Assembly (NCBI GenBank): GCA_016871155.1
Contig: VFZO01000010.1
Coordinates: 1 to 60,165, forward strand
Direction: 5' to 3'
Length of the DNA: 60,165 nt
From: Acidobacteriota bacterium
Lineage (GTDB): Bacteria > Acidobacteriota > Terriglobia > Bryobacterales > Bryobacteraceae
Part shown: positions 1 to 60,165 of the stretch, one piece after another
Position numbering within the stretch: position 1 is the first letter of the stretch
Layout of the letters: every line of letters starts with the position of its first letter
Translations under genes and position numbers: made by a program
Notes under the pieces: generated by a model
The model's input: only the letters and a program-made list of their open reading frames with translations
The model's database searches: none
What the model was told of the DNA's origin: nothing

Positions 1-184
1 AGTAACGCGCGATCCCTGGAAGTCGATCTTGAGAAGGCCGTTGAACGAGAGCTGAAAGGGCTGGTTTTGTTTGTCACCCATTGGGTGCTGTCCTCCGCAG
101 GGGTCTTCGCTGCCTTCAAACCCCTATGGATATTGATGCGGACGAGCATCCGGGAGATTCGCACGCGCGGCTCAAAACGGAAAT
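1..184. other. Window edge, unassigned
   Basis: No gene can be supported here. A 22-codon plus-strand frame opens with ATG at 126 and stops with TAA at 192-194, overlapping the GTG start of the next gene in another frame. It could be a short leader, the tail of a frameshifted upstream extension, or chance. All three plus frames from base 1 are interrupted or change composition before 185. Confidence 0.4.
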
Positions 185-2176
185 GTGGGTCTAAAGCAGC
201 TGGGCGTGACGGTGACCGACAGCCTGTTTTTCCAGCGGGGTCAATTCACGCTGGAAGACGACATGGCCAAAGGGACGGTCCAGTTTGCGAGTTGCTATTT
301 CGCCTCCGGCCGGAGGAGTTTGGGCGCTCGATTTCTGACGACCCCGATTCGCATGTCCCTGGGCGCGGTCTGTTGCAGATCTGGGAACGAGAAACTCCTG
401 GAGTCGATAGGCCGCGCGATCGCCAACCTGCCTCTCAAGGGCGCTCCGGTGCGATTGCTCGCGATCGTGGTTCAGGGCGAGGTCGGTCACGCATACGCGA
501 CCGACACGCTGCAGTTACGCCAACTCGAGTCCCGGGATGCCAAGTCGGTTGCGAATGCGGCGGACGGCAGCGAATCGTTCTACTACGCGATAGACAAGTT
601 CGATCTTGCCGACCTTGTGAAACTCCTGCGGGACTTTCAGGCGGCGATTCAAAATCAGACGATCGTCGAGCCGGAAACGCCACTCGTTCCCGTGATTCTG
701 ATCGATGAGTATTCTAGCCTGCAACTTGTTATCCCGGATGACCGTCACGACCTCCAATTGGTTCTGCCTCTAACCACTTTTCGAAAAGTCCGCGAGACCG
801 ATGTCCGCAGGGAACTGCCCGTGTACCGGGTCAGCTTCGCCTGTTCTCGGAAGTATCCGGAATTCGTTTCCTACATCGACGATTCTTTCGCTGAGTTCCT
901 TGCAACGGAGGTACAGACCACCGCGTCGGCACTTGCCCGGTTGTGTTGGGATCTGGAAACGGCGGTATTCGACGCCACGAAGAGGATTCCTTACTGGGCG
1001 GGGGACCACGTCATCCCCAACCGGGAACTCTCGGATCTGGAACGGAGAATTGCCGCGCGCCAATACGCACTCTGCGCTACCGGGTTAAACGAGGGAACCG
1101 TGGAGGAGAGCCGTCACGATCAGGGCGGCTGGGGAAAGATCCAGCGACGGGCGTTCGAATTGATTCACCAGACCATCGCGAGCGACGGGCCAGAGGATGG
1201 CCCAAGGCTATCCGATCACATCAAAGCCACGCTCCTGCACGCCGACCCGCGTGTGCTCCAGACACAGCAGTTCGAAACACTGGATCAGGCCGCAAGCATC
1301 TCCGAATTCATCAACAAGCGCGTACGATTGAGCAAGCTGCGTGGGCTGGATACCGGCCAAGCAGAGCGATATCTCGAGTCCTTACTTCGCGGCGAGGAGG
1401 GCGAGTGGGCGGAGCGGATTGCCGTCAGGGTTTATGAGGTAAGCGACGTATTGGACAGCCCGAAGTTGAGGGAGAATGTCTGCCGGCTGCTGAACGAGTT
1501 GGCTGCGTTGTACCGCCGGCAACAGAATCCAGTCGGCTTGCCGCCTCGGGCCAAGTTCGCCCTCGCCTGGCATGATGCCGAACGGATTGGCTTCCAATCG
1601 GGCAAAGACGAAATGCGTTGGATTCACCGGTATGGAGCGCCATTTGTTGCGGAGCACCCCGAGGCGGCCGCCGGGCCGATTATCGCGGACCGAATTCAAC
1701 AGGACATTCGCGAAAGTTTTCGCCGGTACGACAGAATCGCCCTGGCCGAGAGCGGTGAGCGAGGGGACGGTCCGCCAGCGGGGGTTATTTGCATTCTGGA
1801 AAAGCCCGGTTGTTTTCCGGAGGACTCTCCGCGCGCGAACGGCAGAATCCTGATTCGAGATAAGGACGGAAACGAACAAGAGTACATGAGCGAGGATGAG
1901 CCACACCTGTCCCGCTCTATTGAATTCCGCTACATCTTTGTGAACGATTCCTTTCGTGGCCAACAGGTGGGCCGTTTGCTGATGGGTGAAGCGCTCCGCT
2001 GGTGCGCAAAGCAGGCCTACTGCGACAGGGTCCGGGCGACGGTACTTCCGCAATTGCACCCGATGATTTCGCGTCTGGAAAAGCACGACTTCACTTTGGT
2101 GGAGCCTCTGAAGTACGACTGGCTCCGGGCACCCTTCCGCCTGGTATACGAACACTCGATACAGCGAAACCGCTGA
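185..2176 (+). CDS. Large protein of unknown function with a GNAT-like C-terminus
   Basis: A 663-residue protein with no signal peptide or membrane segment, so probably cytoplasmic. Residues 1-520 resemble no family I can name. The last ~110 residues look like a GNAT acetyltransferase core: a beta strand (EFRYIFVNDSF), then RGQQVGRLLMGEAL, which fits the acetyl-CoA-binding R/Q-x-x-G-x-G/A loop and helix, then a strand/helix pair ending in the domain. GTG at 185 is the first possible start after an in-frame TGA at 134-136; the preceding CGGAAAT gives only a weak ribosome site. It converges on the permease gene with one base between the stop codons. Acyl or acetyl transfer is inferred from the fold only; the substrate is unknown. 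Confidence 0.6.
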   Translation: MGLKQLGVTVTDSLFFQRGQFTLEDDMAKGTVQFASCYFASGRRSLGARFLTTPIRMSLGAVCCRSGNEKLLESIGRAIANLPLKGAPVRLLAIVVQGEVGHAYATDTLQLRQLESRDAKSVANAADGSESFYYAIDKFDLADLVKLLRDFQAAIQNQTIVEPETPLVPVILIDEYSSLQLVIPDDRHDLQLVLPLTTFRKVRETDVRRELPVYRVSFACSRKYPEFVSYIDDSFAEFLATEVQTTASALARLCWDLETAVFDATKRIPYWAGDHVIPNRELSDLERRIAARQYALCATGLNEGTVEESRHDQGGWGKIQRRAFELIHQTIASDGPEDGPRLSDHIKATLLHADPRVLQTQQFETLDQAASISEFINKRVRLSKLRGLDTGQAERYLESLLRGEEGEWAERIAVRVYEVSDVLDSPKLRENVCRLLNELAALYRRQQNPVGLPPRAKFALAWHDAERIGFQSGKDEMRWIHRYGAPFVAEHPEAAAGPIIADRIQQDIRESFRRYDRIALAESGERGDGPPAGVICILEKPGCFPEDSPRANGRILIRDKDGNEQEYMSEDEPHLSRSIEFRYIFVNDSFRGQQVGRLLMGEALRWCAKQAYCDRVRATVLPQLHPMISRLEKHDFTLVEPLKYDWLRAPFRLVYEHSIQRNR

Positions 2177-2177
2177 G

Positions 2178-4634
2178 TCACTCCGCCCGCAGCGCGATAA
2201 CCGGATCCACCCGAGTGGCCCGCAGTGCGGGCAGCCACACGGCCGCCAGCGCCACGGCCGCCAGCACCACCGGCACGCCCACGAAGATCGCCGGGTCGCG
2301 CGGCGCCACGCCGAACAGCAGGCTTTGTATGCGGCCCGTCAGGAAGTACGCCCCGGCCACGCCAACCACCAAGCCGGCCGCCGCCAGCCGCATGCCTTGC
2401 CAAACCACCATGCCGCGCACATCGCCGGTCTGCGCCCCCAGCGCCAGACGGATACCGATCTCCTGCTGCCGTTGTTCCACTGAATAGGCCATTAGTCCGT
2501 ATACGCCGATCGCCGCGAGCAAGAGCGCGGCGGCGCCGAAGATCGTCATGAGCAACATGTTGAATCGGGGCCGCGCGGTCGAGCGCTCTACCACCTCGGT
2601 CATGGTTCGTACGTCGGAGACTGGCAGGGCGGTGATCTGCTTCAGCTCCTCCCGCACTACACCTGCCAGGGAACCGGGGTTTGAGCGCGTGCGAACAATC
2701 CAGGCCATGGGGGTGATTGCGACGTTCAGCGCGTTCAACGCCGCCGGCTGCTGCGCGGTCGGAATATACATGTGCGGGTTCGGATCGTCGTTCAATCCTC
2801 CGTCGCGGACATCGGCAGCGATGCCGATAATCTGGCGCGGTTGCTCGGTCTCCAACTGCGGCATGACGCCTTTGCCGATGAGAATCCGGTCGCTCATCGG
2901 GTCGCCCTTCGGCCAGAACTGTTTGGCCATCGCCTGGTTGATAATCGCCACGGGCACGCCCGCCGCGTCGTCGCGCTCGTTAAACGTCCGGCCGCGAGTC
3001 ATCGCAATCCGGAACGCCTCGAAATAGCCTGGTGAGACGGGGGTCCAAGTACCGCCGCCGTGGAACGGTCCGCGCTCGGTGGGACGGCCGAGGATTCGGA
3101 ACGGGAGTCCGTAGCCGCCGTCCAACGGAAGGCAACACGAGGCGCTGGCGTACTCCACGCCGGGAAGCGCCCGCAAACGCTCAACGCCGGTGCGCACAAG
3201 CCGCTCCACCGCGGCGGGATCGTGGAATCGCGGTTCGTTGATGGACATCTTCATCGTCAAGACGTTGGCGGTGTCGTAGCCGGGGTTGACCTTGTAGATA
3301 TTGATGGACGTCTGGATTAGCAGCGCGGCGCCGATGACGAGAATCGCCGCTAGCGCGATCTCGACAACCACAAGCACGGTGCGCGACTTGTTCTGGCGCA
3401 GGCCGGACCCAGTCCGTCCGGCGGCCTCTTTCAGGCTTCCGGCCAAATCGCCCTTCGACGCCTGCAGCGCCGGCACCAGCCCGAAGATCACACTCGTCAA
3501 CAAAGCCACACCGATCGTGAACGCCAGTACCCGCCAATCCACCGCCACCAGTTCGCCGTTCTGGCCCATACGGGGAAGGCCGGCCGTGTTCACGCGCAGC
3601 AGAGCGCGGATGCCCGCCAACCCGACGGCAAATCCCGCGACGCCTCCCGCCAGCCCCAGCAACACACTCTCCGTCAGCAGTTGCCGGACGATGCGCCCCC
3701 GGCCGGCGCCGATCGCGGAGCGGATGGCGATTTCCCTTCGGCGCCCCACTGCGCGGGCCAGCAAAAGGTTGGCTACGTTTGAGCAGGCGATCAACAAGAC
3801 CATGCCGACGGCCACCTCCAGAAACAGAAGGCTATCCTGCGCGTTGCCGGAAAGCGCAACTTGCAGGGAACGGGCCCGGAACTTTTGGCTCTGGTCCGGG
3901 CCCAGGCCGTTCGGAAACTTCGCCGCGTAGACGGCGGTCGAGGCGGCGATCTGCGCCTGCGCCTGTTGCAAAGTCACGCCGTCCTTCAACCGGCCGGCGG
4001 CGGCAAAGTAGTGGCCCTGGTTGTTGGTGTTCGGATCGAGTTGGAAGGCGGTCCACACATCGGAATCCTCGGCCAGATCGCGGAAATCAAAAGTCTGGCC
4101 GACGACGCCGATAATGTCGTGCGGCTCCCCGCCCAGCAGCATCTTCCGCCCAAGAACGTTTGGATTTCGGGCGAACCGCTGCGTCCAAAGGCGCTCGGCG
4201 ATTAGTACCGCCTTGGGCCCGTTTGGCCGGTCCTGCTCCGCGGAGAAAGTTTGGCCGAGAATGATCGGCGCGCCGAACAGCCGGAAGAATTCGGCGCTGA
4301 CCTGCGCGGCGCGCAACTGCTCTGGCGTCTCGCCGCCCGTCCAGTTTCGAACGCCCGTGCGATACGCGGCGACATCCTGAAACGACGCCGTCTGCTCCCG
4401 CCAGTGCTGGAACTTCGCCGGCGAAGCGGCGTCGAACCCGCCCTGCTGGGTCGCCACGCCGAATGTGACGATGCGTTCGGCGTCCGGAAACGGTGCCGGA
4501 CGGAACAGGATGGCGTTCACGACGGAGAATATGGCCGTATTCGCCCCAATGCCAATGGCCAGTGCGGCCACTGCCGCCAACAAGAAACCGGGGTTCTTAG
4601 CGAACAAGCGCAGCGAGTGCTTCAGATCGTCCAT
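2178..4634 (-). CDS. ADOP-type (MacB/FtsX-like) ABC transporter permease
   Basis: An 818-residue inner-membrane protein of the acidobacterial duplicated orphan permease type. The N-terminus (MDDLKHSLRLFAKNPGFLLA, then AIGIGANTAIFSVVNAILFR) is the usual first membrane segment. A MacB-like periplasmic domain follows (~45-250), an FtsX domain (~275-395, with the GRRREIAIRSAIGA loop), a second periplasmic domain (~430-680) and a second FtsX domain (~690-815, with EQRQQEIGIRLALGA). No ATPase gene lies beside it, as is typical for orphan permeases. The substrate cannot be read from sequence; the family is thought to act in mechanotransmission or export with a separate MacB-like ATPase. It is a stand-alone counterpart of the permease half of the 19.4-23 kb fusion gene. 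Confidence 0.9.
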   Translation of the reverse strand: MDDLKHSLRLFAKNPGFLLAAVAALAIGIGANTAIFSVVNAILFRPAPFPDAERIVTFGVATQQGGFDAASPAKFQHWREQTASFQDVAAYRTGVRNWTGGETPEQLRAAQVSAEFFRLFGAPIILGQTFSAEQDRPNGPKAVLIAERLWTQRFARNPNVLGRKMLLGGEPHDIIGVVGQTFDFRDLAEDSDVWTAFQLDPNTNNQGHYFAAAGRLKDGVTLQQAQAQIAASTAVYAAKFPNGLGPDQSQKFRARSLQVALSGNAQDSLLFLEVAVGMVLLIACSNVANLLLARAVGRRREIAIRSAIGAGRGRIVRQLLTESVLLGLAGGVAGFAVGLAGIRALLRVNTAGLPRMGQNGELVAVDWRVLAFTIGVALLTSVIFGLVPALQASKGDLAGSLKEAAGRTGSGLRQNKSRTVLVVVEIALAAILVIGAALLIQTSINIYKVNPGYDTANVLTMKMSINEPRFHDPAAVERLVRTGVERLRALPGVEYASASCCLPLDGGYGLPFRILGRPTERGPFHGGGTWTPVSPGYFEAFRIAMTRGRTFNERDDAAGVPVAIINQAMAKQFWPKGDPMSDRILIGKGVMPQLETEQPRQIIGIAADVRDGGLNDDPNPHMYIPTAQQPAALNALNVAITPMAWIVRTRSNPGSLAGVVREELKQITALPVSDVRTMTEVVERSTARPRFNMLLMTIFGAAALLLAAIGVYGLMAYSVEQRQQEIGIRLALGAQTGDVRGMVVWQGMRLAAAGLVVGVAGAYFLTGRIQSLLFGVAPRDPAIFVGVPVVLAAVALAAVWLPALRATRVDPVIALRAE

Positions 4635-4696
4635 GTGAACCTTATACGTGGCCGCGCCGGAATGGTTCCTTCAGTTACCAAAAGTTAGCCCGAAAA

Positions 4697-4705
4697 TGGT
4701 ATCGT
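4697..4705 (+). promoter_or_regulatory. Candidate extended -10 promoter
   Basis: TGGTATCGT fits an extended -10 (TGn followed by a TATAAT-like hexamer, TATCGT at 4700-4705). TTACCA at 4675-4680 is a poor -35 at 19 bases spacing. It would start transcription about 25 bases upstream of the 4738 gene. Confidence 0.35.
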
Positions 4706-4737
4706 GCCTTGGACCAGTCAAGAACAAGGAGGTTCTT

Positions 4738-5406
4738 ATGGTTTACAAACTGCTTGCGGTATGCACAGGTTTCGGCCTCGTGGCGTTTACCGCACCCATC
4801 ACCGTCGCCAGCTACGACATGCCAAACGGACAGGGCCAGGCAAGCGGCGGGACTTTTAACTACTGGGACCTGAACTACTCGGGCGCCGGCGCGACGAACA
4901 CCGACGGTTCTCCGCTGACCGGGGGCCTTGGGGATCTCACCGACGGATTCATCGCTCTGAATAACTGGTCCGCCGCCGAGAATGCCGCCGGCACGGGTCC
5001 ATACGTTGGCTGGCGAAGCGGCTTCACATCGAATCCGCTCATCACGTTCCGGTTCGCGGGGCCGGTGAACATCGACACGATCACGTTCTACGTCGACGAT
5101 TCCGATGGAGACGGCGGCGTAACCGTGCCGCTCAGTTTCGAGATCGGACTTTCCGGCGGACCGCTGACTACCTTCAACGTCGCCGATCCGAGCGGCTCCG
5201 CCCCCGCGTCCTACGTCTTTTCGGGTCTGGGGCTATCGGGAAACGCCGTGGATATTCGCCTGAACCACCGGACCGGGTGGGTGTTTGTCAGCGAAGTGAC
5301 CTTTGCTGACGCTGAAGTTCCGGAGCCGAAGCCGGGCCTGCTGTTCGCGGCCGGATTGGCGATGCTCGTAATCCTGTATCGCTCGTCCAACTCGCCGCGG
5401 CACTAA
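4738..5406 (+). CDS. PEP-CTERM sorted surface protein
   Basis: A 222-residue exported protein. Residues 1-24 form a signal peptide (short lysine-containing n-region, hydrophobic core, cleavage near VAS). Residues ~25-190 are a beta-rich, Gly/Asp/Asn-rich domain resembling discoidin-like modules seen in PEP-CTERM proteins. The tail is a PEP-CTERM signal: VPEPKP, a hydrophobic stretch LLFAAGLAMLVILYR and a basic end. Such proteins are processed by an exosortase/EpsH system, which is not in this window. The start is fixed by AAGGAGG at 4726-4732, five bases before ATG 4738; an in-frame ATG 90 bases upstream has no such site. Its stop shares the four bases CTAA (5403-5406) with the stop of the convergent methyltransferase gene. 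Confidence 0.8.
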   Translation: MVYKLLAVCTGFGLVAFTAPITVASYDMPNGQGQASGGTFNYWDLNYSGAGATNTDGSPLTGGLGDLTDGFIALNNWSAAENAAGTGPYVGWRSGFTSNPLITFRFAGPVNIDTITFYVDDSDGDGGVTVPLSFEIGLSGGPLTTFNVADPSGSAPASYVFSGLGLSGNAVDIRLNHRTGWVFVSEVTFADAEVPEPKPGLLFAAGLAMLVILYRSSNSPRH

Positions 5407-6908
5407 TCCGCGGCCGGCGCAACGTAGCCAAACGCAAGAAGATCGCGCACGCCGGGCAGCGCGTGCGGAATCGTATCGTCCAGCGAGATGCCGGCTGCCT
5501 GCGCCAGAACGCCAAGAATCTCGCTCACCGTGCGCTCGCCATCGCAGAGGCCGGCGAAACGGCCGATCGCGCCGGGCACTTCCTTTGAAAACGACAACCC
5601 GCCGTCCAGCAGCAGCTTGGTTTCGGACTGCTTCCAGTTCCGCTCGCCGGGCTCGAAGAGCATCGTCATTCTCGTCTCCGGCGCCACGCGCAACTTGGCG
5701 TTCAGTACGATTTCGTCGGAGGCGCGCATCAGATCGATACAGCGGAACAACCGGGCCACCTGGTGCCCGTAGTGCCCTCCTACGGCCTTTGGCACGGGTC
5801 CGTAGATGATCCAGTTCGGTTCGCCGGTTGTGCGCTTTCGCATTCCGACAAAATGATGCTGAATCGCGGCGACGCGAACCTCCGTCAGGTACGACAACCA
5901 CTCGGTGCGCTCCGCCGTGTAGCGCTCCGGATCCACCTTGAGCAAGCTAGAGAGCCATGCATCGACATACTGGGGTGGAAACATCTGCACGCCTGCGAAG
6001 ATCAGCACATCGCATCCGTTGTCCTTGACCCATCCGCGAAGGCGGTCCTCGGCCGATTCGTCCGTGTAGTTGATGACGTCGGAGATCACGTGCGCGAAGC
6101 CGCCCTCGTTTAGGTGCGCACCCGCTTCGCGAATCAGTTTCTCGGAAAACCGGTCCGCCCCCATGCCGCCGTCGGCGAACAACTGGCGGCTAGAACCTTT
6201 CACGACGAACGGCGGGTTGGCACCGATCAGGTCGAAAGTTTCGCCCTCCACGGCCGAATACAGGTCGGTGTGCCGGAACTCGATGTGGTCGAATCCGTTC
6301 AGTGCCGCGCCGGCCCGGCCGAAATTCAGGGCGCGTTCGTTCGCGTCGATCGCGACGATCTCCCGTGCGTGCGGCGCCATATGGAACGCCTGCACGCCGC
6401 TGCCGCAGCACAGATCCAACATCCGCCCATAGGGCCGCATCTCCATTGAATACGTCAGCCGCTCCGAGGAAGCCGAGTGGCCCATCACCCAGTTCCGGTC
6501 CTTCTCCCGCCGCACCGGATCGTTGTGATCCGACACAAGAAGAAACTCATCGTTGCTGACCAAGTTCACGGTACCGCGGATCAGCCCGCCCTCCAGCCGC
6601 TCCATCAGACGGGTCCGCAGGCACAAGTCGACAAGTTCATCGCCCAGGTGCTGGCGCGCGATGTTCTCCCCGGTCGGCGCGTCCAGCAAAAACGCACGCG
6701 TCAGGCATTCGACTTTCCCAACCGGCGGCGTGTGCTTGGCCAAAAGGTGGCGATTATCGCGGACATCGTGATCGATGACCTGAAAGGCTTCGTTGCTCAT
6801 GTGGAGTTCGCGCGTATAGCCGTACGCACGAACCAGCTCGCCGATACGGCGGGCGGCGGCGCGGTCGGATACATCCAGCGGCGGCGTCTCTTCGATTCCA
6901 GTAGTCAT
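5403..6908 (-). CDS. Class I SAM-dependent methyltransferase with flanking winged-helix-like regions
   Basis: A 501-residue cytoplasmic enzyme. Residues ~1-150 look helical and resemble the N-terminal domains of HemK/RlmG-like methyltransferases. The Rossmann core (~160-330) shows motif I MLDLCCGSGVQAFHMA, the acidic motif II residue in IVAIDANERAL, and the catalytic loop ANPPFVVKG, an N-P-P-F/Y type motif typical of N6-adenine, N2-guanine or glutamine methyltransferases (HemK, RlmG, TaqI-like). A C-terminal extension (~400-500) has a predicted winged-helix or PqqD-like appearance (GERTVSEILGVLAQAAGISLDD). The target may be rRNA, DNA or a release factor. ATG 6908 is preferred over ATG 6926 because conserved sequence begins only after it; neither has a strong ribosome site. 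Confidence 0.8.
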   Translation of the reverse strand: MTTGIEETPPLDVSDRAAARRIGELVRAYGYTRELHMSNEAFQVIDHDVRDNRHLLAKHTPPVGKVECLTRAFLLDAPTGENIARQHLGDELVDLCLRTRLMERLEGGLIRGTVNLVSNDEFLLVSDHNDPVRREKDRNWVMGHSASSERLTYSMEMRPYGRMLDLCCGSGVQAFHMAPHAREIVAIDANERALNFGRAGAALNGFDHIEFRHTDLYSAVEGETFDLIGANPPFVVKGSSRQLFADGGMGADRFSEKLIREAGAHLNEGGFAHVISDVINYTDESAEDRLRGWVKDNGCDVLIFAGVQMFPPQYVDAWLSSLLKVDPERYTAERTEWLSYLTEVRVAAIQHHFVGMRKRTTGEPNWIIYGPVPKAVGGHYGHQVARLFRCIDLMRASDEIVLNAKLRVAPETRMTMLFEPGERNWKQSETKLLLDGGLSFSKEVPGAIGRFAGLCDGERTVSEILGVLAQAAGISLDDTIPHALPGVRDLLAFGYVAPAAD

Positions 6909-6956
6909 CGCCGTCCATCTTAGCAACGAGCTCCGGCCCGCGTGAACTAAGCTATG

Positions 6957-6962
6957 TATAAT
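6957..6962 (+). promoter_or_regulatory. -10 element upstream of the sheath gene
   Basis: A perfect TATAAT with no clear -35. Transcription would begin near 6969, inside an in-frame extension that opens at ATG 6954, which supports ATG 6999 as the real start of the sheath gene. Confidence 0.5.
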
Positions 6963-6998
6963 ACGGCAGCGGCGAAACCGCCGCCGTTAGGAACCTTC

Positions 6999-8495
6999 AT
7001 GCCGAAACCTTCCTCTGCGGACGTAGTACTAGACGTTGAACCGGGAAAGACTCGAAACGACGCTGCTCCGGAACCGGATTCGCCATTTCACATTCTTGTG
7101 CTCGGCGACTTTTCGGGACGCGCCAGCCGTGGCGTAGTGGAACCGGTTCTTGGGCGCAAGCCCATGCTCGTCGACCGGGATGAAATCGAGAATCTGCCGA
7201 AGATCTTGAAAACCAAGATCCGGGTCCCGCTGGAAGGCGACCACGGCGCGGAGCTCTTGATCCCGATCGAGACCATCGACGATTTCCACCCCGACTCGCT
7301 CTATGAAAAATGTGCGCTGTTCCCGGCGCTGCGCGCCATGCGCCGGCGCCTGGAAAATCCGGCTTCGCTGAAAGCGGCGACCGATGAGATTCTCGGCGGT
7401 CTGGTTCGCGAGGCGCCCAGGGAGGCAGCGGCGTCCGCCGAGATTCTGACCGGTTCCCTCCTCGATCAAATCGCGGAAGAGACGTCGGCGCCGGCCCCGG
7501 CGAGGGGCTCGCGCCCGAGGGATCCCCTGCTGGCGTATGTCCACGATCTGGTAGCGCCCCACTTGGTGCCGGGCCAGGATCCGAAGCAAAAGGAACTGCT
7601 GGCGCAGCTCGACAATGAAGTGGGCTCGCAAATGCGGCGGCTGCTTCACGACAACGTTTTCCAGGCGGCCGAAGCGGCGTGGCGCGCGCTCGACTTTCTG
7701 GTGCGCAACGTCGAGACGGACACGCAACTGAAAATCTACGTCCTGGATATTTCCAAACCGGAGATGCTCTCCGATCTGGCCTCCGCTTCCGATCTCAAGC
7801 AGACCGGCTTGTTTCAACTCCTGATCAAAGCGACGCCGGGCGGCGAACCTTGGTCGTTGCTTGGCGCCGACTGTACCTTCCGGCCGTGGATCGACGACAT
7901 CGAGCTGCTGGCCCGCATCGCAATGCTGGCCGAACTGGCCGGCGCGCCCATCATCGCCGCCGGCGATACGTCGATTCTCGGCGTGAAAAATCCGGAGCGT
8001 CTGGGCGACAACGACGAGTGGCAGATCGACAACGCGGTCTGGAACGAGCTCCGCGCGTTTCCGGAGGCCCGCCGGGTCGGCCTCGCCATGCCGCGGTTTT
8101 TGTTGCGATCACCCTATGGCAAATCCTCCAGCCCGGCCGAGCGTTTCCCATTCGAGGAGATGCCGGAAGGCAGCACCCACGCCCACTATCTGTGGGGCAA
8201 CCCGATGTATGCCTGCGTAATGTTGATCGCACAAGCCTTTTCGCATTCCAAATGGGACCTTCGGCCCGGCCAGTTCCAAAGCGTGCGCGGCCTGCCCACG
8301 CATGTGTGGTACGAATACGGCAATCCAGAGCTCAAGCCCGGCGCCGAGGTGCTGTTGACGTTGAAGGCCGCCGAGACGATGATCGAGCAAGGGCTGATGC
8401 CGCTGCTGTCGATGAAAGGTTCGGGCGAGGTGCGCGTAGGCATGTTCCAATCGATCGCCAAGCCCTCAACGCCGCTGGAAGGGCGTTGGAGCTGA
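6999..8495 (+). CDS. Fused TssB-TssC contractile-sheath protein (type VI secretion-like)
   Basis: A 498-residue protein joining small and large type VI sheath subunits. Residues ~28-120 match TssB/VipA (opening PFHILVLGDFSGRASR, then PKILKTKIRVPL). Residues 120-175 are an Ala/Pro/Arg linker. Residues ~195-498 match TssC/VipB: HDNVFQAAEAAWRALDFLV, LIKATPGGEPWSLLGADCTF, GLAMPRFLLRSPYG, FPFEEMPEG and YLWGNPMYA. Separate TssB and TssC are roughly 165 and 490 residues, so this fusion is compact and probably lacks the long TssC N-terminal region. AGGA at 6989-6992 lies six bases before ATG 6999. No baseplate, tube, ClpV or membrane-complex gene is present here. It may form a sheath, or be a domesticated assembly protein. 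Confidence 0.85.
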   Translation: MPKPSSADVVLDVEPGKTRNDAAPEPDSPFHILVLGDFSGRASRGVVEPVLGRKPMLVDRDEIENLPKILKTKIRVPLEGDHGAELLIPIETIDDFHPDSLYEKCALFPALRAMRRRLENPASLKAATDEILGGLVREAPREAAASAEILTGSLLDQIAEETSAPAPARGSRPRDPLLAYVHDLVAPHLVPGQDPKQKELLAQLDNEVGSQMRRLLHDNVFQAAEAAWRALDFLVRNVETDTQLKIYVLDISKPEMLSDLASASDLKQTGLFQLLIKATPGGEPWSLLGADCTFRPWIDDIELLARIAMLAELAGAPIIAAGDTSILGVKNPERLGDNDEWQIDNAVWNELRAFPEARRVGLAMPRFLLRSPYGKSSSPAERFPFEEMPEGSTHAHYLWGNPMYACVMLIAQAFSHSKWDLRPGQFQSVRGLPTHVWYEYGNPELKPGAEVLLTLKAAETMIEQGLMPLLSMKGSGEVRVGMFQSIAKPSTPLEGRWS

Positions 8496-8496
8496 G

Positions 8497-9831
8497 CTAG
8501 ATAATTGCCCGGATTTCCTGGCCGGATGTGACGCCAGAGACGATGGCAACGTGGGTGTCGTTGCGGACACCCGTCTTGACTTCCTTCTTTTCAAAGCCCT
8601 TTTCGGTCTTGATGTGAACAAAGCTCTTGCCGTCTTTTTCTTCCAGCGCGCCGAGCGGAACCACCAGGGCGTTCGGTTCGGAGGATTCCAGCAGAATGTC
8701 GCCGGAACCGGAGAGGTCCGGGATCAACTTCGGATCCACCGTATCGAAGGCGATGCGGATCGGCACGTTGCGAATGTAATAGTTCTGGAAACGGCCGCCG
8801 GTGGCCAGTGCGCCGATCGAGAACACATGGCCCTTGAGCAGCATGCCAGGGAACGCATCCACGCGCATCTCCGCCGGTTGGTTGATCTTAAACCGCTCGC
8901 TCTCGGCCTGGTTGATCTTTGCATCGATCATCATGCTGGTTGGGTTAACGACCTTCATGAACGGCTGCCCAGGCATCACCTGATCACCGACTTCGATCTG
9001 CCGCATGGACGACCCGCCCCATATGGTCTGATACACAACCAAGCCGTCGATTGCGGCATGGATCGAGAACCGTTTGATATCGGAGGCGTGGCGATTCAAG
9101 TGGCGGCGATGACGCTCCAGCGTGAATTCGAGAATCCGGATGTCGGCCGCGTTGCGCTTCCTCGTGTTTTCGATATCGGACTGCAGTTGCTTGTGACGAG
9201 CCTCCGCTTCCTCCTCGTTCAACTTCAACAGCATGCGCTCGACCTCGGTCCGGACTTCGCCGGCACGGGCGTCCAGACGCGCTTTGTCCAGGTCGGCCTT
9301 CGCCACGACCAGCGTCTGCTCCATGTTCTTCCAGTCGATTTCCAGCTCGGCTTTGCGCTTCCGCACGTCGGCCTCGGCGGTCTCCACCGTGTCCTTCACG
9401 TCGTCGATATGATCCTGCAGCGACTGGCCGTCAATCGACGCGATCAACGCGCCCTTCTTCACCATCGTGCCCGACGGAGCCAGGCTTAACAAAACCATGG
9501 GGCGATTGCCCTCCGGACCTCGTATCATCGGCGCGGTCACGTTGGCGTACTCGCGGGCCGCCGTGGTTCCGGAAACGCGCGTGCGCACCTGCAAACCGCC
9601 GGACGTGACCCGGATCACCGGCACGGACGCGACGACCGACTCGGCGGCTTTCTGCGCAACCGATTTCTTGTAGCCGAATTCATAGGCGGCCCAGCCGCCG
9701 CCAAGAACCAGCGCAACGATCACCAGCCCGGTCCAGGGACTCTTCTTCTTTTCGGGAGGTGGCGCCGAAACCGGGGCTAGCTGCTCCGGTGCGTCGATTG
9801 TAGTGGGTGCGGGATTGGGATTCGCGGACAT
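8497..9831 (-). CDS. HlyD/RND-type periplasmic adaptor (membrane fusion) protein
   Basis: A 444-residue protein anchored by one N-terminal membrane helix (~32-52, WTGLVIVALVLGGGWAAYEF) after a Pro-rich cytoplasmic stretch ending in basic KKK. A barrel-sandwich half (~65-140), a long charged coiled-coil hairpin (~140-250, many E/K/R/A residues), the second lipoyl half with a hydrophobic VYQTIWGG segment, and a beta-barrel region (~285-380) follow. Such adaptors bridge an inner-membrane pump (MacB-like ABC or RND) to an outer-membrane channel. No pump gene is adjacent; ADOP permeases in the window are possible but unproven partners. The stop codons of this gene and the sheath gene are one base apart. 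Confidence 0.85.
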   Translation of the reverse strand: MSANPNPAPTTIDAPEQLAPVSAPPPEKKKSPWTGLVIVALVLGGGWAAYEFGYKKSVAQKAAESVVASVPVIRVTSGGLQVRTRVSGTTAAREYANVTAPMIRGPEGNRPMVLLSLAPSGTMVKKGALIASIDGQSLQDHIDDVKDTVETAEADVRKRKAELEIDWKNMEQTLVVAKADLDKARLDARAGEVRTEVERMLLKLNEEEAEARHKQLQSDIENTRKRNAADIRILEFTLERHRRHLNRHASDIKRFSIHAAIDGLVVYQTIWGGSSMRQIEVGDQVMPGQPFMKVVNPTSMMIDAKINQAESERFKINQPAEMRVDAFPGMLLKGHVFSIGALATGGRFQNYYIRNVPIRIAFDTVDPKLIPDLSGSGDILLESSEPNALVVPLGALEEKDGKSFVHIKTEKGFEKKEVKTGVRNDTHVAIVSGVTSGQEIRAII

Positions 9832-9901
9832 TATGGCCTCGCCGAGAGATTCGTCGCCTGTACGTCAGGGCGCACTTCGACCGGGGAAGGTTACGACTCC
9901 A

Positions 9902-9907
9902 ATTATA
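9902..9907 (-). promoter_or_regulatory. -10 element for the membrane fusion protein gene
   Basis: Read on the minus strand this is a perfect TATAAT, about 70 bases upstream of the 9831 start. No -35 is recognisable. The 9832-10023 intergenic region is shared with the divergent plus-strand gene; no second promoter could be identified in it. Confidence 0.4.
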
Positions 9908-10023
9908 GGTACATCGGGGAGGCCGTGGGGACCGGCAGGGCATAAAGATTTGCCCGGGAACGCCCGATGGAGCAAATGGTGCCGTGTCGATCCGCAAGAA
10001 GCGGCCGCGGCCAGGGCGAAACA

Positions 10024-10908
10024 ATGCACTGGAATAACATGCAACGAACCAAGCGAGGGATCGCTATCCTGCTCCTCATCGGTGTTTTCGGGCTGCACGC
10101 TCAGAACGCCTCCGTCCGAATTTCGGCGCCGGCGCTCGGCTGGGTCCTTTCCCACGACGGCTCTCAAGTCATTGCCATTACTGGGGTTACAGAGAGCCCG
10201 CGCGATGGCGAGGCAATCTCGCTGCCCGGCGCGGCATCCCGGATCTGGGGGTCTCCGCAGGGAGACCGTTTCGTAGCCGCACTCCCGGACGGCACATGGT
10301 TATTCGCGCCGGCAACAGCGCCGCAACGCATCCTGGAAACGGAAGCGGGAGCGGCGGTTTGGTCCCGGAACGGCGACGTCGTTGCCGCGTGCTTGGGCGA
10401 ATCGTGCCAGGTTTTCGAACGCGCCGGCAGCCATCGATTTAATCTTTCTTTACCCGAGGGAGCCACTTTGGCGGCCCTACAGCCCGAGGGCGGCTTCGCG
10501 TTTCGAACGGCGGAGGGCATCGGCATTCGCGCCGGTGCGACCGAGGAATTCCATCCAAACGCGGTCGCAATTGCGTTTACTCCGGACGGCAGTGGAGCTT
10601 GGGTTCTGAACAAAGAGGGTGTTCTGGCGGGCCCGGCCGGTCCGGCTGAGTTTCTTCGGAACGCGGTCGGAATGGTGATCGCCTTGGACGGCTCCGCGCT
10701 GATAGCTGTGGCCGCGGACGGCTCGGCCGCCGCGTTTGATCCCCCAACCCGGAACGTGCGGCACTTCGCGCTCGAAGCAGGTGTAGACGGCGTATGGCCC
10801 GCGCCCGGCAATTGGAACGTGCGCCTGCATGACTCGGCGAAACGTCCCATTGCGTTTTGGAGCGGTGAAACGTCCGCATTCTCGTGGATGCCGGAGGTGC
10901 GGCAATGA
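10024..10908 (+). CDS. Secreted beta-propeller-like protein of unknown function
   Basis: A 294-residue protein with a signal peptide: basic n-region MQRTKRG, hydrophobic IAILLLIGVFGL, and an AQ cleavage site at ~23. The mature part repeats short blade-like units typical of WD40/PQQ-like propellers, such as LGWVLSHDGSQVIAITG, AAVWSRNGDVVAACL and AIAFTPDGSGAWVL. No catalytic motif is visible. ATG 10024 follows AGGGCGAAACA; an internal ATG at 10039 would also leave a good signal peptide. The stop overlaps the next gene's start in ATGA (10905-10908), so the two are probably co-translated and act together outside the cytoplasm. Confidence 0.65.
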   Translation: MHWNNMQRTKRGIAILLLIGVFGLHAQNASVRISAPALGWVLSHDGSQVIAITGVTESPRDGEAISLPGAASRIWGSPQGDRFVAALPDGTWLFAPATAPQRILETEAGAAVWSRNGDVVAACLGESCQVFERAGSHRFNLSLPEGATLAALQPEGGFAFRTAEGIGIRAGATEEFHPNAVAIAFTPDGSGAWVLNKEGVLAGPAGPAEFLRNAVGMVIALDGSALIAVAADGSAAAFDPPTRNVRHFALEAGVDGVWPAPGNWNVRLHDSAKRPIAFWSGETSAFSWMPEVRQ

Positions 10909-13907
10909 AAAAAGCGATTCTCTTCACGGTATTTGGCAGTTTTCTGCTGGACGCCCAGAACGCCATCCGGCGCCTGCCCGGCTTCGAGCGGCGCAACATT
11001 CCGGCTAACGACGACGGTTCCAGCGCGCTGATCCCGCTGCCGTTCACGGTTAATTTTTTCGGACGGATTCGCTCAGCCGCCTACGTCAACAACAACGGCA
11101 ACATTACGTTCGACAGCGCCTTGTCGACGTTTACGCCGTTTGGCCTTGAAAATACCGGACGCGAGATTATCGCCGCCTTTTTCGGCGATGTCGATACCCG
11201 TGGCGCAGGCTCGCGGCTGGTGACCTTCGGCGAAGACACGGTGGATGGCCGCCGCGCGTTTGGAGTGAACTACATCGATGTCGGCTACTTCGCCAGCCAT
11301 GTTGACAGGTTGAACTCGTTCCAGTTGATCCTGATTGAACGGTCCGATACGGGCAGCGGCAACTTCGACGTTGAGTTCAACTACGAAAAAATTCAGTGGG
11401 AAACCGGCGACGCCTCCGGCGGATCCGGTGGTCTCGGCGGCACACCGGCGGCCGTAGGCTGGTCGAATGGGTCCGGCCTGCCAGGCACATCGTTCGAACT
11501 CGCCGGCTCCTTGATCAGCGGCGCTTTCCTGGATAACGGTCCGCGCGCCCTGGCCCGGCGGCGCCTGAATTCGCCAATCCTCGGCCGCTATACCTTCCGG
11601 GCGCGAAACGGCCAGCTCAGCCCCGGCCTGCAGATTACGACGGGTACAAATTTGCCACGGGGCGTGGTGGGAATCCCCTACATTGGAAACTTCACGGCGG
11701 AGGGCGGCACGAACCCCTACCGCTGGACTCTGACGCCGGATCCAGGCGCGCCGCTGCCCGGACTGAGCTTGAATCCGCAGGGTGTGCTGAACGGAACACC
11801 AACGGCCCGTGGCATCTTCACCTTTACCGTATCCGTCTCCAGCCGCATCGACAATGTCGATGAGACGGTCTCGCAGCGGGTATCGGTCGAGATCGACGCG
11901 CCATCGCTGATTATCGAGACCCGCTCCTGCCCGCTGGCCGACGGTTTAACCGGCGCGCCGTACTCTCAATCGCTCCGGGCAACCGGCGGCCCCGGACCCT
12001 ACATTTGGTCCTGGAACGTCGACGGCCAGTCGCCGGTTCCCGGCCTGACGCTGGCGCCGAACGGCGCGATTACGGGAACCCCCACGCGCGCCGGAACGTA
12101 CCGATTCCAGGTCCGCGTCGCCGGACCGGCCGGCTCGGAAGCCGAGCCAGCTATCCGCGACTGCGGAATCAACATTCGCGCGGTTTCCACCATTCCAACC
12201 GTGGCCGGCTGTCCGGACGAAAGCGCGACGATCGGCGTGCCGTACGAAAGCCAGGCGATGGTTTCCGGTGGCGCGGCGCCGTGGCGATGGGCGCTCAGCG
12301 GCAGCATGCCAACCGGCGTGGGTATTAGCGATCTTGGAAAATTATCGGGCATTCCGGCCGCCACTGGCGAGTTCGTATATCGCCTGATCGCGACCGACGT
12401 ATCGGGCCGCACCGCGCAGTTGAACTGCCGTTTGACGGTAGGGTCCCAAGCGCTTCGGATCGAAAACGAGTGCCCGCTGCCTTCCGGCAAGACCGGCGAG
12501 GGCTACTCCACCCGCCTTCGCGTAAACGGAGCGGAGGGTCCCGTGTTCTGGTCGCTCTCCGGCTCCCTGCCTCCTGGCGTAACGCTGCAGCCGGATGGCG
12601 CCATCAACGGCTCACCGAACGACGCCGGCGCTTGGCGCTTCCTGGCGATCGCTCGCGACGGCCGGGGCGCGTCCGGCGCAAAGTCCTGCTCGCTTACCGT
12701 CGACCGGACGGCGCTTTCCATCAGCGCCTGCCCGTTGCCAGATGCCAACGTGCAACAGACCTACGCGGCACAACTGATTACCATTGGCGGCGTTGCGCCG
12801 CTTCGATGGTCCGCCGAAACGAGGCTGCCCGACGGCCTAAGCGTCGTGTCAACGGGTATGGTCGCCGGAACGCCCACGCGACCCGGCACGCACACGTTCA
12901 CATTGCGCGTCGCCGACAGCAACGGAAACGCCACCACGCAGGACTGCCGGATTGAGATCCAGCCCAAACCGATGGAGATTGAGCGGCCCTGTCCGCTTAC
13001 CACCGCGGAACTCGGCCGGTTCTATCGCGAACACGCTCTAGTGGAAGGCGGCATCGCACCCTACCGCTGGCGCGCACTGGGCACACTGCCTGCAGGGGTT
13101 ACGCTTGGCGCCGATGGCTGGTTCAGCGGTACGCCGGCCTCCGCCGGCGAGTTTCCGTTCACGCTCGCCGTCGAAGACGCGCGTCGTGTGGAGATTCGGA
13201 AAACTTGTTCGATGACGGCGCGTATTCCAACGCTGCCGGACTTCCGGGTCGTCGCTCCTCGCGGCGTGAATTCGGATGTTCCAGTCGACTTACAGCTCTC
13301 CTCACCCTATCCGCTACCGATCAGCGGGGATCTGATCCTCACGTCGGAGCCGAACACCGGCGCGAGCGATGGTGAGGCGAACCAGGCCGATCCCGCCGTT
13401 CAGCTCTTACCCGGTGGCCGTCAAGTGCGGTTCACGATCCCGGCCGGCACACGGTCGTTGCGCTACCGTCTGACTTCGCTCGGAACGGTGGCCGCGCGGC
13501 ATCGCCTGCGGGTGGAAAAACTCGTTGTGGGCGGGCAACCGCAAGTGCTGGTTCCACCGCCGGCGATTCTGGAACTCCCGCGCACCGCTCCCACTTTGTC
13601 CGACGCCTGCTATACGGTGGCGGGCAACGTACTGAACGTTCAGATCACGGGCAGCAGTTCCACTCGGGAGCTGACCGCCATGTCGGTCGAACTGAACGGC
13701 AAACAATTGACTGACACGCCCATACTCCCTGTGGCGGCCGAGTACTTCACCGGAGCTTTGACCGTTCGAAATGGCGGCTCTTTCCGCATCGACGTACCCT
13801 TAATCGCCGAAAAACCCGGCTTCGATGTTCAGGTCTCCTCGCTTAAAGCGACCGTTTCCAACAGCGCCGGCACTTCGGCTACCCGCGACGTCCGCCGCTG
13901 CAACTAA
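10905..13907 (+). CDS. Nidogen-like domain protein with six Ig-like (He_PIG) repeats
   Basis: A 1000-residue exported protein. Residues 1-18 form a signal peptide ending before AQ. Residues ~30-235 form a nidogen-like (NIDO) domain (VNNNGNITFDS, AFFGDVDTRG, NSFQLILIERSDTGSGNFDVEFNY). Six putative Ig (He_PIG) repeats follow at ~240-332, 333-424, 430-512, 517-600, 602-686 and 688-775, each with a P-G-(L/V)-T-L core and a G-T-P-x-x-A-G turn. Repeats 2-6 each carry one Cys near the start and one near the end, suggesting one disulfide per repeat. Residues 780-1000 are a beta-rich tail of unknown type. GGAGG at 10893-10897 precedes the ATG. A role in adhesion or surface architecture is inferred. 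The stop shares CTAA with the convergent hydrolase gene. Confidence 0.85.
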   Translation: MKKAILFTVFGSFLLDAQNAIRRLPGFERRNIPANDDGSSALIPLPFTVNFFGRIRSAAYVNNNGNITFDSALSTFTPFGLENTGREIIAAFFGDVDTRGAGSRLVTFGEDTVDGRRAFGVNYIDVGYFASHVDRLNSFQLILIERSDTGSGNFDVEFNYEKIQWETGDASGGSGGLGGTPAAVGWSNGSGLPGTSFELAGSLISGAFLDNGPRALARRRLNSPILGRYTFRARNGQLSPGLQITTGTNLPRGVVGIPYIGNFTAEGGTNPYRWTLTPDPGAPLPGLSLNPQGVLNGTPTARGIFTFTVSVSSRIDNVDETVSQRVSVEIDAPSLIIETRSCPLADGLTGAPYSQSLRATGGPGPYIWSWNVDGQSPVPGLTLAPNGAITGTPTRAGTYRFQVRVAGPAGSEAEPAIRDCGINIRAVSTIPTVAGCPDESATIGVPYESQAMVSGGAAPWRWALSGSMPTGVGISDLGKLSGIPAATGEFVYRLIATDVSGRTAQLNCRLTVGSQALRIENECPLPSGKTGEGYSTRLRVNGAEGPVFWSLSGSLPPGVTLQPDGAINGSPNDAGAWRFLAIARDGRGASGAKSCSLTVDRTALSISACPLPDANVQQTYAAQLITIGGVAPLRWSAETRLPDGLSVVSTGMVAGTPTRPGTHTFTLRVADSNGNATTQDCRIEIQPKPMEIERPCPLTTAELGRFYREHALVEGGIAPYRWRALGTLPAGVTLGADGWFSGTPASAGEFPFTLAVEDARRVEIRKTCSMTARIPTLPDFRVVAPRGVNSDVPVDLQLSSPYPLPISGDLILTSEPNTGASDGEANQADPAVQLLPGGRQVRFTIPAGTRSLRYRLTSLGTVAARHRLRVEKLVVGGQPQVLVPPPAILELPRTAPTLSDACYTVAGNVLNVQITGSSSTRELTAMSVELNGKQLTDTPILPVAAEYFTGALTVRNGGSFRIDVPLIAEKPGFDVQVSSLKATVSNSAGTSATRDVRRCN

Positions 13908-15049
13908 CGTCCGACGAACTCTGAGCTGGCCGTCAGCGCCCCGGCGTGCAGGTTCACAAACCAGCCCGTCGCCTCGCTTGGCACGTCGGCATCGACGGTC
14001 ACTTTCCGGCCTCGTTGTGTGAGCTTCGCTGGGACCCTGTTCCATTTTCGGGTCCCGGTGTACCCGCTTTCGGAGGTCCAGAACAGCTCCGCCCGGTCGA
14101 CTGGCTTCTCAGATCGAAACCGGTGCGGCCCCTCCTGGCGCAACCACGGCTTTCGCGTCTTCACGATCGAATCGGCGAATGCGTAGCTATCCGGCGGATT
14201 CCATCCGGCCGGATGGCTGTGCTTCATGTCCGGCAGCACGGCCACCATGCGCCGGCCACCGGCCGCCTGGTAAGAAGGGCGCTGCGAAGTCAGCGGGAAG
14301 TGGTTGTCGTATAGCCAGGTCAGCCATAGTACTGGCATCTTCGCGTTTGGGAGCCATCGCAGAGGGTCCCAGACGGTCCGGTACACGCCGTTGGAGCCGA
14401 GCGCCCTGCCCCACTGGTTCTCCGCATCGGCCAGCGAACCGCACCCATAGATCGGCACGGCGAACGCAAATCGGGTGTCGATTCCGATCACCGTGGAGGT
14501 AATCACGCCGCCCCAGGAGATCCCGGCGATGCCCACGCGCTTCGGATCCACCTCGGGAAAAGACCGGATCAGCGAGTTGGCCAGGACGGCTGCCCCGGCC
14601 GCGTGGTACATCCACTGCTCCTCAATCGGCAGCGCTGAGTCCGCATAGATCCCATCGCGCGCTGGCCCTGCCCACGCGTGGCGTTTCCAGGCGGTTCCGG
14701 TGTCGCGTTCACTGGTCTGCCCTTCCACGGCGATGCTAATAGCCGCGTACCCGTGGCCGTTCCATTTCTTGACCCACTCGGGAAACGCCGTGCCGCCTCC
14801 TCCATGCACCAGTACAACGCCGGGCACCTTTCCGGCGCGCGCCGCAGGCGCGCCGTACCAGGCAAAGATCCGCGTGGGTTTGCCCTGAAACGGCAGGCCT
14901 TCGTAGAACAACGGCCGCTGGCCGTCGCTCGCGGCAAAACCTTCGGCGGGGTAGACTGCTGGCGCCGAGGTCAACGCGCCCAGGCGGCGCACAGAGTCGG
15001 CATCGCCGGCCAGCATGCACGTGGCCACGGTTAGATAGCGGAGAATCAT
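13904..15049 (-). CDS. Secreted alpha/beta hydrolase, acetylxylan-esterase-like
   Basis: A 381-residue protein with a short N-terminal hydrophobic stretch (LRYLTVATCMLAG) that could be a signal peptide. The fold is alpha/beta hydrolase: the oxyanion strand VPGVVLVHGGGGTAF, the nucleophile elbow GISWGG (Ser in G-x-S-x-G), the acid region MPVLWLTWLYDNHFPL, and a late His in DMKHSHPAGW. This arrangement resembles the AXE1/dienelactone hydrolase group and deacetylates or de-esterifies sugars or small esters in known members. A beta-rich C-terminal domain (~290-381) is appended, as in secreted carbohydrate esterases. The upstream GtrA gene ends 11 bases away on the same strand, so they may share a transcript. 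Confidence 0.8.
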   Translation of the reverse strand: MILRYLTVATCMLAGDADSVRRLGALTSAPAVYPAEGFAASDGQRPLFYEGLPFQGKPTRIFAWYGAPAARAGKVPGVVLVHGGGGTAFPEWVKKWNGHGYAAISIAVEGQTSERDTGTAWKRHAWAGPARDGIYADSALPIEEQWMYHAAGAAVLANSLIRSFPEVDPKRVGIAGISWGGVITSTVIGIDTRFAFAVPIYGCGSLADAENQWGRALGSNGVYRTVWDPLRWLPNAKMPVLWLTWLYDNHFPLTSQRPSYQAAGGRRMVAVLPDMKHSHPAGWNPPDSYAFADSIVKTRKPWLRQEGPHRFRSEKPVDRAELFWTSESGYTGTRKWNRVPAKLTQRGRKVTVDADVPSEATGWFVNLHAGALTASSEFVGR

Positions 15050-15060
15050 CCGCGATTATC

Positions 15061-15441
15061 TTACCGCCGAAACACAAACCGCTCGCCGAGGGCGAAGTTC
15101 ACGAGCGACGTCGCTGCGATCGCGACCCCATTCGCAAGCAAATAGTTCATACCGAGCAACTGCGCGAGCACATACATCCATGCCAGATTCGAAAGGATCG
15201 AGACAAAGCCGTTGGCCAGATGAAATTTCGCCAGACGGGGCCACAGGCCGGGCAAACCCTGGGTGCGCCAGGTCCAGCGTTCGTGCCACAAGAAATTATG
15301 CAGGACGGCGATTTCGACGGCCAGCGCCGTCGCCATCATAGCCGATACACCGAGTCCGGATTTCAGCGTGGCCAGGGCCGCTAATTGGACGCCAGCACCC
15401 AGTAATCCGACGGCGTTAAACCGCAGCCAGCGCTCGATCAA
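15061..15441 (-). CDS. GtrA-family membrane protein
   Basis: A 126-residue protein with four predicted membrane helices (FNAVGLLGAGVQLAALATL, MMATALAVEIAVLHNFLW, FVSILSNLAWMYVLAQL, LANGVAIAATSLVNFALG). The N-terminal RFNAVGL and mid-protein HNFLWHERWTW match the GtrA family, thought to move undecaprenyl-phosphate-linked or lipid-linked sugars across the inner membrane. The start is TTG at 15439-15441, overlapping the stop of the CDP-alcohol phosphotransferase gene (TTGA), so translation is probably coupled. It likely flips or positions a lipid-linked product of its partner; the substrate is not visible. Confidence 0.85.
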   Translation of the reverse strand: MIERWLRFNAVGLLGAGVQLAALATLKSGLGVSAMMATALAVEIAVLHNFLWHERWTWRTQGLPGLWPRLAKFHLANGFVSILSNLAWMYVLAQLLGMNYLLANGVAIAATSLVNFALGERFVFRR

Positions 15442-16106
15442 TCGAGCCGCTCCTCGTTATAGAGCTGCACGGTGTGCTTCCAGGCGGTCATCAGGAAGAT
15501 CACCAGCAAGCCGGCAGCACCGATGCCGAATCCGATGTCGTAGAGTTTCCAAGTTGAACCGAACGCCGCCACCACCGGATCGCTGAAATAGACGAAGATG
15601 TTGCCGATGATGAGCAGCAGCCGCAATTCGGTAGGGCTCATCTTGTAGAAGCTGATCTGGAACTTGTTCAATACGTGTGTCGCCAGGAAAACTTCGGCGC
15701 TCAGCAGCAGATAGCCGATCAGAAAAAAGGCCGCGATCGCGGGCCGCACGTGGCCGCTCAGCGCCAACCCGCCCATCAGGAACGAGATGGCGATCACGTC
15801 CACCACATGATCGACGTAGAATCCGTAGCGCGGCCGCTGGCGGTTGCGCACGCGCGCCACCGTGCCGTCCAGCGAATCACCGAACCAGTTCGAAACAAGG
15901 CAGAGGTTTACGATCCACAGGCCAAGCGGATTCGCCGCCGAATACCAATACGCCAGCCCCGCCGCCAGCATCGAGGAGATGCCCAAGAGCGTCAAATGAT
16001 CGGAATTGATTACCATTGGCAACCTTTCGGCGATCCAAATCAGCGCCCGCTTTTCCAGGGGCGCCAGCAAACTCTGTTGGATACGGACTGCGTTCGCGGC
16101 ACTCAC
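15438..16106 (-). CDS. CDP-alcohol phosphatidyltransferase family enzyme
   Basis: A 222-residue integral membrane enzyme that joins an alcohol to a phosphatidyl group taken from a CDP-activated donor. The signature is clear: D-S-L-D-G-T-V-A-R, nine residues, G-F-Y-V-D-H-V-V-D, matching D-x2-DG-x2-AR-x(8-9)-G-x3-D-x3-D; the four Asp bind the catalytic metals. About six membrane helices follow. The open frame extends to GTG 16136, but GTG 16106 is preferred: it gives the usual short N-terminus (LLAPLEKRALIWIAERLP) and leaves 64 bases rather than 34 for divergent promoters. No good ribosome site exists for either. The alcohol could be inositol phosphate, glycerol phosphate or an unusual polyol made by the divergent genes. 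Confidence 0.85.
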   Translation of the reverse strand: MSAANAVRIQQSLLAPLEKRALIWIAERLPMVINSDHLTLLGISSMLAAGLAYWYSAANPLGLWIVNLCLVSNWFGDSLDGTVARVRNRQRPRYGFYVDHVVDVIAISFLMGGLALSGHVRPAIAAFFLIGYLLLSAEVFLATHVLNKFQISFYKMSPTELRLLLIIGNIFVYFSDPVVAAFGSTWKLYDIGFGIGAAGLLVIFLMTAWKHTVQLYNEERLD

Positions 16107-16170
16107 ACGTGTACAGACGCGTTTCCTTGTTTGCACGTTTCAACACGGTTCAAGGACAATGGTGGTTTCC

Positions 16171-17538
16171 ATGGCACGCAATTATGATTTGACCCCCCGC
16201 CCGGCCGCCAGGGTCGAGACAGCCCTTCGGCGCATTGTGACCGATTTCCCCGTCCCCGGTTCCATCGATGTGCTGAAACAACTGCAAGAATACGAGCCCG
16301 TCGCCATGCAGGGCCAACCGCCGGTCGTTTGGGACCGCGCGCTTGGCGCCTCGGTTTGGGACCGCTGGGGCAATCAGTGGATCGACTGGTCGAGCGGTGT
16401 GCTCATCACCAACGCCGGCCACGGCCGCCAGGAGATCGTCGACGCCATTAAGGCGCAGGCGGACCATGGCTTGCTCACGAACTACTGCTTCCCAAACGAA
16501 GTCCGCGCCGCGTTCGTGAAACGCTTCGCCGATTTGCTGCCCGCGCCACTGAAGAAAGTCTTTCTCCTCACTACCGGCTCGGAAACCGTCGAGTGCGCCA
16601 TCAAGCTCAGCCGTACCTACGGGGTGAAAGTGGGGGGCCGGCGCAAGGTCGTAATGGTCAGCTTCGAAAAGGCGTTCCACGGCCGCACACTGGGATCTCA
16701 ACAGGCTGGCGGAATTCCGTCTCTCAAAGAGTGGATCGTCAACATGGATCCGGGCTTCGTGCAGCTCGAGTTTCCCGACGGGTTCCGCACGACGGACACC
16801 TCGTTCGATTACTTCCTCAAGCAGCTCTCCGAGAGAGGCGTCGACCCGGCCAATGTAGCCGGCGTAATTCTCGAAACCTATCAAGGTGGCAGCGCCTCGT
16901 TCGCTCCCCCGGAGTACATGCGCCAGCTTCGGAAGTGGTGCGATGCGCACAAAGCGCTGCTCACGTGTGACGAGGTGCAGGCCGGTTTTGGCCGCACGGG
17001 CACGCTGTGGGGCTTCGAGCACTACGGCATCGTGCCGGACCTGACCACGTGGGGAAAGGGCATTTCCAGTTCGCTTCCCGTAGCGGCGGTGGCCGGCAGG
17101 CCGGACATCCTGGATCTGCACCCGCCCGGTTCGATGACCTCCACGCACACCGGCAATCCCATCTGTGTCGCCGCGGCGCTGGCATCGTTGGAGTTGATTC
17201 TGAAAGAGAATCTTGTCGAGAATTCGCGCGTACAGGGCGACCGGATGCTCCAGCGCTTCCGCGCCATGCAGACACGCTATCCGCAAATCGGCTGGGTGGA
17301 TGGCAAGGGGCTTGTGGCGGGCATCGCGTGTGTCAAGCCGGGCTCGAAAGAGCCCGACGCCGATTTGGCGTGGAACGCGGTCCGGAACTCCATCGAACGC
17401 GGCGTGCTGATGTTCTCGCCGGTCGGTCTGGGCGGCGCCACGATCAAAATCTGTCCGCCGCTTTGTATTACCACGGAGGCCGTCGACGAAAGCCTAGACG
17501 CGTTTGAAGAGGCATTCGCCGAGGCGGTGAAGGGATGA
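16171..17538 (+). CDS. Class III PLP-dependent aminotransferase
   Basis: A 455-residue cytoplasmic enzyme that moves an amino group to a ketone or aldehyde. Family motifs are present: WDRWGNQWIDWSSGVL near the start, the phosphate-binding TTGSETVECAIKLSR, the FEKAFHGRTLGS strand, CDEVQAGFGRTGTLWGFEH with the PLP-contacting Asp, and the Schiff-base lysine in TTWGKGISS. Length fits the 4-aminobutyrate/acetylornithine group. ATG 16171 has a GGTGG site five bases upstream; ATG 16159 has its AAGGA too close. It overlaps the oxidoreductase gene by four bases (ATGA at 17535-17538), which suggests a pair that oxidises a hydroxyl and then aminates the ketone. The substrate is not known; an amino-polyol or amino-sugar is inferred. 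Confidence 0.9.
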   Translation: MARNYDLTPRPAARVETALRRIVTDFPVPGSIDVLKQLQEYEPVAMQGQPPVVWDRALGASVWDRWGNQWIDWSSGVLITNAGHGRQEIVDAIKAQADHGLLTNYCFPNEVRAAFVKRFADLLPAPLKKVFLLTTGSETVECAIKLSRTYGVKVGGRRKVVMVSFEKAFHGRTLGSQQAGGIPSLKEWIVNMDPGFVQLEFPDGFRTTDTSFDYFLKQLSERGVDPANVAGVILETYQGGSASFAPPEYMRQLRKWCDAHKALLTCDEVQAGFGRTGTLWGFEHYGIVPDLTTWGKGISSSLPVAAVAGRPDILDLHPPGSMTSTHTGNPICVAAALASLELILKENLVENSRVQGDRMLQRFRAMQTRYPQIGWVDGKGLVAGIACVKPGSKEPDADLAWNAVRNSIERGVLMFSPVGLGGATIKICPPLCITTEAVDESLDAFEEAFAEAVKG

Positions 17539-18749
17539 AGCCAGTCCTCATCGTCGGCGGCGGAATGATCACCCACGATCAGATCCTGCCCGCGCTTTAC
17601 AAGATGCAGCGGAACGGTGAAGTGGGGCCGATCTCCGTGTGTGCCCAGCACCATCGAACGGTCAAGGCGCTGGCCGAGGCGCCGGCGATTCTGAAAGCGT
17701 TCCCCGGCCAATCGTTCGCGGCATTCCCGGAGGCAGGCGCCGAGGGTCCTCAGCCAGATCGATACAAGGACCTGATTCGCCAACTGCCGCCGCGCTCGAT
17801 CGTCGTGGTCGCGCTGCCGGACCAGGTGCATTTCTCCGCAACGATGGAAGCGCTGCGCCACGATCAGCACGTGATCTGCGTGAAACCGCTGGTGCTGACG
17901 GCACGCGAGTCGATTGAGATCGAGAACGAAGCCCGCCGCCGCGATCTGTTCGTTGGCGTCGAGTACCACAAGCGATTCGACGACCGCTCCCACAAGGCCC
18001 GCCAGTTCTATCGCGAGGGCCGCCTGGGCGAGTTCAAGCTTGGAACTGCGCGTCTGATGGAGAAGTGGTACTACCGCGAGTCGAACTTTCAAAATTGGTG
18101 TACGTGCGAAAACACGGATTGCTTCACCTACATCGGTTGTCATTATGTCGACCTTGTCCACTTCATCACGGGCTTGCTGCCCGTGGCCGTCTCCAACTAC
18201 GGCATCGTCGACACGTACCCGAATGGGAATAAGGGCTACCTGTGGTGCGACACACGCGTGCGATGGTCGAACGGCGCGGTATTGAACCTGCAGACGACGC
18301 TCTGTTATCCGAACGAGGGTCCCGGCCCCAACACCCAAGGCATGACACTTTACTGCGGTGGAGGGACTGGCGCGATGCTTGACCACAGCGACCAGTACCG
18401 CGGCCTTGGGTATACCTTCTCGAGGAAGTCCGATGCGCCGGGTGCGACGTTCCACTCTGAGCCGAGCCCGGACTACTTCCAGTACAACGATCTCGGCGGA
18501 CCCGGCCTTGAGCCCGTCGGCTATGGCGTTCGCAGCGTCGAGCATCTTGTCAAGACCATCTACAAGGTCGACGCTGCCCAGGATCGCGCCGCACTGCTGC
18601 GAAAGATCGACAGCGCCGGTGTTCTCGCCACACCCGCCAATAGCCGGTACAACGAACTGGTTGTGGAGGCCGGCCGGCTCTCTATATTGAACGGGGGGCG
18701 CGAAGCGCTGATCGAGTACAGCCCCGCAGCCCGCGCCTGCCTGCCGTGA
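17535..18749 (+). CDS. Gfo/Idh/MocA-family NAD(P)-dependent oxidoreductase
   Basis: A 404-residue cytoplasmic dehydrogenase. The Rossmann fingerprint is at the N-terminus (VLIVGGGMITHDQILPAL). VVVALPDQVHFSATMEAL and the HVICVKPLVLTARES segment follow; the usual E-K-P of the family reads V-K-P here, with the catalytic lysine kept. The second half has the substrate-domain motif YIGCHYVDLVHFITG, whose conserved Asp and His act in catalysis in Idh-type enzymes. Members oxidise or reduce a sugar or cyclitol hydroxyl. Four-base overlaps with the genes on both sides (ATGA upstream, GTGA downstream) mark a tight three-gene operon. Confidence 0.88.
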   Translation: MKPVLIVGGGMITHDQILPALYKMQRNGEVGPISVCAQHHRTVKALAEAPAILKAFPGQSFAAFPEAGAEGPQPDRYKDLIRQLPPRSIVVVALPDQVHFSATMEALRHDQHVICVKPLVLTARESIEIENEARRRDLFVGVEYHKRFDDRSHKARQFYREGRLGEFKLGTARLMEKWYYRESNFQNWCTCENTDCFTYIGCHYVDLVHFITGLLPVAVSNYGIVDTYPNGNKGYLWCDTRVRWSNGAVLNLQTTLCYPNEGPGPNTQGMTLYCGGGTGAMLDHSDQYRGLGYTFSRKSDAPGATFHSEPSPDYFQYNDLGGPGLEPVGYGVRSVEHLVKTIYKVDAAQDRAALLRKIDSAGVLATPANSRYNELVVEAGRLSILNGGREALIEYSPAARACLP

Positions 18750-19114
18750 CCGAAGAAGAGATCGCCGCGTTTCTGGAGGACAGCGGCTACCCCGCTCACA
18801 TCGTCGCCGCCGGCAGCGAAGGTTTGGTGGCCCGCTGGCACGAGTTCGTCGAGGAGGTGGAACGCGGCTACCCGTACCGCCTCGGCGACTACCGCCACGA
18901 TCTCGACCTCCGCGGCGCCATCTCCGTTCTGGGTCTGGATGATCGCGTTCGCGACGCCGACGAACGGTTCGCCGGATTGCTCACCGGCCGGGAGGTCCGC
19001 GTGTGGGAGTCCGCCGGCGAGGATCGCTGGTGGGACTTCGGCTATCCGCGCAACGCGGGCGGTGCGCTGCTGCGAGATCTTCGGGCCGCCAATCTGGTCG
19101 AGCGGGAACTCTGA
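18746..19114 (+). CDS. Small acidic protein of unknown function
   Basis: A 122-residue acidic protein with no signal peptide or membrane segment. GTG 18746 overlaps the oxidoreductase stop (GTGA), so it is coupled to that gene. The N-terminal half (ITEEEIAAFLEDSG, REVEEVERG-like charged helices) is helical; aromatic residues cluster near the end in EDRWWDFGYPR. No family was recognised. Its position suggests an accessory subunit or regulator of the aminotransferase-oxidoreductase pathway. Confidence 0.65.
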   Translation: MTEEEIAAFLEDSGYPAHIVAAGSEGLVARWHEFVEEVERGYPYRLGDYRHDLDLRGAISVLGLDDRVRDADERFAGLLTGREVRVWESAGEDRWWDFGYPRNAGGALLRDLRAANLVEREL

Positions 19115-19377
19115 CGATGCGGCGTCGCGGGCATGGCGCCCGCTTCGCCACATCGATCAGGATCCATGGCGGATCGAGAACGCGCGTGCCGTTACCGGTG
19201 GCGCTGATCGAAGTCCAGGTACCCGATGTTGAAGAACCGCTAAAAGCATCCAAGACAGAGCGTGCTGGTCAGGCACTCTTATCAGTAGTGCGCCGAAGGC
19301 ATCGACCGTTTCGCGGCTAACTCGATTTTTCTTCCGCAGAACCGTAACGCACGGTTTCGATTATCCTGGGAAAACCG
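19115..19377. other. 263-base intergenic region
   Basis: No gene is supported; open frames here on both strands are short and lack ribosome sites. The proximal part is GC-rich. The distal part holds the 19340-19356 inverted repeat listed separately and a GATTAT stretch that could be a -10. Confidence 0.5.
19340..19356. promoter_or_regulatory. Short inverted repeat, possible operator
   Basis: AACCGT and ACGGTT form perfect 6-base arms around AACGC, ending 21 bases before the ATG of the permease-phosphatase gene. A dimeric repressor could bind here, but the arms are short enough to arise by chance. Confidence 0.25.
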
Positions 19378-22300
19378 ATGTGGCACGCGCTCCGCTCCTG
19401 GTCGGGAGCCAAAGGTACTGCGACCCTTGCCGTCCTGGCGCTTGCGATCGGCATCGGCTCGGCCACGGCGATTTTCACCTTCGTTAACGCGTTATTGCTA
19501 ACGCCGCTTCCGTATCCGGGCGGGAGCCGCTATGTAGCCATATACGCTACCAACAGCAAAGACCCTGGCCACTTCAGCTTCAGCAACTACAACGATCTGC
19601 GGACCTACGCGGAGCAGTCCCGTTCCTTCGACATCTTCGGCTGGTATCGGACCATTGAGTACAACGTCTCGGCGCCTGGCGCGCCGCAGGCTGTTGTGGC
19701 CGCGCTGGCCACACCGGCGTTAGTGAACGGAATCGGCGTGCAGCCGGTCCTCGGCCGCTGGTTCGTCGACGATCGCGGAGTGGTGCTCTCGCATTCATTC
19801 TGGCAGCGGCTAGGCGGCGATCCGGCCCTGGTGGGAAAAACGATCACGGTGGACCGGAGGATTCTCACGGTGACGGGCGTGATGGGGCCGGACTTCGTTC
19901 TCCCGTTCGAACGTCCGGAGGTGGCCTTCTGGGCCTACCTGGATCCGGACGGAAAAAACCTCAACCCGTATGAAGCCTGGTATGTCGCGTACGCACGCCG
20001 TAAGCCGGATGTGCCCCGCGCGCAAGCGGAGGCCGACCTGAAGCGCATCGCTGCAAACATCGCCGCCGAACCCAACTCCAAGCGCGAGAACTATATGGTC
20101 AGCGTCGCGGAGCCGAACGTGATGATTGCCTCCGACGCCCGGGCCCCGCTTTTGCTGATGTTCGTCGCGGCGCTGCTCCTGCTGCTGCTCACTTGTGCGA
20201 ACGTGGCTGGCCTGGTACTCTCCCGTTCCGTGAGCCGCGCGCGGGAAACCGCGGTGCGCGTGGCGCTGGGCGCCTCGCGCGGGGCGCTCTTGCGCCAATA
20301 CCTCGGCGAGGGGTTGCTGCTGGCGGCCGGTGGCGCGGCGCTGGGCTCCGCGCTGAGCGTGTTCCTGATCCGGTGGATTGTAGATCTCGTCGGAGACCAA
20401 TCGAACGCACAGCTCAACGTCCATTTCGACGCTAAAGCGCTCGCCTTTGCGCTAGCCGCGGCGATCATTTCAACGCTGCTCTTCAGTCTGGCCCCTTTGT
20501 GGCAAGCTCACCGCACCCAACCCGCCGATGCTCTGAACGAGAACGTTCGAGCCTCGGCCGGCGCGCGGACACGCAACCTTTCGCGCGCTCTGGTCATCGC
20601 CGAAGCCGGCCTGGCCTTCACGCTGCTGGCCTCCGGGCTCGTGATTGTCCGGCACCTCTTCGGCCTGTCCAATACGTGGCCGGGATTCAACATCCAGAAT
20701 CTTGTCACGTTTTCGATCACCGTCCCAAACCCGGTCTTCCGCGACAACGATCAACGCGTTCGATACCAACTGCGCCTCACCGACGAACTCAAGAGCGTGC
20801 GTGGCGCCGATTCGGTGGCATGGACCAATGACCTTCCCATCGCCGGCTGCTGTTTCGGCTCCAGCGTCTATCCGGAGCCCATGGCGCCGGGTGTCGCTCC
20901 GGAGCGCCGAATGAGCATGCAGGCTATCAGCCCGGGTTATTTCGAAACGCTTGGCCTGGCGCCTCGCCGGGGGCGTCTGCTGGAAGAGGCCGATGGCCGT
21001 TCGGAAGTGATTCGCGTTGTGGTGAACGAAAGGGCGGCGAAGCTGTACTGGCCAACGCGAGACGCTCTCGGAGCGCGCGGCCGGTTCATGTCCGAGCGCG
21101 GCTCGCAGTTCGAGGTGGTCGGCATAATCGGTGACATCAAGAACGACGGTCTCGGCAAGACGCCCGAGCCGGAGTTCTACCTGCTCGGGACGCAGTTCGC
21201 CTGGCAAGTGATGCACTACGTAATCCGCTCCCGGATGCCCGGCACGGAACTGCTGCCGGAAATCCGCCGCGCCGTTCAGCGAGTGGACCCGGAGTTGCCG
21301 GTCCGGAATCTCTCCACTATGCGGGGGCAGGTCCGGGAGTCTTTAATCCTTGAAACCGTCAGCGCCGCGATGGCGCTATTTTTCGCTACTACGGCATTGT
21401 TGCTGGCCGGCCTGGGAATCTACGGAGTTGTTGCCTACGGCGTCCGGCAGCGGACGGTGGAATTCGGCACGCGCATGGCGCTGGGCGAGGAGCGGTCCAG
21501 TATCTTCCGGCTCGTTACGCGCTCGGCGCTCCACATGGCGGGCTTCGGCATCGCGCTTGGCTTGGCCGGGACCGTCGCGGTACTTCGGCCGCTGCGAACG
21601 GTTTTTCCGGTAGAGACCACCGACCCTCCGGTGCTGATCATCACCGCGCTGATTATAACCTTCGTGGCGGTTTTCGCCTCCGTGCTGCCGGCTTGGAAGG
21701 CTACGTGGGTTCCGCCGCTGTCCGCCATCCGCAACGAACCCGAAAGCGTCTGGTCCGCGCTGCGCCGTGGCTTAACCGCGGCATTTCACGAAGAGCAGTC
21801 GATCCCGGAATCTCCTCTCATCGCCGCCATCTCCCAATCCTCGCGGGACGCCTCATCCTTCGACGAAGCGATCCAACGCTCGCTCGAGGCGTTGCGGGAT
21901 AGTGTGAAGGCGGAGATGGTGGAGCTGCGCGAACAGGGTTCGGGCTTTCTCGCCAACCGGCTGCGCTACTACACGCGGCCTCTCCCTATGGGCAAGGCGG
22001 AGTTCGAAACCTGGGAGCGCTGGGCGGCCGAGCACAAGCCGCAGTACACCGCCGAACTGCGGGCGCTGCGCGAAACCGGCGCCACACTCGCCGTGCCGCT
22101 GGAATCGAAGAACGTGGTTCTGCTGGGCGGCCGCGAGAGCTTCAGCTCCGCCGAACGCGACCTGCTGGCCCGCGCCGCCGGACACCTGTCGCTGCTTGTC
22201 GAGAACGGCCGCCTCACTGGCCGCGTCGTCGAACAGGAAAAGGTCCGGCGCGATCTGGATCTCGCCATCGAAGTACAGCAGCGGCTGCTGCCCTCGCGGG

Positions 22301-22977
22301 CGCCCGTTTCGAACGACGCCCAGTTCGCCGGTGTCAGCGTGCCCGCCCGTTTCGTCGGCGGCGATTACTTCGACTACATCGACACCGGCGACGGCCGGCT
22401 CGGTATCGTGGTGGCTGATATCGCCGGGAAGGGCGTAGCTGCCGCTTTGATTATGGCTTCCGTGCAGGCGACGTTGCGCATCGTCGCCGCCGAGCAGGGT
22501 CTGCCGCTGGCCGCACTCGCGGCCAAGATGAACGGCCTGCTCCACCGGACCACGCAATCCAAGAGCTACGCGACGTTTTTCTACGCCCAGTTGGACGGCC
22601 CTCTGCTGCGGTACGTCAACGCCGGACACAACCCGCCCTACGTCCTTCGCGCCGGCACCGATGAGATTGTTGAACTTCCCGCCGGCGGCACGGTTATAGG
22701 CCTATTTCCACAAATGAAGTACGAAGCGGCCGAGCTGCCAATGCGGCCCGGCGACGTGCTAATCGCCTTTACCGACGGCGTCACCGAAGCGTTGAACACG
22801 GCCGAGGAGGAATACGGCGAAGATCGTCTCAAAGAGCTGGTGAAGAGCGTCGCCCATCTCCCCGTCGACGGGATGGCGGACGTGATCAAGAAGGCGCTCA
22901 GCGACTGGATCGGCAAAGCCGAGCAGCACGACGACCTGACGTTCGTGGTTGTAAAGCTATCGCCGCGGGCGGATTAA
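19378..22977 (+). CDS. ADOP-type ABC permease fused to a GAF-like region and SpoIIE/RsbU-type PP2C phosphatase
   Basis: A 1199-residue membrane protein in one uninterrupted frame. Residues 1-~785 form a full ADOP/MacB-like permease: first helix at ~14-40 ([18 protein letters not shown]), periplasmic domain ~45-250, helices at ~256-282, 308-335, 353-375 and 403-428, a second periplasmic domain ~430-650, helices at ~660-685, 716-735 and 750-772. Residues ~800-945 form a cytoplasmic GAF-like region. A short helical segment ([20 protein letters not shown], ~952-971) precedes a PP2C domain (~975-1195) with GGDYFDY (994-1000), VADIAGKG (1012-1019), [20 protein letters not shown] (1131-1140) and HDDLT (1184-1188). 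All metal-binding Asp look intact. The layout suggests a periplasmic or membrane stimulus switching a Ser/Thr phosphatase, as in partner-switching anti-sigma systems, but no antisigma factor or antagonist lies nearby. Stop codons overlap proS. Confidence 0.88.
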
Positions 22978-24416
22978 TACGATTTCGCGATCACCACACG
23001 CTGCGCCACCTCTTCGCCGGAGAGAATGCAGCGGCCCGGTCCATCGAACTCGTCGACCAACGGGATATTCCGAACCGTGGCCTTGAACTCCTTCAATTTC
23101 GCGTCGTTGGCCGGATCGTCCTTCAGGTGCGCCATCACAAACTTGCCGCCGCCCTTTTCCGCCGTTACGTCGTCGAGGATGGAACGAACCTCGTCCAATG
23201 AGTTCGCCAGAACGGTGTTGTTCTTCAGGCGCTGTTTGGCCTTCGCCAGCAGATCGGACTGCATCGCGTCCAGGGTCGCGTGAAACTTCGGCGTCAACTC
23301 CGCCTGCGGAATCACTTCCTTTGCCCCGGTGTCCCGGCGCTTCATCACGACATTGCCAGACGCCAAATCGCGCGGCCCCAACTCCAAAACCACCGGCACG
23401 CCCTGCCGCTCCCAATGGAAAAACTTCGCGCCCGGCGTCTGCCCATCCCGCGTATCGAGATGTGCGCCGATCGACTGGGCGAGCCTCGCGGCCGCCTCCA
23501 TCACCGGGCTCCGCTCCTCTTCCTTGCGATAGATCGGCACGACAACGGCCTTCCGCGGCGCGACCTTCGGAGGGAGCACCAAACCTTTATCGTCGGAATG
23601 CGTCATGATCAACCCGCCGATGAGCCGTGTTGAAACGCCCCAACTGGTCTGCCAAACATGTTCCAGCTTGCCTTCTTTGCTCTGGAACTGAACGTCAAAC
23701 GCCTTGCCGAAATTCTGCCCCAGGTCATGCGAGGTGCCGGCCTGTAGCGCCAGCCCGTTCTGCATCATCGCTTCGATCGAGTAGGAACAGAGCGCGCCGG
23801 CGAACTTCTCCGCGCGTGTCTTCACGCCCTGAATCACCGGCATCGCCATGACGTCCTCGGCGACCTCCGCATAGACGCGGAGCATCCGCACCACCTCCTC
23901 CAGCGCCTCCTCATGCGAGGCGTGCGCCGTATGGCCCTCCTGCCAAAGGAATTCGGTGGTCCGGAGGAACATCCGCGTGCGAAGCTCCCAGCGCAGCACG
24001 TTGGCCCACTGGTTGATCAGCAGCGGCAGATCCCGGTAGCTCTGAATCCATTTAGCGAAAAAGTGCCCAACGATGGTCTCAGAGGTCGGGCGGATCACAT
24101 ACGGCTCTTCCAGCTTCTTGCCGCCTGCGATGGTTACGACGGCCAACTCCGGCGAGAAGCCCTCCACGTGCTCGGCCTCTTTTTTCAGAAAGCTCTCCGG
24201 AATCAGCAGCGGCAGGTAGACGTTCTGATGGCCGGTGGCTTTGAAGCGCTGGTCCAGTTCCCGCTGCAGGACCTCCCAGACAGCGTAACCGTTCGGCTTG
24301 ATGACCATGCAGCCCTTGACGATTTCGGCCGGCTCGGCCATGTCGCCTTGCAGGACGACGTCTTGATACCAGGTTGCGAAATCCTTCGCGCGGGGAGTGA
24401 TGGGAGATTCAGCCAT
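22974..24416 (-). CDS. proS: Prolyl-tRNA synthetase, archaeal/eukaryote-type short form
   Basis: A 480-residue class II synthetase that charges tRNA-Pro. Motif 1 lies around [17 protein letters not shown], motif 2 around [16 protein letters not shown], and motif 3 around [24 protein letters not shown] and [14 protein letters not shown] shape the proline and ATP pocket. The anticodon-binding domain starts near residue 285 (KAVVVPIY), and the protein ends in the C-terminal Ser-Tyr typical of this ProS type. There is no editing insertion, consistent with type 3. The methyltransferase gene ends 25 bases upstream on the same strand and may share its transcript. Confidence 0.93.
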
Positions 24417-24441
24417 TTTGAATGTGAATCTTCCAGTCTAT

Positions 24442-25212
24442 CTATCTCTTGCGCGCGATCGCCAAGATTGTGTGGCCGTACTCGGGCGTCGGCAGACCAG
24501 ATCGCAGCCAGGCACGCTCCAGGCTCAGATAGGCGCGCAGCAACTTCGCGCGCAAATCCGACTCCTCGCGAAGGGCGATTCCCTTCACCGGCGCTTCGTC
24601 GGCATGGGAGGGCACGCGCCGGCGCCTAAGTTCCTCGACAAACGAGGGGATGACGTTAACCCGCCGCAAAAAAACCAATTCGAACCCAATCGACTCTAGT
24701 CGGCGCCGCAAACTCTCGCAGGTGTAGGAATGGTTCATGTCGGCATCCGGAGGATTCGGTATCAGACGCCGCGTCGCGCGCAAGCGCAGTGCCACCACAC
24801 CCCCAGCCTTCAATACCCGGTGAAATTCCGCGATCGCCGTGTGCGCGCCAGCGATTTCCATGTGTTGCAGGACGTCAGCGCTGTGAACGACATCGAACCA
24901 ATCCCCGCGCAGGGGAAGCTTATCGGCGGACCCGGCCACCAGCGCGGCCTCGCTGCGGCGGCCCGCGAACAAAAGTGGCGGCAGGTAGTATTCGACGCCG
25001 GCGGCGAGGGCGGGCCGGAACCGTTCGGCGAAATCCCGCAGAAACAGGCCGGTTCCACAGCCGGCGTCCAGCACGCGGCAGCCCTGCCCCACTCCCTGCG
25101 CTGCGAGCAATTCGAGTGTGAGCAGGCGCATGGAGGCCGTCCAGGGGTGGACGGCCTCCAATGCTGCCATGCGGTCAAAATAGGCCTGATCGAATTCGGT
25201 AACCAACTCCAC
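24442..25212 (-). CDS. Class I SAM-dependent methyltransferase (Methyltransf_11/25-like)
   Basis: A 256-residue soluble enzyme. The SAM pocket shows motif I VLDAGCGTGLFLRDFA, a ready post-I acidic patch replaced by GVEYYLPPLLF, and motif IV DVVHSADVLQHM, then HRVLKAGGVVALRL. The pattern fits small-molecule or sugar methyltransferases such as UbiE/COQ5 relatives. GTG 25212 is the only plausible start and lacks a good ribosome site. It begins 14 bases after the stop of the collagen-like gene, on the same strand, so it may be co-transcribed and could modify that protein's glycans; this is inference only. Confidence 0.8.
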   Translation of the reverse strand: MELVTEFDQAYFDRMAALEAVHPWTASMRLLTLELLAAQGVGQGCRVLDAGCGTGLFLRDFAERFRPALAAGVEYYLPPLLFAGRRSEAALVAGSADKLPLRGDWFDVVHSADVLQHMEIAGAHTAIAEFHRVLKAGGVVALRLRATRRLIPNPPDADMNHSYTCESLRRRLESIGFELVFLRRVNVIPSFVEELRRRRVPSHADEAPVKGIALREESDLRAKLLRAYLSLERAWLRSGLPTPEYGHTILAIARKR

Positions 25213-25226
25213 AGTGTAGAGCTAGT

Positions 25227-26792
25227 TTATTCGCAACGCCACGCGGTCCGTATGATCAACGCTCCGCTCGTGGCGGCGGGAAGACTGCCGGAGCCGCCAA
25301 TTTCCAGCGACATTCTCTGACCCGCCGTTATCGAAGCTGTGCTGGAGGTGTTAACGCAACTGCTTCCATTATCGGGAATCGAGCAAGTCAGGGACGTCGC
25401 CGCGCCGTTCACTCGAACCGTAAAGGAAGTGTTGAATCCGGCGGAAGCGGCATTCCAACTGACGTATAAATCTTTCAGCGTGCAGGAGAGCGGCACGATG
25501 GCCTCCGCCTCCGACTCTGCGGTACGAACGATTGAGGCATTCGGCACGTAGTAGCGAGGCAGGCTGGAGCCGGTACCCAGTATGTTCGTCATCTGAAAGA
25601 CCGCTCCACCGCCACCCGTTCCAGTGGGTCCGGTCGCGCCGGTAGCACCATTTGCGCCCGCCGAACCGGTCGGGCCTGTGGCGCCCGTTGGTCCAGCTAC
25701 CGTCGAGGCGGCACCGGTTGCGCCTGTCGGACCGGTCGCACCCGCGGAGCCTGTGGAGCCCGTTGGCCCGGCCACGGTCGAGGCCGCACCGGTTGCGCCT
25801 GTCGGACCGGTCGCACCCGCGGAGCCTGTGGAGCCCGTTGGTCCGGCCACGGTCGAGGCCGCACCGGTTGGGCCAGCCGGCCCGGTAGGACCTGGAGGGC
25901 CGGCCACCGTGGATGCCGCGCCGGTCGGCCCGGCGGGGCCTGTTGGACCGGGCACGCCCGTCGGCCCGACGGGTCCTGCAACCGTCGACGCCGCGCCGGT
26001 CACGCCCACCGGTCCGGTTGGGCCGATTGGACCGGCAACCGAGGACGCCGCGCCCGTGGGACCGGTGTGTCCGATCGGACCCATGGGACCGCTCGGACCG
26101 GTTAATCCGGTCGCGCCCGCGGGACCAATCGGACCCTGCAAACCGGGCAAACCCTGTGCGCCGTCCGAGCCAATCGCGCCCTGTTCACCGCGAGGTCCTT
26201 GCGGCCCCGTAGCGCCTGTCGGTCCGGGAATCGTGGAAGGCAGACCCGGCAAGCCAGTCGAACCTGTCGGGCCTGTCGGCCCAGTGGCGCCTGTAGAACC
26301 GGGAACCGTCAATGGAAACTGAACCACCGAAACGTTCACGCCCGCCGCCACCGGCTGTGCGAAACGGTTCGGGTCCAACGGCGCCAGCATGACGTCTCCG
26401 GACGTCACCTGGCTGAACCGCGCCATGGCCCCGATGGTGATGGTATCGGCGACGCCCAGCGGCATCGCCGGGCCAATATAGCTCAGCGTGATCTCGTTCT
26501 CACCTGGCCCGGCCGTTACGGTAAAGTCCTGCGCTGGGAATTTCGTGGAGCCGATGACAACAGACGGCCTCACCGTCTCTACCTTGGCTCCCGGCACCTG
26601 AAGCGAGAATCGGAACGTATCGCCGGATTGAATCGGCTCGGTCGCCGCGGCGTTCAGATTCGACAAGGTAATCTGCAATTCAGACACCTTCCTCGATTCG
26701 AACGCGGGTGGCGCAACAGTGAATTTTGGAACTATTTTGGTCTGGGTGTCTTGAGCCCAAGCGGCGCTCACGACGAGGATACTCGCAAACAC
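25227..26792 (-). CDS. Secreted collagen-like repeat protein
   Basis: A 521-residue exported protein. After the signal ([12 protein letters not shown], cut before QD) comes a beta-rich N-terminal domain (~15-165). Residues ~167-400 are Gly-X-Y collagen-like repeats rich in GPTGPT, GPIGPT and GATGPT; bacterial collagens of this kind form trimeric rods. The repeats are broken at regular points by an ASTVAG/ASSVAG insert that shifts the Gly register. The final ~125 residues (from GGGGAVFQM) are a compact beta-rich head with Cys pairs. GTG 26792 is preferred: AGGAGG at 26802-26807 lies nine bases upstream and the promoter below would start transcription near 26830. GTG 26828 would give a longer, Arg-bearing signal peptide and cannot be excluded. 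Confidence 0.85.
25711..25860. repeat. 75-base tandem repeat in the collagen-like gene
   Basis: Two adjacent 75-base units, 25711-25785 and 25786-25860, appear identical except for one base (GGCCCGG versus GGTCCGG). Each encodes the 25-residue unit beginning [16 protein letters not shown]. Near-identity of the two copies suggests a recent duplication and possible length variation between strains. Confidence 0.85.
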
Positions 26793-26836
26793 GAGTCCGG
26801 GCCTCCTACAGCATAGATCTGCAGGCACTCTGGGTC

Positions 26837-26865
26837 AGTATACGGGACGCCTACGAAATTTCCAA
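26837..26865 (-). promoter_or_regulatory. Promoter of the collagen-like gene
   Basis: On the minus strand, TTGGAA (26860-26865) and TATACT (26837-26842) are separated by 17 bases, a good match to the housekeeping sigma consensus. Transcription would begin near 26830. Confidence 0.6.
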
Positions 26866-26902
26866 ACGATTTAGCTGGCGTGGCACCAACAAGACGCTCG
26901 TA

Positions 26903-29422
26903 TTACGGCGCGGCAGGTGCATATCCAGAGCGTATGCGCCCCGGATATGGCTTGTCCCACCCCTTGGCGTCGCCCCACAGAATGCGGTTCAGTGTATCGC
27001 TCGGTACATCGTCGAGATCGTGCCAGTTCATCTTGGCCGACTCAAGCGCGGCCCACTTCTCCCGGCCCTTCAGCGCCGTTGCCGGCGGGTTCATATCGTC
27101 GAGCCGGATCTTGGGCTCGATGGCCGTGTAGGGCTCGGGTTTGGCGTTGGGCTGAAAGACGCTGTTCATCGCCCGGGCGTTGGCCAGATACAGGGTCTTC
27201 GGCGGGATGCGGAAGATATCCTGAATCGTTCGCACCATTGAAATATGCGTGTAGTGGTTGGAGTCCAACACGCCGCGCTTGATGTGCGGGCCGATCGCAA
27301 GCGCCAGCGTCCGCCGTCCGCTGACGTGGTCGACTCCGTCCTGCGCGTCGTCCTCCACGACCAGGATGAGGCTCTTGGACCACAGGCTCGACTTGGAGAT
27401 CTCCTCGACAATGCGGCCAAGCGCGTAGTCGTTGTCCGCCAGCATTGAGCGCGGCCGCGGCGCCGCTGGGTTACGGCCTTCGGTGTGATCCGAAGTCATC
27501 GTCATGATCACCAGGTTCGGTGTCGACCTGTTCCTCTCCCAGTTGTCGAGCCGCTCGGCGAATGCTTCGGCGCGGATCTGATCGGGGACCTTCATGCTGG
27601 ACGGCGGGAATTTTTCGTCGAAGACCGGTTTGAGCGCCGGCACCACGCAGCGGGAACCAATGACGGTCCGCCAGGTGCCCTTCTTGTAGTGGTCCCAATA
27701 TTCGCTCCACTTGAGCATTTCGGTCTCGTTGATGTCGCGCATCAGGCCATCGGGGCCAGGCGTGGCCGGTTCGGAAACCGGGCCGAGCAGGCGCACGGAC
27801 AATGGCCGCTTCCGGTCCTGCCAGAAGAACCCGGCCGGCGAAACGGTGAGCGCATCTCCCATGTTCCAGGCGTAGCCGCGCGGGGCCGCCTGCAGCGCGC
27901 GCTCGACGTGATCGGAGACGAAGCCCATCATGAGCCACTGATGACCTTCAAACGAAATGGCGCCGCTCGAGTAGAAGTTGTCGAGCAGCACGTATTGTTC
28001 AGCGAGCTCGTGGTGGTTGGGCGTCACCTCCCGGCCGTACATCAGCAAGGACTCGTCGCGCTTTCCCTTGGGGATGTCGGAGAAGACCTGATCGTAGGTC
28101 CGGTTTTCCTTGATGAGGAAGAAAACGTGTTCGATACCGAGTTTGTCAAGACCCCGGACGCCGCCGTGCGCGGTGAACACCGGCTTTCGCGCGGCGTTCA
28201 CTTCACGCGCCCCGGCGGCAAGCTGCGAGGCGGAGGGATCGGGAATCGAAGAGAGCGTTCCTTCGAAAGCGCGGCTGGAATGCTTTCCAGGAGACTGTTC
28301 GTCGTTACCGATCCCCTTGACGCTGGCGACATGAATGGTGTTGGCCGCATCGACGGCGAGCGCGGTGGGGAACCAGCCCGTAGGAATTTTGCCGGCGCGC
28401 TTCCAGGACGATTTATCGCGGTCGAACACGGCGACCGAGTTCTCGCCGCCGCATGCAACGTAGAAGCGCGCGCCGTCCCGGCGGAAGGCGGCGAAGTTCG
28501 GCAGCAGGCCGGGCAAGCTGGTCTCCTTGTCGATCGGGAGAGTTGTGACCTGGCGGGTCCTGGTATCGAGAATGGAGAGCGTGTCGCCGTGCGCGTTGGC
28601 GATCACGAGTTCGCCGCCGCCTGGGCTCAGCGCTATGCCGGCGGGGGCAAGCCCGGCGTCGATCGACGTTGCCGTGCCCGTGGCGGTGTCGAAGATCTGC
28701 ACGCTGCCGTTGAGAACAGAGCCGGTATCGCCGGTGGGGAGCGGTTGCTTGCCGCTAGGGGCCTGCTTGGCGGAGGCGCGAGGCGCGCCCGCGCGATTCG
28801 AGACGTAGAGAGTTTGCTGATTGAGCGCGAGGGCGAAGGGCGCCAGGCCAGTGCTCCAGCGCGCGATCTCGCGCTTGGAACGGGCGTCGAGCACAAGGAT
28901 CTGGTTATCGTGGTGGAGCGCGGCGTACAGGGTGTTGCCGTCCGGAGTGAACGCCAGGCCCGCCGGAATGGGGTGCCCCTTCAGTTCGATGCGTTCGAGC
29001 GGGCCCAGCTTTCCGTTGTCCTGGTACGGAATGCGCAGCAGCGAATCGGGACCGTTGCGAGTGGCTTCGCTTGCCCAGATCTCCTGAGCGCCAGGCCGGA
29101 AGACGATGCCGAGATAGGAGGTGGTCCGAGTGGTGACGCGGCTCAGTTCCGCGCCGGAGGCGAGATCGAGAAGCACGACGCTGGTACCGTTCAAGACGGC
29201 GGCAAAGCGGCTGGCCGGGTCAATGCTGATGTCGGCTGGGCGGCCTTTGATTTGCGCCTTGAGCCGCCATGGGCGGATCAACTGCTCGCTGGCGACAAGG
29301 TATGCGTCGTTGGCCTGTCTGCCGGCGAAGGTATTGGACGGAAGCAGGTCCCAGAGTTCGGATTTCCGGACTGCGAAGACGGCGGCGACGGCCAGCGAGG
29401 CCAATAGAATTTTGCGAAGCAT
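26903..29422 (-). CDS. YncE-like propeller / phosphoesterase two-domain protein
   Basis: An 839-residue exported protein. Residues 1-20 form a signal or anchor (LRKILLASLAVAAVFAV). Residues ~50-410 form a YncE-like seven-blade propeller with motifs such as PADISIDPASRFAAVLNGTS, AGLAFTPDGNTLYAALHHD and LAPAGIALSPGGGELVIANA. Residues ~450-780 resemble the acid phosphatase/phosphoesterase family that includes phospholipase C: FLIKENRTYDQVFSDIPKG, the EGHQWLMMG segment, NLVIMTMTSDHTEG, and LILVVEDDAQDGVDHVSGRR with metal-binding Asp and His. The family hydrolyses phosphoesters outside the cytoplasm; substrate unknown. The gene is followed by the collagen-like gene on the same strand after 74 bases that carry a separate promoter. 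Confidence 0.85.
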   Translation of the reverse strand: MLRKILLASLAVAAVFAVRKSELWDLLPSNTFAGRQANDAYLVASEQLIRPWRLKAQIKGRPADISIDPASRFAAVLNGTSVVLLDLASGAELSRVTTRTTSYLGIVFRPGAQEIWASEATRNGPDSLLRIPYQDNGKLGPLERIELKGHPIPAGLAFTPDGNTLYAALHHDNQILVLDARSKREIARWSTGLAPFALALNQQTLYVSNRAGAPRASAKQAPSGKQPLPTGDTGSVLNGSVQIFDTATGTATSIDAGLAPAGIALSPGGGELVIANAHGDTLSILDTRTRQVTTLPIDKETSLPGLLPNFAAFRRDGARFYVACGGENSVAVFDRDKSSWKRAGKIPTGWFPTALAVDAANTIHVASVKGIGNDEQSPGKHSSRAFEGTLSSIPDPSASQLAAGAREVNAARKPVFTAHGGVRGLDKLGIEHVFFLIKENRTYDQVFSDIPKGKRDESLLMYGREVTPNHHELAEQYVLLDNFYSSGAISFEGHQWLMMGFVSDHVERALQAAPRGYAWNMGDALTVSPAGFFWQDRKRPLSVRLLGPVSEPATPGPDGLMRDINETEMLKWSEYWDHYKKGTWRTVIGSRCVVPALKPVFDEKFPPSSMKVPDQIRAEAFAERLDNWERNRSTPNLVIMTMTSDHTEGRNPAAPRPRSMLADNDYALGRIVEEISKSSLWSKSLILVVEDDAQDGVDHVSGRRTLALAIGPHIKRGVLDSNHYTHISMVRTIQDIFRIPPKTLYLANARAMNSVFQPNAKPEPYTAIEPKIRLDDMNPPATALKGREKWAALESAKMNWHDLDDVPSDTLNRILWGDAKGWDKPYPGRIRSGYAPAAP

Positions 29423-29588
29423 TCGAGGCTTAGGATATCTCTTTGGCGTGGAGCTGGTACCGAAGCCTCTGGCTCATTTCCACCACACTGGCTGGAAGGG
29501 AACGTCAGTTTACATGGATCAAATTTCGTAACACTTTGCCGCGCAACGGCTTCCTCTTTGGAACGGCGATTGCACGGTAACCAGTGCC
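29423..29588. other. Divergent intergenic region
   Basis: 166 bases between the divergent YncE-like gene and the glycine-zipper gene. It must hold promoters for both, but none is close enough to consensus to name, and no hairpin or repeat stands out. Confidence 0.5.
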
Positions 29589-30368
29589 ATGAAACCTATA
29601 ACGCTGGCACTCCTCGCCTTGAGCGCCTTCGCGCAGGACGATCAAACGCCGCCTGCACGGCAGGTGATCATCCCCGCCGGTACTTGGGTTAAGGCGCGCG
29701 TCGACGATCGAATCTCAAGCGATACTCATCGCACCGGTGACATTTTCAACGCTACGCTCGCGCAGCCAATCATCGTCGACGGGTTGGTGGTGGCCCGGCG
29801 CGGGCAGACCATGGAAGGCCGCGTAACCGAGTCGGTGCGAGCCGGCCGCGTGCGCGGCGAGTCACGTTTAGGCGTGGAGATGGTCGAAATGGCGCTGGCA
29901 GACGGCCGGCAAATGCCCGTCCGCACGCAGTTGATTGAATCGACGGCCGGCGGCGGGGAGGGGCGCGATGCGGCCGGCGCCGGAGCCACCATTGGAACCG
30001 GCGCAGCCATCGGTGGAGCGGTCGGCGGTGGAAAGGGTGCAGCGATCGGCGCGGGCGCAGGCGCGGCTGCGGCGATCATCGGCGTGCTGGCCACGCGCGG
30101 CCCGGCCACCACCATCCACGCTGAATCCGTGTTGACGTTTCGCACCTTGTCTCCGATCACAGTTGATCTTTCTCGCGGCGCCGTTGCCTTTGAGCCCGTG
30201 CGCCAGGAGGACTACGAACCCCGCACCGTCGAGCGCCGCGAACGAAGGCGCGACCGCGGCCCGGTCTGGGGGACGTGGGGCTATCCAACGCCCGGCTGGG
30301 GCTGGGGTGGCGGACCGGGTCTGATCGTTGTCGGCGGTGGACGCCGCGGCTGGGGCCGCCGCTGGTAG
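29589..30368 (+). CDS. Exported glycine-zipper protein with Trp/Arg-rich tail
   Basis: A 259-residue protein with a signal peptide (PITLALLALSAFA, cut before QDD). Residues ~25-115 form a beta-rich domain (VIIPAGTWVKARVDDRISS, then IVDGLVVARRGQTMEGRV) like those in envelope proteins that tune TrbI/VirB10-like or porin-associated modules. Residues ~125-165 form a glycine zipper (AGATIGTGAAIGGAVGGG and AAIGAGAGAAAAIIGVL), suited to membrane insertion or oligomerisation. The C-terminus is Arg- then Gly/Trp-rich. Function unknown. The next gene starts 10 bases downstream on the same strand. Confidence 0.7.
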   Translation: MKPITLALLALSAFAQDDQTPPARQVIIPAGTWVKARVDDRISSDTHRTGDIFNATLAQPIIVDGLVVARRGQTMEGRVTESVRAGRVRGESRLGVEMVEMALADGRQMPVRTQLIESTAGGGEGRDAAGAGATIGTGAAIGGAVGGGKGAAIGAGAGAAAAIIGVLATRGPATTIHAESVLTFRTLSPITVDLSRGAVAFEPVRQEDYEPRTVERRERRRDRGPVWGTWGYPTPGWGWGGGPGLIVVGGGRRGWGRRW

Positions 30369-30377
30369 AATCCACGC

Positions 30378-30812
30378 ATGCGGTACCTCCTCCCACTTCT
30401 CCTCTTCGCCGCCGCCGCCAACGCGCAGACGGTAACGACAACGTTTCTAATCTCGGCGGATTTGGGAAACAACCGGCAGGCCATCGTGCAAGCCTCGGTC
30501 GTGTACCCGGACACGCTCGAAGCGGAGCAATATCCGGATCTGGTGACGGTCGCCACGGAACTCTCCAACTACCTGCGCAACTATCCGAACCGAGCGCAGG
30601 TTGCGATCGAAGCCATGGCCTCCGGTTCCACCAGACAATTGATGGAAAAGTTCCCGGTGGCCACGGGCGCATCGGTCCTGTTCTCCCTGGGGCAACAGGG
30701 CAGCACGCAGATCGCAGCCGAACGAGTTAAAGAGAAAGCGCCGGCCGACCAGAAAAAGGCCGTCAAGTCCGCGTTGGCCGAGTTCCGGAGAAACGCTCAG
30801 GCGAAGCGATAG
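30378..30812 (+). CDS. Small exported protein of unknown function
   Basis: A 144-residue protein with a clear signal peptide (RYLLPLLLFAAAANA, cut before QT). The mature part mixes beta strands (TVTTTFLISADLG) with helices (LVTVATELSNYLRNYP) and ends in a Lys/Ala-rich helix. No known family was recognised. It lies 10 bases after the glycine-zipper gene and is probably in its operon. Its 3' end overlaps the convergent amidohydrolase gene by 16 bases. Confidence 0.65.
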   Translation: MRYLLPLLLFAAAANAQTVTTTFLISADLGNNRQAIVQASVVYPDTLEAEQYPDLVTVATELSNYLRNYPNRAQVAIEAMASGSTRQLMEKFPVATGASVLFSLGQQGSTQIAAERVKEKAPADQKKAVKSALAEFRRNAQAKR

Positions 30813-31690
30813 AGTTGGGCCGCGTTGCCGCCACGAATACGGGCGCGCGTTGCTTCGTCGGTGAACGACCAGATCGCTTCGAACGAAGCGCGCTGTTCCT
30901 CGTACTTTTTCCGCGTCATCCCCAACCCGCCCCAAATGATGCGCTCCGGTCCGTAACTGTCGAGCAGGCGCTTGGCAAGCGGAATCAGATCGGCGTGCGG
31001 CGGCTTCTCCTTGGAGCTGTAGCCGAGGCCCGAAAACTTCATGTAGACGCGCCCTTTCCTGGCCAGCTTCAGCACCTCTTCGTATTCGGCCGGCGTGCCT
31101 TGACCCATGCGCGCCAGATGATCGATCACCACGGTCGCGCCCGGCACCTTGCCCAGCAGCGCACCTACCTGCGGAGCCCACATGGGAATCATGTGCATCT
31201 GAATGGCCAAGCCAAGCTTGGCCGCCACGGCCCACGATTTCGTCATTTGCGGATGCGTCAGGTCGCGGTTGTTGATGCCGCCGGAAGCGTTGATCCGCTT
31301 GCGGACGGAGTGCACGCGCAGCGCGACGATCCGGTCCGGCCACTTCCTTGTCATCTCTTTCATGCGCCCGGTCGTGGCGGGGTCGGTGGCGTCCAGCAGG
31401 ACCGTGCCTTTGAAGAACCCTTTGCGGGGCTCGTTTTGAAAGCAGTATTCGAGATAGCGATGGTCGTCCTGATACGGTTCCGGATGAACGACGATGGCGT
31501 GATCCAGCCCGATTTTAGGGATCTCCTTGACATAGTTCTCCAGCGTTTCCGGCTTTGGCTGGTAGGTGCCGTTCGGGTGGTAGGGGAACTGCTTCGGATC
31601 GAAAAGATGGATGTGCGTGTCGATGAGCTTCGCTTGAGCGGGCGGCGGCGCGAACGCGGACAGGAGCATGGAACGGCGTGAGACGGACAT
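30797..31690 (-). CDS. Amidohydrolase-2-type metal-dependent hydrolase
   Basis: A 297-residue TIM-barrel protein. The first metal ligands are DTHIHLFDP (H-x-H). GLDHAIVVHPEP, FFKGTVLLDATDP, RIVALRVHS and ATVVIDHLARMGQG carry the barrel strands and a His ligand, and RIIWGGLGMTRK sits where an Asp ligand usually follows (W-G-S/T-D), here W-G-G. That final Asp is not evident, so catalysis should be treated with care. A twin-Arg-like start (SRRSMLLSAFAPPPAQA) suggests export. ATG 31690 is preferred to GTG 31693. It is the last gene of the Tol-Pal-led minus-strand run, 17 bases after the DeoC-like gene. Confidence 0.75.
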   Translation of the reverse strand: MSVSRRSMLLSAFAPPPAQAKLIDTHIHLFDPKQFPYHPNGTYQPKPETLENYVKEIPKIGLDHAIVVHPEPYQDDHRYLEYCFQNEPRKGFFKGTVLLDATDPATTGRMKEMTRKWPDRIVALRVHSVRKRINASGGINNRDLTHPQMTKSWAVAAKLGLAIQMHMIPMWAPQVGALLGKVPGATVVIDHLARMGQGTPAEYEEVLKLARKGRVYMKFSGLGYSSKEKPPHADLIPLAKRLLDSYGPERIIWGGLGMTRKKYEEQRASFEAIWSFTDEATRARIRGGNAAQLYRFA

Positions 31691-31707
31691 CACAACGACA
31701 CTTTACC

Positions 31708-32469
31708 TCAACTGACAACCCGTCCGGCGGCCGCGGCTTCCTTCGCGCGAGCCTCCAGAACCGCTTTCCACTGGTCCAGAATGGCGAACGGATCCACCGT
31801 TCCAAATCGCTCCACTCCCGCCGCGTGGACGGCATGGAGCGACTCCAGGCTCAACTCGCCTCCCGTGGCTTTTATCTTGACGGCGTCCTTGCAGATAGAC
31901 TTCAGCAGCGTGATGTCAGCCATGCTGTAAGAACCCGGGCCGTAGCCTGTTCCGGTCTCCGCATAGTCGGTCTCCGTTCGCTTGCACATCTTGCACAGGA
32001 TGATCTTTAGATCTTCAGCCAGGTAGGAAGTTTCAAAAATCACTTTCAGAATAGAGTCGGCCTGATGGCAGCTCTCGCTCATCTGAAGAATCTCGGTCTC
32101 CACGTGCTGAAACTGGCGGGAGATCATCTTGCCGTAGTTGACCACGAGCGAGACCTCACGAACGCCCCGTCGCAGCAGGTCGCGGCCTTCGTAGAGCTTG
32201 GTCGCCGTGTTGGAGGAGCCGTGCGGGAACCCCGCGACGCTCGCCACGCGGACCGGCGAATCGCCCAGAATGCGTACGGCCATGTCGGCGTCCGACGGCC
32301 GCACCACCACGGCGGCGAGGCCGTAGCGGCGGGCGCGATGGCAGGCCTCCGAGACCTGCTCTTCATTCAGGTCGGGCCGCGTCAGTGCCAGTTCCAGGCG
32401 GCCGGCGACGTCTTCGTACGTAGCTAGCGCGGGGCGTTCTTCTTGTTGAGTATTGCTGTTCGAATCCAC
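31708..32469 (-). CDS. DeoC/aldolase-family protein lacking key catalytic residues
   Basis: A 253-residue protein with the deoxyribose-phosphate aldolase fold. Familiar family blocks are VASVAGFPHGSSNTATKLYE, LKVIFETSYLAEDLKIILC and VKIKATGGELSLESL. By hand alignment to E. coli DeoC, the acid-base Asp of EVDVV is Ser107 (EVSLVV) and the Schiff-base Lys of DFIKTSTG is Glu171 (DYAETGTG); the second Lys of GFKPAGG is kept as Lys200. Normal aldolase chemistry therefore seems unlikely. It may act as a binding or regulatory protein, or on a different substrate. GTG 32469 overlaps the end of the CBM9-like gene by 46 bases, an unusually long overlap implying coupled translation. Confidence 0.8.
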   Translation of the reverse strand: MDSNSNTQQEERPALATYEDVAGRLELALTRPDLNEEQVSEACHRARRYGLAAVVVRPSDADMAVRILGDSPVRVASVAGFPHGSSNTATKLYEGRDLLRRGVREVSLVVNYGKMISRQFQHVETEILQMSESCHQADSILKVIFETSYLAEDLKIILCKMCKRTETDYAETGTGYGPGSYSMADITLLKSICKDAVKIKATGGELSLESLHAVHAAGVERFGTVDPFAILDQWKAVLEARAKEAAAAGRVVS

Positions 32470-33284
32470 AGTGTTCCAAACTCCCGGAGGCGAGTACGGC
32501 CCTTCGGCGTGCCCGCGAACCAGTCTTCGTGATGGAAGTTGGCGTAGTTGCCCTCGCCGCGTTCGGGCTGATCGATATCGCCAAGGGCGATGTTCAAACC
32601 CATCTTGCGGTCGCCCATGGATGGCGAGTAGAAGACTCCGGGCTCCACCTCCAGACAGGGGTTAAAGTTGATCGCCCACTCCAGGATGTATCCCTTGCCG
32701 CCGGGCTTTACCTTCGCGGCGCACTCCATAGAACGTTCATTGATCCACTTCTGGTAGGTGTTCCAGGCGGAAAGCTCGCGGCGCGGTTCGCCCTCCAGAA
32801 TGCCGCCTTTGCCAACGCCGCCGAGCCGCGACTTGGTGAGATTGCAAACCATCTGCCAGGATTGGCCGTTGCCTGCCACGCTCTCATCGGCCTTCCACTT
32901 GTTGTTGGCGTCGATCAGGATCTCCATCTCGTCGCCGAACCAGGGAAAGCCGTCGCGGGTCAACTCATGCACCTTTGGATTTTCCTTCGGAATCCAGCGC
33001 GGAATGTCGATGCCGTAGAGAACATCGTCGGTCACGTCGAAAGCGAAGTAAAGGCGCTTGCCGTCGTGCTTCACGTACCCTTTCACGGCGAGATCCTTGG
33101 CGTCGGTCACTGGCGAGAACGTCGAAATCCACGTTCCTTTCGTGCCTTCGATCGAGTTCGCGTCGGTCCATTCGTTTTTCGAAATCTCGCCGTCCAGCTT
33201 CGGCGTCGCACCGCGGAACGCCTCAAGCGTGCGCGGGAACTCTCCGGCCGCGGCAATCATCGAAGCAAGCAGCAAAGTTCTCAT
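32424..33284 (-). CDS. CBM9-like secreted carbohydrate-binding protein
   Basis: A 286-residue protein with a weak N-terminal signal (RTLLLASMIAAAGEF). The rest is one family-9-like carbohydrate-binding domain: KLDGEISKNEWTDAN, then DGKRLYFAFDVTDDVLYG, GDEMEILIDANN, YILEWAINFNP and MGLNIALGDIDQPERGEG. CBM9 proteins bind xylan, cellulose or other glycans; no catalytic domain is attached. ATGA overlap (33281-33284) ties it to cpoB. Its position in a Tol-Pal operon is uncommon and may point to glycan or peptidoglycan sensing in the periplasm. Confidence 0.75.
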   Translation of the reverse strand: MRTLLLASMIAAAGEFPRTLEAFRGATPKLDGEISKNEWTDANSIEGTKGTWISTFSPVTDAKDLAVKGYVKHDGKRLYFAFDVTDDVLYGIDIPRWIPKENPKVHELTRDGFPWFGDEMEILIDANNKWKADESVAGNGQSWQMVCNLTKSRLGGVGKGGILEGEPRRELSAWNTYQKWINERSMECAAKVKPGGKGYILEWAINFNPCLEVEPGVFYSPSMGDRKMGLNIALGDIDQPERGEGNYANFHHEDWFAGTPKGRTRLREFGTLWIRTAILNKKNAPR

Positions 33285-34144
33285 CGTCGTTTGGTGGTCC
33301 GGCCGGCGGGACGCAGCGGCGCGTTCAGCGCCGCCAGTTCCGTCTTCGCGCGCGAGGCGTTTTCATGCGACGGAAATTTCTTGATCAGCGAAGTGAACTC
33401 CTGCTTCGCCTCGGCCTTGAAACCGGCCTTCACGAGGGCGCGGCCTTTCTGCAGCATGGCGTCGGAGGTCTTCGGATTGTCCGGATACTTTTCGAGCAAC
33501 GTGTCGAACGCCATCAACGCGCCGTCGTAGTCGCCCTTCAGATACTTGATTTCGCCGATGTAGTATTGGGCGTTCGGCGCAAGGTCTGTATTGCCGAACA
33601 ACTTCAAATAGTTCTGAAACTGCTCGATGGCGAGATCCGCGTTGCCGGCCGATTTGTCGCGCAGGGCGCCGTTGTAGAGCGCTTCAGCCGTGACGGTGGG
33701 CGCCGGGGCCTCGGCGGCGGGGGGCGGCGGTGGGGGAGTCGATAAAGTCTTCACCGCCTCCTTGATATCGGAAATTTGATTCTGGAGTTTGCCGACGCGC
33801 GACGAGAGATCGGCGATGGACTCCCGCACGCCGGCGAAATCGTTCGCCATCGTGTCCACCTTGCTGCCCAGTCCGGCCACCGGCGCGGCGACGATTCGCT
33901 CCTGCTCTTTCATTCGATCCTTCATCACCGCGTCCAACGCGATAATCGCGGTGTTCGCCTTTGTGGCGGTGTCCAGCGTCTGCTGCAACAGGATCTGCAT
34001 CTGCGCAAGTTTTTCATCCTGCGAGCGCTGAACGGAGCGGATCTGATCCTGCATCAGCAGAAGATCCCGCTGAATTTCGGCGATTTTTTCTTTCTGCGCG
34101 ACGGCGGGAATGGCAGCAAGAATCAGGAGGGGGAAGTACTTCAT
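33281..34144 (-). CDS. cpoB: Tol-Pal system coordinator CpoB/YbgF
   Basis: A 287-residue periplasmic protein. A signal peptide (FPLLILAAIPAVA, cut before QK) is followed by a trimerising coiled coil (~20-125, many Leu/Gln/Asp heptads), a Pro-rich linker (~135-150) and TPR repeats (~155-265: ALYNGALRDKSAGNADLAIE, YYIGEIKYLKGDYDGALMAF). CpoB couples peptidoglycan synthesis to Tol-driven outer-membrane constriction. Gene order after pal is the standard one. Confidence 0.9.
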   Translation of the reverse strand: MKYFPLLILAAIPAVAQKEKIAEIQRDLLLMQDQIRSVQRSQDEKLAQMQILLQQTLDTATKANTAIIALDAVMKDRMKEQERIVAAPVAGLGSKVDTMANDFAGVRESIADLSSRVGKLQNQISDIKEAVKTLSTPPPPPPAAEAPAPTVTAEALYNGALRDKSAGNADLAIEQFQNYLKLFGNTDLAPNAQYYIGEIKYLKGDYDGALMAFDTLLEKYPDNPKTSDAMLQKGRALVKAGFKAEAKQEFTSLIKKFPSHENASRAKTELAALNAPLRPAGRTTKRR

Positions 34145-34163
34145 GGAGACTCTCTATACAGAA

Positions 34164-34189
34164 CGGGGACGAAGCGAACTCCGTCCCCG
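34164..34189 (-). terminator. Hairpin between pal and cpoB, possible attenuator
   Basis: CGGGGACG (34164-34171) and CGTCCCCG (34182-34189) form a perfect 8-base stem with a 10-base loop. On the minus strand it is followed by TTCTGTATAG, too weak a U-run for full termination. It may lower downstream expression or protect the pal mRNA end. Confidence 0.5.
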
Positions 34190-34214
34190 CGTTGTCGTTA
34201 GTGATTGACGAGCA

Positions 34215-35012
34215 TTACTGCCCGGTGAAATGGGCGCGCCGGTTCTTCTGCCAGCAGCCCTCGTTGTTGTCGGTGCACTGCGGGCGCTCCTTGCCGTAGC
34301 TGAGCGTGCGCAGACGGTCGCCCGGCACGCCGAGTTGCACCAAGAACTCCTTGGCTGCGATGGCGCGGCGGTCGCCCAGGCCAAGGTTGTACTCGGCCGA
34401 ACCGCGTTCGTCGGCGTGCCCCTCGATGGTCAGCGAGCCGTTCGGGTAGTCGCGGAAGATCGTCTTTAACTTGTCCGCGTTCTGGGTCAGCGTGTTGCGC
34501 GCGTCCTCGCGAACGTCGGACTTGTCGAAGTCGAAATAGACGTCCTGTATTTCGCGGGCGATCACCTCGCTGAACGTCGCCTTCGGCGCCGGCGTCGGCG
34601 TAACTGTGGGCGGCGGAGGGTTAGTTACATTGACGGTGACGCTGTCGGTCACGGAACCGCCCGCGTTGCGCGCCGTGAGCGTGTAGGTCGTGGTGGCCGA
34701 TGGGAAGACGGAGCGATTTCCGGCGATCGTCGCCGAGTTGCTGCCAACGGTGCCGATGCCCTGGTCAATGCTGACGGTGTCGGCGCCGGCCACTTCCCAC
34801 TTCAGGGACGACGCTTGCCCCTTCTCGATCGTGGTGGGCTCGGCCGTGAAAAACTTCACGATAGGACGGGCTACCGGTTTAGGGTCCGGGGGGCGCTCCA
34901 CGGCGGGTTTCGACGGGGGCGTGGGTGCGCCTGTCTTCTTCTTACACCCGGTGGCGAAAAAGCTCAGGGTGAGCGTTAAGGCGACTGTGGCGGTTTTTCG
35001 AGTGATAGTCAT
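34215..35012 (-). CDS. pal: Peptidoglycan-associated lipoprotein Pal (OmpA-like)
   Basis: A 265-residue outer-membrane lipoprotein. A signal II peptide ends at the lipobox FFATGC (Cys ~23). A Pro-rich stretch and an Ig-like domain (~50-130, TTTYTLTARNAGGSVTDSVT) precede an OmpA domain (~145-265) with the peptidoglycan-binding signature TIEGHADERGSAEYNLGLGD and a C-terminal NRRAHF. The Ig-like insertion makes it longer than the ~170-residue E. coli Pal. It anchors the outer membrane to peptidoglycan and binds TolB. Confidence 0.95.
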   Translation of the reverse strand: MTITRKTATVALTLTLSFFATGCKKKTGAPTPPSKPAVERPPDPKPVARPIVKFFTAEPTTIEKGQASSLKWEVAGADTVSIDQGIGTVGSNSATIAGNRSVFPSATTTYTLTARNAGGSVTDSVTVNVTNPPPPTVTPTPAPKATFSEVIAREIQDVYFDFDKSDVREDARNTLTQNADKLKTIFRDYPNGSLTIEGHADERGSAEYNLGLGDRRAIAAKEFLVQLGVPGDRLRTLSYGKERPQCTDNNEGCWQKNRRAHFTGQ

Positions 35013-35054
35013 TTTTACTTTGAGCCTCGTGGAGTTTTTCCGGCGGACCGTGAA

Positions 35055-36401
35055 CTACTTGGACCAGACTGGTTTTTCATTAATACCTGACGATGTGAGC
35101 TGCCTCAACTGCGATCCGTCCGCGAGCATCGACCAGATTTGCATCCGGCCTCCGCGGTCCGATGCGAACACAATATGCTTTCCGTCCGGCGCCCAGCTGG
35201 GGTTCTCGTTTCGGCCAGCGCCGCTGGTGAGTTGAACGTAATTGCCTGTGGCCACATCCATCACAAAAATGTTGAAGTTCCCTGGATCATATCCTCTTGT
35301 CCATGCAAAGGCAATATGTGTGCCCTGTGGATTCCAGGATGGGTTCGTTGCCTGCCCTTCCCCGGTGGTCAAGCGCTGAACGTCCGCGCCCTCAATATTC
35401 ATTTTATACACCTGCGGGGAGCCTCCGCGCCCGGACACGAAGACCACCTCCCCGCCGGTCTTCGGATTTACCTTCGGCTCCACCTCCACGGCGCGGGTCT
35501 GAGTAACGCGCCGCAAGTTGGAACCATCCGCGTTTGCGAGGTAAATCTGGGAAAAGCCGGAAGCGGACGAGGAGAATGCCATCATCTTACCGTCCGGGGT
35601 GTACGATGCGTTCTGGTTGGTACCCGCCCTTGGGTTGTAGAACGGAATGCGCCGCATTGTCTCCAAGGAATGGACAAGAATCTGCGGGCCGTTCGGCGTC
35701 CAACTGGTGAACGCCAGTCGCGTTCCATCCGGTGAAATGGAGGGCATCGTGGTAATCGACTTGTAGCTGGTCACCTGTTTTTGCCCCGCTCCGTCGTAGT
35801 CCATCGACCAGATTTCCTTCGTGCCGCTGCGGTTCGAAACAAAGTACACTTTCGATCCAGCCAGCGACTCAACTCCGAATTGTCTCAGAATGTCGGTAGC
35901 GAATTCGTGGGCCACTTTCCGCGCACCCGCTTCGTCGAGCGTGGCCGTGTAAAGCTTGCCGATTACCTGCGCGCTGGTGATATCGGGCTGACGCACATTG
36001 AACAGCCACCCGAAGAGCACGAGCTTTCCTTCTTGCTCCGCGGCGTAGCCGAACGCGAGAAAATCGGCGTTCACCGGCGGGTCGCTCCAATCCTGCAACC
36101 ACGGCGCGGCGTTGCGGTTGTTCGGGTCATATTGCAGCGGCTTGCGAAAATCCTGCGGCTGCTGCGGAATGCGAAGCGCGTACATGCTCTTCGGCGCCAT
36201 CTTGAAAATCGCCGCGTCTTCGATGTCGCGCCACAGGGTGGCGTTCAGAATGTTCATCTGCTCGGAGGCGCGTCCGGCGCCGCGAAGATCGGGGATGGCG
36301 ATAGTCGCTTTTTGTGTACCGACGATTTGTCCGATGATGTCGGGCCGCTGCTGGGCGGCCAGTGTAAGGGAGCAGGCAATGGAAGCGAGTAGTAGTTTCA
36401 T
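35055..36401 (-). CDS. tolB: Tol-Pal system propeller protein TolB
   Basis: A 448-residue periplasmic protein. Signal peptide residues 1-16 (LLLASIACSLTLAA). Residues ~20-165 match the N-terminal TolB domain; ~170-445 form a six-blade PD40 propeller (KVYFVSNRSGTKEIWSMDYDG, PSISPDGTRLAFTS, ASYTPDGKMMAFSSSASG, PSWAPDGKHIVFASDRGG). TolB binds Pal and the TolA C-terminus. It overlaps the TolA/TonB-like gene by four bases (36398-36401). Confidence 0.95.
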   Translation of the reverse strand: MKLLLASIACSLTLAAQQRPDIIGQIVGTQKATIAIPDLRGAGRASEQMNILNATLWRDIEDAAIFKMAPKSMYALRIPQQPQDFRKPLQYDPNNRNAAPWLQDWSDPPVNADFLAFGYAAEQEGKLVLFGWLFNVRQPDITSAQVIGKLYTATLDEAGARKVAHEFATDILRQFGVESLAGSKVYFVSNRSGTKEIWSMDYDGAGQKQVTSYKSITTMPSISPDGTRLAFTSWTPNGPQILVHSLETMRRIPFYNPRAGTNQNASYTPDGKMMAFSSSASGFSQIYLANADGSNLRRVTQTRAVEVEPKVNPKTGGEVVFVSGRGGSPQVYKMNIEGADVQRLTTGEGQATNPSWNPQGTHIAFAWTRGYDPGNFNIFVMDVATGNYVQLTSGAGRNENPSWAPDGKHIVFASDRGGRMQIWSMLADGSQLRQLTSSGINEKPVWSK

Positions 36402-37174
36402 CGTTGTAGCTGAAAGGTGAATTCCACGTTCGCGAAGTCTCGTTCAAACTCTCGCGGGAGTTCGGGTAACGGCGACGCCTCCGTAACGGCTCGCCGCGCC
36501 GAAAAATCGAGCGAGGCCAGGCCGCTCGACTCGACGATCTTGATATTTCGCACCGTGCCATTACGCAGAATATCGAAACTCACAATGGCGGGTTTCGCCG
36601 AGCGCGCGCCGGCGTCCACATCGTTAGTGCGCCACTTCTCGGCGATGCGGCGCCGCACAAGATCGGCGTATGCGCCGAAACGATTGCCGAAAGGCGTGCC
36701 GGTGCCAACGCCGACGCCGCCCGCACCAACGGAACCGAACATCGGGTTCGAAACGGACTGCGCAACAGTCGTGCGAAGGCTTTCCTTCTGGATATCGGTT
36801 GAGGACCTGTACTTGTAACGGCTGGTCTGCTGGTCGTTTTTCTTTTGATCCCGGTCGGACTTCAAAGCGACGGCGTCCGGATCATCACGAACGCGGTCCC
36901 GATCGCGGTCTTTCTGCTCGGCCTTTTCCACTTCGGACTCGGAGTCGTCGGCCTTGGGATTCGGCCGCGATTGCCGCGTGGGCAGTGGAATCCGGTCCAC
37001 GGGCGTGACCGCGAAACCCGCGCCCGGCATGGCGTTGGGATCGCCCCAACGGTCCACCGCCGCGAAGTTCCACATGCCCCAGCCGAGGCCCGCGCCGCCC
37101 ACTGCTAAGTGCAACACCAGGGAGCGCAGCAGGCCGCGCCCGAGAGAGTCGTCTTGTGGCGCCGCGAGCTTCAT
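36398..37174 (-). CDS. tolA: TolA/TonB-like energy transducer
   Basis: A 258-residue inner-membrane protein with one N-terminal helix (LRSLVLHLAVGGAGLGWGMW), a charged linker (~60-135, rich in D, R, K and E) and a TonB-type C-terminal domain (~165-258: YADLVRRRIAEKWR, VSFDILRNGTVRNIKIVESSG, LDFSARRAVTEASPLPELP). The TolQ-TolR motor energises it to reach the outer membrane. TolA and TonB domains are hard to separate by eye; the tolQR-tolB setting decides for a TolA role. Four-base overlaps join it to tolR and tolB. Confidence 0.9.
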   Translation of the reverse strand: MKLAAPQDDSLGRGLLRSLVLHLAVGGAGLGWGMWNFAAVDRWGDPNAMPGAGFAVTPVDRIPLPTRQSRPNPKADDSESEVEKAEQKDRDRDRVRDDPDAVALKSDRDQKKNDQQTSRYKYRSSTDIQKESLRTTVAQSVSNPMFGSVGAGGVGVGTGTPFGNRFGAYADLVRRRIAEKWRTNDVDAGARSAKPAIVSFDILRNGTVRNIKIVESSGLASLDFSARRAVTEASPLPELPREFERDFANVEFTFQLQR

Positions 37175-37611
37175 CGTTTTCGCCGGCTCGCCGAATCCAC
37201 CGGCTGCGTCACCATTCGCACATCCAGCTTGGCTTGGCCTAATTCACTCACCACCTGGGCAATGGGATCCCAGGGCGTGGCTTTGTCGGCGCGGACATAC
37301 ACGGCCTTGTGGCCAGGGAACTTCTTCCTGATCGCGCCGCCCAGTTCGTTAATGTTCACGTCGCTTTCGTTCAGGCGCATCTCTCCGTCCTTGGAAATAG
37401 TGACGACCGGATGCTCTTCCGCTGAGTTGCGAACCTGGCGAACCTTCGGTACCTCCACCTCCAGACCGAACTCCATGACGTGGGCCGTGAGCATGAAGAT
37501 AATCAGCAGCACTAACACGACATCGACCAGGGGAATGATATTGATTTCGGCCAGCGCCTGAAACGAATCGCGGCGGCCTTGGCGGGAGGAGCCTCTGACG
37601 GAGATCGCCAT
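37171..37611 (-). CDS. tolR: Biopolymer transporter TolR/ExbD
   Basis: A 146-residue protein with one membrane helix (INIIPLVDVVLVLLIIFMLT), in which the conserved Asp of the proton path is in PLVDVV, then a periplasmic domain (VEVPKVRQ, KEHPVVTISKDG-like, VRADKATPWDPIAQV). It partners TolQ in the proton-driven motor. The stop overlaps the start of the TolA gene. Confidence 0.93.
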   Translation of the reverse strand: MAISVRGSSRQGRRDSFQALAEINIIPLVDVVLVLLIIFMLTAHVMEFGLEVEVPKVRQVRNSAEEHPVVTISKDGEMRLNESDVNINELGGAIRKKFPGHKAVYVRADKATPWDPIAQVVSELGQAKLDVRMVTQPVDSASRRKR

Positions 37612-37613
37612 CG

Positions 37614-38324
37614 TTACCCCTCGTACACGCGCTCGACGAGATTCAGAAACTCGAGCCCGAAATCGTCCATGCGCGAGCCGATCTCGCGGATCGAATGGCC
37701 GAAATGGTTATAGAAAATCGCAGCGGGGATAGCGGCGAACAGGCCCATCGCGGTCGCCACCAGCGCGTCGGCAATACCGGGGCCAACGGCGCGCAGGCTT
37801 GCCGCGCCCGCGCCGGTCAGCGCCTGAAACGCGTCGATAATGCCCAACACGGTGCCGAACAGTCCGATGAACGGTGTGATCGAAGCGACGGTGGCGAGCC
37901 AGCTCATATTCCGCTCCAGCCGCGACAACTCCTCGTTCGCGCCCAACTGCAGACTCCGCTCGACGGCCACCCGGTTGGTCAGCCTGTTGCGGGCGCGCAC
38001 CTGCCGGTCCACCTCGGCGTACCCAGAATCGTAGACCGCCACTAGCGGCGCGTTGGGAAACTGCTCGCAAGCGGCCGCGATCGCGTCGAAACCGGTCGCC
38101 TTGCGAAAAATGGAGAGAAACTTCTGATTTTCCGCGCCGGCCTTCTTCAACCGGCTCCATTTGTTGAATACGATGGCCCAGGAAAACAACGACGCCGCGA
38201 CGAGAATCAGCATCACCAGCAGCGCAATCGGCTTCGATGGATCCAAGATGTGAGTTAGAACGGAAGATGGCGCGGCGGTCTCGGCAGCGGCGGGTAGAAG
38301 TACGATCGGCAATAGAGTCTCCAA
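37614..38324 (-). CDS. tolQ: Proton-channel protein TolQ/ExbB
   Basis: A 236-residue inner-membrane protein with three helices (PIALLVMLILVAASLFSWAI; LATVASITPFIGLFGTVLGI; ALVATAMGLFAAIPAAIFY). The MotA/TolQ/ExbB signature TPFIGLFGTVLGIIDAFQAL is present. It starts with TTG at 38324, the only suitable codon in frame, after AAGATGAGAGT. First gene of the Tol-Pal operon; tolR follows two bases later. Confidence 0.93.
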   Translation of the reverse strand: METLLPIVLLPAAAETAAPSSVLTHILDPSKPIALLVMLILVAASLFSWAIVFNKWSRLKKAGAENQKFLSIFRKATGFDAIAAACEQFPNAPLVAVYDSGYAEVDRQVRARNRLTNRVAVERSLQLGANEELSRLERNMSWLATVASITPFIGLFGTVLGIIDAFQALTGAGAASLRAVGPGIADALVATAMGLFAAIPAAIFYNHFGHSIREIGSRMDDFGLEFLNLVERVYEG

Positions 38325-38367
38325 ACTCTCATCTTATGACGGGTTCCGCTTCGAAAAAGACGGCATC

Positions 38368-38400
38368 AAACAAAAAACGGCAAAAATGTTCAGAGTGCCG
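38368..38400 (-). terminator. Intrinsic terminator after the YtcJ-like amidohydrolase
   Basis: On the minus strand, CGGCA and TGCCG (38378-38382, 38396-38400) form a 5-base stem with a 13-base loop, followed by TTTTTTGTTT. It sits just after the amidohydrolase stop (38402) and before the tolQ start, so it should separate the two transcripts. Confidence 0.5.
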
Positions 38401-38401
38401 C

Positions 38402-40033
38402 CTAGCGCCGCTCGTGGACTACTCGGCCGTCGTAGATCGTGATATCGGCGCGGGTCTTGTGAATATCGATTAGCGTGCCGCGGAACGGATCGGCCGAAAG
38501 CACCGCTATGTCGGCCAGCATCCCGGGCTTGATGGTTCCGGTGTATGTGTCCTGATGGCCGGCGTACGCGGCGTTACTTGTGTAAGCGCGCAGCGCTGTC
38601 TGCACGCTCACGCGCTCCTCCGGAATCCAGCCGCCGGACGGCAGTCCCGAAATCGTCCGCCGGTTCACGGCGTTATGTAAGCCGCGGATTGGGTCCACCG
38701 AAATCGACGCGGGCCAGTCCGACGAGAAAACCAGGCGCCCGCCGGCTTTGGCGATGCTGTTCCAGGCAAAACCCAACCGGCTACGTTCCGGACCGATGGC
38801 CGCAGACCAGACCTCGATCGTTCCGGGATCGGCATGGATCGGCTGCATGGACGGCAGCACACCCAGTGCGGCGAATCGCGGCAAATCGGAGGGGTGAATC
38901 GTCTCGATATGTTCGATACGGTGCCTCGCGTCCCGGGCGCCGTTCACCCGCCGCGCGTGCTCGAAGCCATCCAAGGCCATACGCACGGCGCGGTCGCCGA
39001 TGGCGTGCGTGTACACTTGCAGGCCGAGCTCATCGGCCCGAGCCACCGCAGTGTTGAATTGCTCCTGCGTCCAGGCCGGTTTGCCTGACGTGGAAGGTTT
39101 GTTCGTGTACGGCTCCAGCATCGCGGCAGTATAGGATTCAATGACGCCGTCCAGCATGATCTTAATGGCGCCCACTCGCAGCGCGGGGCCGGCGTACTTC
39201 TGGCGCAGCGCGGCGTATTCTTGCAAGCTGGGCACGTCCACCATCGGGCCGACGGACATGGCCAGTGACGCGCGTAACGTCATCTTACCGGCCGCCAGCA
39301 GCGTGTCGTAGAGTTCCAGTTCGTCCAGGTTCCCATTCGCGTTCTGCACCGAAGTGACGCCAAGCTCCGCCAGCCGCTTCATCCCAGTCTCCATCGCGGC
39401 CAGCTTTTGTTCCTTTGAAGGGGCCGGCAGCAGCCGGCGGACGAGGCCCATCGCGCCCTCGGTCAGCGCGCCGGTGGGTTCGCCTTGCGCGTCGCGAACG
39501 ATTTCGCCGTAGCCTTTGTACACCGTGTTCCGGTCGATGCCAGCCAGCGCAAGCGCCTTGGAGTTGACCCAGGCCGTATGGCCGTCGTAGGCGGAGAGAA
39601 ACACCGGCCGGCCGGCAACGACGCTGTCCAGGTCTTCCTTTCTGGGCAGCCGGCCCTGCGGCAAGCAGACATACTCCCAGCCGCGCCCGTGCAGCCAACT
39701 GTCGCCGGGGTGCTCCGTGGCGAATTGTGCAACGGCCCGCTGCATGGTCTCCAGCGTGCAGATGCCATTCAGGTCGATCTGCGAAAGCCCTAGCGAACCG
39801 CCCAGAAAATGCATGTGAGCGTCGTGGAATCCCGGGATAGCCAGCCGCCCGCGCAGATCGATGACGCGAGCGCCGGGCGCCTTCAGATTTCTGCCGACCT
39901 GTTCAATCCTGTTGCCCTTTACGACGATAGAATCCGCCCACGGGCGCTCGCTGTCGCCGGTCCACACGCGGCCGTTGCGAAGCAGGAGGTCGCCGGCTTG
40001 CAGGGATAGAGCGGCTAGCAGCAGGAATCGCAT
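38402..40033 (-). CDS. YtcJ-like metal-dependent amidohydrolase
   Basis: A 543-residue protein of the Amidohydro_3 group. A short signal (LLLAALSLQAGD) suggests export. The first metal site is FHDAHMHFLGG; other hallmarks are GRLAIPGFHDAH, HAIGDRAVRMALDGFEHA, RIEHIETIHPSDLPRF and VFSSDWPASISVDPIRG (final Asp). YtcJ relatives hydrolyse N-acyl or imide bonds in small molecules; substrate unknown. The TonB receptor gene ends 28 bases upstream on the same strand, so uptake and processing may be linked. Confidence 0.85.
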   Translation of the reverse strand: MRFLLLAALSLQAGDLLLRNGRVWTGDSERPWADSIVVKGNRIEQVGRNLKAPGARVIDLRGRLAIPGFHDAHMHFLGGSLGLSQIDLNGICTLETMQRAVAQFATEHPGDSWLHGRGWEYVCLPQGRLPRKEDLDSVVAGRPVFLSAYDGHTAWVNSKALALAGIDRNTVYKGYGEIVRDAQGEPTGALTEGAMGLVRRLLPAPSKEQKLAAMETGMKRLAELGVTSVQNANGNLDELELYDTLLAAGKMTLRASLAMSVGPMVDVPSLQEYAALRQKYAGPALRVGAIKIMLDGVIESYTAAMLEPYTNKPSTSGKPAWTQEQFNTAVARADELGLQVYTHAIGDRAVRMALDGFEHARRVNGARDARHRIEHIETIHPSDLPRFAALGVLPSMQPIHADPGTIEVWSAAIGPERSRLGFAWNSIAKAGGRLVFSSDWPASISVDPIRGLHNAVNRRTISGLPSGGWIPEERVSVQTALRAYTSNAAYAGHQDTYTGTIKPGMLADIAVLSADPFRGTLIDIHKTRADITIYDGRVVHERR

Positions 40034-40061
40034 CGTAATTTGTTACTCGAGCGCGCCGCCG

Positions 40062-43000
40062 TCAGAACGAAAACCGAAGACCCAACTGAATGCGCCGAGG
40101 GTCCGCAGCCGACGTAAAGCCGAGAGGTTGGCTCGGCCCACGGTCGTGACGTCCGCGCAAATTGAACGGGCCGGCGATGTTACCCACGATGTTGTTCACC
40201 GACGTGTAGTTGAGCTTATTGAAGAGATTGAAGGCCTCGGCCATCAGTTCAATCTGCCGCTGCTCGGCAAACGCCAGCCGTTTGGCTACCCGCAGATCGA
40301 ATCCGGTGATTGCCGGTCCAATGCCCGTGTTGCGGCCCGCGAAGAACGGGCGGTCCGTGGTGTTGTGCCGGTCGTTATTTAACTCCGTTCCCGCCAGCAG
40401 GTTGAAGGGCCGTGCGCTCGAGTACCGGAAAATCGGCGTTAACAGCAAACCGCCCTTTGTCTGCATGGAGGCGTAGGTGACGACCTTGTGCCGCTGGTCG
40501 AAGCTGGACAGCGCCCATTCGGCGCGGCGATTCAATTGATCGTTCGGTTGGAAGTCCGAATTGAAATCCGTCGTCTCGTCCATCGCTTTCGCGAAGGTGT
40601 AGTTGAAGTGCAGCATCAACTTTCGCGTTGGCTTATAGGTCGCCTCCATCAGCATCCCATGATAGGAGCTGGACGCGGTCGACTCATACTGGTTCTCTTG
40701 AAACACAAGCGGGTTGACAAAGAACCCTGCGCCCGTTGGGTTCAACGGAAATGCTCCCCAATCGCGAATGCCTTTCGCCGGATTCACTGGAGCGTCGCGG
40801 AGATTGATGTCGCGCGAGGTGGTCAGGTGCAGTCCTTTCACCGCGACGTAGGAAACAGAGAAGGCGAGGTTCTTCACGATCTCCCGTTCAATGCCCAGGC
40901 TCGTCTGCTGTGCGTAGCCGTTCACGTAATCTGGCGACGGCCGGAACAACACGGTTAGAGGCGGCCGCGGGCCGGTCTGGCTGATGTTGATACCGAACTG
41001 GCGCAGGTCTTCGGCTCGGATCGGACGTTGTGGCACCGGGACGCCGATTACGCCTTGGGCGCGAAGCGTCGAAAAGATATTAATGGGACCATTCGGCGCG
41101 GCCGGAGCGGCAGGGTTCAGAACGGTAAGAACCTGGGCGATCTGCCGGCGGCCTTCAATCTCGTTCAAGGCCTGCACCACATAGTCGATCTGAAAATCGA
41201 TCGGCGCGTAGAAGATCCCGTAACCGCCGCGAATGGTCGTCTTGCGGTCGTTGAAAGGATCCCAGGAGAACCCCACGCGCGGCGCGAAGTTGTTGCCGTC
41301 GGTGCGCAACGGTTGGCGGCGCGTGTCACGCTCGTACCTGACGCCGTAGTTGAGGGTCAAGTTGCGCGCCGGCGTCCAGGTGTCCTGCGCATAGGCCGCG
41401 TAAAGAGGCAGTGTTCCGCGAACGATTGGGTCGCCAAAGCCCTGCTGATAGCTTTGCGCCAAGCCTAGATTAAACGCCTGCAGGGCGTTGATGGTGGTCG
41501 ACGCCAGCGCGGCGTTTACCAGGCCGCCGGGAAGCGAACCAAACGTAAACCGCCCGCTAAAGAATGTCTGCGAATCCTGAGTCACGTTCCGGATAAGCGC
41601 CGAGCCGCCCAACTTCCATGCGTGATTGCCGCGAAACAGGCTGAGGTTGTCGCTCAGCTCCGTGCGCCGGGAAAGCGTTGTCGCCGGTAGAAAGCGGTCG
41701 CGATTGAAAAGGCCGAAGCCGGCAATTTCGAGCGCCGGACCGAACTTGTCGGTGGATTCGGTCACCAGAACGTAGTGGTTGAACTGCGCCCGGAACTCGT
41801 TGACCGTCTGGGGGGAGTGCATGTGCATCCACCCAAGCAGGCCCGTATGATCGCGAAAGTCCTGCACGAATCCTCGAGAAGCGCCAACCAGCGCGCCCAC
41901 GCCTTCGTTTGTATCAAAAATGCCCGTGCCGTTGTAGCGGAAAGTCAGGTTGTTGCGGTCGTTCCAGCGGTGGTCCAGCCGGAGCAGCCCTTTCTTATCG
42001 TCGGTCGCGAACGGAAAGATGCCGCTGTTCCGCCGGAACATCTCCTGGGCGGGCGCGGGCGTGGAAAGCACGCCGCGCAGTTGTGCGGCGGCGGGCCCGG
42101 GCAGTCGCGCGAGAATCGCCTCCTGCTCCGCTGTCGGGCCGAAGATGGAAAGATCCGTCAGCACCGGCACGGTACGCGCCTCGCGGCGTCGAAGCTGTTC
42201 ATAGGCGAGAAAGAAAAATGTGCGGTCCTTCGCGATCGGGCCTCCGATCGTGGCTCCGAACTGTTGCCGGTCGGAATTGGGCTTGACACGCTTGAGCGCG
42301 TTGCCTTCCAGATTGACGGCGAACGGATCGGTGGCGTCCAGCGACTGATGCCGGAAGAACGCGAATAGCGAGCCGTGCAGCGCGTTGCTGCCCGACCGCG
42401 TCACGATGTTGATCATGCCGCCGCGCGCCGAGCCGTGTTCGGCCGAATAGTTCGAGCGGTTGACCTGAAACTCCTGCACGGCCTCCTGGCAAACGGTTGG
42501 CCGCACGCCGCCGCCGGGGTCGTTCGCCTCGCCGCCGTCCACGTTGATCGAGTTGCCGCGGCCGTTGGAGCCGTAAAAGGACAGGCCGGAATCCGGCGTC
42601 TGCTTCACCCGAAAACTGTTTGCGTCGGCAAGGCCCTTGGAATCGGAAACCCCGGGAGCAAGCAGCGAAAACGTCAGGTAGTCGCGCCGGTTAATGGGCA
42701 GGTTACGGACCTCCTCGCGGGAGATGGTGTTCGATTGCTGCGTTCGCTGGGACTCGATCAGCGGCGCCTCGGCGGTTACATCGAAGGTGGTCTGCGATGC
42801 GGCCACGTCGAGTCGAACGTCGACCGTCGCCTCCTGCCCGACCGTCAACTCCAGTCCGTCCCGCCTCCACGTTCCGAAGTTTTCCTTCGTGACCTCCACG
42901 CGGTAAATCCCCGGGTTCACAAGCGGTAGCAAGTAGGCGCCATCCCGGTTTGTCGTGGCTTCCACTCGTGCATTCGTCTCACTATTCAGGAGGACGACCT

Positions 43001-43127
43001 TTGCGCCGGCGATCCGGCCGCTAGACGCGTCCTCTACGACTCCTCGAAGCGAGGCCGTGGTCTTCGACTGGCCGAAGACCCCGGCGGATAACGCGACGAC
43101 GACCAACCAAGCGGTTCCTGTCGGCAT
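40062..43127 (-). CDS. Oar-like TonB-dependent outer-membrane receptor
   Basis: A 1021-residue outer-membrane protein. Signal peptide 1-20 (TAWLVVVALSAGVFG). Residues ~24-105 form a carboxypeptidase-regulatory-like domain (TASLRGVVEDASSGRIAGAK, GIYRVEVTKENFG). A plug domain (~115-260) and a very large beta-barrel ending in RRIQLGLRFSF, an outer-membrane C-terminal Phe, follow. ATG 43127 has GGAGAG just upstream; the longer frame to 43274 overlaps the kinase gene and looks non-coding. The sensor kinase gene ends 44 bases upstream. Such receptors import large or complex substrates using TonB energy. Confidence 0.9.
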   Translation of the reverse strand: MPTGTAWLVVVALSAGVFGQSKTTASLRGVVEDASSGRIAGAKVVLLNSETNARVEATTNRDGAYLLPLVNPGIYRVEVTKENFGTWRRDGLELTVGQEATVDVRLDVAASQTTFDVTAEAPLIESQRTQQSNTISREEVRNLPINRRDYLTFSLLAPGVSDSKGLADANSFRVKQTPDSGLSFYGSNGRGNSINVDGGEANDPGGGVRPTVCQEAVQEFQVNRSNYSAEHGSARGGMINIVTRSGSNALHGSLFAFFRHQSLDATDPFAVNLEGNALKRVKPNSDRQQFGATIGGPIAKDRTFFFLAYEQLRRREARTVPVLTDLSIFGPTAEQEAILARLPGPAAAQLRGVLSTPAPAQEMFRRNSGIFPFATDDKKGLLRLDHRWNDRNNLTFRYNGTGIFDTNEGVGALVGASRGFVQDFRDHTGLLGWMHMHSPQTVNEFRAQFNHYVLVTESTDKFGPALEIAGFGLFNRDRFLPATTLSRRTELSDNLSLFRGNHAWKLGGSALIRNVTQDSQTFFSGRFTFGSLPGGLVNAALASTTINALQAFNLGLAQSYQQGFGDPIVRGTLPLYAAYAQDTWTPARNLTLNYGVRYERDTRRQPLRTDGNNFAPRVGFSWDPFNDRKTTIRGGYGIFYAPIDFQIDYVVQALNEIEGRRQIAQVLTVLNPAAPAAPNGPINIFSTLRAQGVIGVPVPQRPIRAEDLRQFGINISQTGPRPPLTVLFRPSPDYVNGYAQQTSLGIEREIVKNLAFSVSYVAVKGLHLTTSRDINLRDAPVNPAKGIRDWGAFPLNPTGAGFFVNPLVFQENQYESTASSSYHGMLMEATYKPTRKLMLHFNYTFAKAMDETTDFNSDFQPNDQLNRRAEWALSSFDQRHKVVTYASMQTKGGLLLTPIFRYSSARPFNLLAGTELNNDRHNTTDRPFFAGRNTGIGPAITGFDLRVAKRLAFAEQRQIELMAEAFNLFNKLNYTSVNNIVGNIAGPFNLRGRHDRGPSQPLGFTSAADPRRIQLGLRFSF

Positions 43128-43171
43128 GGACTCTCCGTTAGCGATGAAGTAACAAACGCAAATTGAAACTT

Positions 43172-44494
43172 TTATGCATTGTACGGCAAACGGAGACGTG
43201 CGACGCACCCGGGTCCGTTTTCGCGGTTTGCCAAGGTCAGATCGCCCCCGTGCGCTTCGGCGATCTGCCGGCACAAAACCAGACCGATGCCGGAGCCTCC
43301 CGGCTTAGTCGTGAAAAAGGGCACGAACAGGTTCGCGGTGGCGGCCAGGCCCGGTCCGTTGTCCTCTACTTCTATGACCAGCAGCCAGCGTTCGATCCGC
43401 CAGCGCAGAGTCACCGAACCGCCTTCGGGTAAGGCGGCGTCAGTGGCGTTGCGGATCAGGTTGATCAGGGCCTGGTCCAATTGATCGGAGTCTGCGCTCA
43501 CGATCACATCGGGACCATCTTCGACCGTGATCCGAACGCGGGGCTCCATCGCCGCGGCGCGGCGGATGTGCTCGGCGACATGGACGGCAGCCGGCACGGG
43601 CCGGGGCAGGCGGGCCAGCGTCGCGTAGGCGCCAATGAAGCGCGCCAGGGACTCGGCGCGCGAGCCGATCACCGAAAGCCCGCGCAACGCGTCCTCCTTC
43701 CAGTCGCCGGCGAGCGGGTCCCGCTTCAACAGCGTTTCCAGGCTTCCCGCTATCGACTTGATCGGCGCCAACGAATTGTTCAATTCGTGGCCCAGCACGC
43801 GTACCAGGCGCTGCCAAGCCAGCAACTCCTCCTCGCGAAGCGGGCGGGTAAGGTCGGTGATCACGAGAAGTTGGTGGGGCAGGCCGCCCTCGCGAAACGA
43901 CGATCGTGAGATGCCCCAGCGGCCAGTCGCGCCCGGGAACGCGCGCTGAACCGTCTGCTCCGCCTGGCCGCCGAGAAACTCGTCGAGGCCCAAGCGTGCG
44001 GCAGGCAGGTCGAGCATCCGCTCCTCGGGCTGGGCCAACAGCCGCTCCGCGGAGCGGTTCACCAGCTTCAGCCGCTGCGACTCGTCGAACGCGAAGATCG
44101 CGACGTCGATCTCTTCCATTACCTTGCGGAGGAGCGTGGTGGCTTCCAACGCGCCCAGCCGCTGCGCCCGCAGCGTGGAAGACATCGCGTTCACCTGATG
44201 CATCACGTCGGTGAGCGCGTCTTCGCTCCCGGCCGCCCCCTTGGCCCGGACCGAGTAGTCGCCCTCGCGCAGCGCCTCCAGCAAAGTGGAAATCGTGCGC
44301 AGCGGCGATGCGACCTTCTCGCGCGTCGCCGAGGCGAAACCCAGCCAACAGCCCACGACGGCAAGCCCGGCGGTCCAAACAACTTTGGGCGAATACGGCC
44401 CAGTGCCAAGTTCCCAAAGCACCAGAGCGACAGCCGGAAGGCCTGACGCCAGCGCCAGCATTTGCACCCGCCGTTCGTGCGTAAGCCGCTTCAT
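43172..44494 (-). CDS. NtrY-like membrane sensor histidine kinase
   Basis: A 440-residue kinase. Two membrane helices (MLALASGLPAVALVLWEL; VVWTAGLAVVGCWLGFAS) leave only a tiny periplasmic loop. A HAMP domain (~65-120), PAS domain (~125-210), the H-box LGHELNNSLAPIKSIAGSLE, N-box LINLIRNATDAAL, G1 VEDNGPGL and G2 GGSGIGLVL are all intact. H-E-L-N-N in place of H-E-I-R-N is the NtrY/NtrB style. ATG 44494 is used. It pairs with the NtrC-like gene 84 bases upstream. Confidence 0.92.
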   Translation of the reverse strand: MKRLTHERRVQMLALASGLPAVALVLWELGTGPYSPKVVWTAGLAVVGCWLGFASATREKVASPLRTISTLLEALREGDYSVRAKGAAGSEDALTDVMHQVNAMSSTLRAQRLGALEATTLLRKVMEEIDVAIFAFDESQRLKLVNRSAERLLAQPEERMLDLPAARLGLDEFLGGQAEQTVQRAFPGATGRWGISRSSFREGGLPHQLLVITDLTRPLREEELLAWQRLVRVLGHELNNSLAPIKSIAGSLETLLKRDPLAGDWKEDALRGLSVIGSRAESLARFIGAYATLARLPRPVPAAVHVAEHIRRAAAMEPRVRITVEDGPDVIVSADSDQLDQALINLIRNATDAALPEGGSVTLRWRIERWLLVIEVEDNGPGLAATANLFVPFFTTKPGGSGIGLVLCRQIAEAHGGDLTLANRENGPGCVARLRLPYNA

Positions 44495-44578
44495 CCCGTC
44501 AACTCTTCCGCTCCCAAGCGCACCTGCCCGGACAGGTGCGAGGGGCGCGGTTGGGAGGGCGGAGCACCAAAGCACGCA

Positions 44579-45949
44579 TCACAAACCGTAGCGCTCCAGC
44601 CGGCGGTAGAGCGCGCTGCGGCTGAGCCCCAACACCCGGGCCGCGTGGCTGACGTTTCCATCGTTCTTCGACAGCGCCTTCTTGATCAGAAAGACCTCCA
44701 CCTCTTCCAGGCTCATATCCTCCAGCCGGCCCGTGCCTTCGCCGCGGTTCGTACGAAGAGCCAAGTCCACGGCGCGAATCTGATCTGTTTGGGACAACAA
44801 CACGGAGCGCTCAATAACGTGATTCAACTCGCGTACATTGCCCTGCCACGCGTTCTCCACCAGCATCCGCATCGCCGGCGCCTCGAAGCCATGCACGTTC
44901 TTACGGTACCGCCGCGCGTGCGCCGCCAGGAAGTAGGCGGCAAGCCGAGGTATGTCTTCCTTACGCTCGCGCAGGGGAGGCAAGTGAATCTCAATCGTGT
45001 TCAGCCGGAACAGCAGGTCCTCGCGAAACCGGTTCTCCCGGATCTCTACAACCGGATTTGCGTTCGTGGCGCTGATCACACGCACATCCACACGCTTCGT
45101 CTTCGACGAACCGACGCGCTCCATCTCCCCGACTTCCAGCACGCGCAGCAACTTGGACTGCAGATTCATCGGCACGTTGGCGATCTCGTCGAGAAACAGC
45201 GTTCCGCCGTCGGCCAATTCGAAGCGGCCGACACGGTCCATCTTCGCGTCCGTGAACGCACCTTTTACGTGTCCGAACAGCTCGCTCTCGAAGACCCCCT
45301 CCGCCAGGCCGCCCGCATTGACGGTCACCATCGGCTTCTCTTTCCGAAGCGACAAAGTGTGGAGCGTGCGCGCGACAACCTCTTTCCCTGTGCCAGGCTC
45401 GCCGGTGATCAGCACGTTGGCGTCCGACGGACCCACGCGGGCAATCATGTCGAGCACCGGTTGCATGGCTGCGCACTCGGCAATCATGGCCGGCCTGCCC
45501 TCGCCCTGCAGCAGGCGGTTCTCGGCCTCCAGCCGTGCCGACTTCCGCAGCGCCTCGCTCAATTCAATCTGAGTCCGGACAATCGCCAGCAGCCGGGCGT
45601 TCTCCCAGGGCTTCTGAACAAAATCCCGCGCGCCCCGCCGCATGGCCTCCACAGCCAACTCCACGGAACCCCAAGCGGTCATCACCACTACCGGTAGCGC
45701 CGCGTCCACACCCTGGAGTTGCGCCAGCAGGTCCAGCCCTTCTTGCCCGGACGTAGTGTCGCGGGTGTAGTTCAGGTCCATCAGCAGGCAGTCGTACTCC
45801 CGGATCTCCAGCGCGGCCAGAACCCCGGCCGGCGACTGCGCGGTCTCGATGGCAAAGCCCTCGCCCTTCAGCAATAACCGGAGCGCCTCAAGGACATCGG
45901 GTTGGTCGTCGGCAATTAGGATTCGGTTGGATCGGTTGGATTTATTCAC
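44579..45949 (-). CDS. NtrC-like sigma-54 response regulator
   Basis: A 456-residue transcription activator. The receiver domain (~8-135) has DD in IADDQPD and the phosphoacceptor in LLMDLNYTRD, followed by an unusual TTSGQ insertion before EGLDLL, and Lys in DFVQKPW. The AAA domain (~150-390) has Walker A GEPGTGKE, Walker B GGTLFLDEIANV and an arginine finger region. The sigma-54-contacting loop reads GAFTDA instead of GAFTGA. A Fis-like HTH ends the protein (NVSHAARVLGLSRSALYRRL). The start is GTG 45949 or an upstream TTG at 45982; neither has a clear ribosome site. A cognate partner is the adjacent kinase; the target promoters are not identified. Confidence 0.92.
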   Translation of the reverse strand: MNKSNRSNRILIADDQPDVLEALRLLLKGEGFAIETAQSPAGVLAALEIREYDCLLMDLNYTRDTTSGQEGLDLLAQLQGVDAALPVVVMTAWGSVELAVEAMRRGARDFVQKPWENARLLAIVRTQIELSEALRKSARLEAENRLLQGEGRPAMIAECAAMQPVLDMIARVGPSDANVLITGEPGTGKEVVARTLHTLSLRKEKPMVTVNAGGLAEGVFESELFGHVKGAFTDAKMDRVGRFELADGGTLFLDEIANVPMNLQSKLLRVLEVGEMERVGSSKTKRVDVRVISATNANPVVEIRENRFREDLLFRLNTIEIHLPPLRERKEDIPRLAAYFLAAHARRYRKNVHGFEAPAMRMLVENAWQGNVRELNHVIERSVLLSQTDQIRAVDLALRTNRGEGTGRLEDMSLEEVEVFLIKKALSKNDGNVSHAARVLGLSRSALYRRLERYGL

Positions 45950-46111
45950 GGTGGCGGCAGAGGTCGGCTTGCAACCCTGCAACCATTCTCTATCTTATGG
46001 AAACAAAAGGGGCAAGGAGGTCACTGCAGTGTCCGCGTATGGGACGGCTTTCCCGGACTCGGACATTCCACGCCGGATCGCAAAACCGAGTGGCGCCCGT
46101 TGCCGAGTGTG

Positions 46112-46120
46112 TGCTAAACT
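46112..46120 (+). promoter_or_regulatory. Extended -10 promoter for rpmB
   Basis: TGCTAAACT is an extended -10 (TGn plus TAAACT). Transcription near 46127 would give a 5' leader of about 42 bases to the rpmB ATG. Confidence 0.4.
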
Positions 46121-46168
46121 AGATCTTTGTGCGGCCGCCGTAGAGGTGTGCCGTGATGGAGAACTGTT

Positions 46169-46399
46169 ATGGAATGTCCCGTTACTGGCATCAAAACCCG
46201 CTTCGGCAACCGCGTTTCGCACGCGAACAATAAGACGCGTCGCACCTGGGAACCGAACATGCAGACCAAGCGTTTCTGGGTGCCATCTGAGAATCGTTAC
46301 GTCCGCCTTCACCTGTCGGCGCAAGGCATCAAGCAGATCGATAAGCAGGGAATCGAAGCCGTGCTCGCCGGCATGCGCGCTCGGGGCGTAAAGTACTAA
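46169..46399 (+). CDS. rpmB: Ribosomal protein bL28
   Basis: A 76-residue protein of the large ribosomal subunit. [20 protein letters not shown] and [10 protein letters not shown] are the L28 signature, and [19 protein letters not shown] is the typical C-terminal part. GGAG at 46158-46161 lies seven bases before ATG. It stands alone in its own transcript, closed by the strong hairpin that follows. Confidence 0.97.
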
Positions 46400-46416
46400 C
46401 GAATCAGTTAATTACA

Positions 46417-46450
46417 ACAAAAGACCCCGCTCTCAAGCGGGGTCTTTTGT
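46417..46450. terminator. Strong bidirectional intrinsic terminator
   Basis: Perfect 15-base arms (46417-46431 and 46436-46450) around the loop CTCA; the GC core is GACCCCGCT/AGCGGGGTC and A- and T-rich ends flank it, so it can terminate rpmB on the plus strand and the convergent ATPase gene on the minus strand. It lies directly between the two stop codons. Confidence 0.93.
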
Positions 46451-46459
46451 TTGTGCTCA

Positions 46460-47731
46460 TCAGGTCTTTGCGAAGTAGAGCGATGTGGCCCGCTCCATGT
46501 CTGGTTTCGACATCGAGACCGGCCGGCTCTCGTATCGAGAGATCGACTCCAGAATGTTGCAGATATCGCCGGGGTAGCAGGCGCGGAGTTCGGTCCGCCC
46601 TTCTCGAAGGCACAGCAACCGCAGGTATTCCGCGGAGTCCGGTTCGGACGGAACACGGCGAGCCGCCACGACGCGGTCGAAGATCTGATCGAAGACTGCC
46701 GGGCTGACCGACTCGACGAAGATCTTGTTTTGGATACGGCGAAGAAAGGCCTCGTCGGCAAGATCCGACGGCTCGAGGTTGGTCGAGAAGACAACCATTA
46801 ACTCGAATGGAATCTGGAATTTGACGCCGTAGCGCAGCGTGAGGTAGTCCACGCGCCGGTCCAGCGGAACAATCCAGCGGTTCAGCAGGTCGCGCGGCGA
46901 CATCAGCTGGCGGCCAAAGTCGTCGACGATGAAAATGCCGTTGTTGGCCTTCATCTGCAGCGGCGCCGAGTAGATACCGGACGCCTCGTCCAGTCGCAAC
47001 TCCAGCATCGACGGAATCAGCTCGCCGCCGACCACGATGCACGGGCGCTTGCAAAGAACCCAGCGCGGGTCGATATCGGGGTCGTTGACCTCCAAAGCAT
47101 GGTGGACAACCGGATCGTAGATCGAGATGATCTGGTTGTCGACTTCAATCGAGTAGGGAATCAAGATCGCGTCCTGATAGACCCGCAGCATACGCTCGGC
47201 GATGCTGGTCTTTCCGTTGCCGGAAGGCCCGTAGACGAAAATCGAATTCTGCGAGATGAGTGCCGGGCCGATCTGATCGAGCAGACGGTCCGTGACAATC
47301 AGGTCGGCAAACGACTGCCGCAGCGCGCGACGGTCGATTTGGAGTTTCGCGGCTTGCTGGCGGGTGGCGGCGTGATATTCGTCCAGCGATACCGGGCAGG
47401 CGCCGGCATATTGGGAGATTTGAAATCGTTCCGAGGCCAACTGGCGCCCGGCGGCGGATAATGTGAAGTGGTAGTCGTTGCCCGACATTCCCTTCACCTC
47501 CACCAACTGCTGCGCGCGCATGTAGCGGAATGTGTGATCCACGATCGGGATCGACACCCGTAACTTCTTGGAAAGACTCGACAATGTCGACGTACCCTCC
47601 AGGAGCAACCGGCGCACGACAAGATCCAGCACCAGGTTTTCGCTGATGCCGAGCGCCTCCAGAGTCTCTGGAATGGCCGGCGAGAAACTCGTCGGGATGG
47701 AGTTGCCTGTGGAGAGAGTGGTGAACGACAT
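46460..47731 (-). CDS. AAA-type ATPase with N-terminal winged-helix-like region
   Basis: A 423-residue cytoplasmic protein. Residues ~20-100 have winged-helix character (LVLDLVVRRLLLEGTSTLSS, LRVSIPIVDHTFRYM, GNDYHFTLSAAGRQLASE). The ATPase core has Walker A GPSGNGKT (168-175), Walker B IFIVDD (266-271), sensor 1 in VVFSTNLEP and an Arg-finger-like RRIQNKI. The family resembles conserved AAA proteins of unknown function found beside secretin or pilus-type genes in Acidobacteriota and Deltaproteobacteria. It is divergent from the secretin gene across 82 bases. Confidence 0.8.
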   Translation of the reverse strand: MSFTTLSTGNSIPTSFSPAIPETLEALGISENLVLDLVVRRLLLEGTSTLSSLSKKLRVSIPIVDHTFRYMRAQQLVEVKGMSGNDYHFTLSAAGRQLASERFQISQYAGACPVSLDEYHAATRQQAAKLQIDRRALRQSFADLIVTDRLLDQIGPALISQNSIFVYGPSGNGKTSIAERMLRVYQDAILIPYSIEVDNQIISIYDPVVHHALEVNDPDIDPRWVLCKRPCIVVGGELIPSMLELRLDEASGIYSAPLQMKANNGIFIVDDFGRQLMSPRDLLNRWIVPLDRRVDYLTLRYGVKFQIPFELMVVFSTNLEPSDLADEAFLRRIQNKIFVESVSPAVFDQIFDRVVAARRVPSEPDSAEYLRLLCLREGRTELRACYPGDICNILESISRYESRPVSMSKPDMERATSLYFAKT

Positions 47732-47813
47732 GCTTGGCCAAACGCATTATCGGCCGTTCCCGGGCGGAGCTTTAGCCTCCACGAATTTGGCCCTCGCCGC
47801 GTCTTAATTCTCA

Positions 47814-49148
47814 GTGAGTTTCCGCGCTACGCTCCTTCTTGTTCCCGTCGTCCTGGCGGCCGCGCAGGAGTTCCCCCCAATTTCCGACGACGATCTGCGC
47901 GAGGCGCGCGAACTCCTGCCGCCGCCGGAGCTAAAGCTCCCGGCGGAGACATTCCACCTGGACTACAACTACTCGCACCGCAAGCTTTGGGAAACTGTGG
48001 CGGCGCTGCTGGGTCAGGAAGTGCTATTCGACAGCGACTACCCGGAGACGCCCGCCAATGTCCGGTTCCGCGCTGCCGGCGAGCCGGCCCGCCAGGTGCT
48101 GCAAGCCCTGTCGGTCGCGACCGGGAGTTTCATAGTGCCGCTGACTCCGAAGCGGTTCCTGGTTGTCAAGGACACCCAGCAGAAACGGCAGGAGCGCGAG
48201 CCGGTCGTCGCCGTTGTGCTGACGCTGCCGGACCCGGTCTCGATCCAAGAGATGCAGGAGACGGCCCGGACCGTCCAGCAGATCATGGAGATCCAAAAGT
48301 TTGGAGTCGACAACGGGCGGCGAATGGTGCTGCTACGGGACCGTGTTTCAAAGGTAAGGCCCAGCCAGCACCTGTTCGAACAGTTGCTTGGCGCCAAGCC
48401 GGCCGTCGTGATTGAGATGGAACTGTTCGAAGTCCGCGGCAACGGAAGCACGCGCCTGGGGGTGGGCGTTCCAACGTCCTCCAGCGTCACCTGGCTGAGC
48501 AATCTGTTCCGCAACGGCTCCGGCAAGGCTAAAGGCGACCTCTACACCTTCGGCTCGGGCGACTCTCTCTTCGGCATCACGATGGGTGACGCCACCGGCA
48601 CAGCGGTTGCGCTCCGGAGTTTTGGCAAGTCTTTGCAGCGGACCTTCGTGCAGTCCATCAACGGGCAACCCGCGCAGCTATTGCTGGGCGAGAAGTACCC
48701 GATCCTTACCGCTGGCTACTTCGGCGATACCGGTGGTGGACAGGGCGACGTCTTCCGTCCGCCGCCTTCTTTCCAGTTCGAAAACCTGGGGCTCTCGTTA
48801 AAGGTGACGCCGTTCGTTCACGACGTCGACGACATGACGCTCGATGTGGAAGCCGAGTTTAAACTCCTCACGGGCGCGGCCATCAACGGAATTCCAATCC
48901 TGGCCAACCGCAAGTTCGCCTCGCGCGTGCGGCTGAGCAACGAACAGTGGGCGGTGGTTGGCGGCTTGGCGCAAGATACCTCGACAACCACGCGTTCGTT
49001 ATTTCCGGGACTGAGTAACAACACCGAGGTTGACAACACCTCCATGCTGTTGTTGATGAAACCGCGGCTGCTCAGCCTGCCGATGAGTTCCACGGTGAAA
49101 CAGCAGATTTTCCTGGGGGCGGAGACGCGGCCATTGATGCCGTTTTAG
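47814..49148 (+). CDS. Secretin-like outer-membrane pore protein
   Basis: A 444-residue exported protein with a signal peptide (RATLLLVPVVLAAA, cut before QE). An N-domain region (~50-190: FHLDYNYSHRKLWETVAALLGQEV, ARQVLQALSVATGS) is followed by a secretin domain (~200-430) with VVIEMELFEVRGNG, FENLGLSLKVTPFVHDVDDM, LDVEAEF and RLSNEQWAVVGGL. The start is GTG 47814. No pilotin, pilus or type II/III secretion genes are seen, so the exported substrate is unknown. Confidence 0.82.
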   Translation: MSFRATLLLVPVVLAAAQEFPPISDDDLREARELLPPPELKLPAETFHLDYNYSHRKLWETVAALLGQEVLFDSDYPETPANVRFRAAGEPARQVLQALSVATGSFIVPLTPKRFLVVKDTQQKRQEREPVVAVVLTLPDPVSIQEMQETARTVQQIMEIQKFGVDNGRRMVLLRDRVSKVRPSQHLFEQLLGAKPAVVIEMELFEVRGNGSTRLGVGVPTSSSVTWLSNLFRNGSGKAKGDLYTFGSGDSLFGITMGDATGTAVALRSFGKSLQRTFVQSINGQPAQLLLGEKYPILTAGYFGDTGGGQGDVFRPPPSFQFENLGLSLKVTPFVHDVDDMTLDVEAEFKLLTGAAINGIPILANRKFASRVRLSNEQWAVVGGLAQDTSTTTRSLFPGLSNNTEVDNTSMLLLMKPRLLSLPMSSTVKQQIFLGAETRPLMPF

Positions 49149-49205
49149 TGACGAGGCTGCAATCGTGCTCCAATAGGCATGGACCATCGTCCCAAGGAGC
49201 CTGCC

Positions 49206-52200
49206 ATGCTTTCAAGAGTTCTGGTCCTTTTGCCGGCCGTCGTGTTGGCCGCGCAGCTCAACGCGCAAAGCCTCACCGGCCAGATCTCGGGAACCATCGC
49301 CGATCCCAGCGCCGCTTCGGTGCCAAACGCGACCATCGAACTCCGCAACAAGGCGACGTCCCAAGTCCGGCAAGCGACCAGCGATCCGTTCGGCGCCTTC
49401 ATCGTCACGGACCTGCTTCCCGGAACCTATGACCTGCGCATCGCCGCCGCCGGCTTCACCACCGTCGAGCAGACCGGCCTCGTGCTCACCGCCACCGAGC
49501 GCCTTGTACTCCGCACAATCACCCTCAAAATCGGCGAAACCGTCCAGACCACCACCGTCCAGGCCGAAGCCGTCCGGCTGCAAGTGCAGAGCGGCGAACG
49601 CTCGGGCCTGATCACCGCGAAACAATTACAGGAAGTCCCGCTCAAGAGCCGTGACTACGCGGGCATGCTGCGCCTGCTCCCCGGCGTCAGCGACCACTCC
49701 GACCGCGAAGCGCCCCGAAGCTTCGGCTTCCGCTTCGTCGCCGCCAACGGCGGCCGCAGTACCTCCGTCAGCGCCTCTCTTGACGGCGTCTCTCAGATGG
49801 ATACCGGAAACCAGTTCTGGCCCCTCTTCACGCCGCCCGTCGAAGCCATCGCCGAGGTCAAGGTTCTTCTCACGAACTATCAGGCCGAGTACGGCCGCAC
49901 CACCACCGGCATCCATGTCGTCACCAAGGGCGGCACCCGCGAGTTCCACGGCGGCGCCTACTACTTCAAGCGCAATGAGGCCTTGAACGCCAACGAGTAT
50001 TTCAACAATCAGCTTGGCGTGAAGCGCCAACGTTACCGGTACGACAACCCCGGCTACTTCATCGGCGGCCCCGTGCTGATTCCAGGCGTGGTGAAAACGC
50101 GCGACAAACTGTTCTTCTTCTGGTCGCAGGAGTTCTTCCCGCGCAAAACGCCGACAGGCCTGCGCCGCATCACCTTCCCCACCGCGCTCGAACGCCAAGG
50201 CGACTTCTCGCAGACGCGCGACACGAATGGCACAGTCATCCCCATTCTCGACCCGCTGAATAATCGCCAACCCCTCCCCGGTAACATCGTGCCGCCCAGC
50301 CGCATCGACCGGCGCGGCCAGGCCCTGCTCAACTTCTTTCCGCAGCCCAACACCCAGGATCCGCAGCGCCTGCTGAACTACGTCTTCGATCTCCCCGTCG
50401 ACAATCCTTATCGCAATGAAGTACTGCGCGTCGACTGGAACATTAGCTCGAAGGCCAACACCTACGTCCGCCTGCTCAACAACGATATGTCGCAGTCCGG
50501 TGACGCCTGCTGCCTCTCCGGCGCCAGCTTCCCGCACATGCCTCTCGATTACCTCTTCCCGGGCAAGGGCTTCGCCTCATCGCTGATCTACACCTTCAGC
50601 CCAACGCTCGTCAATGAGTTCGGCGCCGGCCTCAGCCGCGCCGACCAATCTCTACGCATCGGCCAGGATTCGCTCGACCGCAACAATCGCGACAAGCTCA
50701 ATCTCGGTCTGCCGCAGTTTTTCCCGCGGGCTAATCCGCTCGGCCTCATCCCGAACGCGAGCTTCGGCGGCGTGCCCAACGCGGCGTCCATCAGCCTGGA
50801 GAGCCGCTTCCCCTTCTTCGGCACGCAGAGTACCTGGAACATTACGGACAACCTTTCGAAGATTCACGGCCGGCACCAGTTCAAGTTCGGGTTCTATCTT
50901 GAAAAGGTCGCGCGAAACGCGCAACGGGGCAGCGCTTTCAACGGCAGCTACGATTTCGGCCGCAACGTGCTCAACCCCTTCGACACGAACTACGCCTTCT
51001 CCAACGCCCTGATGGGCAGCGTAAACAGCTACACGGAGTCCGACCGCCATCCGCAGGCCCACGCCCGCTATCACAACTTCGAGTGGTACGCGCAGGACAC
51101 TTGGCGTCCGCACAAGCGCCTCACTTTAGAACTGGGCGCGCGCTTCTACCGTGTGATGCCTACCTTCACCGACGGCGACAAACTGGCGGGCTTCTTCGTC
51201 CAGGATTTCGACCCGTCAAAAGCGCCCCGGTTGATCCAGCCCTTCCGGGCTACACCCACCAGCGCCAGGCTCGGCCGCAATCCCGTCACCGGTGAGATCG
51301 TTCCCGAAGTTAAGATCGGCACTTTCGCTCCGGGCTCGGGCAACATCATAAACGGAATGCGGGTTTTCGATGGCGTCGCTCTCACTTCGCCCGGCGTCAA
51401 AATCGCGCCGCGCTTCGGCTTCGCCTGGGACGTTTTCGGCAGCGGAAAAACAGCCGTTCGCGGCGGCTTCGGCATGTTCTTCAGCCGGGTCGCCGACGAC
51501 AACATTATGGCCTGGACCGAGCCCCGCCCGCTCGTGAACACCTCCACCGCCAACTACACAACGATCCAGAGCCTCCTTGCCACGCCGCTCAGCGACAGTC
51601 CCGCGTCCGTATCCGGTCTAGAGGACTCCAGAAACCTGCCCTCCACCTATAACTGGAGTTTCGGAATCCAGCAGGACATCGGATTCGGTACGGTTGTCGA
51701 CGTTGCCTACGTCGGCTCCGTGGCCCGCCACCTGCTGCACAGCCGCAATCTGAATGCCACCACCTACGGCACCAATTTTCTTCCGTCTTCGGCCGACGCC
51801 ACCTCGCCCGGCCGGCCCCTGCCCGTCAATTTCCTCCGGCCGTTCCAGGGCTACGCGGACATCAACTACCGCGAGCTCGCCGGCTCGTCCAACTATCATT
51901 CGCTCCAGGCGCAGGCCAACCGCCGCTTCACCCGTAACCTCATCTTCGGCGCCACTTGGACGTGGTCGAAGATGATGAACTACTCCGACGAAGACTTCGG
52001 CTCGGTGAATCCCGTGCTCAACTTCCGCCGCTGGAACTACGGCAAGAGCGGCTTTGACCGCACCCACAATGTGACGGCGAACTTCCTCTACGATCTTCCA
52101 AAGTTCAGCGGCGCTTGGAACAACGCGTTCAGCCGGACCGCCTTCGACGGCTGGCAAATTGGCGGCGTTGCTATCTTCCTGAGCGGCGCGCCCACCGGTT

Positions 52201-52634
52201 TCGGAGCCAGCTTCGTGCAAGCCATTGACCTGACCGGCGGCTCCGGCATCGACTCTCGCGTCAATCTCACCGGCAATCCCAGCCTCCCGTTTGGCCGGCG
52301 CGATCCCATGCGATTCTTCGATACCAGCGTCGTGCAGCAGCCGCCCCTCGCGGCCTTCGGCATCGGCAACGCTCCCAAGGACGCCGTTCGCGGCCCGGGC
52401 CTCAACAATTGGGATCTCTCTTTGTACAAGAACTTCGCCTGGGGCCCCGGCGAGTCGCAGAAGGTGCAGTTCCGCTTCGAAACCTACAACTCGTTTAACC
52501 ACTCGCAGTTTAACGGCATCGACACGGGCAGCCGCTGGGACGCGCAGGGCCGTCAGGTCAACCAGCGCTTCGGCCAGGCCATCTCCACAGCCGCCGCGCG
52601 CCGCATCCAACTCGGCCTGAAGTTCGCATTCTAG
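49206..52634 (+). CDS. Oar-like TonB-dependent outer-membrane receptor
   Basis: A 1142-residue outer-membrane receptor. Signal peptide 1-20 (VLVLLPAVVLAAQLNAQ). Residues ~22-105 form the carboxypeptidase-regulatory-like domain (SLTGQISGTIADPSAASVP, FIVTDLLPGTYDLRIAA). A plug domain (~115-240) and a large barrel follow, ending in RRIQLGLKFAF. AAGGAG at 49194-49199 is six bases before ATG 49206. The next gene starts two bases after its stop, so they form an operon: uptake of a substrate that the oxidoreductase may process. Confidence 0.92.
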   Translation: MLSRVLVLLPAVVLAAQLNAQSLTGQISGTIADPSAASVPNATIELRNKATSQVRQATSDPFGAFIVTDLLPGTYDLRIAAAGFTTVEQTGLVLTATERLVLRTITLKIGETVQTTTVQAEAVRLQVQSGERSGLITAKQLQEVPLKSRDYAGMLRLLPGVSDHSDREAPRSFGFRFVAANGGRSTSVSASLDGVSQMDTGNQFWPLFTPPVEAIAEVKVLLTNYQAEYGRTTTGIHVVTKGGTREFHGGAYYFKRNEALNANEYFNNQLGVKRQRYRYDNPGYFIGGPVLIPGVVKTRDKLFFFWSQEFFPRKTPTGLRRITFPTALERQGDFSQTRDTNGTVIPILDPLNNRQPLPGNIVPPSRIDRRGQALLNFFPQPNTQDPQRLLNYVFDLPVDNPYRNEVLRVDWNISSKANTYVRLLNNDMSQSGDACCLSGASFPHMPLDYLFPGKGFASSLIYTFSPTLVNEFGAGLSRADQSLRIGQDSLDRNNRDKLNLGLPQFFPRANPLGLIPNASFGGVPNAASISLESRFPFFGTQSTWNITDNLSKIHGRHQFKFGFYLEKVARNAQRGSAFNGSYDFGRNVLNPFDTNYAFSNALMGSVNSYTESDRHPQAHARYHNFEWYAQDTWRPHKRLTLELGARFYRVMPTFTDGDKLAGFFVQDFDPSKAPRLIQPFRATPTSARLGRNPVTGEIVPEVKIGTFAPGSGNIINGMRVFDGVALTSPGVKIAPRFGFAWDVFGSGKTAVRGGFGMFFSRVADDNIMAWTEPRPLVNTSTANYTTIQSLLATPLSDSPASVSGLEDSRNLPSTYNWSFGIQQDIGFGTVVDVAYVGSVARHLLHSRNLNATTYGTNFLPSSADATSPGRPLPVNFLRPFQGYADINYRELAGSSNYHSLQAQANRRFTRNLIFGATWTWSKMMNYSDEDFGSVNPVLNFRRWNYGKSGFDRTHNVTANFLYDLPKFSGAWNNAFSRTAFDGWQIGGVAIFLSGAPTGFGASFVQAIDLTGGSGIDSRVNLTGNPSLPFGRRDPMRFFDTSVVQQPPLAAFGIGNAPKDAVRGPGLNNWDLSLYKNFAWGPGESQKVQFRFETYNSFNHSQFNGIDTGSRWDAQGRQVNQRFGQAISTAAARRIQLGLKFAF

Positions 52635-52636
52635 TC

Positions 52637-53878
52637 ATGAAATACATCGCACGCCGCAGCGTCTTGAAGACCGCGGGCTTCCCCTTCGTCGCGGCCTCCA
52701 CCGTACGCGGTGCCAACGACCGTGTCGACATCGGTTTCATCGGCGTCGGGCGCCGCGCCCGCTGGCTATTGCGCCGCGAGGATTTGGGCACCGGGCGCGT
52801 CGTGGCCATGGCCGACATCAATCCCGCCAGCCTCGCCGAAACCCTGCGCTATCAGCCGGAAGGCCAGTCCTGGCGGCCCTACCATGACTACCGCCGGATG
52901 TTCGAGAGCGAAAAGCTCGACGCCGTGTTCGTCGAGACGCCCACCCACCCTCGCGCGCTCATCTGCATGCACGCCATGCAGGCCGGGCTCGACGTCTACG
53001 CCGAAAAGCCGATCAGCCTCACCGTTCGCGAGGGCCAGATTCTCGCCAGAGCCGCTCGCCACTACCGCCGCGTCTTCCAGGCCGGCACGCAGCAGCGGTC
53101 TATCCCGATCAACATGTTCGCCAGCCGCTTGGTGGCGGCCGGCAAGCTCGGTAAGATCCGCAAGGTGATCGCGTGCAACTTCCTCGCGCCGCATCGCTGG
53201 ACGCCCAAGCCGGCGCAACCGGTTCCCGCGGGCCTCGACTGGGACCAGTGGTGCAATCAGACCGAACTCCGCCCTTATCACTCGGCCCTCCATCACGGCT
53301 GGACGAACTATTGGGACTTCGACGGCGGCGGCCAGTCCTGGGGCGTCACCGGTTGGGGCACCCACTCGCTGGATCAGGTCCAGGACGCGCTCGGCACCTC
53401 CCTCACCGGGCCAGAAAAGCTGCTCCTCGGCGAAGGAAGCAAGGTGACGCTCGTCTACGCCAACGGCACGGAGCTGTCACTCGAGCAACCCAAGACCGAT
53501 GGCATGGAGCAGTTGGGCGCCATCTTCCAGGGAACCGATGGCGAGATGCAAATCCTGCGCGGCGACTTCGTTACGAACCGTCCCGAACTCCGTCAGGGCG
53601 CGCCCGAGCCCACCAAGCAGGGACCCGGCGAAAGCACGCCCCACGTCCGCAACTTCATCGAGTGCATCCGCTCGCGCCAGCTCCCCAACGCCGACGTTGA
53701 GATCGGTCACCGCTCCACCGTCGTCTGCCACCTGGTCAACATCACCCGCGAAGTCGGCCGCCCGGTCCTCAACTGGGACCCCAGGATCGAGCGGTTCCAA
53801 GGCCCCGGCGCCGAAGAAGCTAACACCCGCCTCGAACGCCCCCGCCGCAAAGGCTACGAGCTGCCACCTGTTGGCTAG
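52637..53878 (+). CDS. Tat-exported Gfo/Idh/MocA oxidoreductase
   Basis: A 413-residue NAD(P)-dependent oxidoreductase. The N-terminus carries a Tat signal, RRSVLKTAGFPFVAAST. The Rossmann motif IGFIGVGRRARWLLRR and DAVFVETPTHPRALICMHAM are followed by the family motif DVYAEKPISLTVREGQ (E-K-P intact). Residues ~160-413 form the substrate domain with GWTNYWDFDGGGQSWGVTGWGTHSLDQ, where His and Asp are positioned as in Idh-type catalysis. Coupled with the TonB receptor (two-base gap), it likely oxidises an imported sugar or cyclitol in the periplasm. Confidence 0.9.
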   Translation: MKYIARRSVLKTAGFPFVAASTVRGANDRVDIGFIGVGRRARWLLRREDLGTGRVVAMADINPASLAETLRYQPEGQSWRPYHDYRRMFESEKLDAVFVETPTHPRALICMHAMQAGLDVYAEKPISLTVREGQILARAARHYRRVFQAGTQQRSIPINMFASRLVAAGKLGKIRKVIACNFLAPHRWTPKPAQPVPAGLDWDQWCNQTELRPYHSALHHGWTNYWDFDGGGQSWGVTGWGTHSLDQVQDALGTSLTGPEKLLLGEGSKVTLVYANGTELSLEQPKTDGMEQLGAIFQGTDGEMQILRGDFVTNRPELRQGAPEPTKQGPGESTPHVRNFIECIRSRQLPNADVEIGHRSTVVCHLVNITREVGRPVLNWDPRIERFQGPGAEEANTRLERPRRKGYELPPVG

Positions 53879-54130
53879 CCGGGTTGGACCGGCCGCATGT
53901 TCTCCACGGCAACGAAGTGCCTGCCCCGATTGGGAGAATCTGGCCGGCGTTGTGGAGATCGGGTTACCGGCACCCCGTCGCTGAACTCGGCCGCCGGACC
54001 GCAAGCCGGCGGGAGTTCGGAGGCGGCCTCGAGGCAAAACCGCTGCGTGTCCGAACTCGCCCGGCGGCGGGCGGGAATGCGGAAATAGAGGAGGGGAGCA
54101 GCCGGTCAAAGCCGCTCCCCCGCCGGACCT
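53879..54130. other. 252-base convergent intergenic region
   Basis: No gene seen. GC-rich, with the hairpin at 54093-54120 at its distal end and no other repeats or promoter-like sites recognised. Confidence 0.5.
54093..54120 (-). terminator. Probable terminator after the CHRD protein gene
   Basis: GGGGAGC (54093-54099) and GCTCCCC (54114-54120) form a 7-base stem; two further inner base pairs are possible. On the minus strand the hairpin is followed by TCCTCTATTT, a moderate U-run, 11 bases past the TAG stop. Confidence 0.5.
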
Positions 54131-56020
54131 CTACCGGACGGTGACGCTGATCGTGTTCGATACAGCGTCGCCGGCGCGCACTGCCAGCGGGCGCACACCC
54201 GGGCTGCCCGCCGTACGCACACGCACCCGGTAGAGCCCCGGCAAGCCCGGCAGCGCGGCGGCTTCCATGACTTCGGCCGGTTGACCGCCCAGGGTCGCGG
54301 AAACGCCCGCGATCCGGAAGTCGCCCGCCGCCGGAATGAGCTGGCCCGTCGCCAGCGCGGAAGCCGCCTGGCCGAAGCCCGTCCCGTAAACCGTTACACT
54401 GCCATCGCCGGAGTCGACGGCGGAAAACAGCGAGGGCGACCGCGGCGCGACGCGAATTGTCACGGCTCCGCCCGGCCCTGTGCCGTGATTCACGGCGAGT
54501 CTGACTTCGCCGGAGACCTCGAACGGAATCTGCGCGTTGATCTGCGTAGGCGAAACGAATAGCAGCGCGGCGCGTTGTCCCCCAATCTCGACCAGGCCGC
54601 CGTTCAGTGCGGAGGGCACACGCTGGCCCTCCCAGGCATCCAGGCCGGAGGTCACTTTGGCCAGGTTCCTGCCGAAGATCGTGATCAAGCCGCCGGATGC
54701 GAATCCGGCCCCTGCCGCGAGCGTTCCAGGCTGCACGGCGGCAATCTCAGGAAGGCCCGGGAAGCTCAGCACCTGCGCGCGCAGGCCGTTCGGCTCGTTG
54801 GCCGTGACCGCTGCGAGATAGACCAAGTCGGGATAGTTGATCATCCGGTCGAGCGCCGCGCGGCCGGCGCCGTCTTCGGGGATGACCGGAAATGCGTCGA
54901 TCAGAAACCGGCCCACCGGAGCGCTCCGCTGCCCAGATTGCAGCTCAGCCAGCACCGGGCCCTCCTCCGCCGTGCCACCCGCGTGCAGGCGAACGTTCCG
55001 CACGCCGCCCCGCAGGGCGCCGGTCGACCAGTCCGTAATGTTGTACAGAATGCCGGAGGTTACGGCGCCGGATTCGTCCCGCAGTACATCGGCCTCCAGA
55101 TACGCCGTCGCGTCCGCCGGACCGCCCAGGCGCGGGAAAAACACCGCCCGATCCATCTTCCGCATGACCCCCGCCAATTGGACATCACCGGCCCCCACCC
55201 GCGCCGCAAAGGAACGGGGGGCCGTCAGCAGCCGCTCCAGCATGGCACGCCGGCCCGCATCGCGCATGTCCAGTCCGAACATCGCCGTATCGGGGAATCC
55301 CGGCACGGAAGCGGCCTCGTCGCTCGGGCTGCCGAAGTCGTGCAGTGTGCCCGTGCCGCCCTCCGCAATCGCGATTCGCCACGGATAGACGCCGCGCACC
55401 GCGGGCAACGAGACGCCGCGAATCGAGCTCAATTGCGCCTGGATCATGGCTGAGTCGATCTCGCCTTCCGAAGTGCGCGTGGTGCTGGTCAGGAAGACTT
55501 CGTAACCGCGGGCGCCCGAGCCCTCCGTGATCGCGGCAAAGTAGTGAACGGCCGCTCGCTGCAAGCGGCCGCGCAGCAGGCCGTCGGGCCGGTCCTCAGT
55601 CATCACGACGACTTCGACTGAAGAAGGATCGGCCACCAGCGCGTCCAGCACCGTGATCGCGCCCACCAGCGGGCCGCCGCCTGCAAACCGGGTGCCGGTG
55701 CCCTGCCGGACGCTCAAACGGGGCTCCAGGCCGGGCCGGTACGTCAGGCCGGATCCGCGCAGTTCAATGGCCGTGATGACGTAGTCGCGCTGGGCGAAAG
55801 CCTGGCCAAACACGCCGATCACGGACGCCTTGCTGCCGCCGGCGGGATTCTGCGAACGGAAGGCCTGCAGGTAGAAAGTCATCCGGCCGGCGTCGGCGGA
55901 TTCGAGGTTGCCCTGAAACTCCACCGCCACGTTCTGTGCGGGCGGAAAAGTTGACACTTGGGAGAAAGCTGCGACCGTAGCCAGCAGCGGGATCATTGTG
56001 GATTTGAGTTGAGTAAGCAT
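54131..56020 (-). CDS. Secreted CHRD-like protein with TIGR03437-type C-terminal domain
   Basis: A 629-residue exported protein with a signal peptide (MIPLLATVAAFSQ region). Residues ~20-150 and ~155-330 look like two CHRD-type beta modules (DAGRMTFYLQAF, LRGSGLTYRPGLEP, ATAYLEADVLRDE). The last ~220 residues match the Solibacter/Bryobacterales C-terminal domain: SGGLITIFGRNLAKVT, FVSPTQINAQIPFEVSGE, VTVYGTGFGQAASALATGQ. ATG 56020 has AGGAG at 56031-56035, ten bases upstream. It is divergent from the membrane-propeller gene over 103 bases. Function unknown; surface binding is inferred. Confidence 0.8.
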   Translation of the reverse strand: MLTQLKSTMIPLLATVAAFSQVSTFPPAQNVAVEFQGNLESADAGRMTFYLQAFRSQNPAGGSKASVIGVFGQAFAQRDYVITAIELRGSGLTYRPGLEPRLSVRQGTGTRFAGGGPLVGAITVLDALVADPSSVEVVVMTEDRPDGLLRGRLQRAAVHYFAAITEGSGARGYEVFLTSTTRTSEGEIDSAMIQAQLSSIRGVSLPAVRGVYPWRIAIAEGGTGTLHDFGSPSDEAASVPGFPDTAMFGLDMRDAGRRAMLERLLTAPRSFAARVGAGDVQLAGVMRKMDRAVFFPRLGGPADATAYLEADVLRDESGAVTSGILYNITDWSTGALRGGVRNVRLHAGGTAEEGPVLAELQSGQRSAPVGRFLIDAFPVIPEDGAGRAALDRMINYPDLVYLAAVTANEPNGLRAQVLSFPGLPEIAAVQPGTLAAGAGFASGGLITIFGRNLAKVTSGLDAWEGQRVPSALNGGLVEIGGQRAALLFVSPTQINAQIPFEVSGEVRLAVNHGTGPGGAVTIRVAPRSPSLFSAVDSGDGSVTVYGTGFGQAASALATGQLIPAAGDFRIAGVSATLGGQPAEVMEAAALPGLPGLYRVRVRTAGSPGVRPLAVRAGDAVSNTISVTVR

Positions 56021-56123
56021 GGGTGTTTTGCTCCTGGCCCCACAATGTGGCCCGGGATGGGCGAAAGAAAAGTTGTCACGGGTTGTCAAAGAGTTGGTAC
56101 AACGGTTGTGGGCCTTTGTTCAC

Positions 56124-58325
56124 ATGAACTTAGCGAGACAGCAAAGCGACCCCCGTCTAGCGCAGCTAACGCGGATCCTGGCGAGCGAGTCGTTCAACGG
56201 GCCCGGGCGGATCCAGCGTTTCTTGCGATTCGTGGTGGAGGAGACCGTCGCCGGGCACGAAAATCAGATCAAGGAGTACAGTATCGGCCTGTCCGTCTAT
56301 GACAAGCCGGCCTCGTTCGACCCGAAAATCGACTCGACCGTCCGGAGTGAAGCCACGAAACTCCGGGCTCGCCTGACCGCCTATTATGAGCGCGAAGGCG
56401 CCACGGATCCCGTTGTCATCACGATTCCCCGGGGTACCTACGTCCCGTCCTTCGAAACTCGCAAGGTGGTCGCCATGCCGGAGCCCGCGCCCACGCCTGC
56501 GCCCCTGGCCGTGGAGCGCACCCCAAGACGGTGGAAACCGGCGGCGATTCTGGCCGTTCTGGGGGCCGCCGGAACAGCAACTTGGTGGTATTGGCGGCCC
56601 GCTCCCGTGCCACCCCAATCGCAACTGGTCAAGCTGACTTCGGATCTGGCGTTGAATACGACGCCCGTCTTTTCCCGCGATGGCCGGCTCGTCGTTTACT
56701 CGTCCACTCGTGGCGGCAACGGCAGCCTCGACCTTTGGATTCAGCAGGTTCCACTCTCCGGCGAGGCGCAGCGTTTGACCGGGACACCGGAGAACGAAAG
56801 CGATCCGGATCTGTCGCCGGATGGCCGGTGGATCGCGTTCCGGTCGGAACGGGACGGCGGCGGCGTCTACCTGATGCCCGTGGAAGGAGGCCAGGCGCGG
56901 CTGTTTGCTTCCGAAGGGCGCTTCCCCCGCTTTTCGCCGGACGGTCGCTGGCTGGCGTACCAGGTTGGCGATGAAATGCTGGCGGCGACCGCAGTCACCG
57001 GCGGAGCGGAGATCCGGATCGGCGCAGTCGAAGGCGGCACTCACCGGCGTGTGGCTGCCGATCTCAGCGTGGCCACCTCGCCGCTTTGGTTCGCAGATTC
57101 GCAGCGGCTGCTGTTGGACGGCTACCAGGGACAGGAGCCTGCCGGCGTACGAATGGACTGGTGGGTGGCGTACCTGGACGGCCGCCCCAGCACGAACGCG
57201 GGGATGAAGGCGGTCTTGGGGAAAACCGCGTCCTGCGTCAAGTGGAGAACTCCGCCGCCGGCGGCGTGGTCCGGCGAAAACGTGATTGCCGCCGGAACCT
57301 GTGATGGGCGCGACCTTTGGAGCATTCCTTTCTCAGTGAAGTCCGGCCAGGTGGCCGGACCGCCGGTCCGGCTGACGGTGTCCAGTGAACTCGTCGTCTC
57401 CCCGCGGACGGACTCGTCAGGACAGATCGTGTATGCGAGCACCGCTTCGAACTCCGCGCTGTGGAGCGTCTCCCTGGACGGCAAGGCCGCGCTGACCCGT
57501 TTGACCGAAACGTCCGGCCAGGAGCAGTTTCCGTCGATCTCGGCCGACGGCCGCTGGCTCGCTTTCGTGTCGGCACGATTCGGAAATCAGGACATCTGGG
57601 TGAAGGACCTGACCTCCGGCCGCGAGCGGATTCTGGTTGCCGGGCCGGATCTGCAAACCTACCCAGTGATGGACCCCGCCGGCACATCGGTGACTTGGAC
57701 GCAACTGATCCCGGATCCCAAAGACGTTGTCGGCATCAACCACGCCGCCTGGCGGACACCCGTGACGGGAGGCCCGGCCGCAAAAGTCTGCGAGCACTGC
57801 GCGGAGATGGGGCCAGGGCCGGATGGGCGGGGCCATCTCGATCTCGATGGCCGGCCCACGCAGATCGTCCTGCGGGATGCGCAGGGCGCCTACAAGCCCT
57901 ATCTGAGTCACCCGCGCCGCGACTTGATGATGGCAGTGCCGAGTCCGGACCGCCGCTGGCTGGCCTTTCAGGTCCGGCACGAAGACGACCGGCTGCATTT
58001 GTACACAGTGCCCTTCGCGTATCCGGCTCCGGCCGCGAGTGCCTGGACCCATTGGGGCGAGGGCCAGATGCCGGTGTGGGAAGCCGGCGGCTCGACGCTT
58101 TATTTCCTGTCGAATCGCGATGGCCATCCGTCGCTGTGGGGCCAGCGGATACAGGACGGACGGCCGGCCGGTGACCCATTTCCGCTGCTTCATGTCCGCG
58201 GGATGGCCCGGCGGATTGTGGCGAATAGCCCGGTCTTCCGGTGGATGAGCGCGTCCCGTACCCACATGTTCCTGCCCATCGAGGAGCGTACCGGCAACAT
58301 CTGGGTCCTGCGGGCATCCAAATGA
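56124..58325 (+). CDS. Membrane PD40 propeller with CadC-like cytoplasmic domain
   Basis: A 733-residue protein. Residues ~1-120 form a cytoplasmic domain (IQRFLRFVVEETVAGHENQI, KEYSIGLSVYDKPASFDPKI, IPRGTYVPSFE) common in Solibacter and rhizobial proteins and possibly winged-helix-like. A Pro-rich linker and one membrane helix (~135-158, WKPAAILAVLGAAGTATWWYW) lead to a periplasmic PD40 propeller (~165-733) with blades such as PVFSRDGRLVVYSS, PDLSPDGRWIAFRSERDG, PRFSPDGRWLAYQV and PSISADGRWLAFVSA. This is the CadC topology: an outside sensor linked to a DNA-binding-like head. A longer frame exists to 56019, but the domain begins after ATG 56124, which has no strong ribosome site. Confidence 0.75.
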   Translation: MNLARQQSDPRLAQLTRILASESFNGPGRIQRFLRFVVEETVAGHENQIKEYSIGLSVYDKPASFDPKIDSTVRSEATKLRARLTAYYEREGATDPVVITIPRGTYVPSFETRKVVAMPEPAPTPAPLAVERTPRRWKPAAILAVLGAAGTATWWYWRPAPVPPQSQLVKLTSDLALNTTPVFSRDGRLVVYSSTRGGNGSLDLWIQQVPLSGEAQRLTGTPENESDPDLSPDGRWIAFRSERDGGGVYLMPVEGGQARLFASEGRFPRFSPDGRWLAYQVGDEMLAATAVTGGAEIRIGAVEGGTHRRVAADLSVATSPLWFADSQRLLLDGYQGQEPAGVRMDWWVAYLDGRPSTNAGMKAVLGKTASCVKWRTPPPAAWSGENVIAAGTCDGRDLWSIPFSVKSGQVAGPPVRLTVSSELVVSPRTDSSGQIVYASTASNSALWSVSLDGKAALTRLTETSGQEQFPSISADGRWLAFVSARFGNQDIWVKDLTSGRERILVAGPDLQTYPVMDPAGTSVTWTQLIPDPKDVVGINHAAWRTPVTGGPAAKVCEHCAEMGPGPDGRGHLDLDGRPTQIVLRDAQGAYKPYLSHPRRDLMMAVPSPDRRWLAFQVRHEDDRLHLYTVPFAYPAPAASAWTHWGEGQMPVWEAGGSTLYFLSNRDGHPSLWGQRIQDGRPAGDPFPLLHVRGMARRIVANSPVFRWMSASRTHMFLPIEERTGNIWVLRASK

Positions 58326-58540
58326 TCCGTCGATGCCGGCCCACAAGTTCGGGGCTTTCGGCTCGCCCGCCGGCGGACGGCTGCCGGCATTCGCGCTGGT
58401 CCCGGCTGTAGAATCGACAGCACGAAGCCAGATTTGTTTCTCCGGAATCGACAAAGGCGGTTCACGTAGAAACCTGCGTCAAGGTGTGTGCCGGCCCGGC
58501 GCGAAACAGCGAGCTCATGCCGGGAGCCCTGCAACGCCGC
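58326..58540. other. 215-base convergent intergenic region
   Basis: No gene seen. A perfect 8-base inverted repeat, ATGCCGGC (58333-58340) and GCCGGCAT (58383-58390), lies 42 bases apart; each arm holds its own GCCGGC palindrome. It lacks a U-run and is not a standard terminator. Confidence 0.45.
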
Positions 58541-60010
58541 CTACGGCTTCGTAACAAACGCCTCAATATCGTTCGACAACTCTCCCAGCGCCGGCTTCAA
58601 GACATAAAACATGTGCCCTGCCTCAAACATTTTCGAGGTAATTTGTCCCTTGTACTTCGCAGGGAGGCCCATGTGGCTGAACGTGTATTCGGTCGCGAAG
58701 TAGGGCGTGGCCAGATCGTAGTAACCCGAGCCGATGTAAACCCGCATGTAGGGGTTCTTGGCGAACGCCGAGCGCAGCGCATCGGCCGTTTCGACATAGC
58801 GGTTGTTTCCGCCTTGGCCGTAGTCCCAGGCGCCGATGCCGCCACCGAGGATGTGATACTGCAAGTCGCTGTCGTAGCCAAGCTCACGGCGCGCGTAGTC
58901 GTTGAATACCGCCGTGTAGGGCGCGCGAATCGCTGTCATCGACGGGTCGAACTCCGGCGCGGAGGCGTTGTTCATGCCCTCCACGCCCGTGATTCGGCCG
59001 TCCAGCCGGCCGACGGTAGTGCCTTTGTCGCGCATCAGTTCCTTGGTGAAGCGCTGAATTTCAATACGCAGATCGTTCTGTTCGAGCCAGCGCTTTTCGA
59101 GCCCGGTCAGCCTGTGCAACTTGTCGATGGCCTTCTGGCGTTCGGCTGGCGTCAACCGGTCGCCCTTCGCCAGCGTAGTGGCGTACTCGCCGATGGCGTA
59201 CTGCTCGGCCTCCTTCACCGCCTCCCGAAGATCGGCCTGAATGTCTTTCGGCAACTTCTTGTGATACCAGGCGATGGCGGTGTAGGTGGGCAGGAACAGT
59301 TGATAAGGCAGATCGTTGCCGGGCGCGAACCGTACGGTCTGATACTGCAAAATACTGGAGATCAGAACGATGCCGTTGAAGGCCACGCCGCGGTCCACCA
59401 GGTAGCCGGAAACACCGGCCGCGCGAAAGGTCCCATAGCTCTCGCCGATCATGTAGAGCGGCGAGTTCCAGCGCTGATAGCGCGTCAGCCATAGGCGGAT
59501 GAAATCGCCGACGCTGCGGATGTCCCCGTCGACGCCCCAGAACTTTTTGCCCAGCTCGGGCTTGGCGGCGCGGCTGAAACCAGTGCCCACCGGATCGATA
59601 AACACCATGTCTGTGAAAGGAAGAAACGAAGCGGGATTGTCGGCCAATTCAAACGGCGGCGCTGGGTACGATCCGTCGTCCCGCATCTTGACGATCTTGG
59701 GGCCTAACACGCCCAGATGAAGCCACACCGACGACGACCCGGGCCCGCCGTTGAAGGAGAACATCAACGGCCGCTTCGCGCCGGCCGGAACGCCGTCCAG
59801 CGTGTACGCGACGAAGAACATGTGGGCTTCCGTCTCGCCCTGCTCGTTGGCGAGAGGGAGCCGGCCGGAAGTGGTGGTGTAGTTCAGCGTCCTGCCGTTC
59901 AACGTGACGGCATGTTTCTTGACGACGGGCGCCGGCTCTGCGGGTGGCTTGGCGGGTGCCGGCGCTGGCTGGGCCAGCAGCGACGCGGATAGGAATAAAA
60001 GTGCGAACAT
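58541..60010 (-). CDS. Secreted serine carboxypeptidase (peptidase S10)
   Basis: A 489-residue exported peptidase. Signal peptide 1-14 (FALLFLSASLLAQ). S10 landmarks: MFSFNGGPGSSSVW, FIDPVGTGFSRA, the nucleophile in IGESYGTFRA, the Asp in GSGYYDLATPYFAT and the His in EAGHMFYVLKP. It cleaves C-terminal residues of peptides. ATG 60010 is used; the longer frame to 60115 overlaps the transporter gene. The transporter stop lies five bases upstream, so uptake and peptide breakdown may be linked. Confidence 0.9.
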   Translation of the reverse strand: MFALLFLSASLLAQPAPAPAKPPAEPAPVVKKHAVTLNGRTLNYTTTSGRLPLANEQGETEAHMFFVAYTLDGVPAGAKRPLMFSFNGGPGSSSVWLHLGVLGPKIVKMRDDGSYPAPPFELADNPASFLPFTDMVFIDPVGTGFSRAAKPELGKKFWGVDGDIRSVGDFIRLWLTRYQRWNSPLYMIGESYGTFRAAGVSGYLVDRGVAFNGIVLISSILQYQTVRFAPGNDLPYQLFLPTYTAIAWYHKKLPKDIQADLREAVKEAEQYAIGEYATTLAKGDRLTPAERQKAIDKLHRLTGLEKRWLEQNDLRIEIQRFTKELMRDKGTTVGRLDGRITGVEGMNNASAPEFDPSMTAIRAPYTAVFNDYARRELGYDSDLQYHILGGGIGAWDYGQGGNNRYVETADALRSAFAKNPYMRVYIGSGYYDLATPYFATEYTFSHMGLPAKYKGQITSKMFEAGHMFYVLKPALGELSNDIEAFVTKP

Positions 60011-60015
60011 ACCGA

Positions 60016-60165
60016 CTAGTGTAAAGCGCGAATCGGCTTGCGCGGATCGATGAACACCCAGCACACCGCGCCCACCAGAAACAGCGCGCCGCTGACCACC
60101 AGGGCGAGATTCCAATCTCCAAACCGTTGCACGATCTGTGCGAGAATCAGCGGCGAAAGAAACCC
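60016..60165 (-). CDS. Major facilitator transporter, C-terminal end only (partial)
   Basis: The last 49 codons of a gene that continues beyond the window. The reading frame gives GFLSPLILAQIVQRFGDWNL, then a membrane helix ALVVSGALFLVGAVCWVFID and the tail PRKPIRALH before TAG at 60016-60018. This is the typical final helix and FIDPxKPI end of MFS hexuronate- or anion-type permeases. Confidence 0.8.
   Translation of the reverse strand, partial: GFLSPLILAQIVQRFGDWNLALVVSGALFLVGAVCWVFIDPRKPIRALH

Follow-up and report, generated by a model that had tools for sequence, protein, structure and literature searches.

The window analysed here comprises 60,165 nucleotides of a contig (VFZO01000010.1) from an acidobacterial soil bacterium. 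At 19378-22977 of its forward strand, a single frame runs from ATG to stop without a break and encodes a protein of 1199 amino acids (aa). This coincides with the sequence-only reading of the same DNA, according to which one uninterrupted frame joins a full MacB/FtsX-like permease to a GAF-like region and a SpoIIE/RsbU-type PP2C phosphatase domain with four motifs kept. The permease part matches the NCBIfam model of ADOP permeases (TIGR03434) with 670.6 bits at a cut-off of 622.3, the match extending over residues 3-787 of the protein and positions 7-803 of the 803-position profile. Pfam recognizes MacB_PCD and FtsX in two stretches each, as well as a single SpoIIE domain scoring 161.9 bits (cut-off 25), and all four phosphatase motifs are in place (Table 1). 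By hydropathy, eight helices lie outside the folded domains, with two further peaks inside them, which agrees with the AlphaFold2 helices. With the curated score exceeded and two permease domains, each having a MacB-like core, the gene is by its sequence an ADOP; its C-terminal part, having a score over the cut-off and the metal-binding motifs, is assigned to the SpoIIE-type PP2C phosphatases, and its activity is predicted.

Table 1. Features of the fused gene and their positions in the window
Feature	Residues (aa)	Position	Strand	Basis
ADOP-PP2C fusion gene	1199 + stop	19378..22977	+	single frame; fused relatives
ADOP duplicated permease	3-787	19384..21738	+	TIGR03434; MacB_PCD x2, FtsX x2
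First transmembrane helix region (predicted)	12-41	19411..19500	+	hydropathy peak 18-36; AlphaFold2 helix 12-41
Predicted periplasmic (MacB-type) domain 1	45-247	19510..20118	+	MacB_PCD aa 16-223; model strands
Putative cytoplasmic coupling-helix motif 1 (18 residues)	283-300	20224..20277	+	conservation; role by analogy with MacB/YbbP
Predicted periplasmic domain 2	440-650	20695..21327	+	second Pfam MacB_PCD stretch; model strands
Putative coupling-helix motif 2	689-705	21442..21492	+	76.1% mean pairwise identity
Variable linker, permease to cytoplasmic part	782-815	21721..21822	+	pLDDT <50 at 782-807; 22.7% identity over aa 786-815
GAF-like domain, shortened in window copy	816-942	21823..22203	+	sub-threshold GAF in three fused relatives; relative's model
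Linker helix into phosphatase	944-972	22207..22293	+	70.8% identity in 27 rows; window-model helix 944-970
GGDYFD, just ahead of PF07228 match	994-999	22357-22374	+	sequence
SpoIIE/RsbU-type PP2C, Pfam match	1005-1194	22390..22959	+	PF07228, 161.9 bits
DIAGKG	1014-1019	22417-22434	+	sequence
TDG	1132-1134	22771-22779	+	sequence
DDLT	1185-1188	22930-22941	+	sequence

Distribution and origin of the fused gene

A search of the window's own genome and 100 relatives revealed full-length or two-part relatives of the protein in G052, G007, G037 and G031. A profile of the C-terminal part was run on 237 genomes of the source family, many of them incomplete, with the 7 best candidates scored per genome. 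At E ≤2.5e-120 it detected 32 loci in 29 genomes of 13 genera; no match of the fused class was seen among the candidates of the other 208 genomes. The next match (4.7e-99) is a frame of 922 aa, and most of the lower matches are frames of ~860 aa or shorter. These lower matches were sorted by frame length and read in part, frames of more than 1000 aa in G104, G150 and G250 being left out; a contig-cut fused frame in G125 has a profile E of 2.4e-94.

The 42 fetched sources contain 32 two-part frames, of which 25 are complete and unbroken and 7 partial or damaged. Searching genomes for the domain pair, as the sequence-only reading had suggested, thus finds the two parts sharing a frame in 26 of the 29 matching genomes, i.e. 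in 26 of the 237 genomes of the family, the window genome included. That reading had named two findings that would speak against it. The relatives that carry both parts in a single frame exclude the first, a frameshift joining two separate genes, and the fusion of permease and phosphatase is confirmed from these sequences as real and not an artefact. The second, a documented and common architecture, holds insofar as the fusion recurs in the family; no description of it was found in the papers searched.

All 25 complete fused proteins span essentially the whole permease profile. In G134, an in-frame stop lies exactly between permease and phosphatase, so the covalent fusion is not essential everywhere. 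The second permease half is gone and the phosphatase frame shifted in G025; G202 has the phosphatase part alone, with no ADOP within 14 kb; G127 possesses one intact copy and one with the first ~95 residues in another frame. Contig ends cut the fusion frame in G124, G125, G234 and G007, the gene of the last being divided over two contig ends.

Outside the source family, the fusion is rare in the sampled genomes of the class (399) and the phylum (396), four candidates having been scored in each genome. The class sample contains one fused gene (G095) and probably a second (G298), whose frame runs off the contig start; the phylum sample contains one (G849), with its end cut by the contig. When named genomes were first scanned with the window protein, no relative came up. 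In a second scan, 10 of the best 80 of 550 confirmed stretches had a permease-profile match. Eight of these ten loci are fused, split or adjacent, all of them from records titled as acidobacterial; at the other two (L161 and L187, the latter an Aminicenantes record) the partners are neighbours on opposite strands.

Ordinary ADOPs were checked on 20 stretches, 17 of them picked for long ADOP frames, which makes this a selected sample and no census. All 18 full-length frames among them stop 6-7 residues past the permease. Other C-terminal ADOP fusions were considered and rejected, these 18 frames having none and any extra length sitting upstream.

In a quick tree of the permease half (89 rows), 26 of the 28 fused rows form one clade with the stop-split G134 (SH-aLRT 100), and the rows closest to the window permease half come from the same family. 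Two permease halves, those of L116 (G224) and L125 (G095), are not placed in this clade. For L116, a better tree with this row inside was missed by the free search, and its joining is not rejected (AU p 0.795). The phosphatase tree comprises 119 of 161 rows, rows of L175-L211 that are neither fused nor ADOP-neighbouring having been removed beforehand; it places 31 of 32 fused rows and three split or edge rows in one clade (SH-aLRT 96). This clade is nested in a 62-row clade (98) together with ADOP-adjacent phosphatases of another class and some others. All 35 fused and split rows stand together in this tree, but the branch taking in L125 has just 6% support. Judging from these trees, the fusion looks old and of few origins, which may number one to three.

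The ADOP-adjacent phosphatases come from the class of G750 (162 genomes), which we take to be the Blastocatellia. A close relative of the phosphatase (E ≤1e-120) occurs there at 26 loci in 22 genomes. Where it is of the short type (≤614 aa, some contig-cut), an ADOP adjoins it at 15 of 19 loci, in 14 of the 162 genomes, always on the same strand and with a gap between frames of ≤220 bp, some frames overlapping; at L253, the adjoining ADOP is spread over two overlapping frames. Two of the four short-type loci without ADOP (L239, L249, L251, L252) are near contig ends, namely L249 and L251. The long type (844-987 aa) has no adjoining ADOP at any of 7 loci within the ~1.5 kb viewed around the match and partly filled by its own frame, nor do 13-kb stretches around two such loci with the same genes (L130, L131) contain one. 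The separate phosphatases have, by eye, their own hydrophobic segment at the N-terminus. At least 14-42 ADOPs per genome were counted in six genomes, and tandem ADOP arrays are frequent in the five of these belonging to the class of G750, the phosphatase of G902 lying inside such an array. With a few dozen such genes in a genome, chance neighbourhood is estimated at a few per cent at most. Taken together, fusion and neighbourhood indicate that this phosphatase lineage is tied to ADOPs.

Conservation and predicted structure

Conservation was expressed as mean pairwise identity over 27 fused rows. The putative coupling motifs are kept best (71.5% and 76.1%), together with the helix entering the PP2C (70.8%) and the PP2C itself (61.9%). 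The GAF-like segment (39.8%), the predicted periplasmic domains (38.1 and 36.5%) and the linker (22.7%) vary much more. In 60 rows of ordinary ADOPs, the coupling motifs again come first (58.9 and 65.8%) and the periplasmic domains last (29%). Of the catalytic residues, D996 and D1014 are present in 27/27 rows, D1133 in 26/26 and D1185/D1186 in 25/25 rows with a letter at the site; the GGD motif deviates in L125 (AGD in place of GGD) and in L119 (GGDSYD). A helix, coupling motifs and PP2C that are kept, set against periplasmic domains that vary, are, at the level of sequence, what a variable input with a fixed output would look like.

The GAF-like region stood up in part. Scanned with Pfam at E 0.001, the window protein yields no GAF match, and the segment is ~25 residues shorter in the alignment than in the relatives. 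Three fused relatives show sub-threshold GAF matches (GAF_3 22.4 and 21.7 against 27; GAF_2 24.1 against 28.6). In the model of one relative's C-terminal part (mean pLDDT 89), an alpha/beta domain is followed by a 47-residue helix (166-212) and then by the PP2C; among solved folds this model comes closest to RssB, the RsbU domain of Rv1364c, SpoIIE and SiaA, and no GAF entry is present among the 50 Foldseek matches listed for it.

The full-length AlphaFold2 model of the window protein has a mean pLDDT of 81.5 and a pTM of 0.56; with pTM only at this value, the placement of the permease relative to the phosphatase cannot be read from it. Among solved structures, Foldseek ranks E. coli YbbAP first for this model and MacB next; the C-terminus of the model matches the PP2C domains of RssB and SiaA. 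A profile search of PDB sequences with the window protein returned entries of MacB, RssB, SiaA and SpoIIE. The helical linker ahead of the PP2C characteristic of RsbU-like phosphatases is predicted here in both models, for the window protein at residues 944-970, in the well-conserved segment listed in Table 1.

Neighbouring genes and possible modes of action

The six nearest flanking genes scanned belong to other families, one having no assignment. A motif scan of 37 sources, comprising the window together with fused, split and partial loci (481,519 bases), found no ABC ATPase motif pair. ADOPs of TIGR03434 are, as we understand this family, permeases with no ABC ATPase fused or adjacent, and judging by the scanned flanks the window gene conforms to this. 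A dedicated operon or partner gene was considered and rejected: the sole neighbour cluster common to at least three of the 42 sources (found in seven) looks by eye to be of the TonB-dependent-receptor type and shifts its place. No recurrent partner (anti-sigma, STAS or other) lies beside the fused genes among these sources, several of which are short or contig-cut.

The kinase or anti-sigma factor and STAS protein that accompany RsbU-like phosphatases are not encoded alongside the window gene, candidates being found elsewhere in the genome only. The check for anti-anti-sigma partners advised by the sequence-only reading gave 15 HATPase_c_2 matches in the window genome, five of them above the cut-off and one strong (an RsbW-like protein, 97 bits, in a 145-aa frame on contig C170). 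Of three STAS matches, one is on C170, beside the RsbW-like gene, and the others are on C201 and C162; the STAS proteins of C201 and C162, the two that were read, have a DSSG motif. From the RsbU-type phosphatase, the conserved linker helix and the presence of RsbW-like and STAS genes in the genome, control of a partner-switching pathway by the fusion can reasonably be inferred. The earlier interpretation as a whole is partly supported, its proposal of a mechanosensor or exporter being conjectural.

We lean, if only slightly, towards the fused protein being a receptor-phosphatase on one polypeptide, with the ADOP as the input, the GAF-like domain and helix as the relay, and an RsbU-like output acting on a STAS protein in partner switching. 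What the sequences themselves show is a single frame with its domains, undamaged catalytic residues, a fusion conserved among relatives and a phosphatase lineage associated with ADOPs; the topology in the cell, the signal, the direction of signalling, the switch mechanism and the substrate are what we infer. The input module would be the ADOP half, with eight predicted transmembrane helices, two MacB-type periplasmic domains and no ATPase of its own, standing in for the usual input domain of an RsbU-type phosphatase. A periplasmic ligand or an event in the membrane or envelope would move the transmembrane bundle, and the movement could pass through the flexible linker and the GAF-like domain to the conserved helix entering the PP2C. 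Ordering or pairing of such helices would switch the phosphatase, as described for RsbU, and a free-standing STAS anti-anti-sigma protein would be dephosphorylated, releasing the partner-switching target. According to parts of one study, RsbU is switched by the ordering of a helical linker that pairs phosphatase domains, and the input domains of RsbU-like phosphatases are proposed to be exchangeable (PMC12143880). The related permease BceB is described in a section of another paper, which also reviews MacB mechanotransmission, as required for sensing by the kinase BceS (PMC5985334). YbbP is, in part of a third, an internal duplication with two coupling helices (PMC12646458). An ADOP being an internal pseudo-dimer, there is one phosphatase per permease, and pairing of phosphatases would need two whole proteins.

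A broader proposal is offered tentatively, as possible yet doubtful: ADOPs may include, or perhaps largely be, transmembrane receptors that run the MacB mechanotransmission backwards, from periplasm to cytoplasm, the fused clade and the ADOP-adjacent PP2C genes being a phosphatase output branch.

Alternatively, though this is unlikely, the ADOP half could be a working type VII ABC permease with its ATPase encoded elsewhere, and the phosphatase would report its working state in the manner of BceAB to BceS. The coupling motifs, at which the ATPase docks in MacB and YbbP, are the best-kept segments of fused and ordinary ADOPs alike; ABC ATPase genes occur near some ADOPs (L004, L016, L026, L037), the gene order at L242 is ABC ATPase, PP2C, ADOP, and the top fold match is a permease that works in E. 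coli with the ATPase YbbA, as described in part of PMC12646458. The ATPase motif scan of the 37 sources argues against this explanation, and no such neighbour recurs.

A small chance is given to the reverse direction, in which the phosphatase would have the permease or membrane partners as its targets and so control transport or mechanical work. It is tethered to the permease, and the GAF-like domain might be where a cytoplasmic signal binds; however, the PP2C is of the SpoIIE/RsbU/SiaA type, in which STAS proteins are the substrates of several members, and the periplasmic domains are more variable than the cytoplasmic output. It is very improbable that the permease half serves as a mere membrane anchor of a phosphatase regulated by the GAF-like domain. 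Many acidobacterial PP2C frames of ~860-900 aa lack an ADOP, as judged by frame length, and two of these that were scanned have other or unassigned N-terminal parts ahead of the GAF. An anchor, however, needs neither the nearly whole permease profile nor the conserved coupling motifs that the 25 complete fusions keep, and the separate phosphatases, with what appears to be their own hydrophobic segment, still adjoin ADOPs. The likelihood that a frameshift, an assembly join or a misbinned contig produced the fusion is negligible: despite the draft state of the assembly (577 contigs, 6.5% contamination), the same domain order in one frame in 26 genomes of the family, and nearest permease-half rows from that family, rule out chance or artefact.

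For the receptor-phosphatase that we favour, the fused enzyme, being of a known output kind, provides a handle: its phosphatase activity could serve as the read-out of sensing by the permease. ADOPs are present in many copies per acidobacterial genome, with no function found for them in the papers searched, and fusion or side-by-side retention in relatives suggests that they can act as sensors. An ABC-type permease would join the list of input modules of RsbU-type phosphatases.

Comparison with known systems

The architecture is a real and conserved one, composed of known domains, and apparently undescribed within the open-licence PMC literature. No paper on ADOPs or on an ADOP-PP2C fusion was found there; it may be described elsewhere or listed in databases without comment. 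The main text of the Solibacter genome paper contains no SpoIIE, MacB or phosphatase (PMC3174227).

Like the ADOPs of TIGR03434, the window protein has MacB_PCD and FtsX stretches in duplicate, scores above the curated cut-off and belongs to a genome with many paralogues. Unlike the ordinary ADOPs checked, which end just after the permease, it adds ~410 C-terminal residues. The ADOP-adjacent GAF-PP2C genes of the class of G750 represent a related phosphatase lineage usually found beside an ADOP at short-type loci, but as separate genes whose products appear to have an N-terminal hydrophobic segment of their own.

The window protein shares with the PPM phosphatases of the RsbU/RsbP/RssB/SiaA type the SpoIIE-type PP2C, the intact motifs and the helical linker ahead of it. 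Its input is a duplicated ABC-type permease, whereas theirs is a PAS, HAMP, receiver or RsbT-binding domain. With YbbP of YbbAP-TesA and with BceAB-BceS it has in common a duplicated or BceB-like type VII permease, YbbAP being its best Foldseek match, and BceB is likewise coupled to a signalling enzyme according to a section of PMC5985334. It differs from YbbAP-TesA in its eight predicted transmembrane helices, compared with the 10 reported for that complex in part of PMC12646458. In contrast to both YbbP and BceAB-BceS, it has no ATPase gene nearby, and its output, a phosphatase, is part of the same chain.

The fusion in two pieces

The split gene of the family relative G134 is a natural two-piece version of the permease-phosphatase fusion. 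An in-frame stop codon lies exactly at the permease/phosphatase boundary (locus L115, ~6902-6904, minus strand), and the seventh codon past it is ATG. The N-terminal permease prefix domain NF038403 was absent from all three of the fused relatives scanned (L042, L116 and L125); among the ordinary ADOPs scanned, which lack the phosphatase part, it was found in two of three (L218 and L225) and was absent from the third, L212.

Other ADOP permeases and window genes

A second ADOP of the window, an ordinary permease of 818 aa, is encoded at 2178-4634 (-). Collagen-like Gly-Pro-Thr repeats occur in a 533-aa protein at 25227-26828 (-), which scores 75.9 bits with Pfam Collagen. In genome G902, ADOP genes form a tandem array (contig C9, ~58253-83750) with a GAF-PP2C gene within it.

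ABC ATPase genes near ADOPs

ABC ATPase genes (PF00005) found beside or near ADOP permeases
Locus	Coordinates
L016	616-1461
L026	312-1016
L037	884-1555
L004	728-1954
L242	600-1370

ADOPs are by description orphan permeases; despite this, ABC ATPase genes adjoin or neighbour them at five loci.
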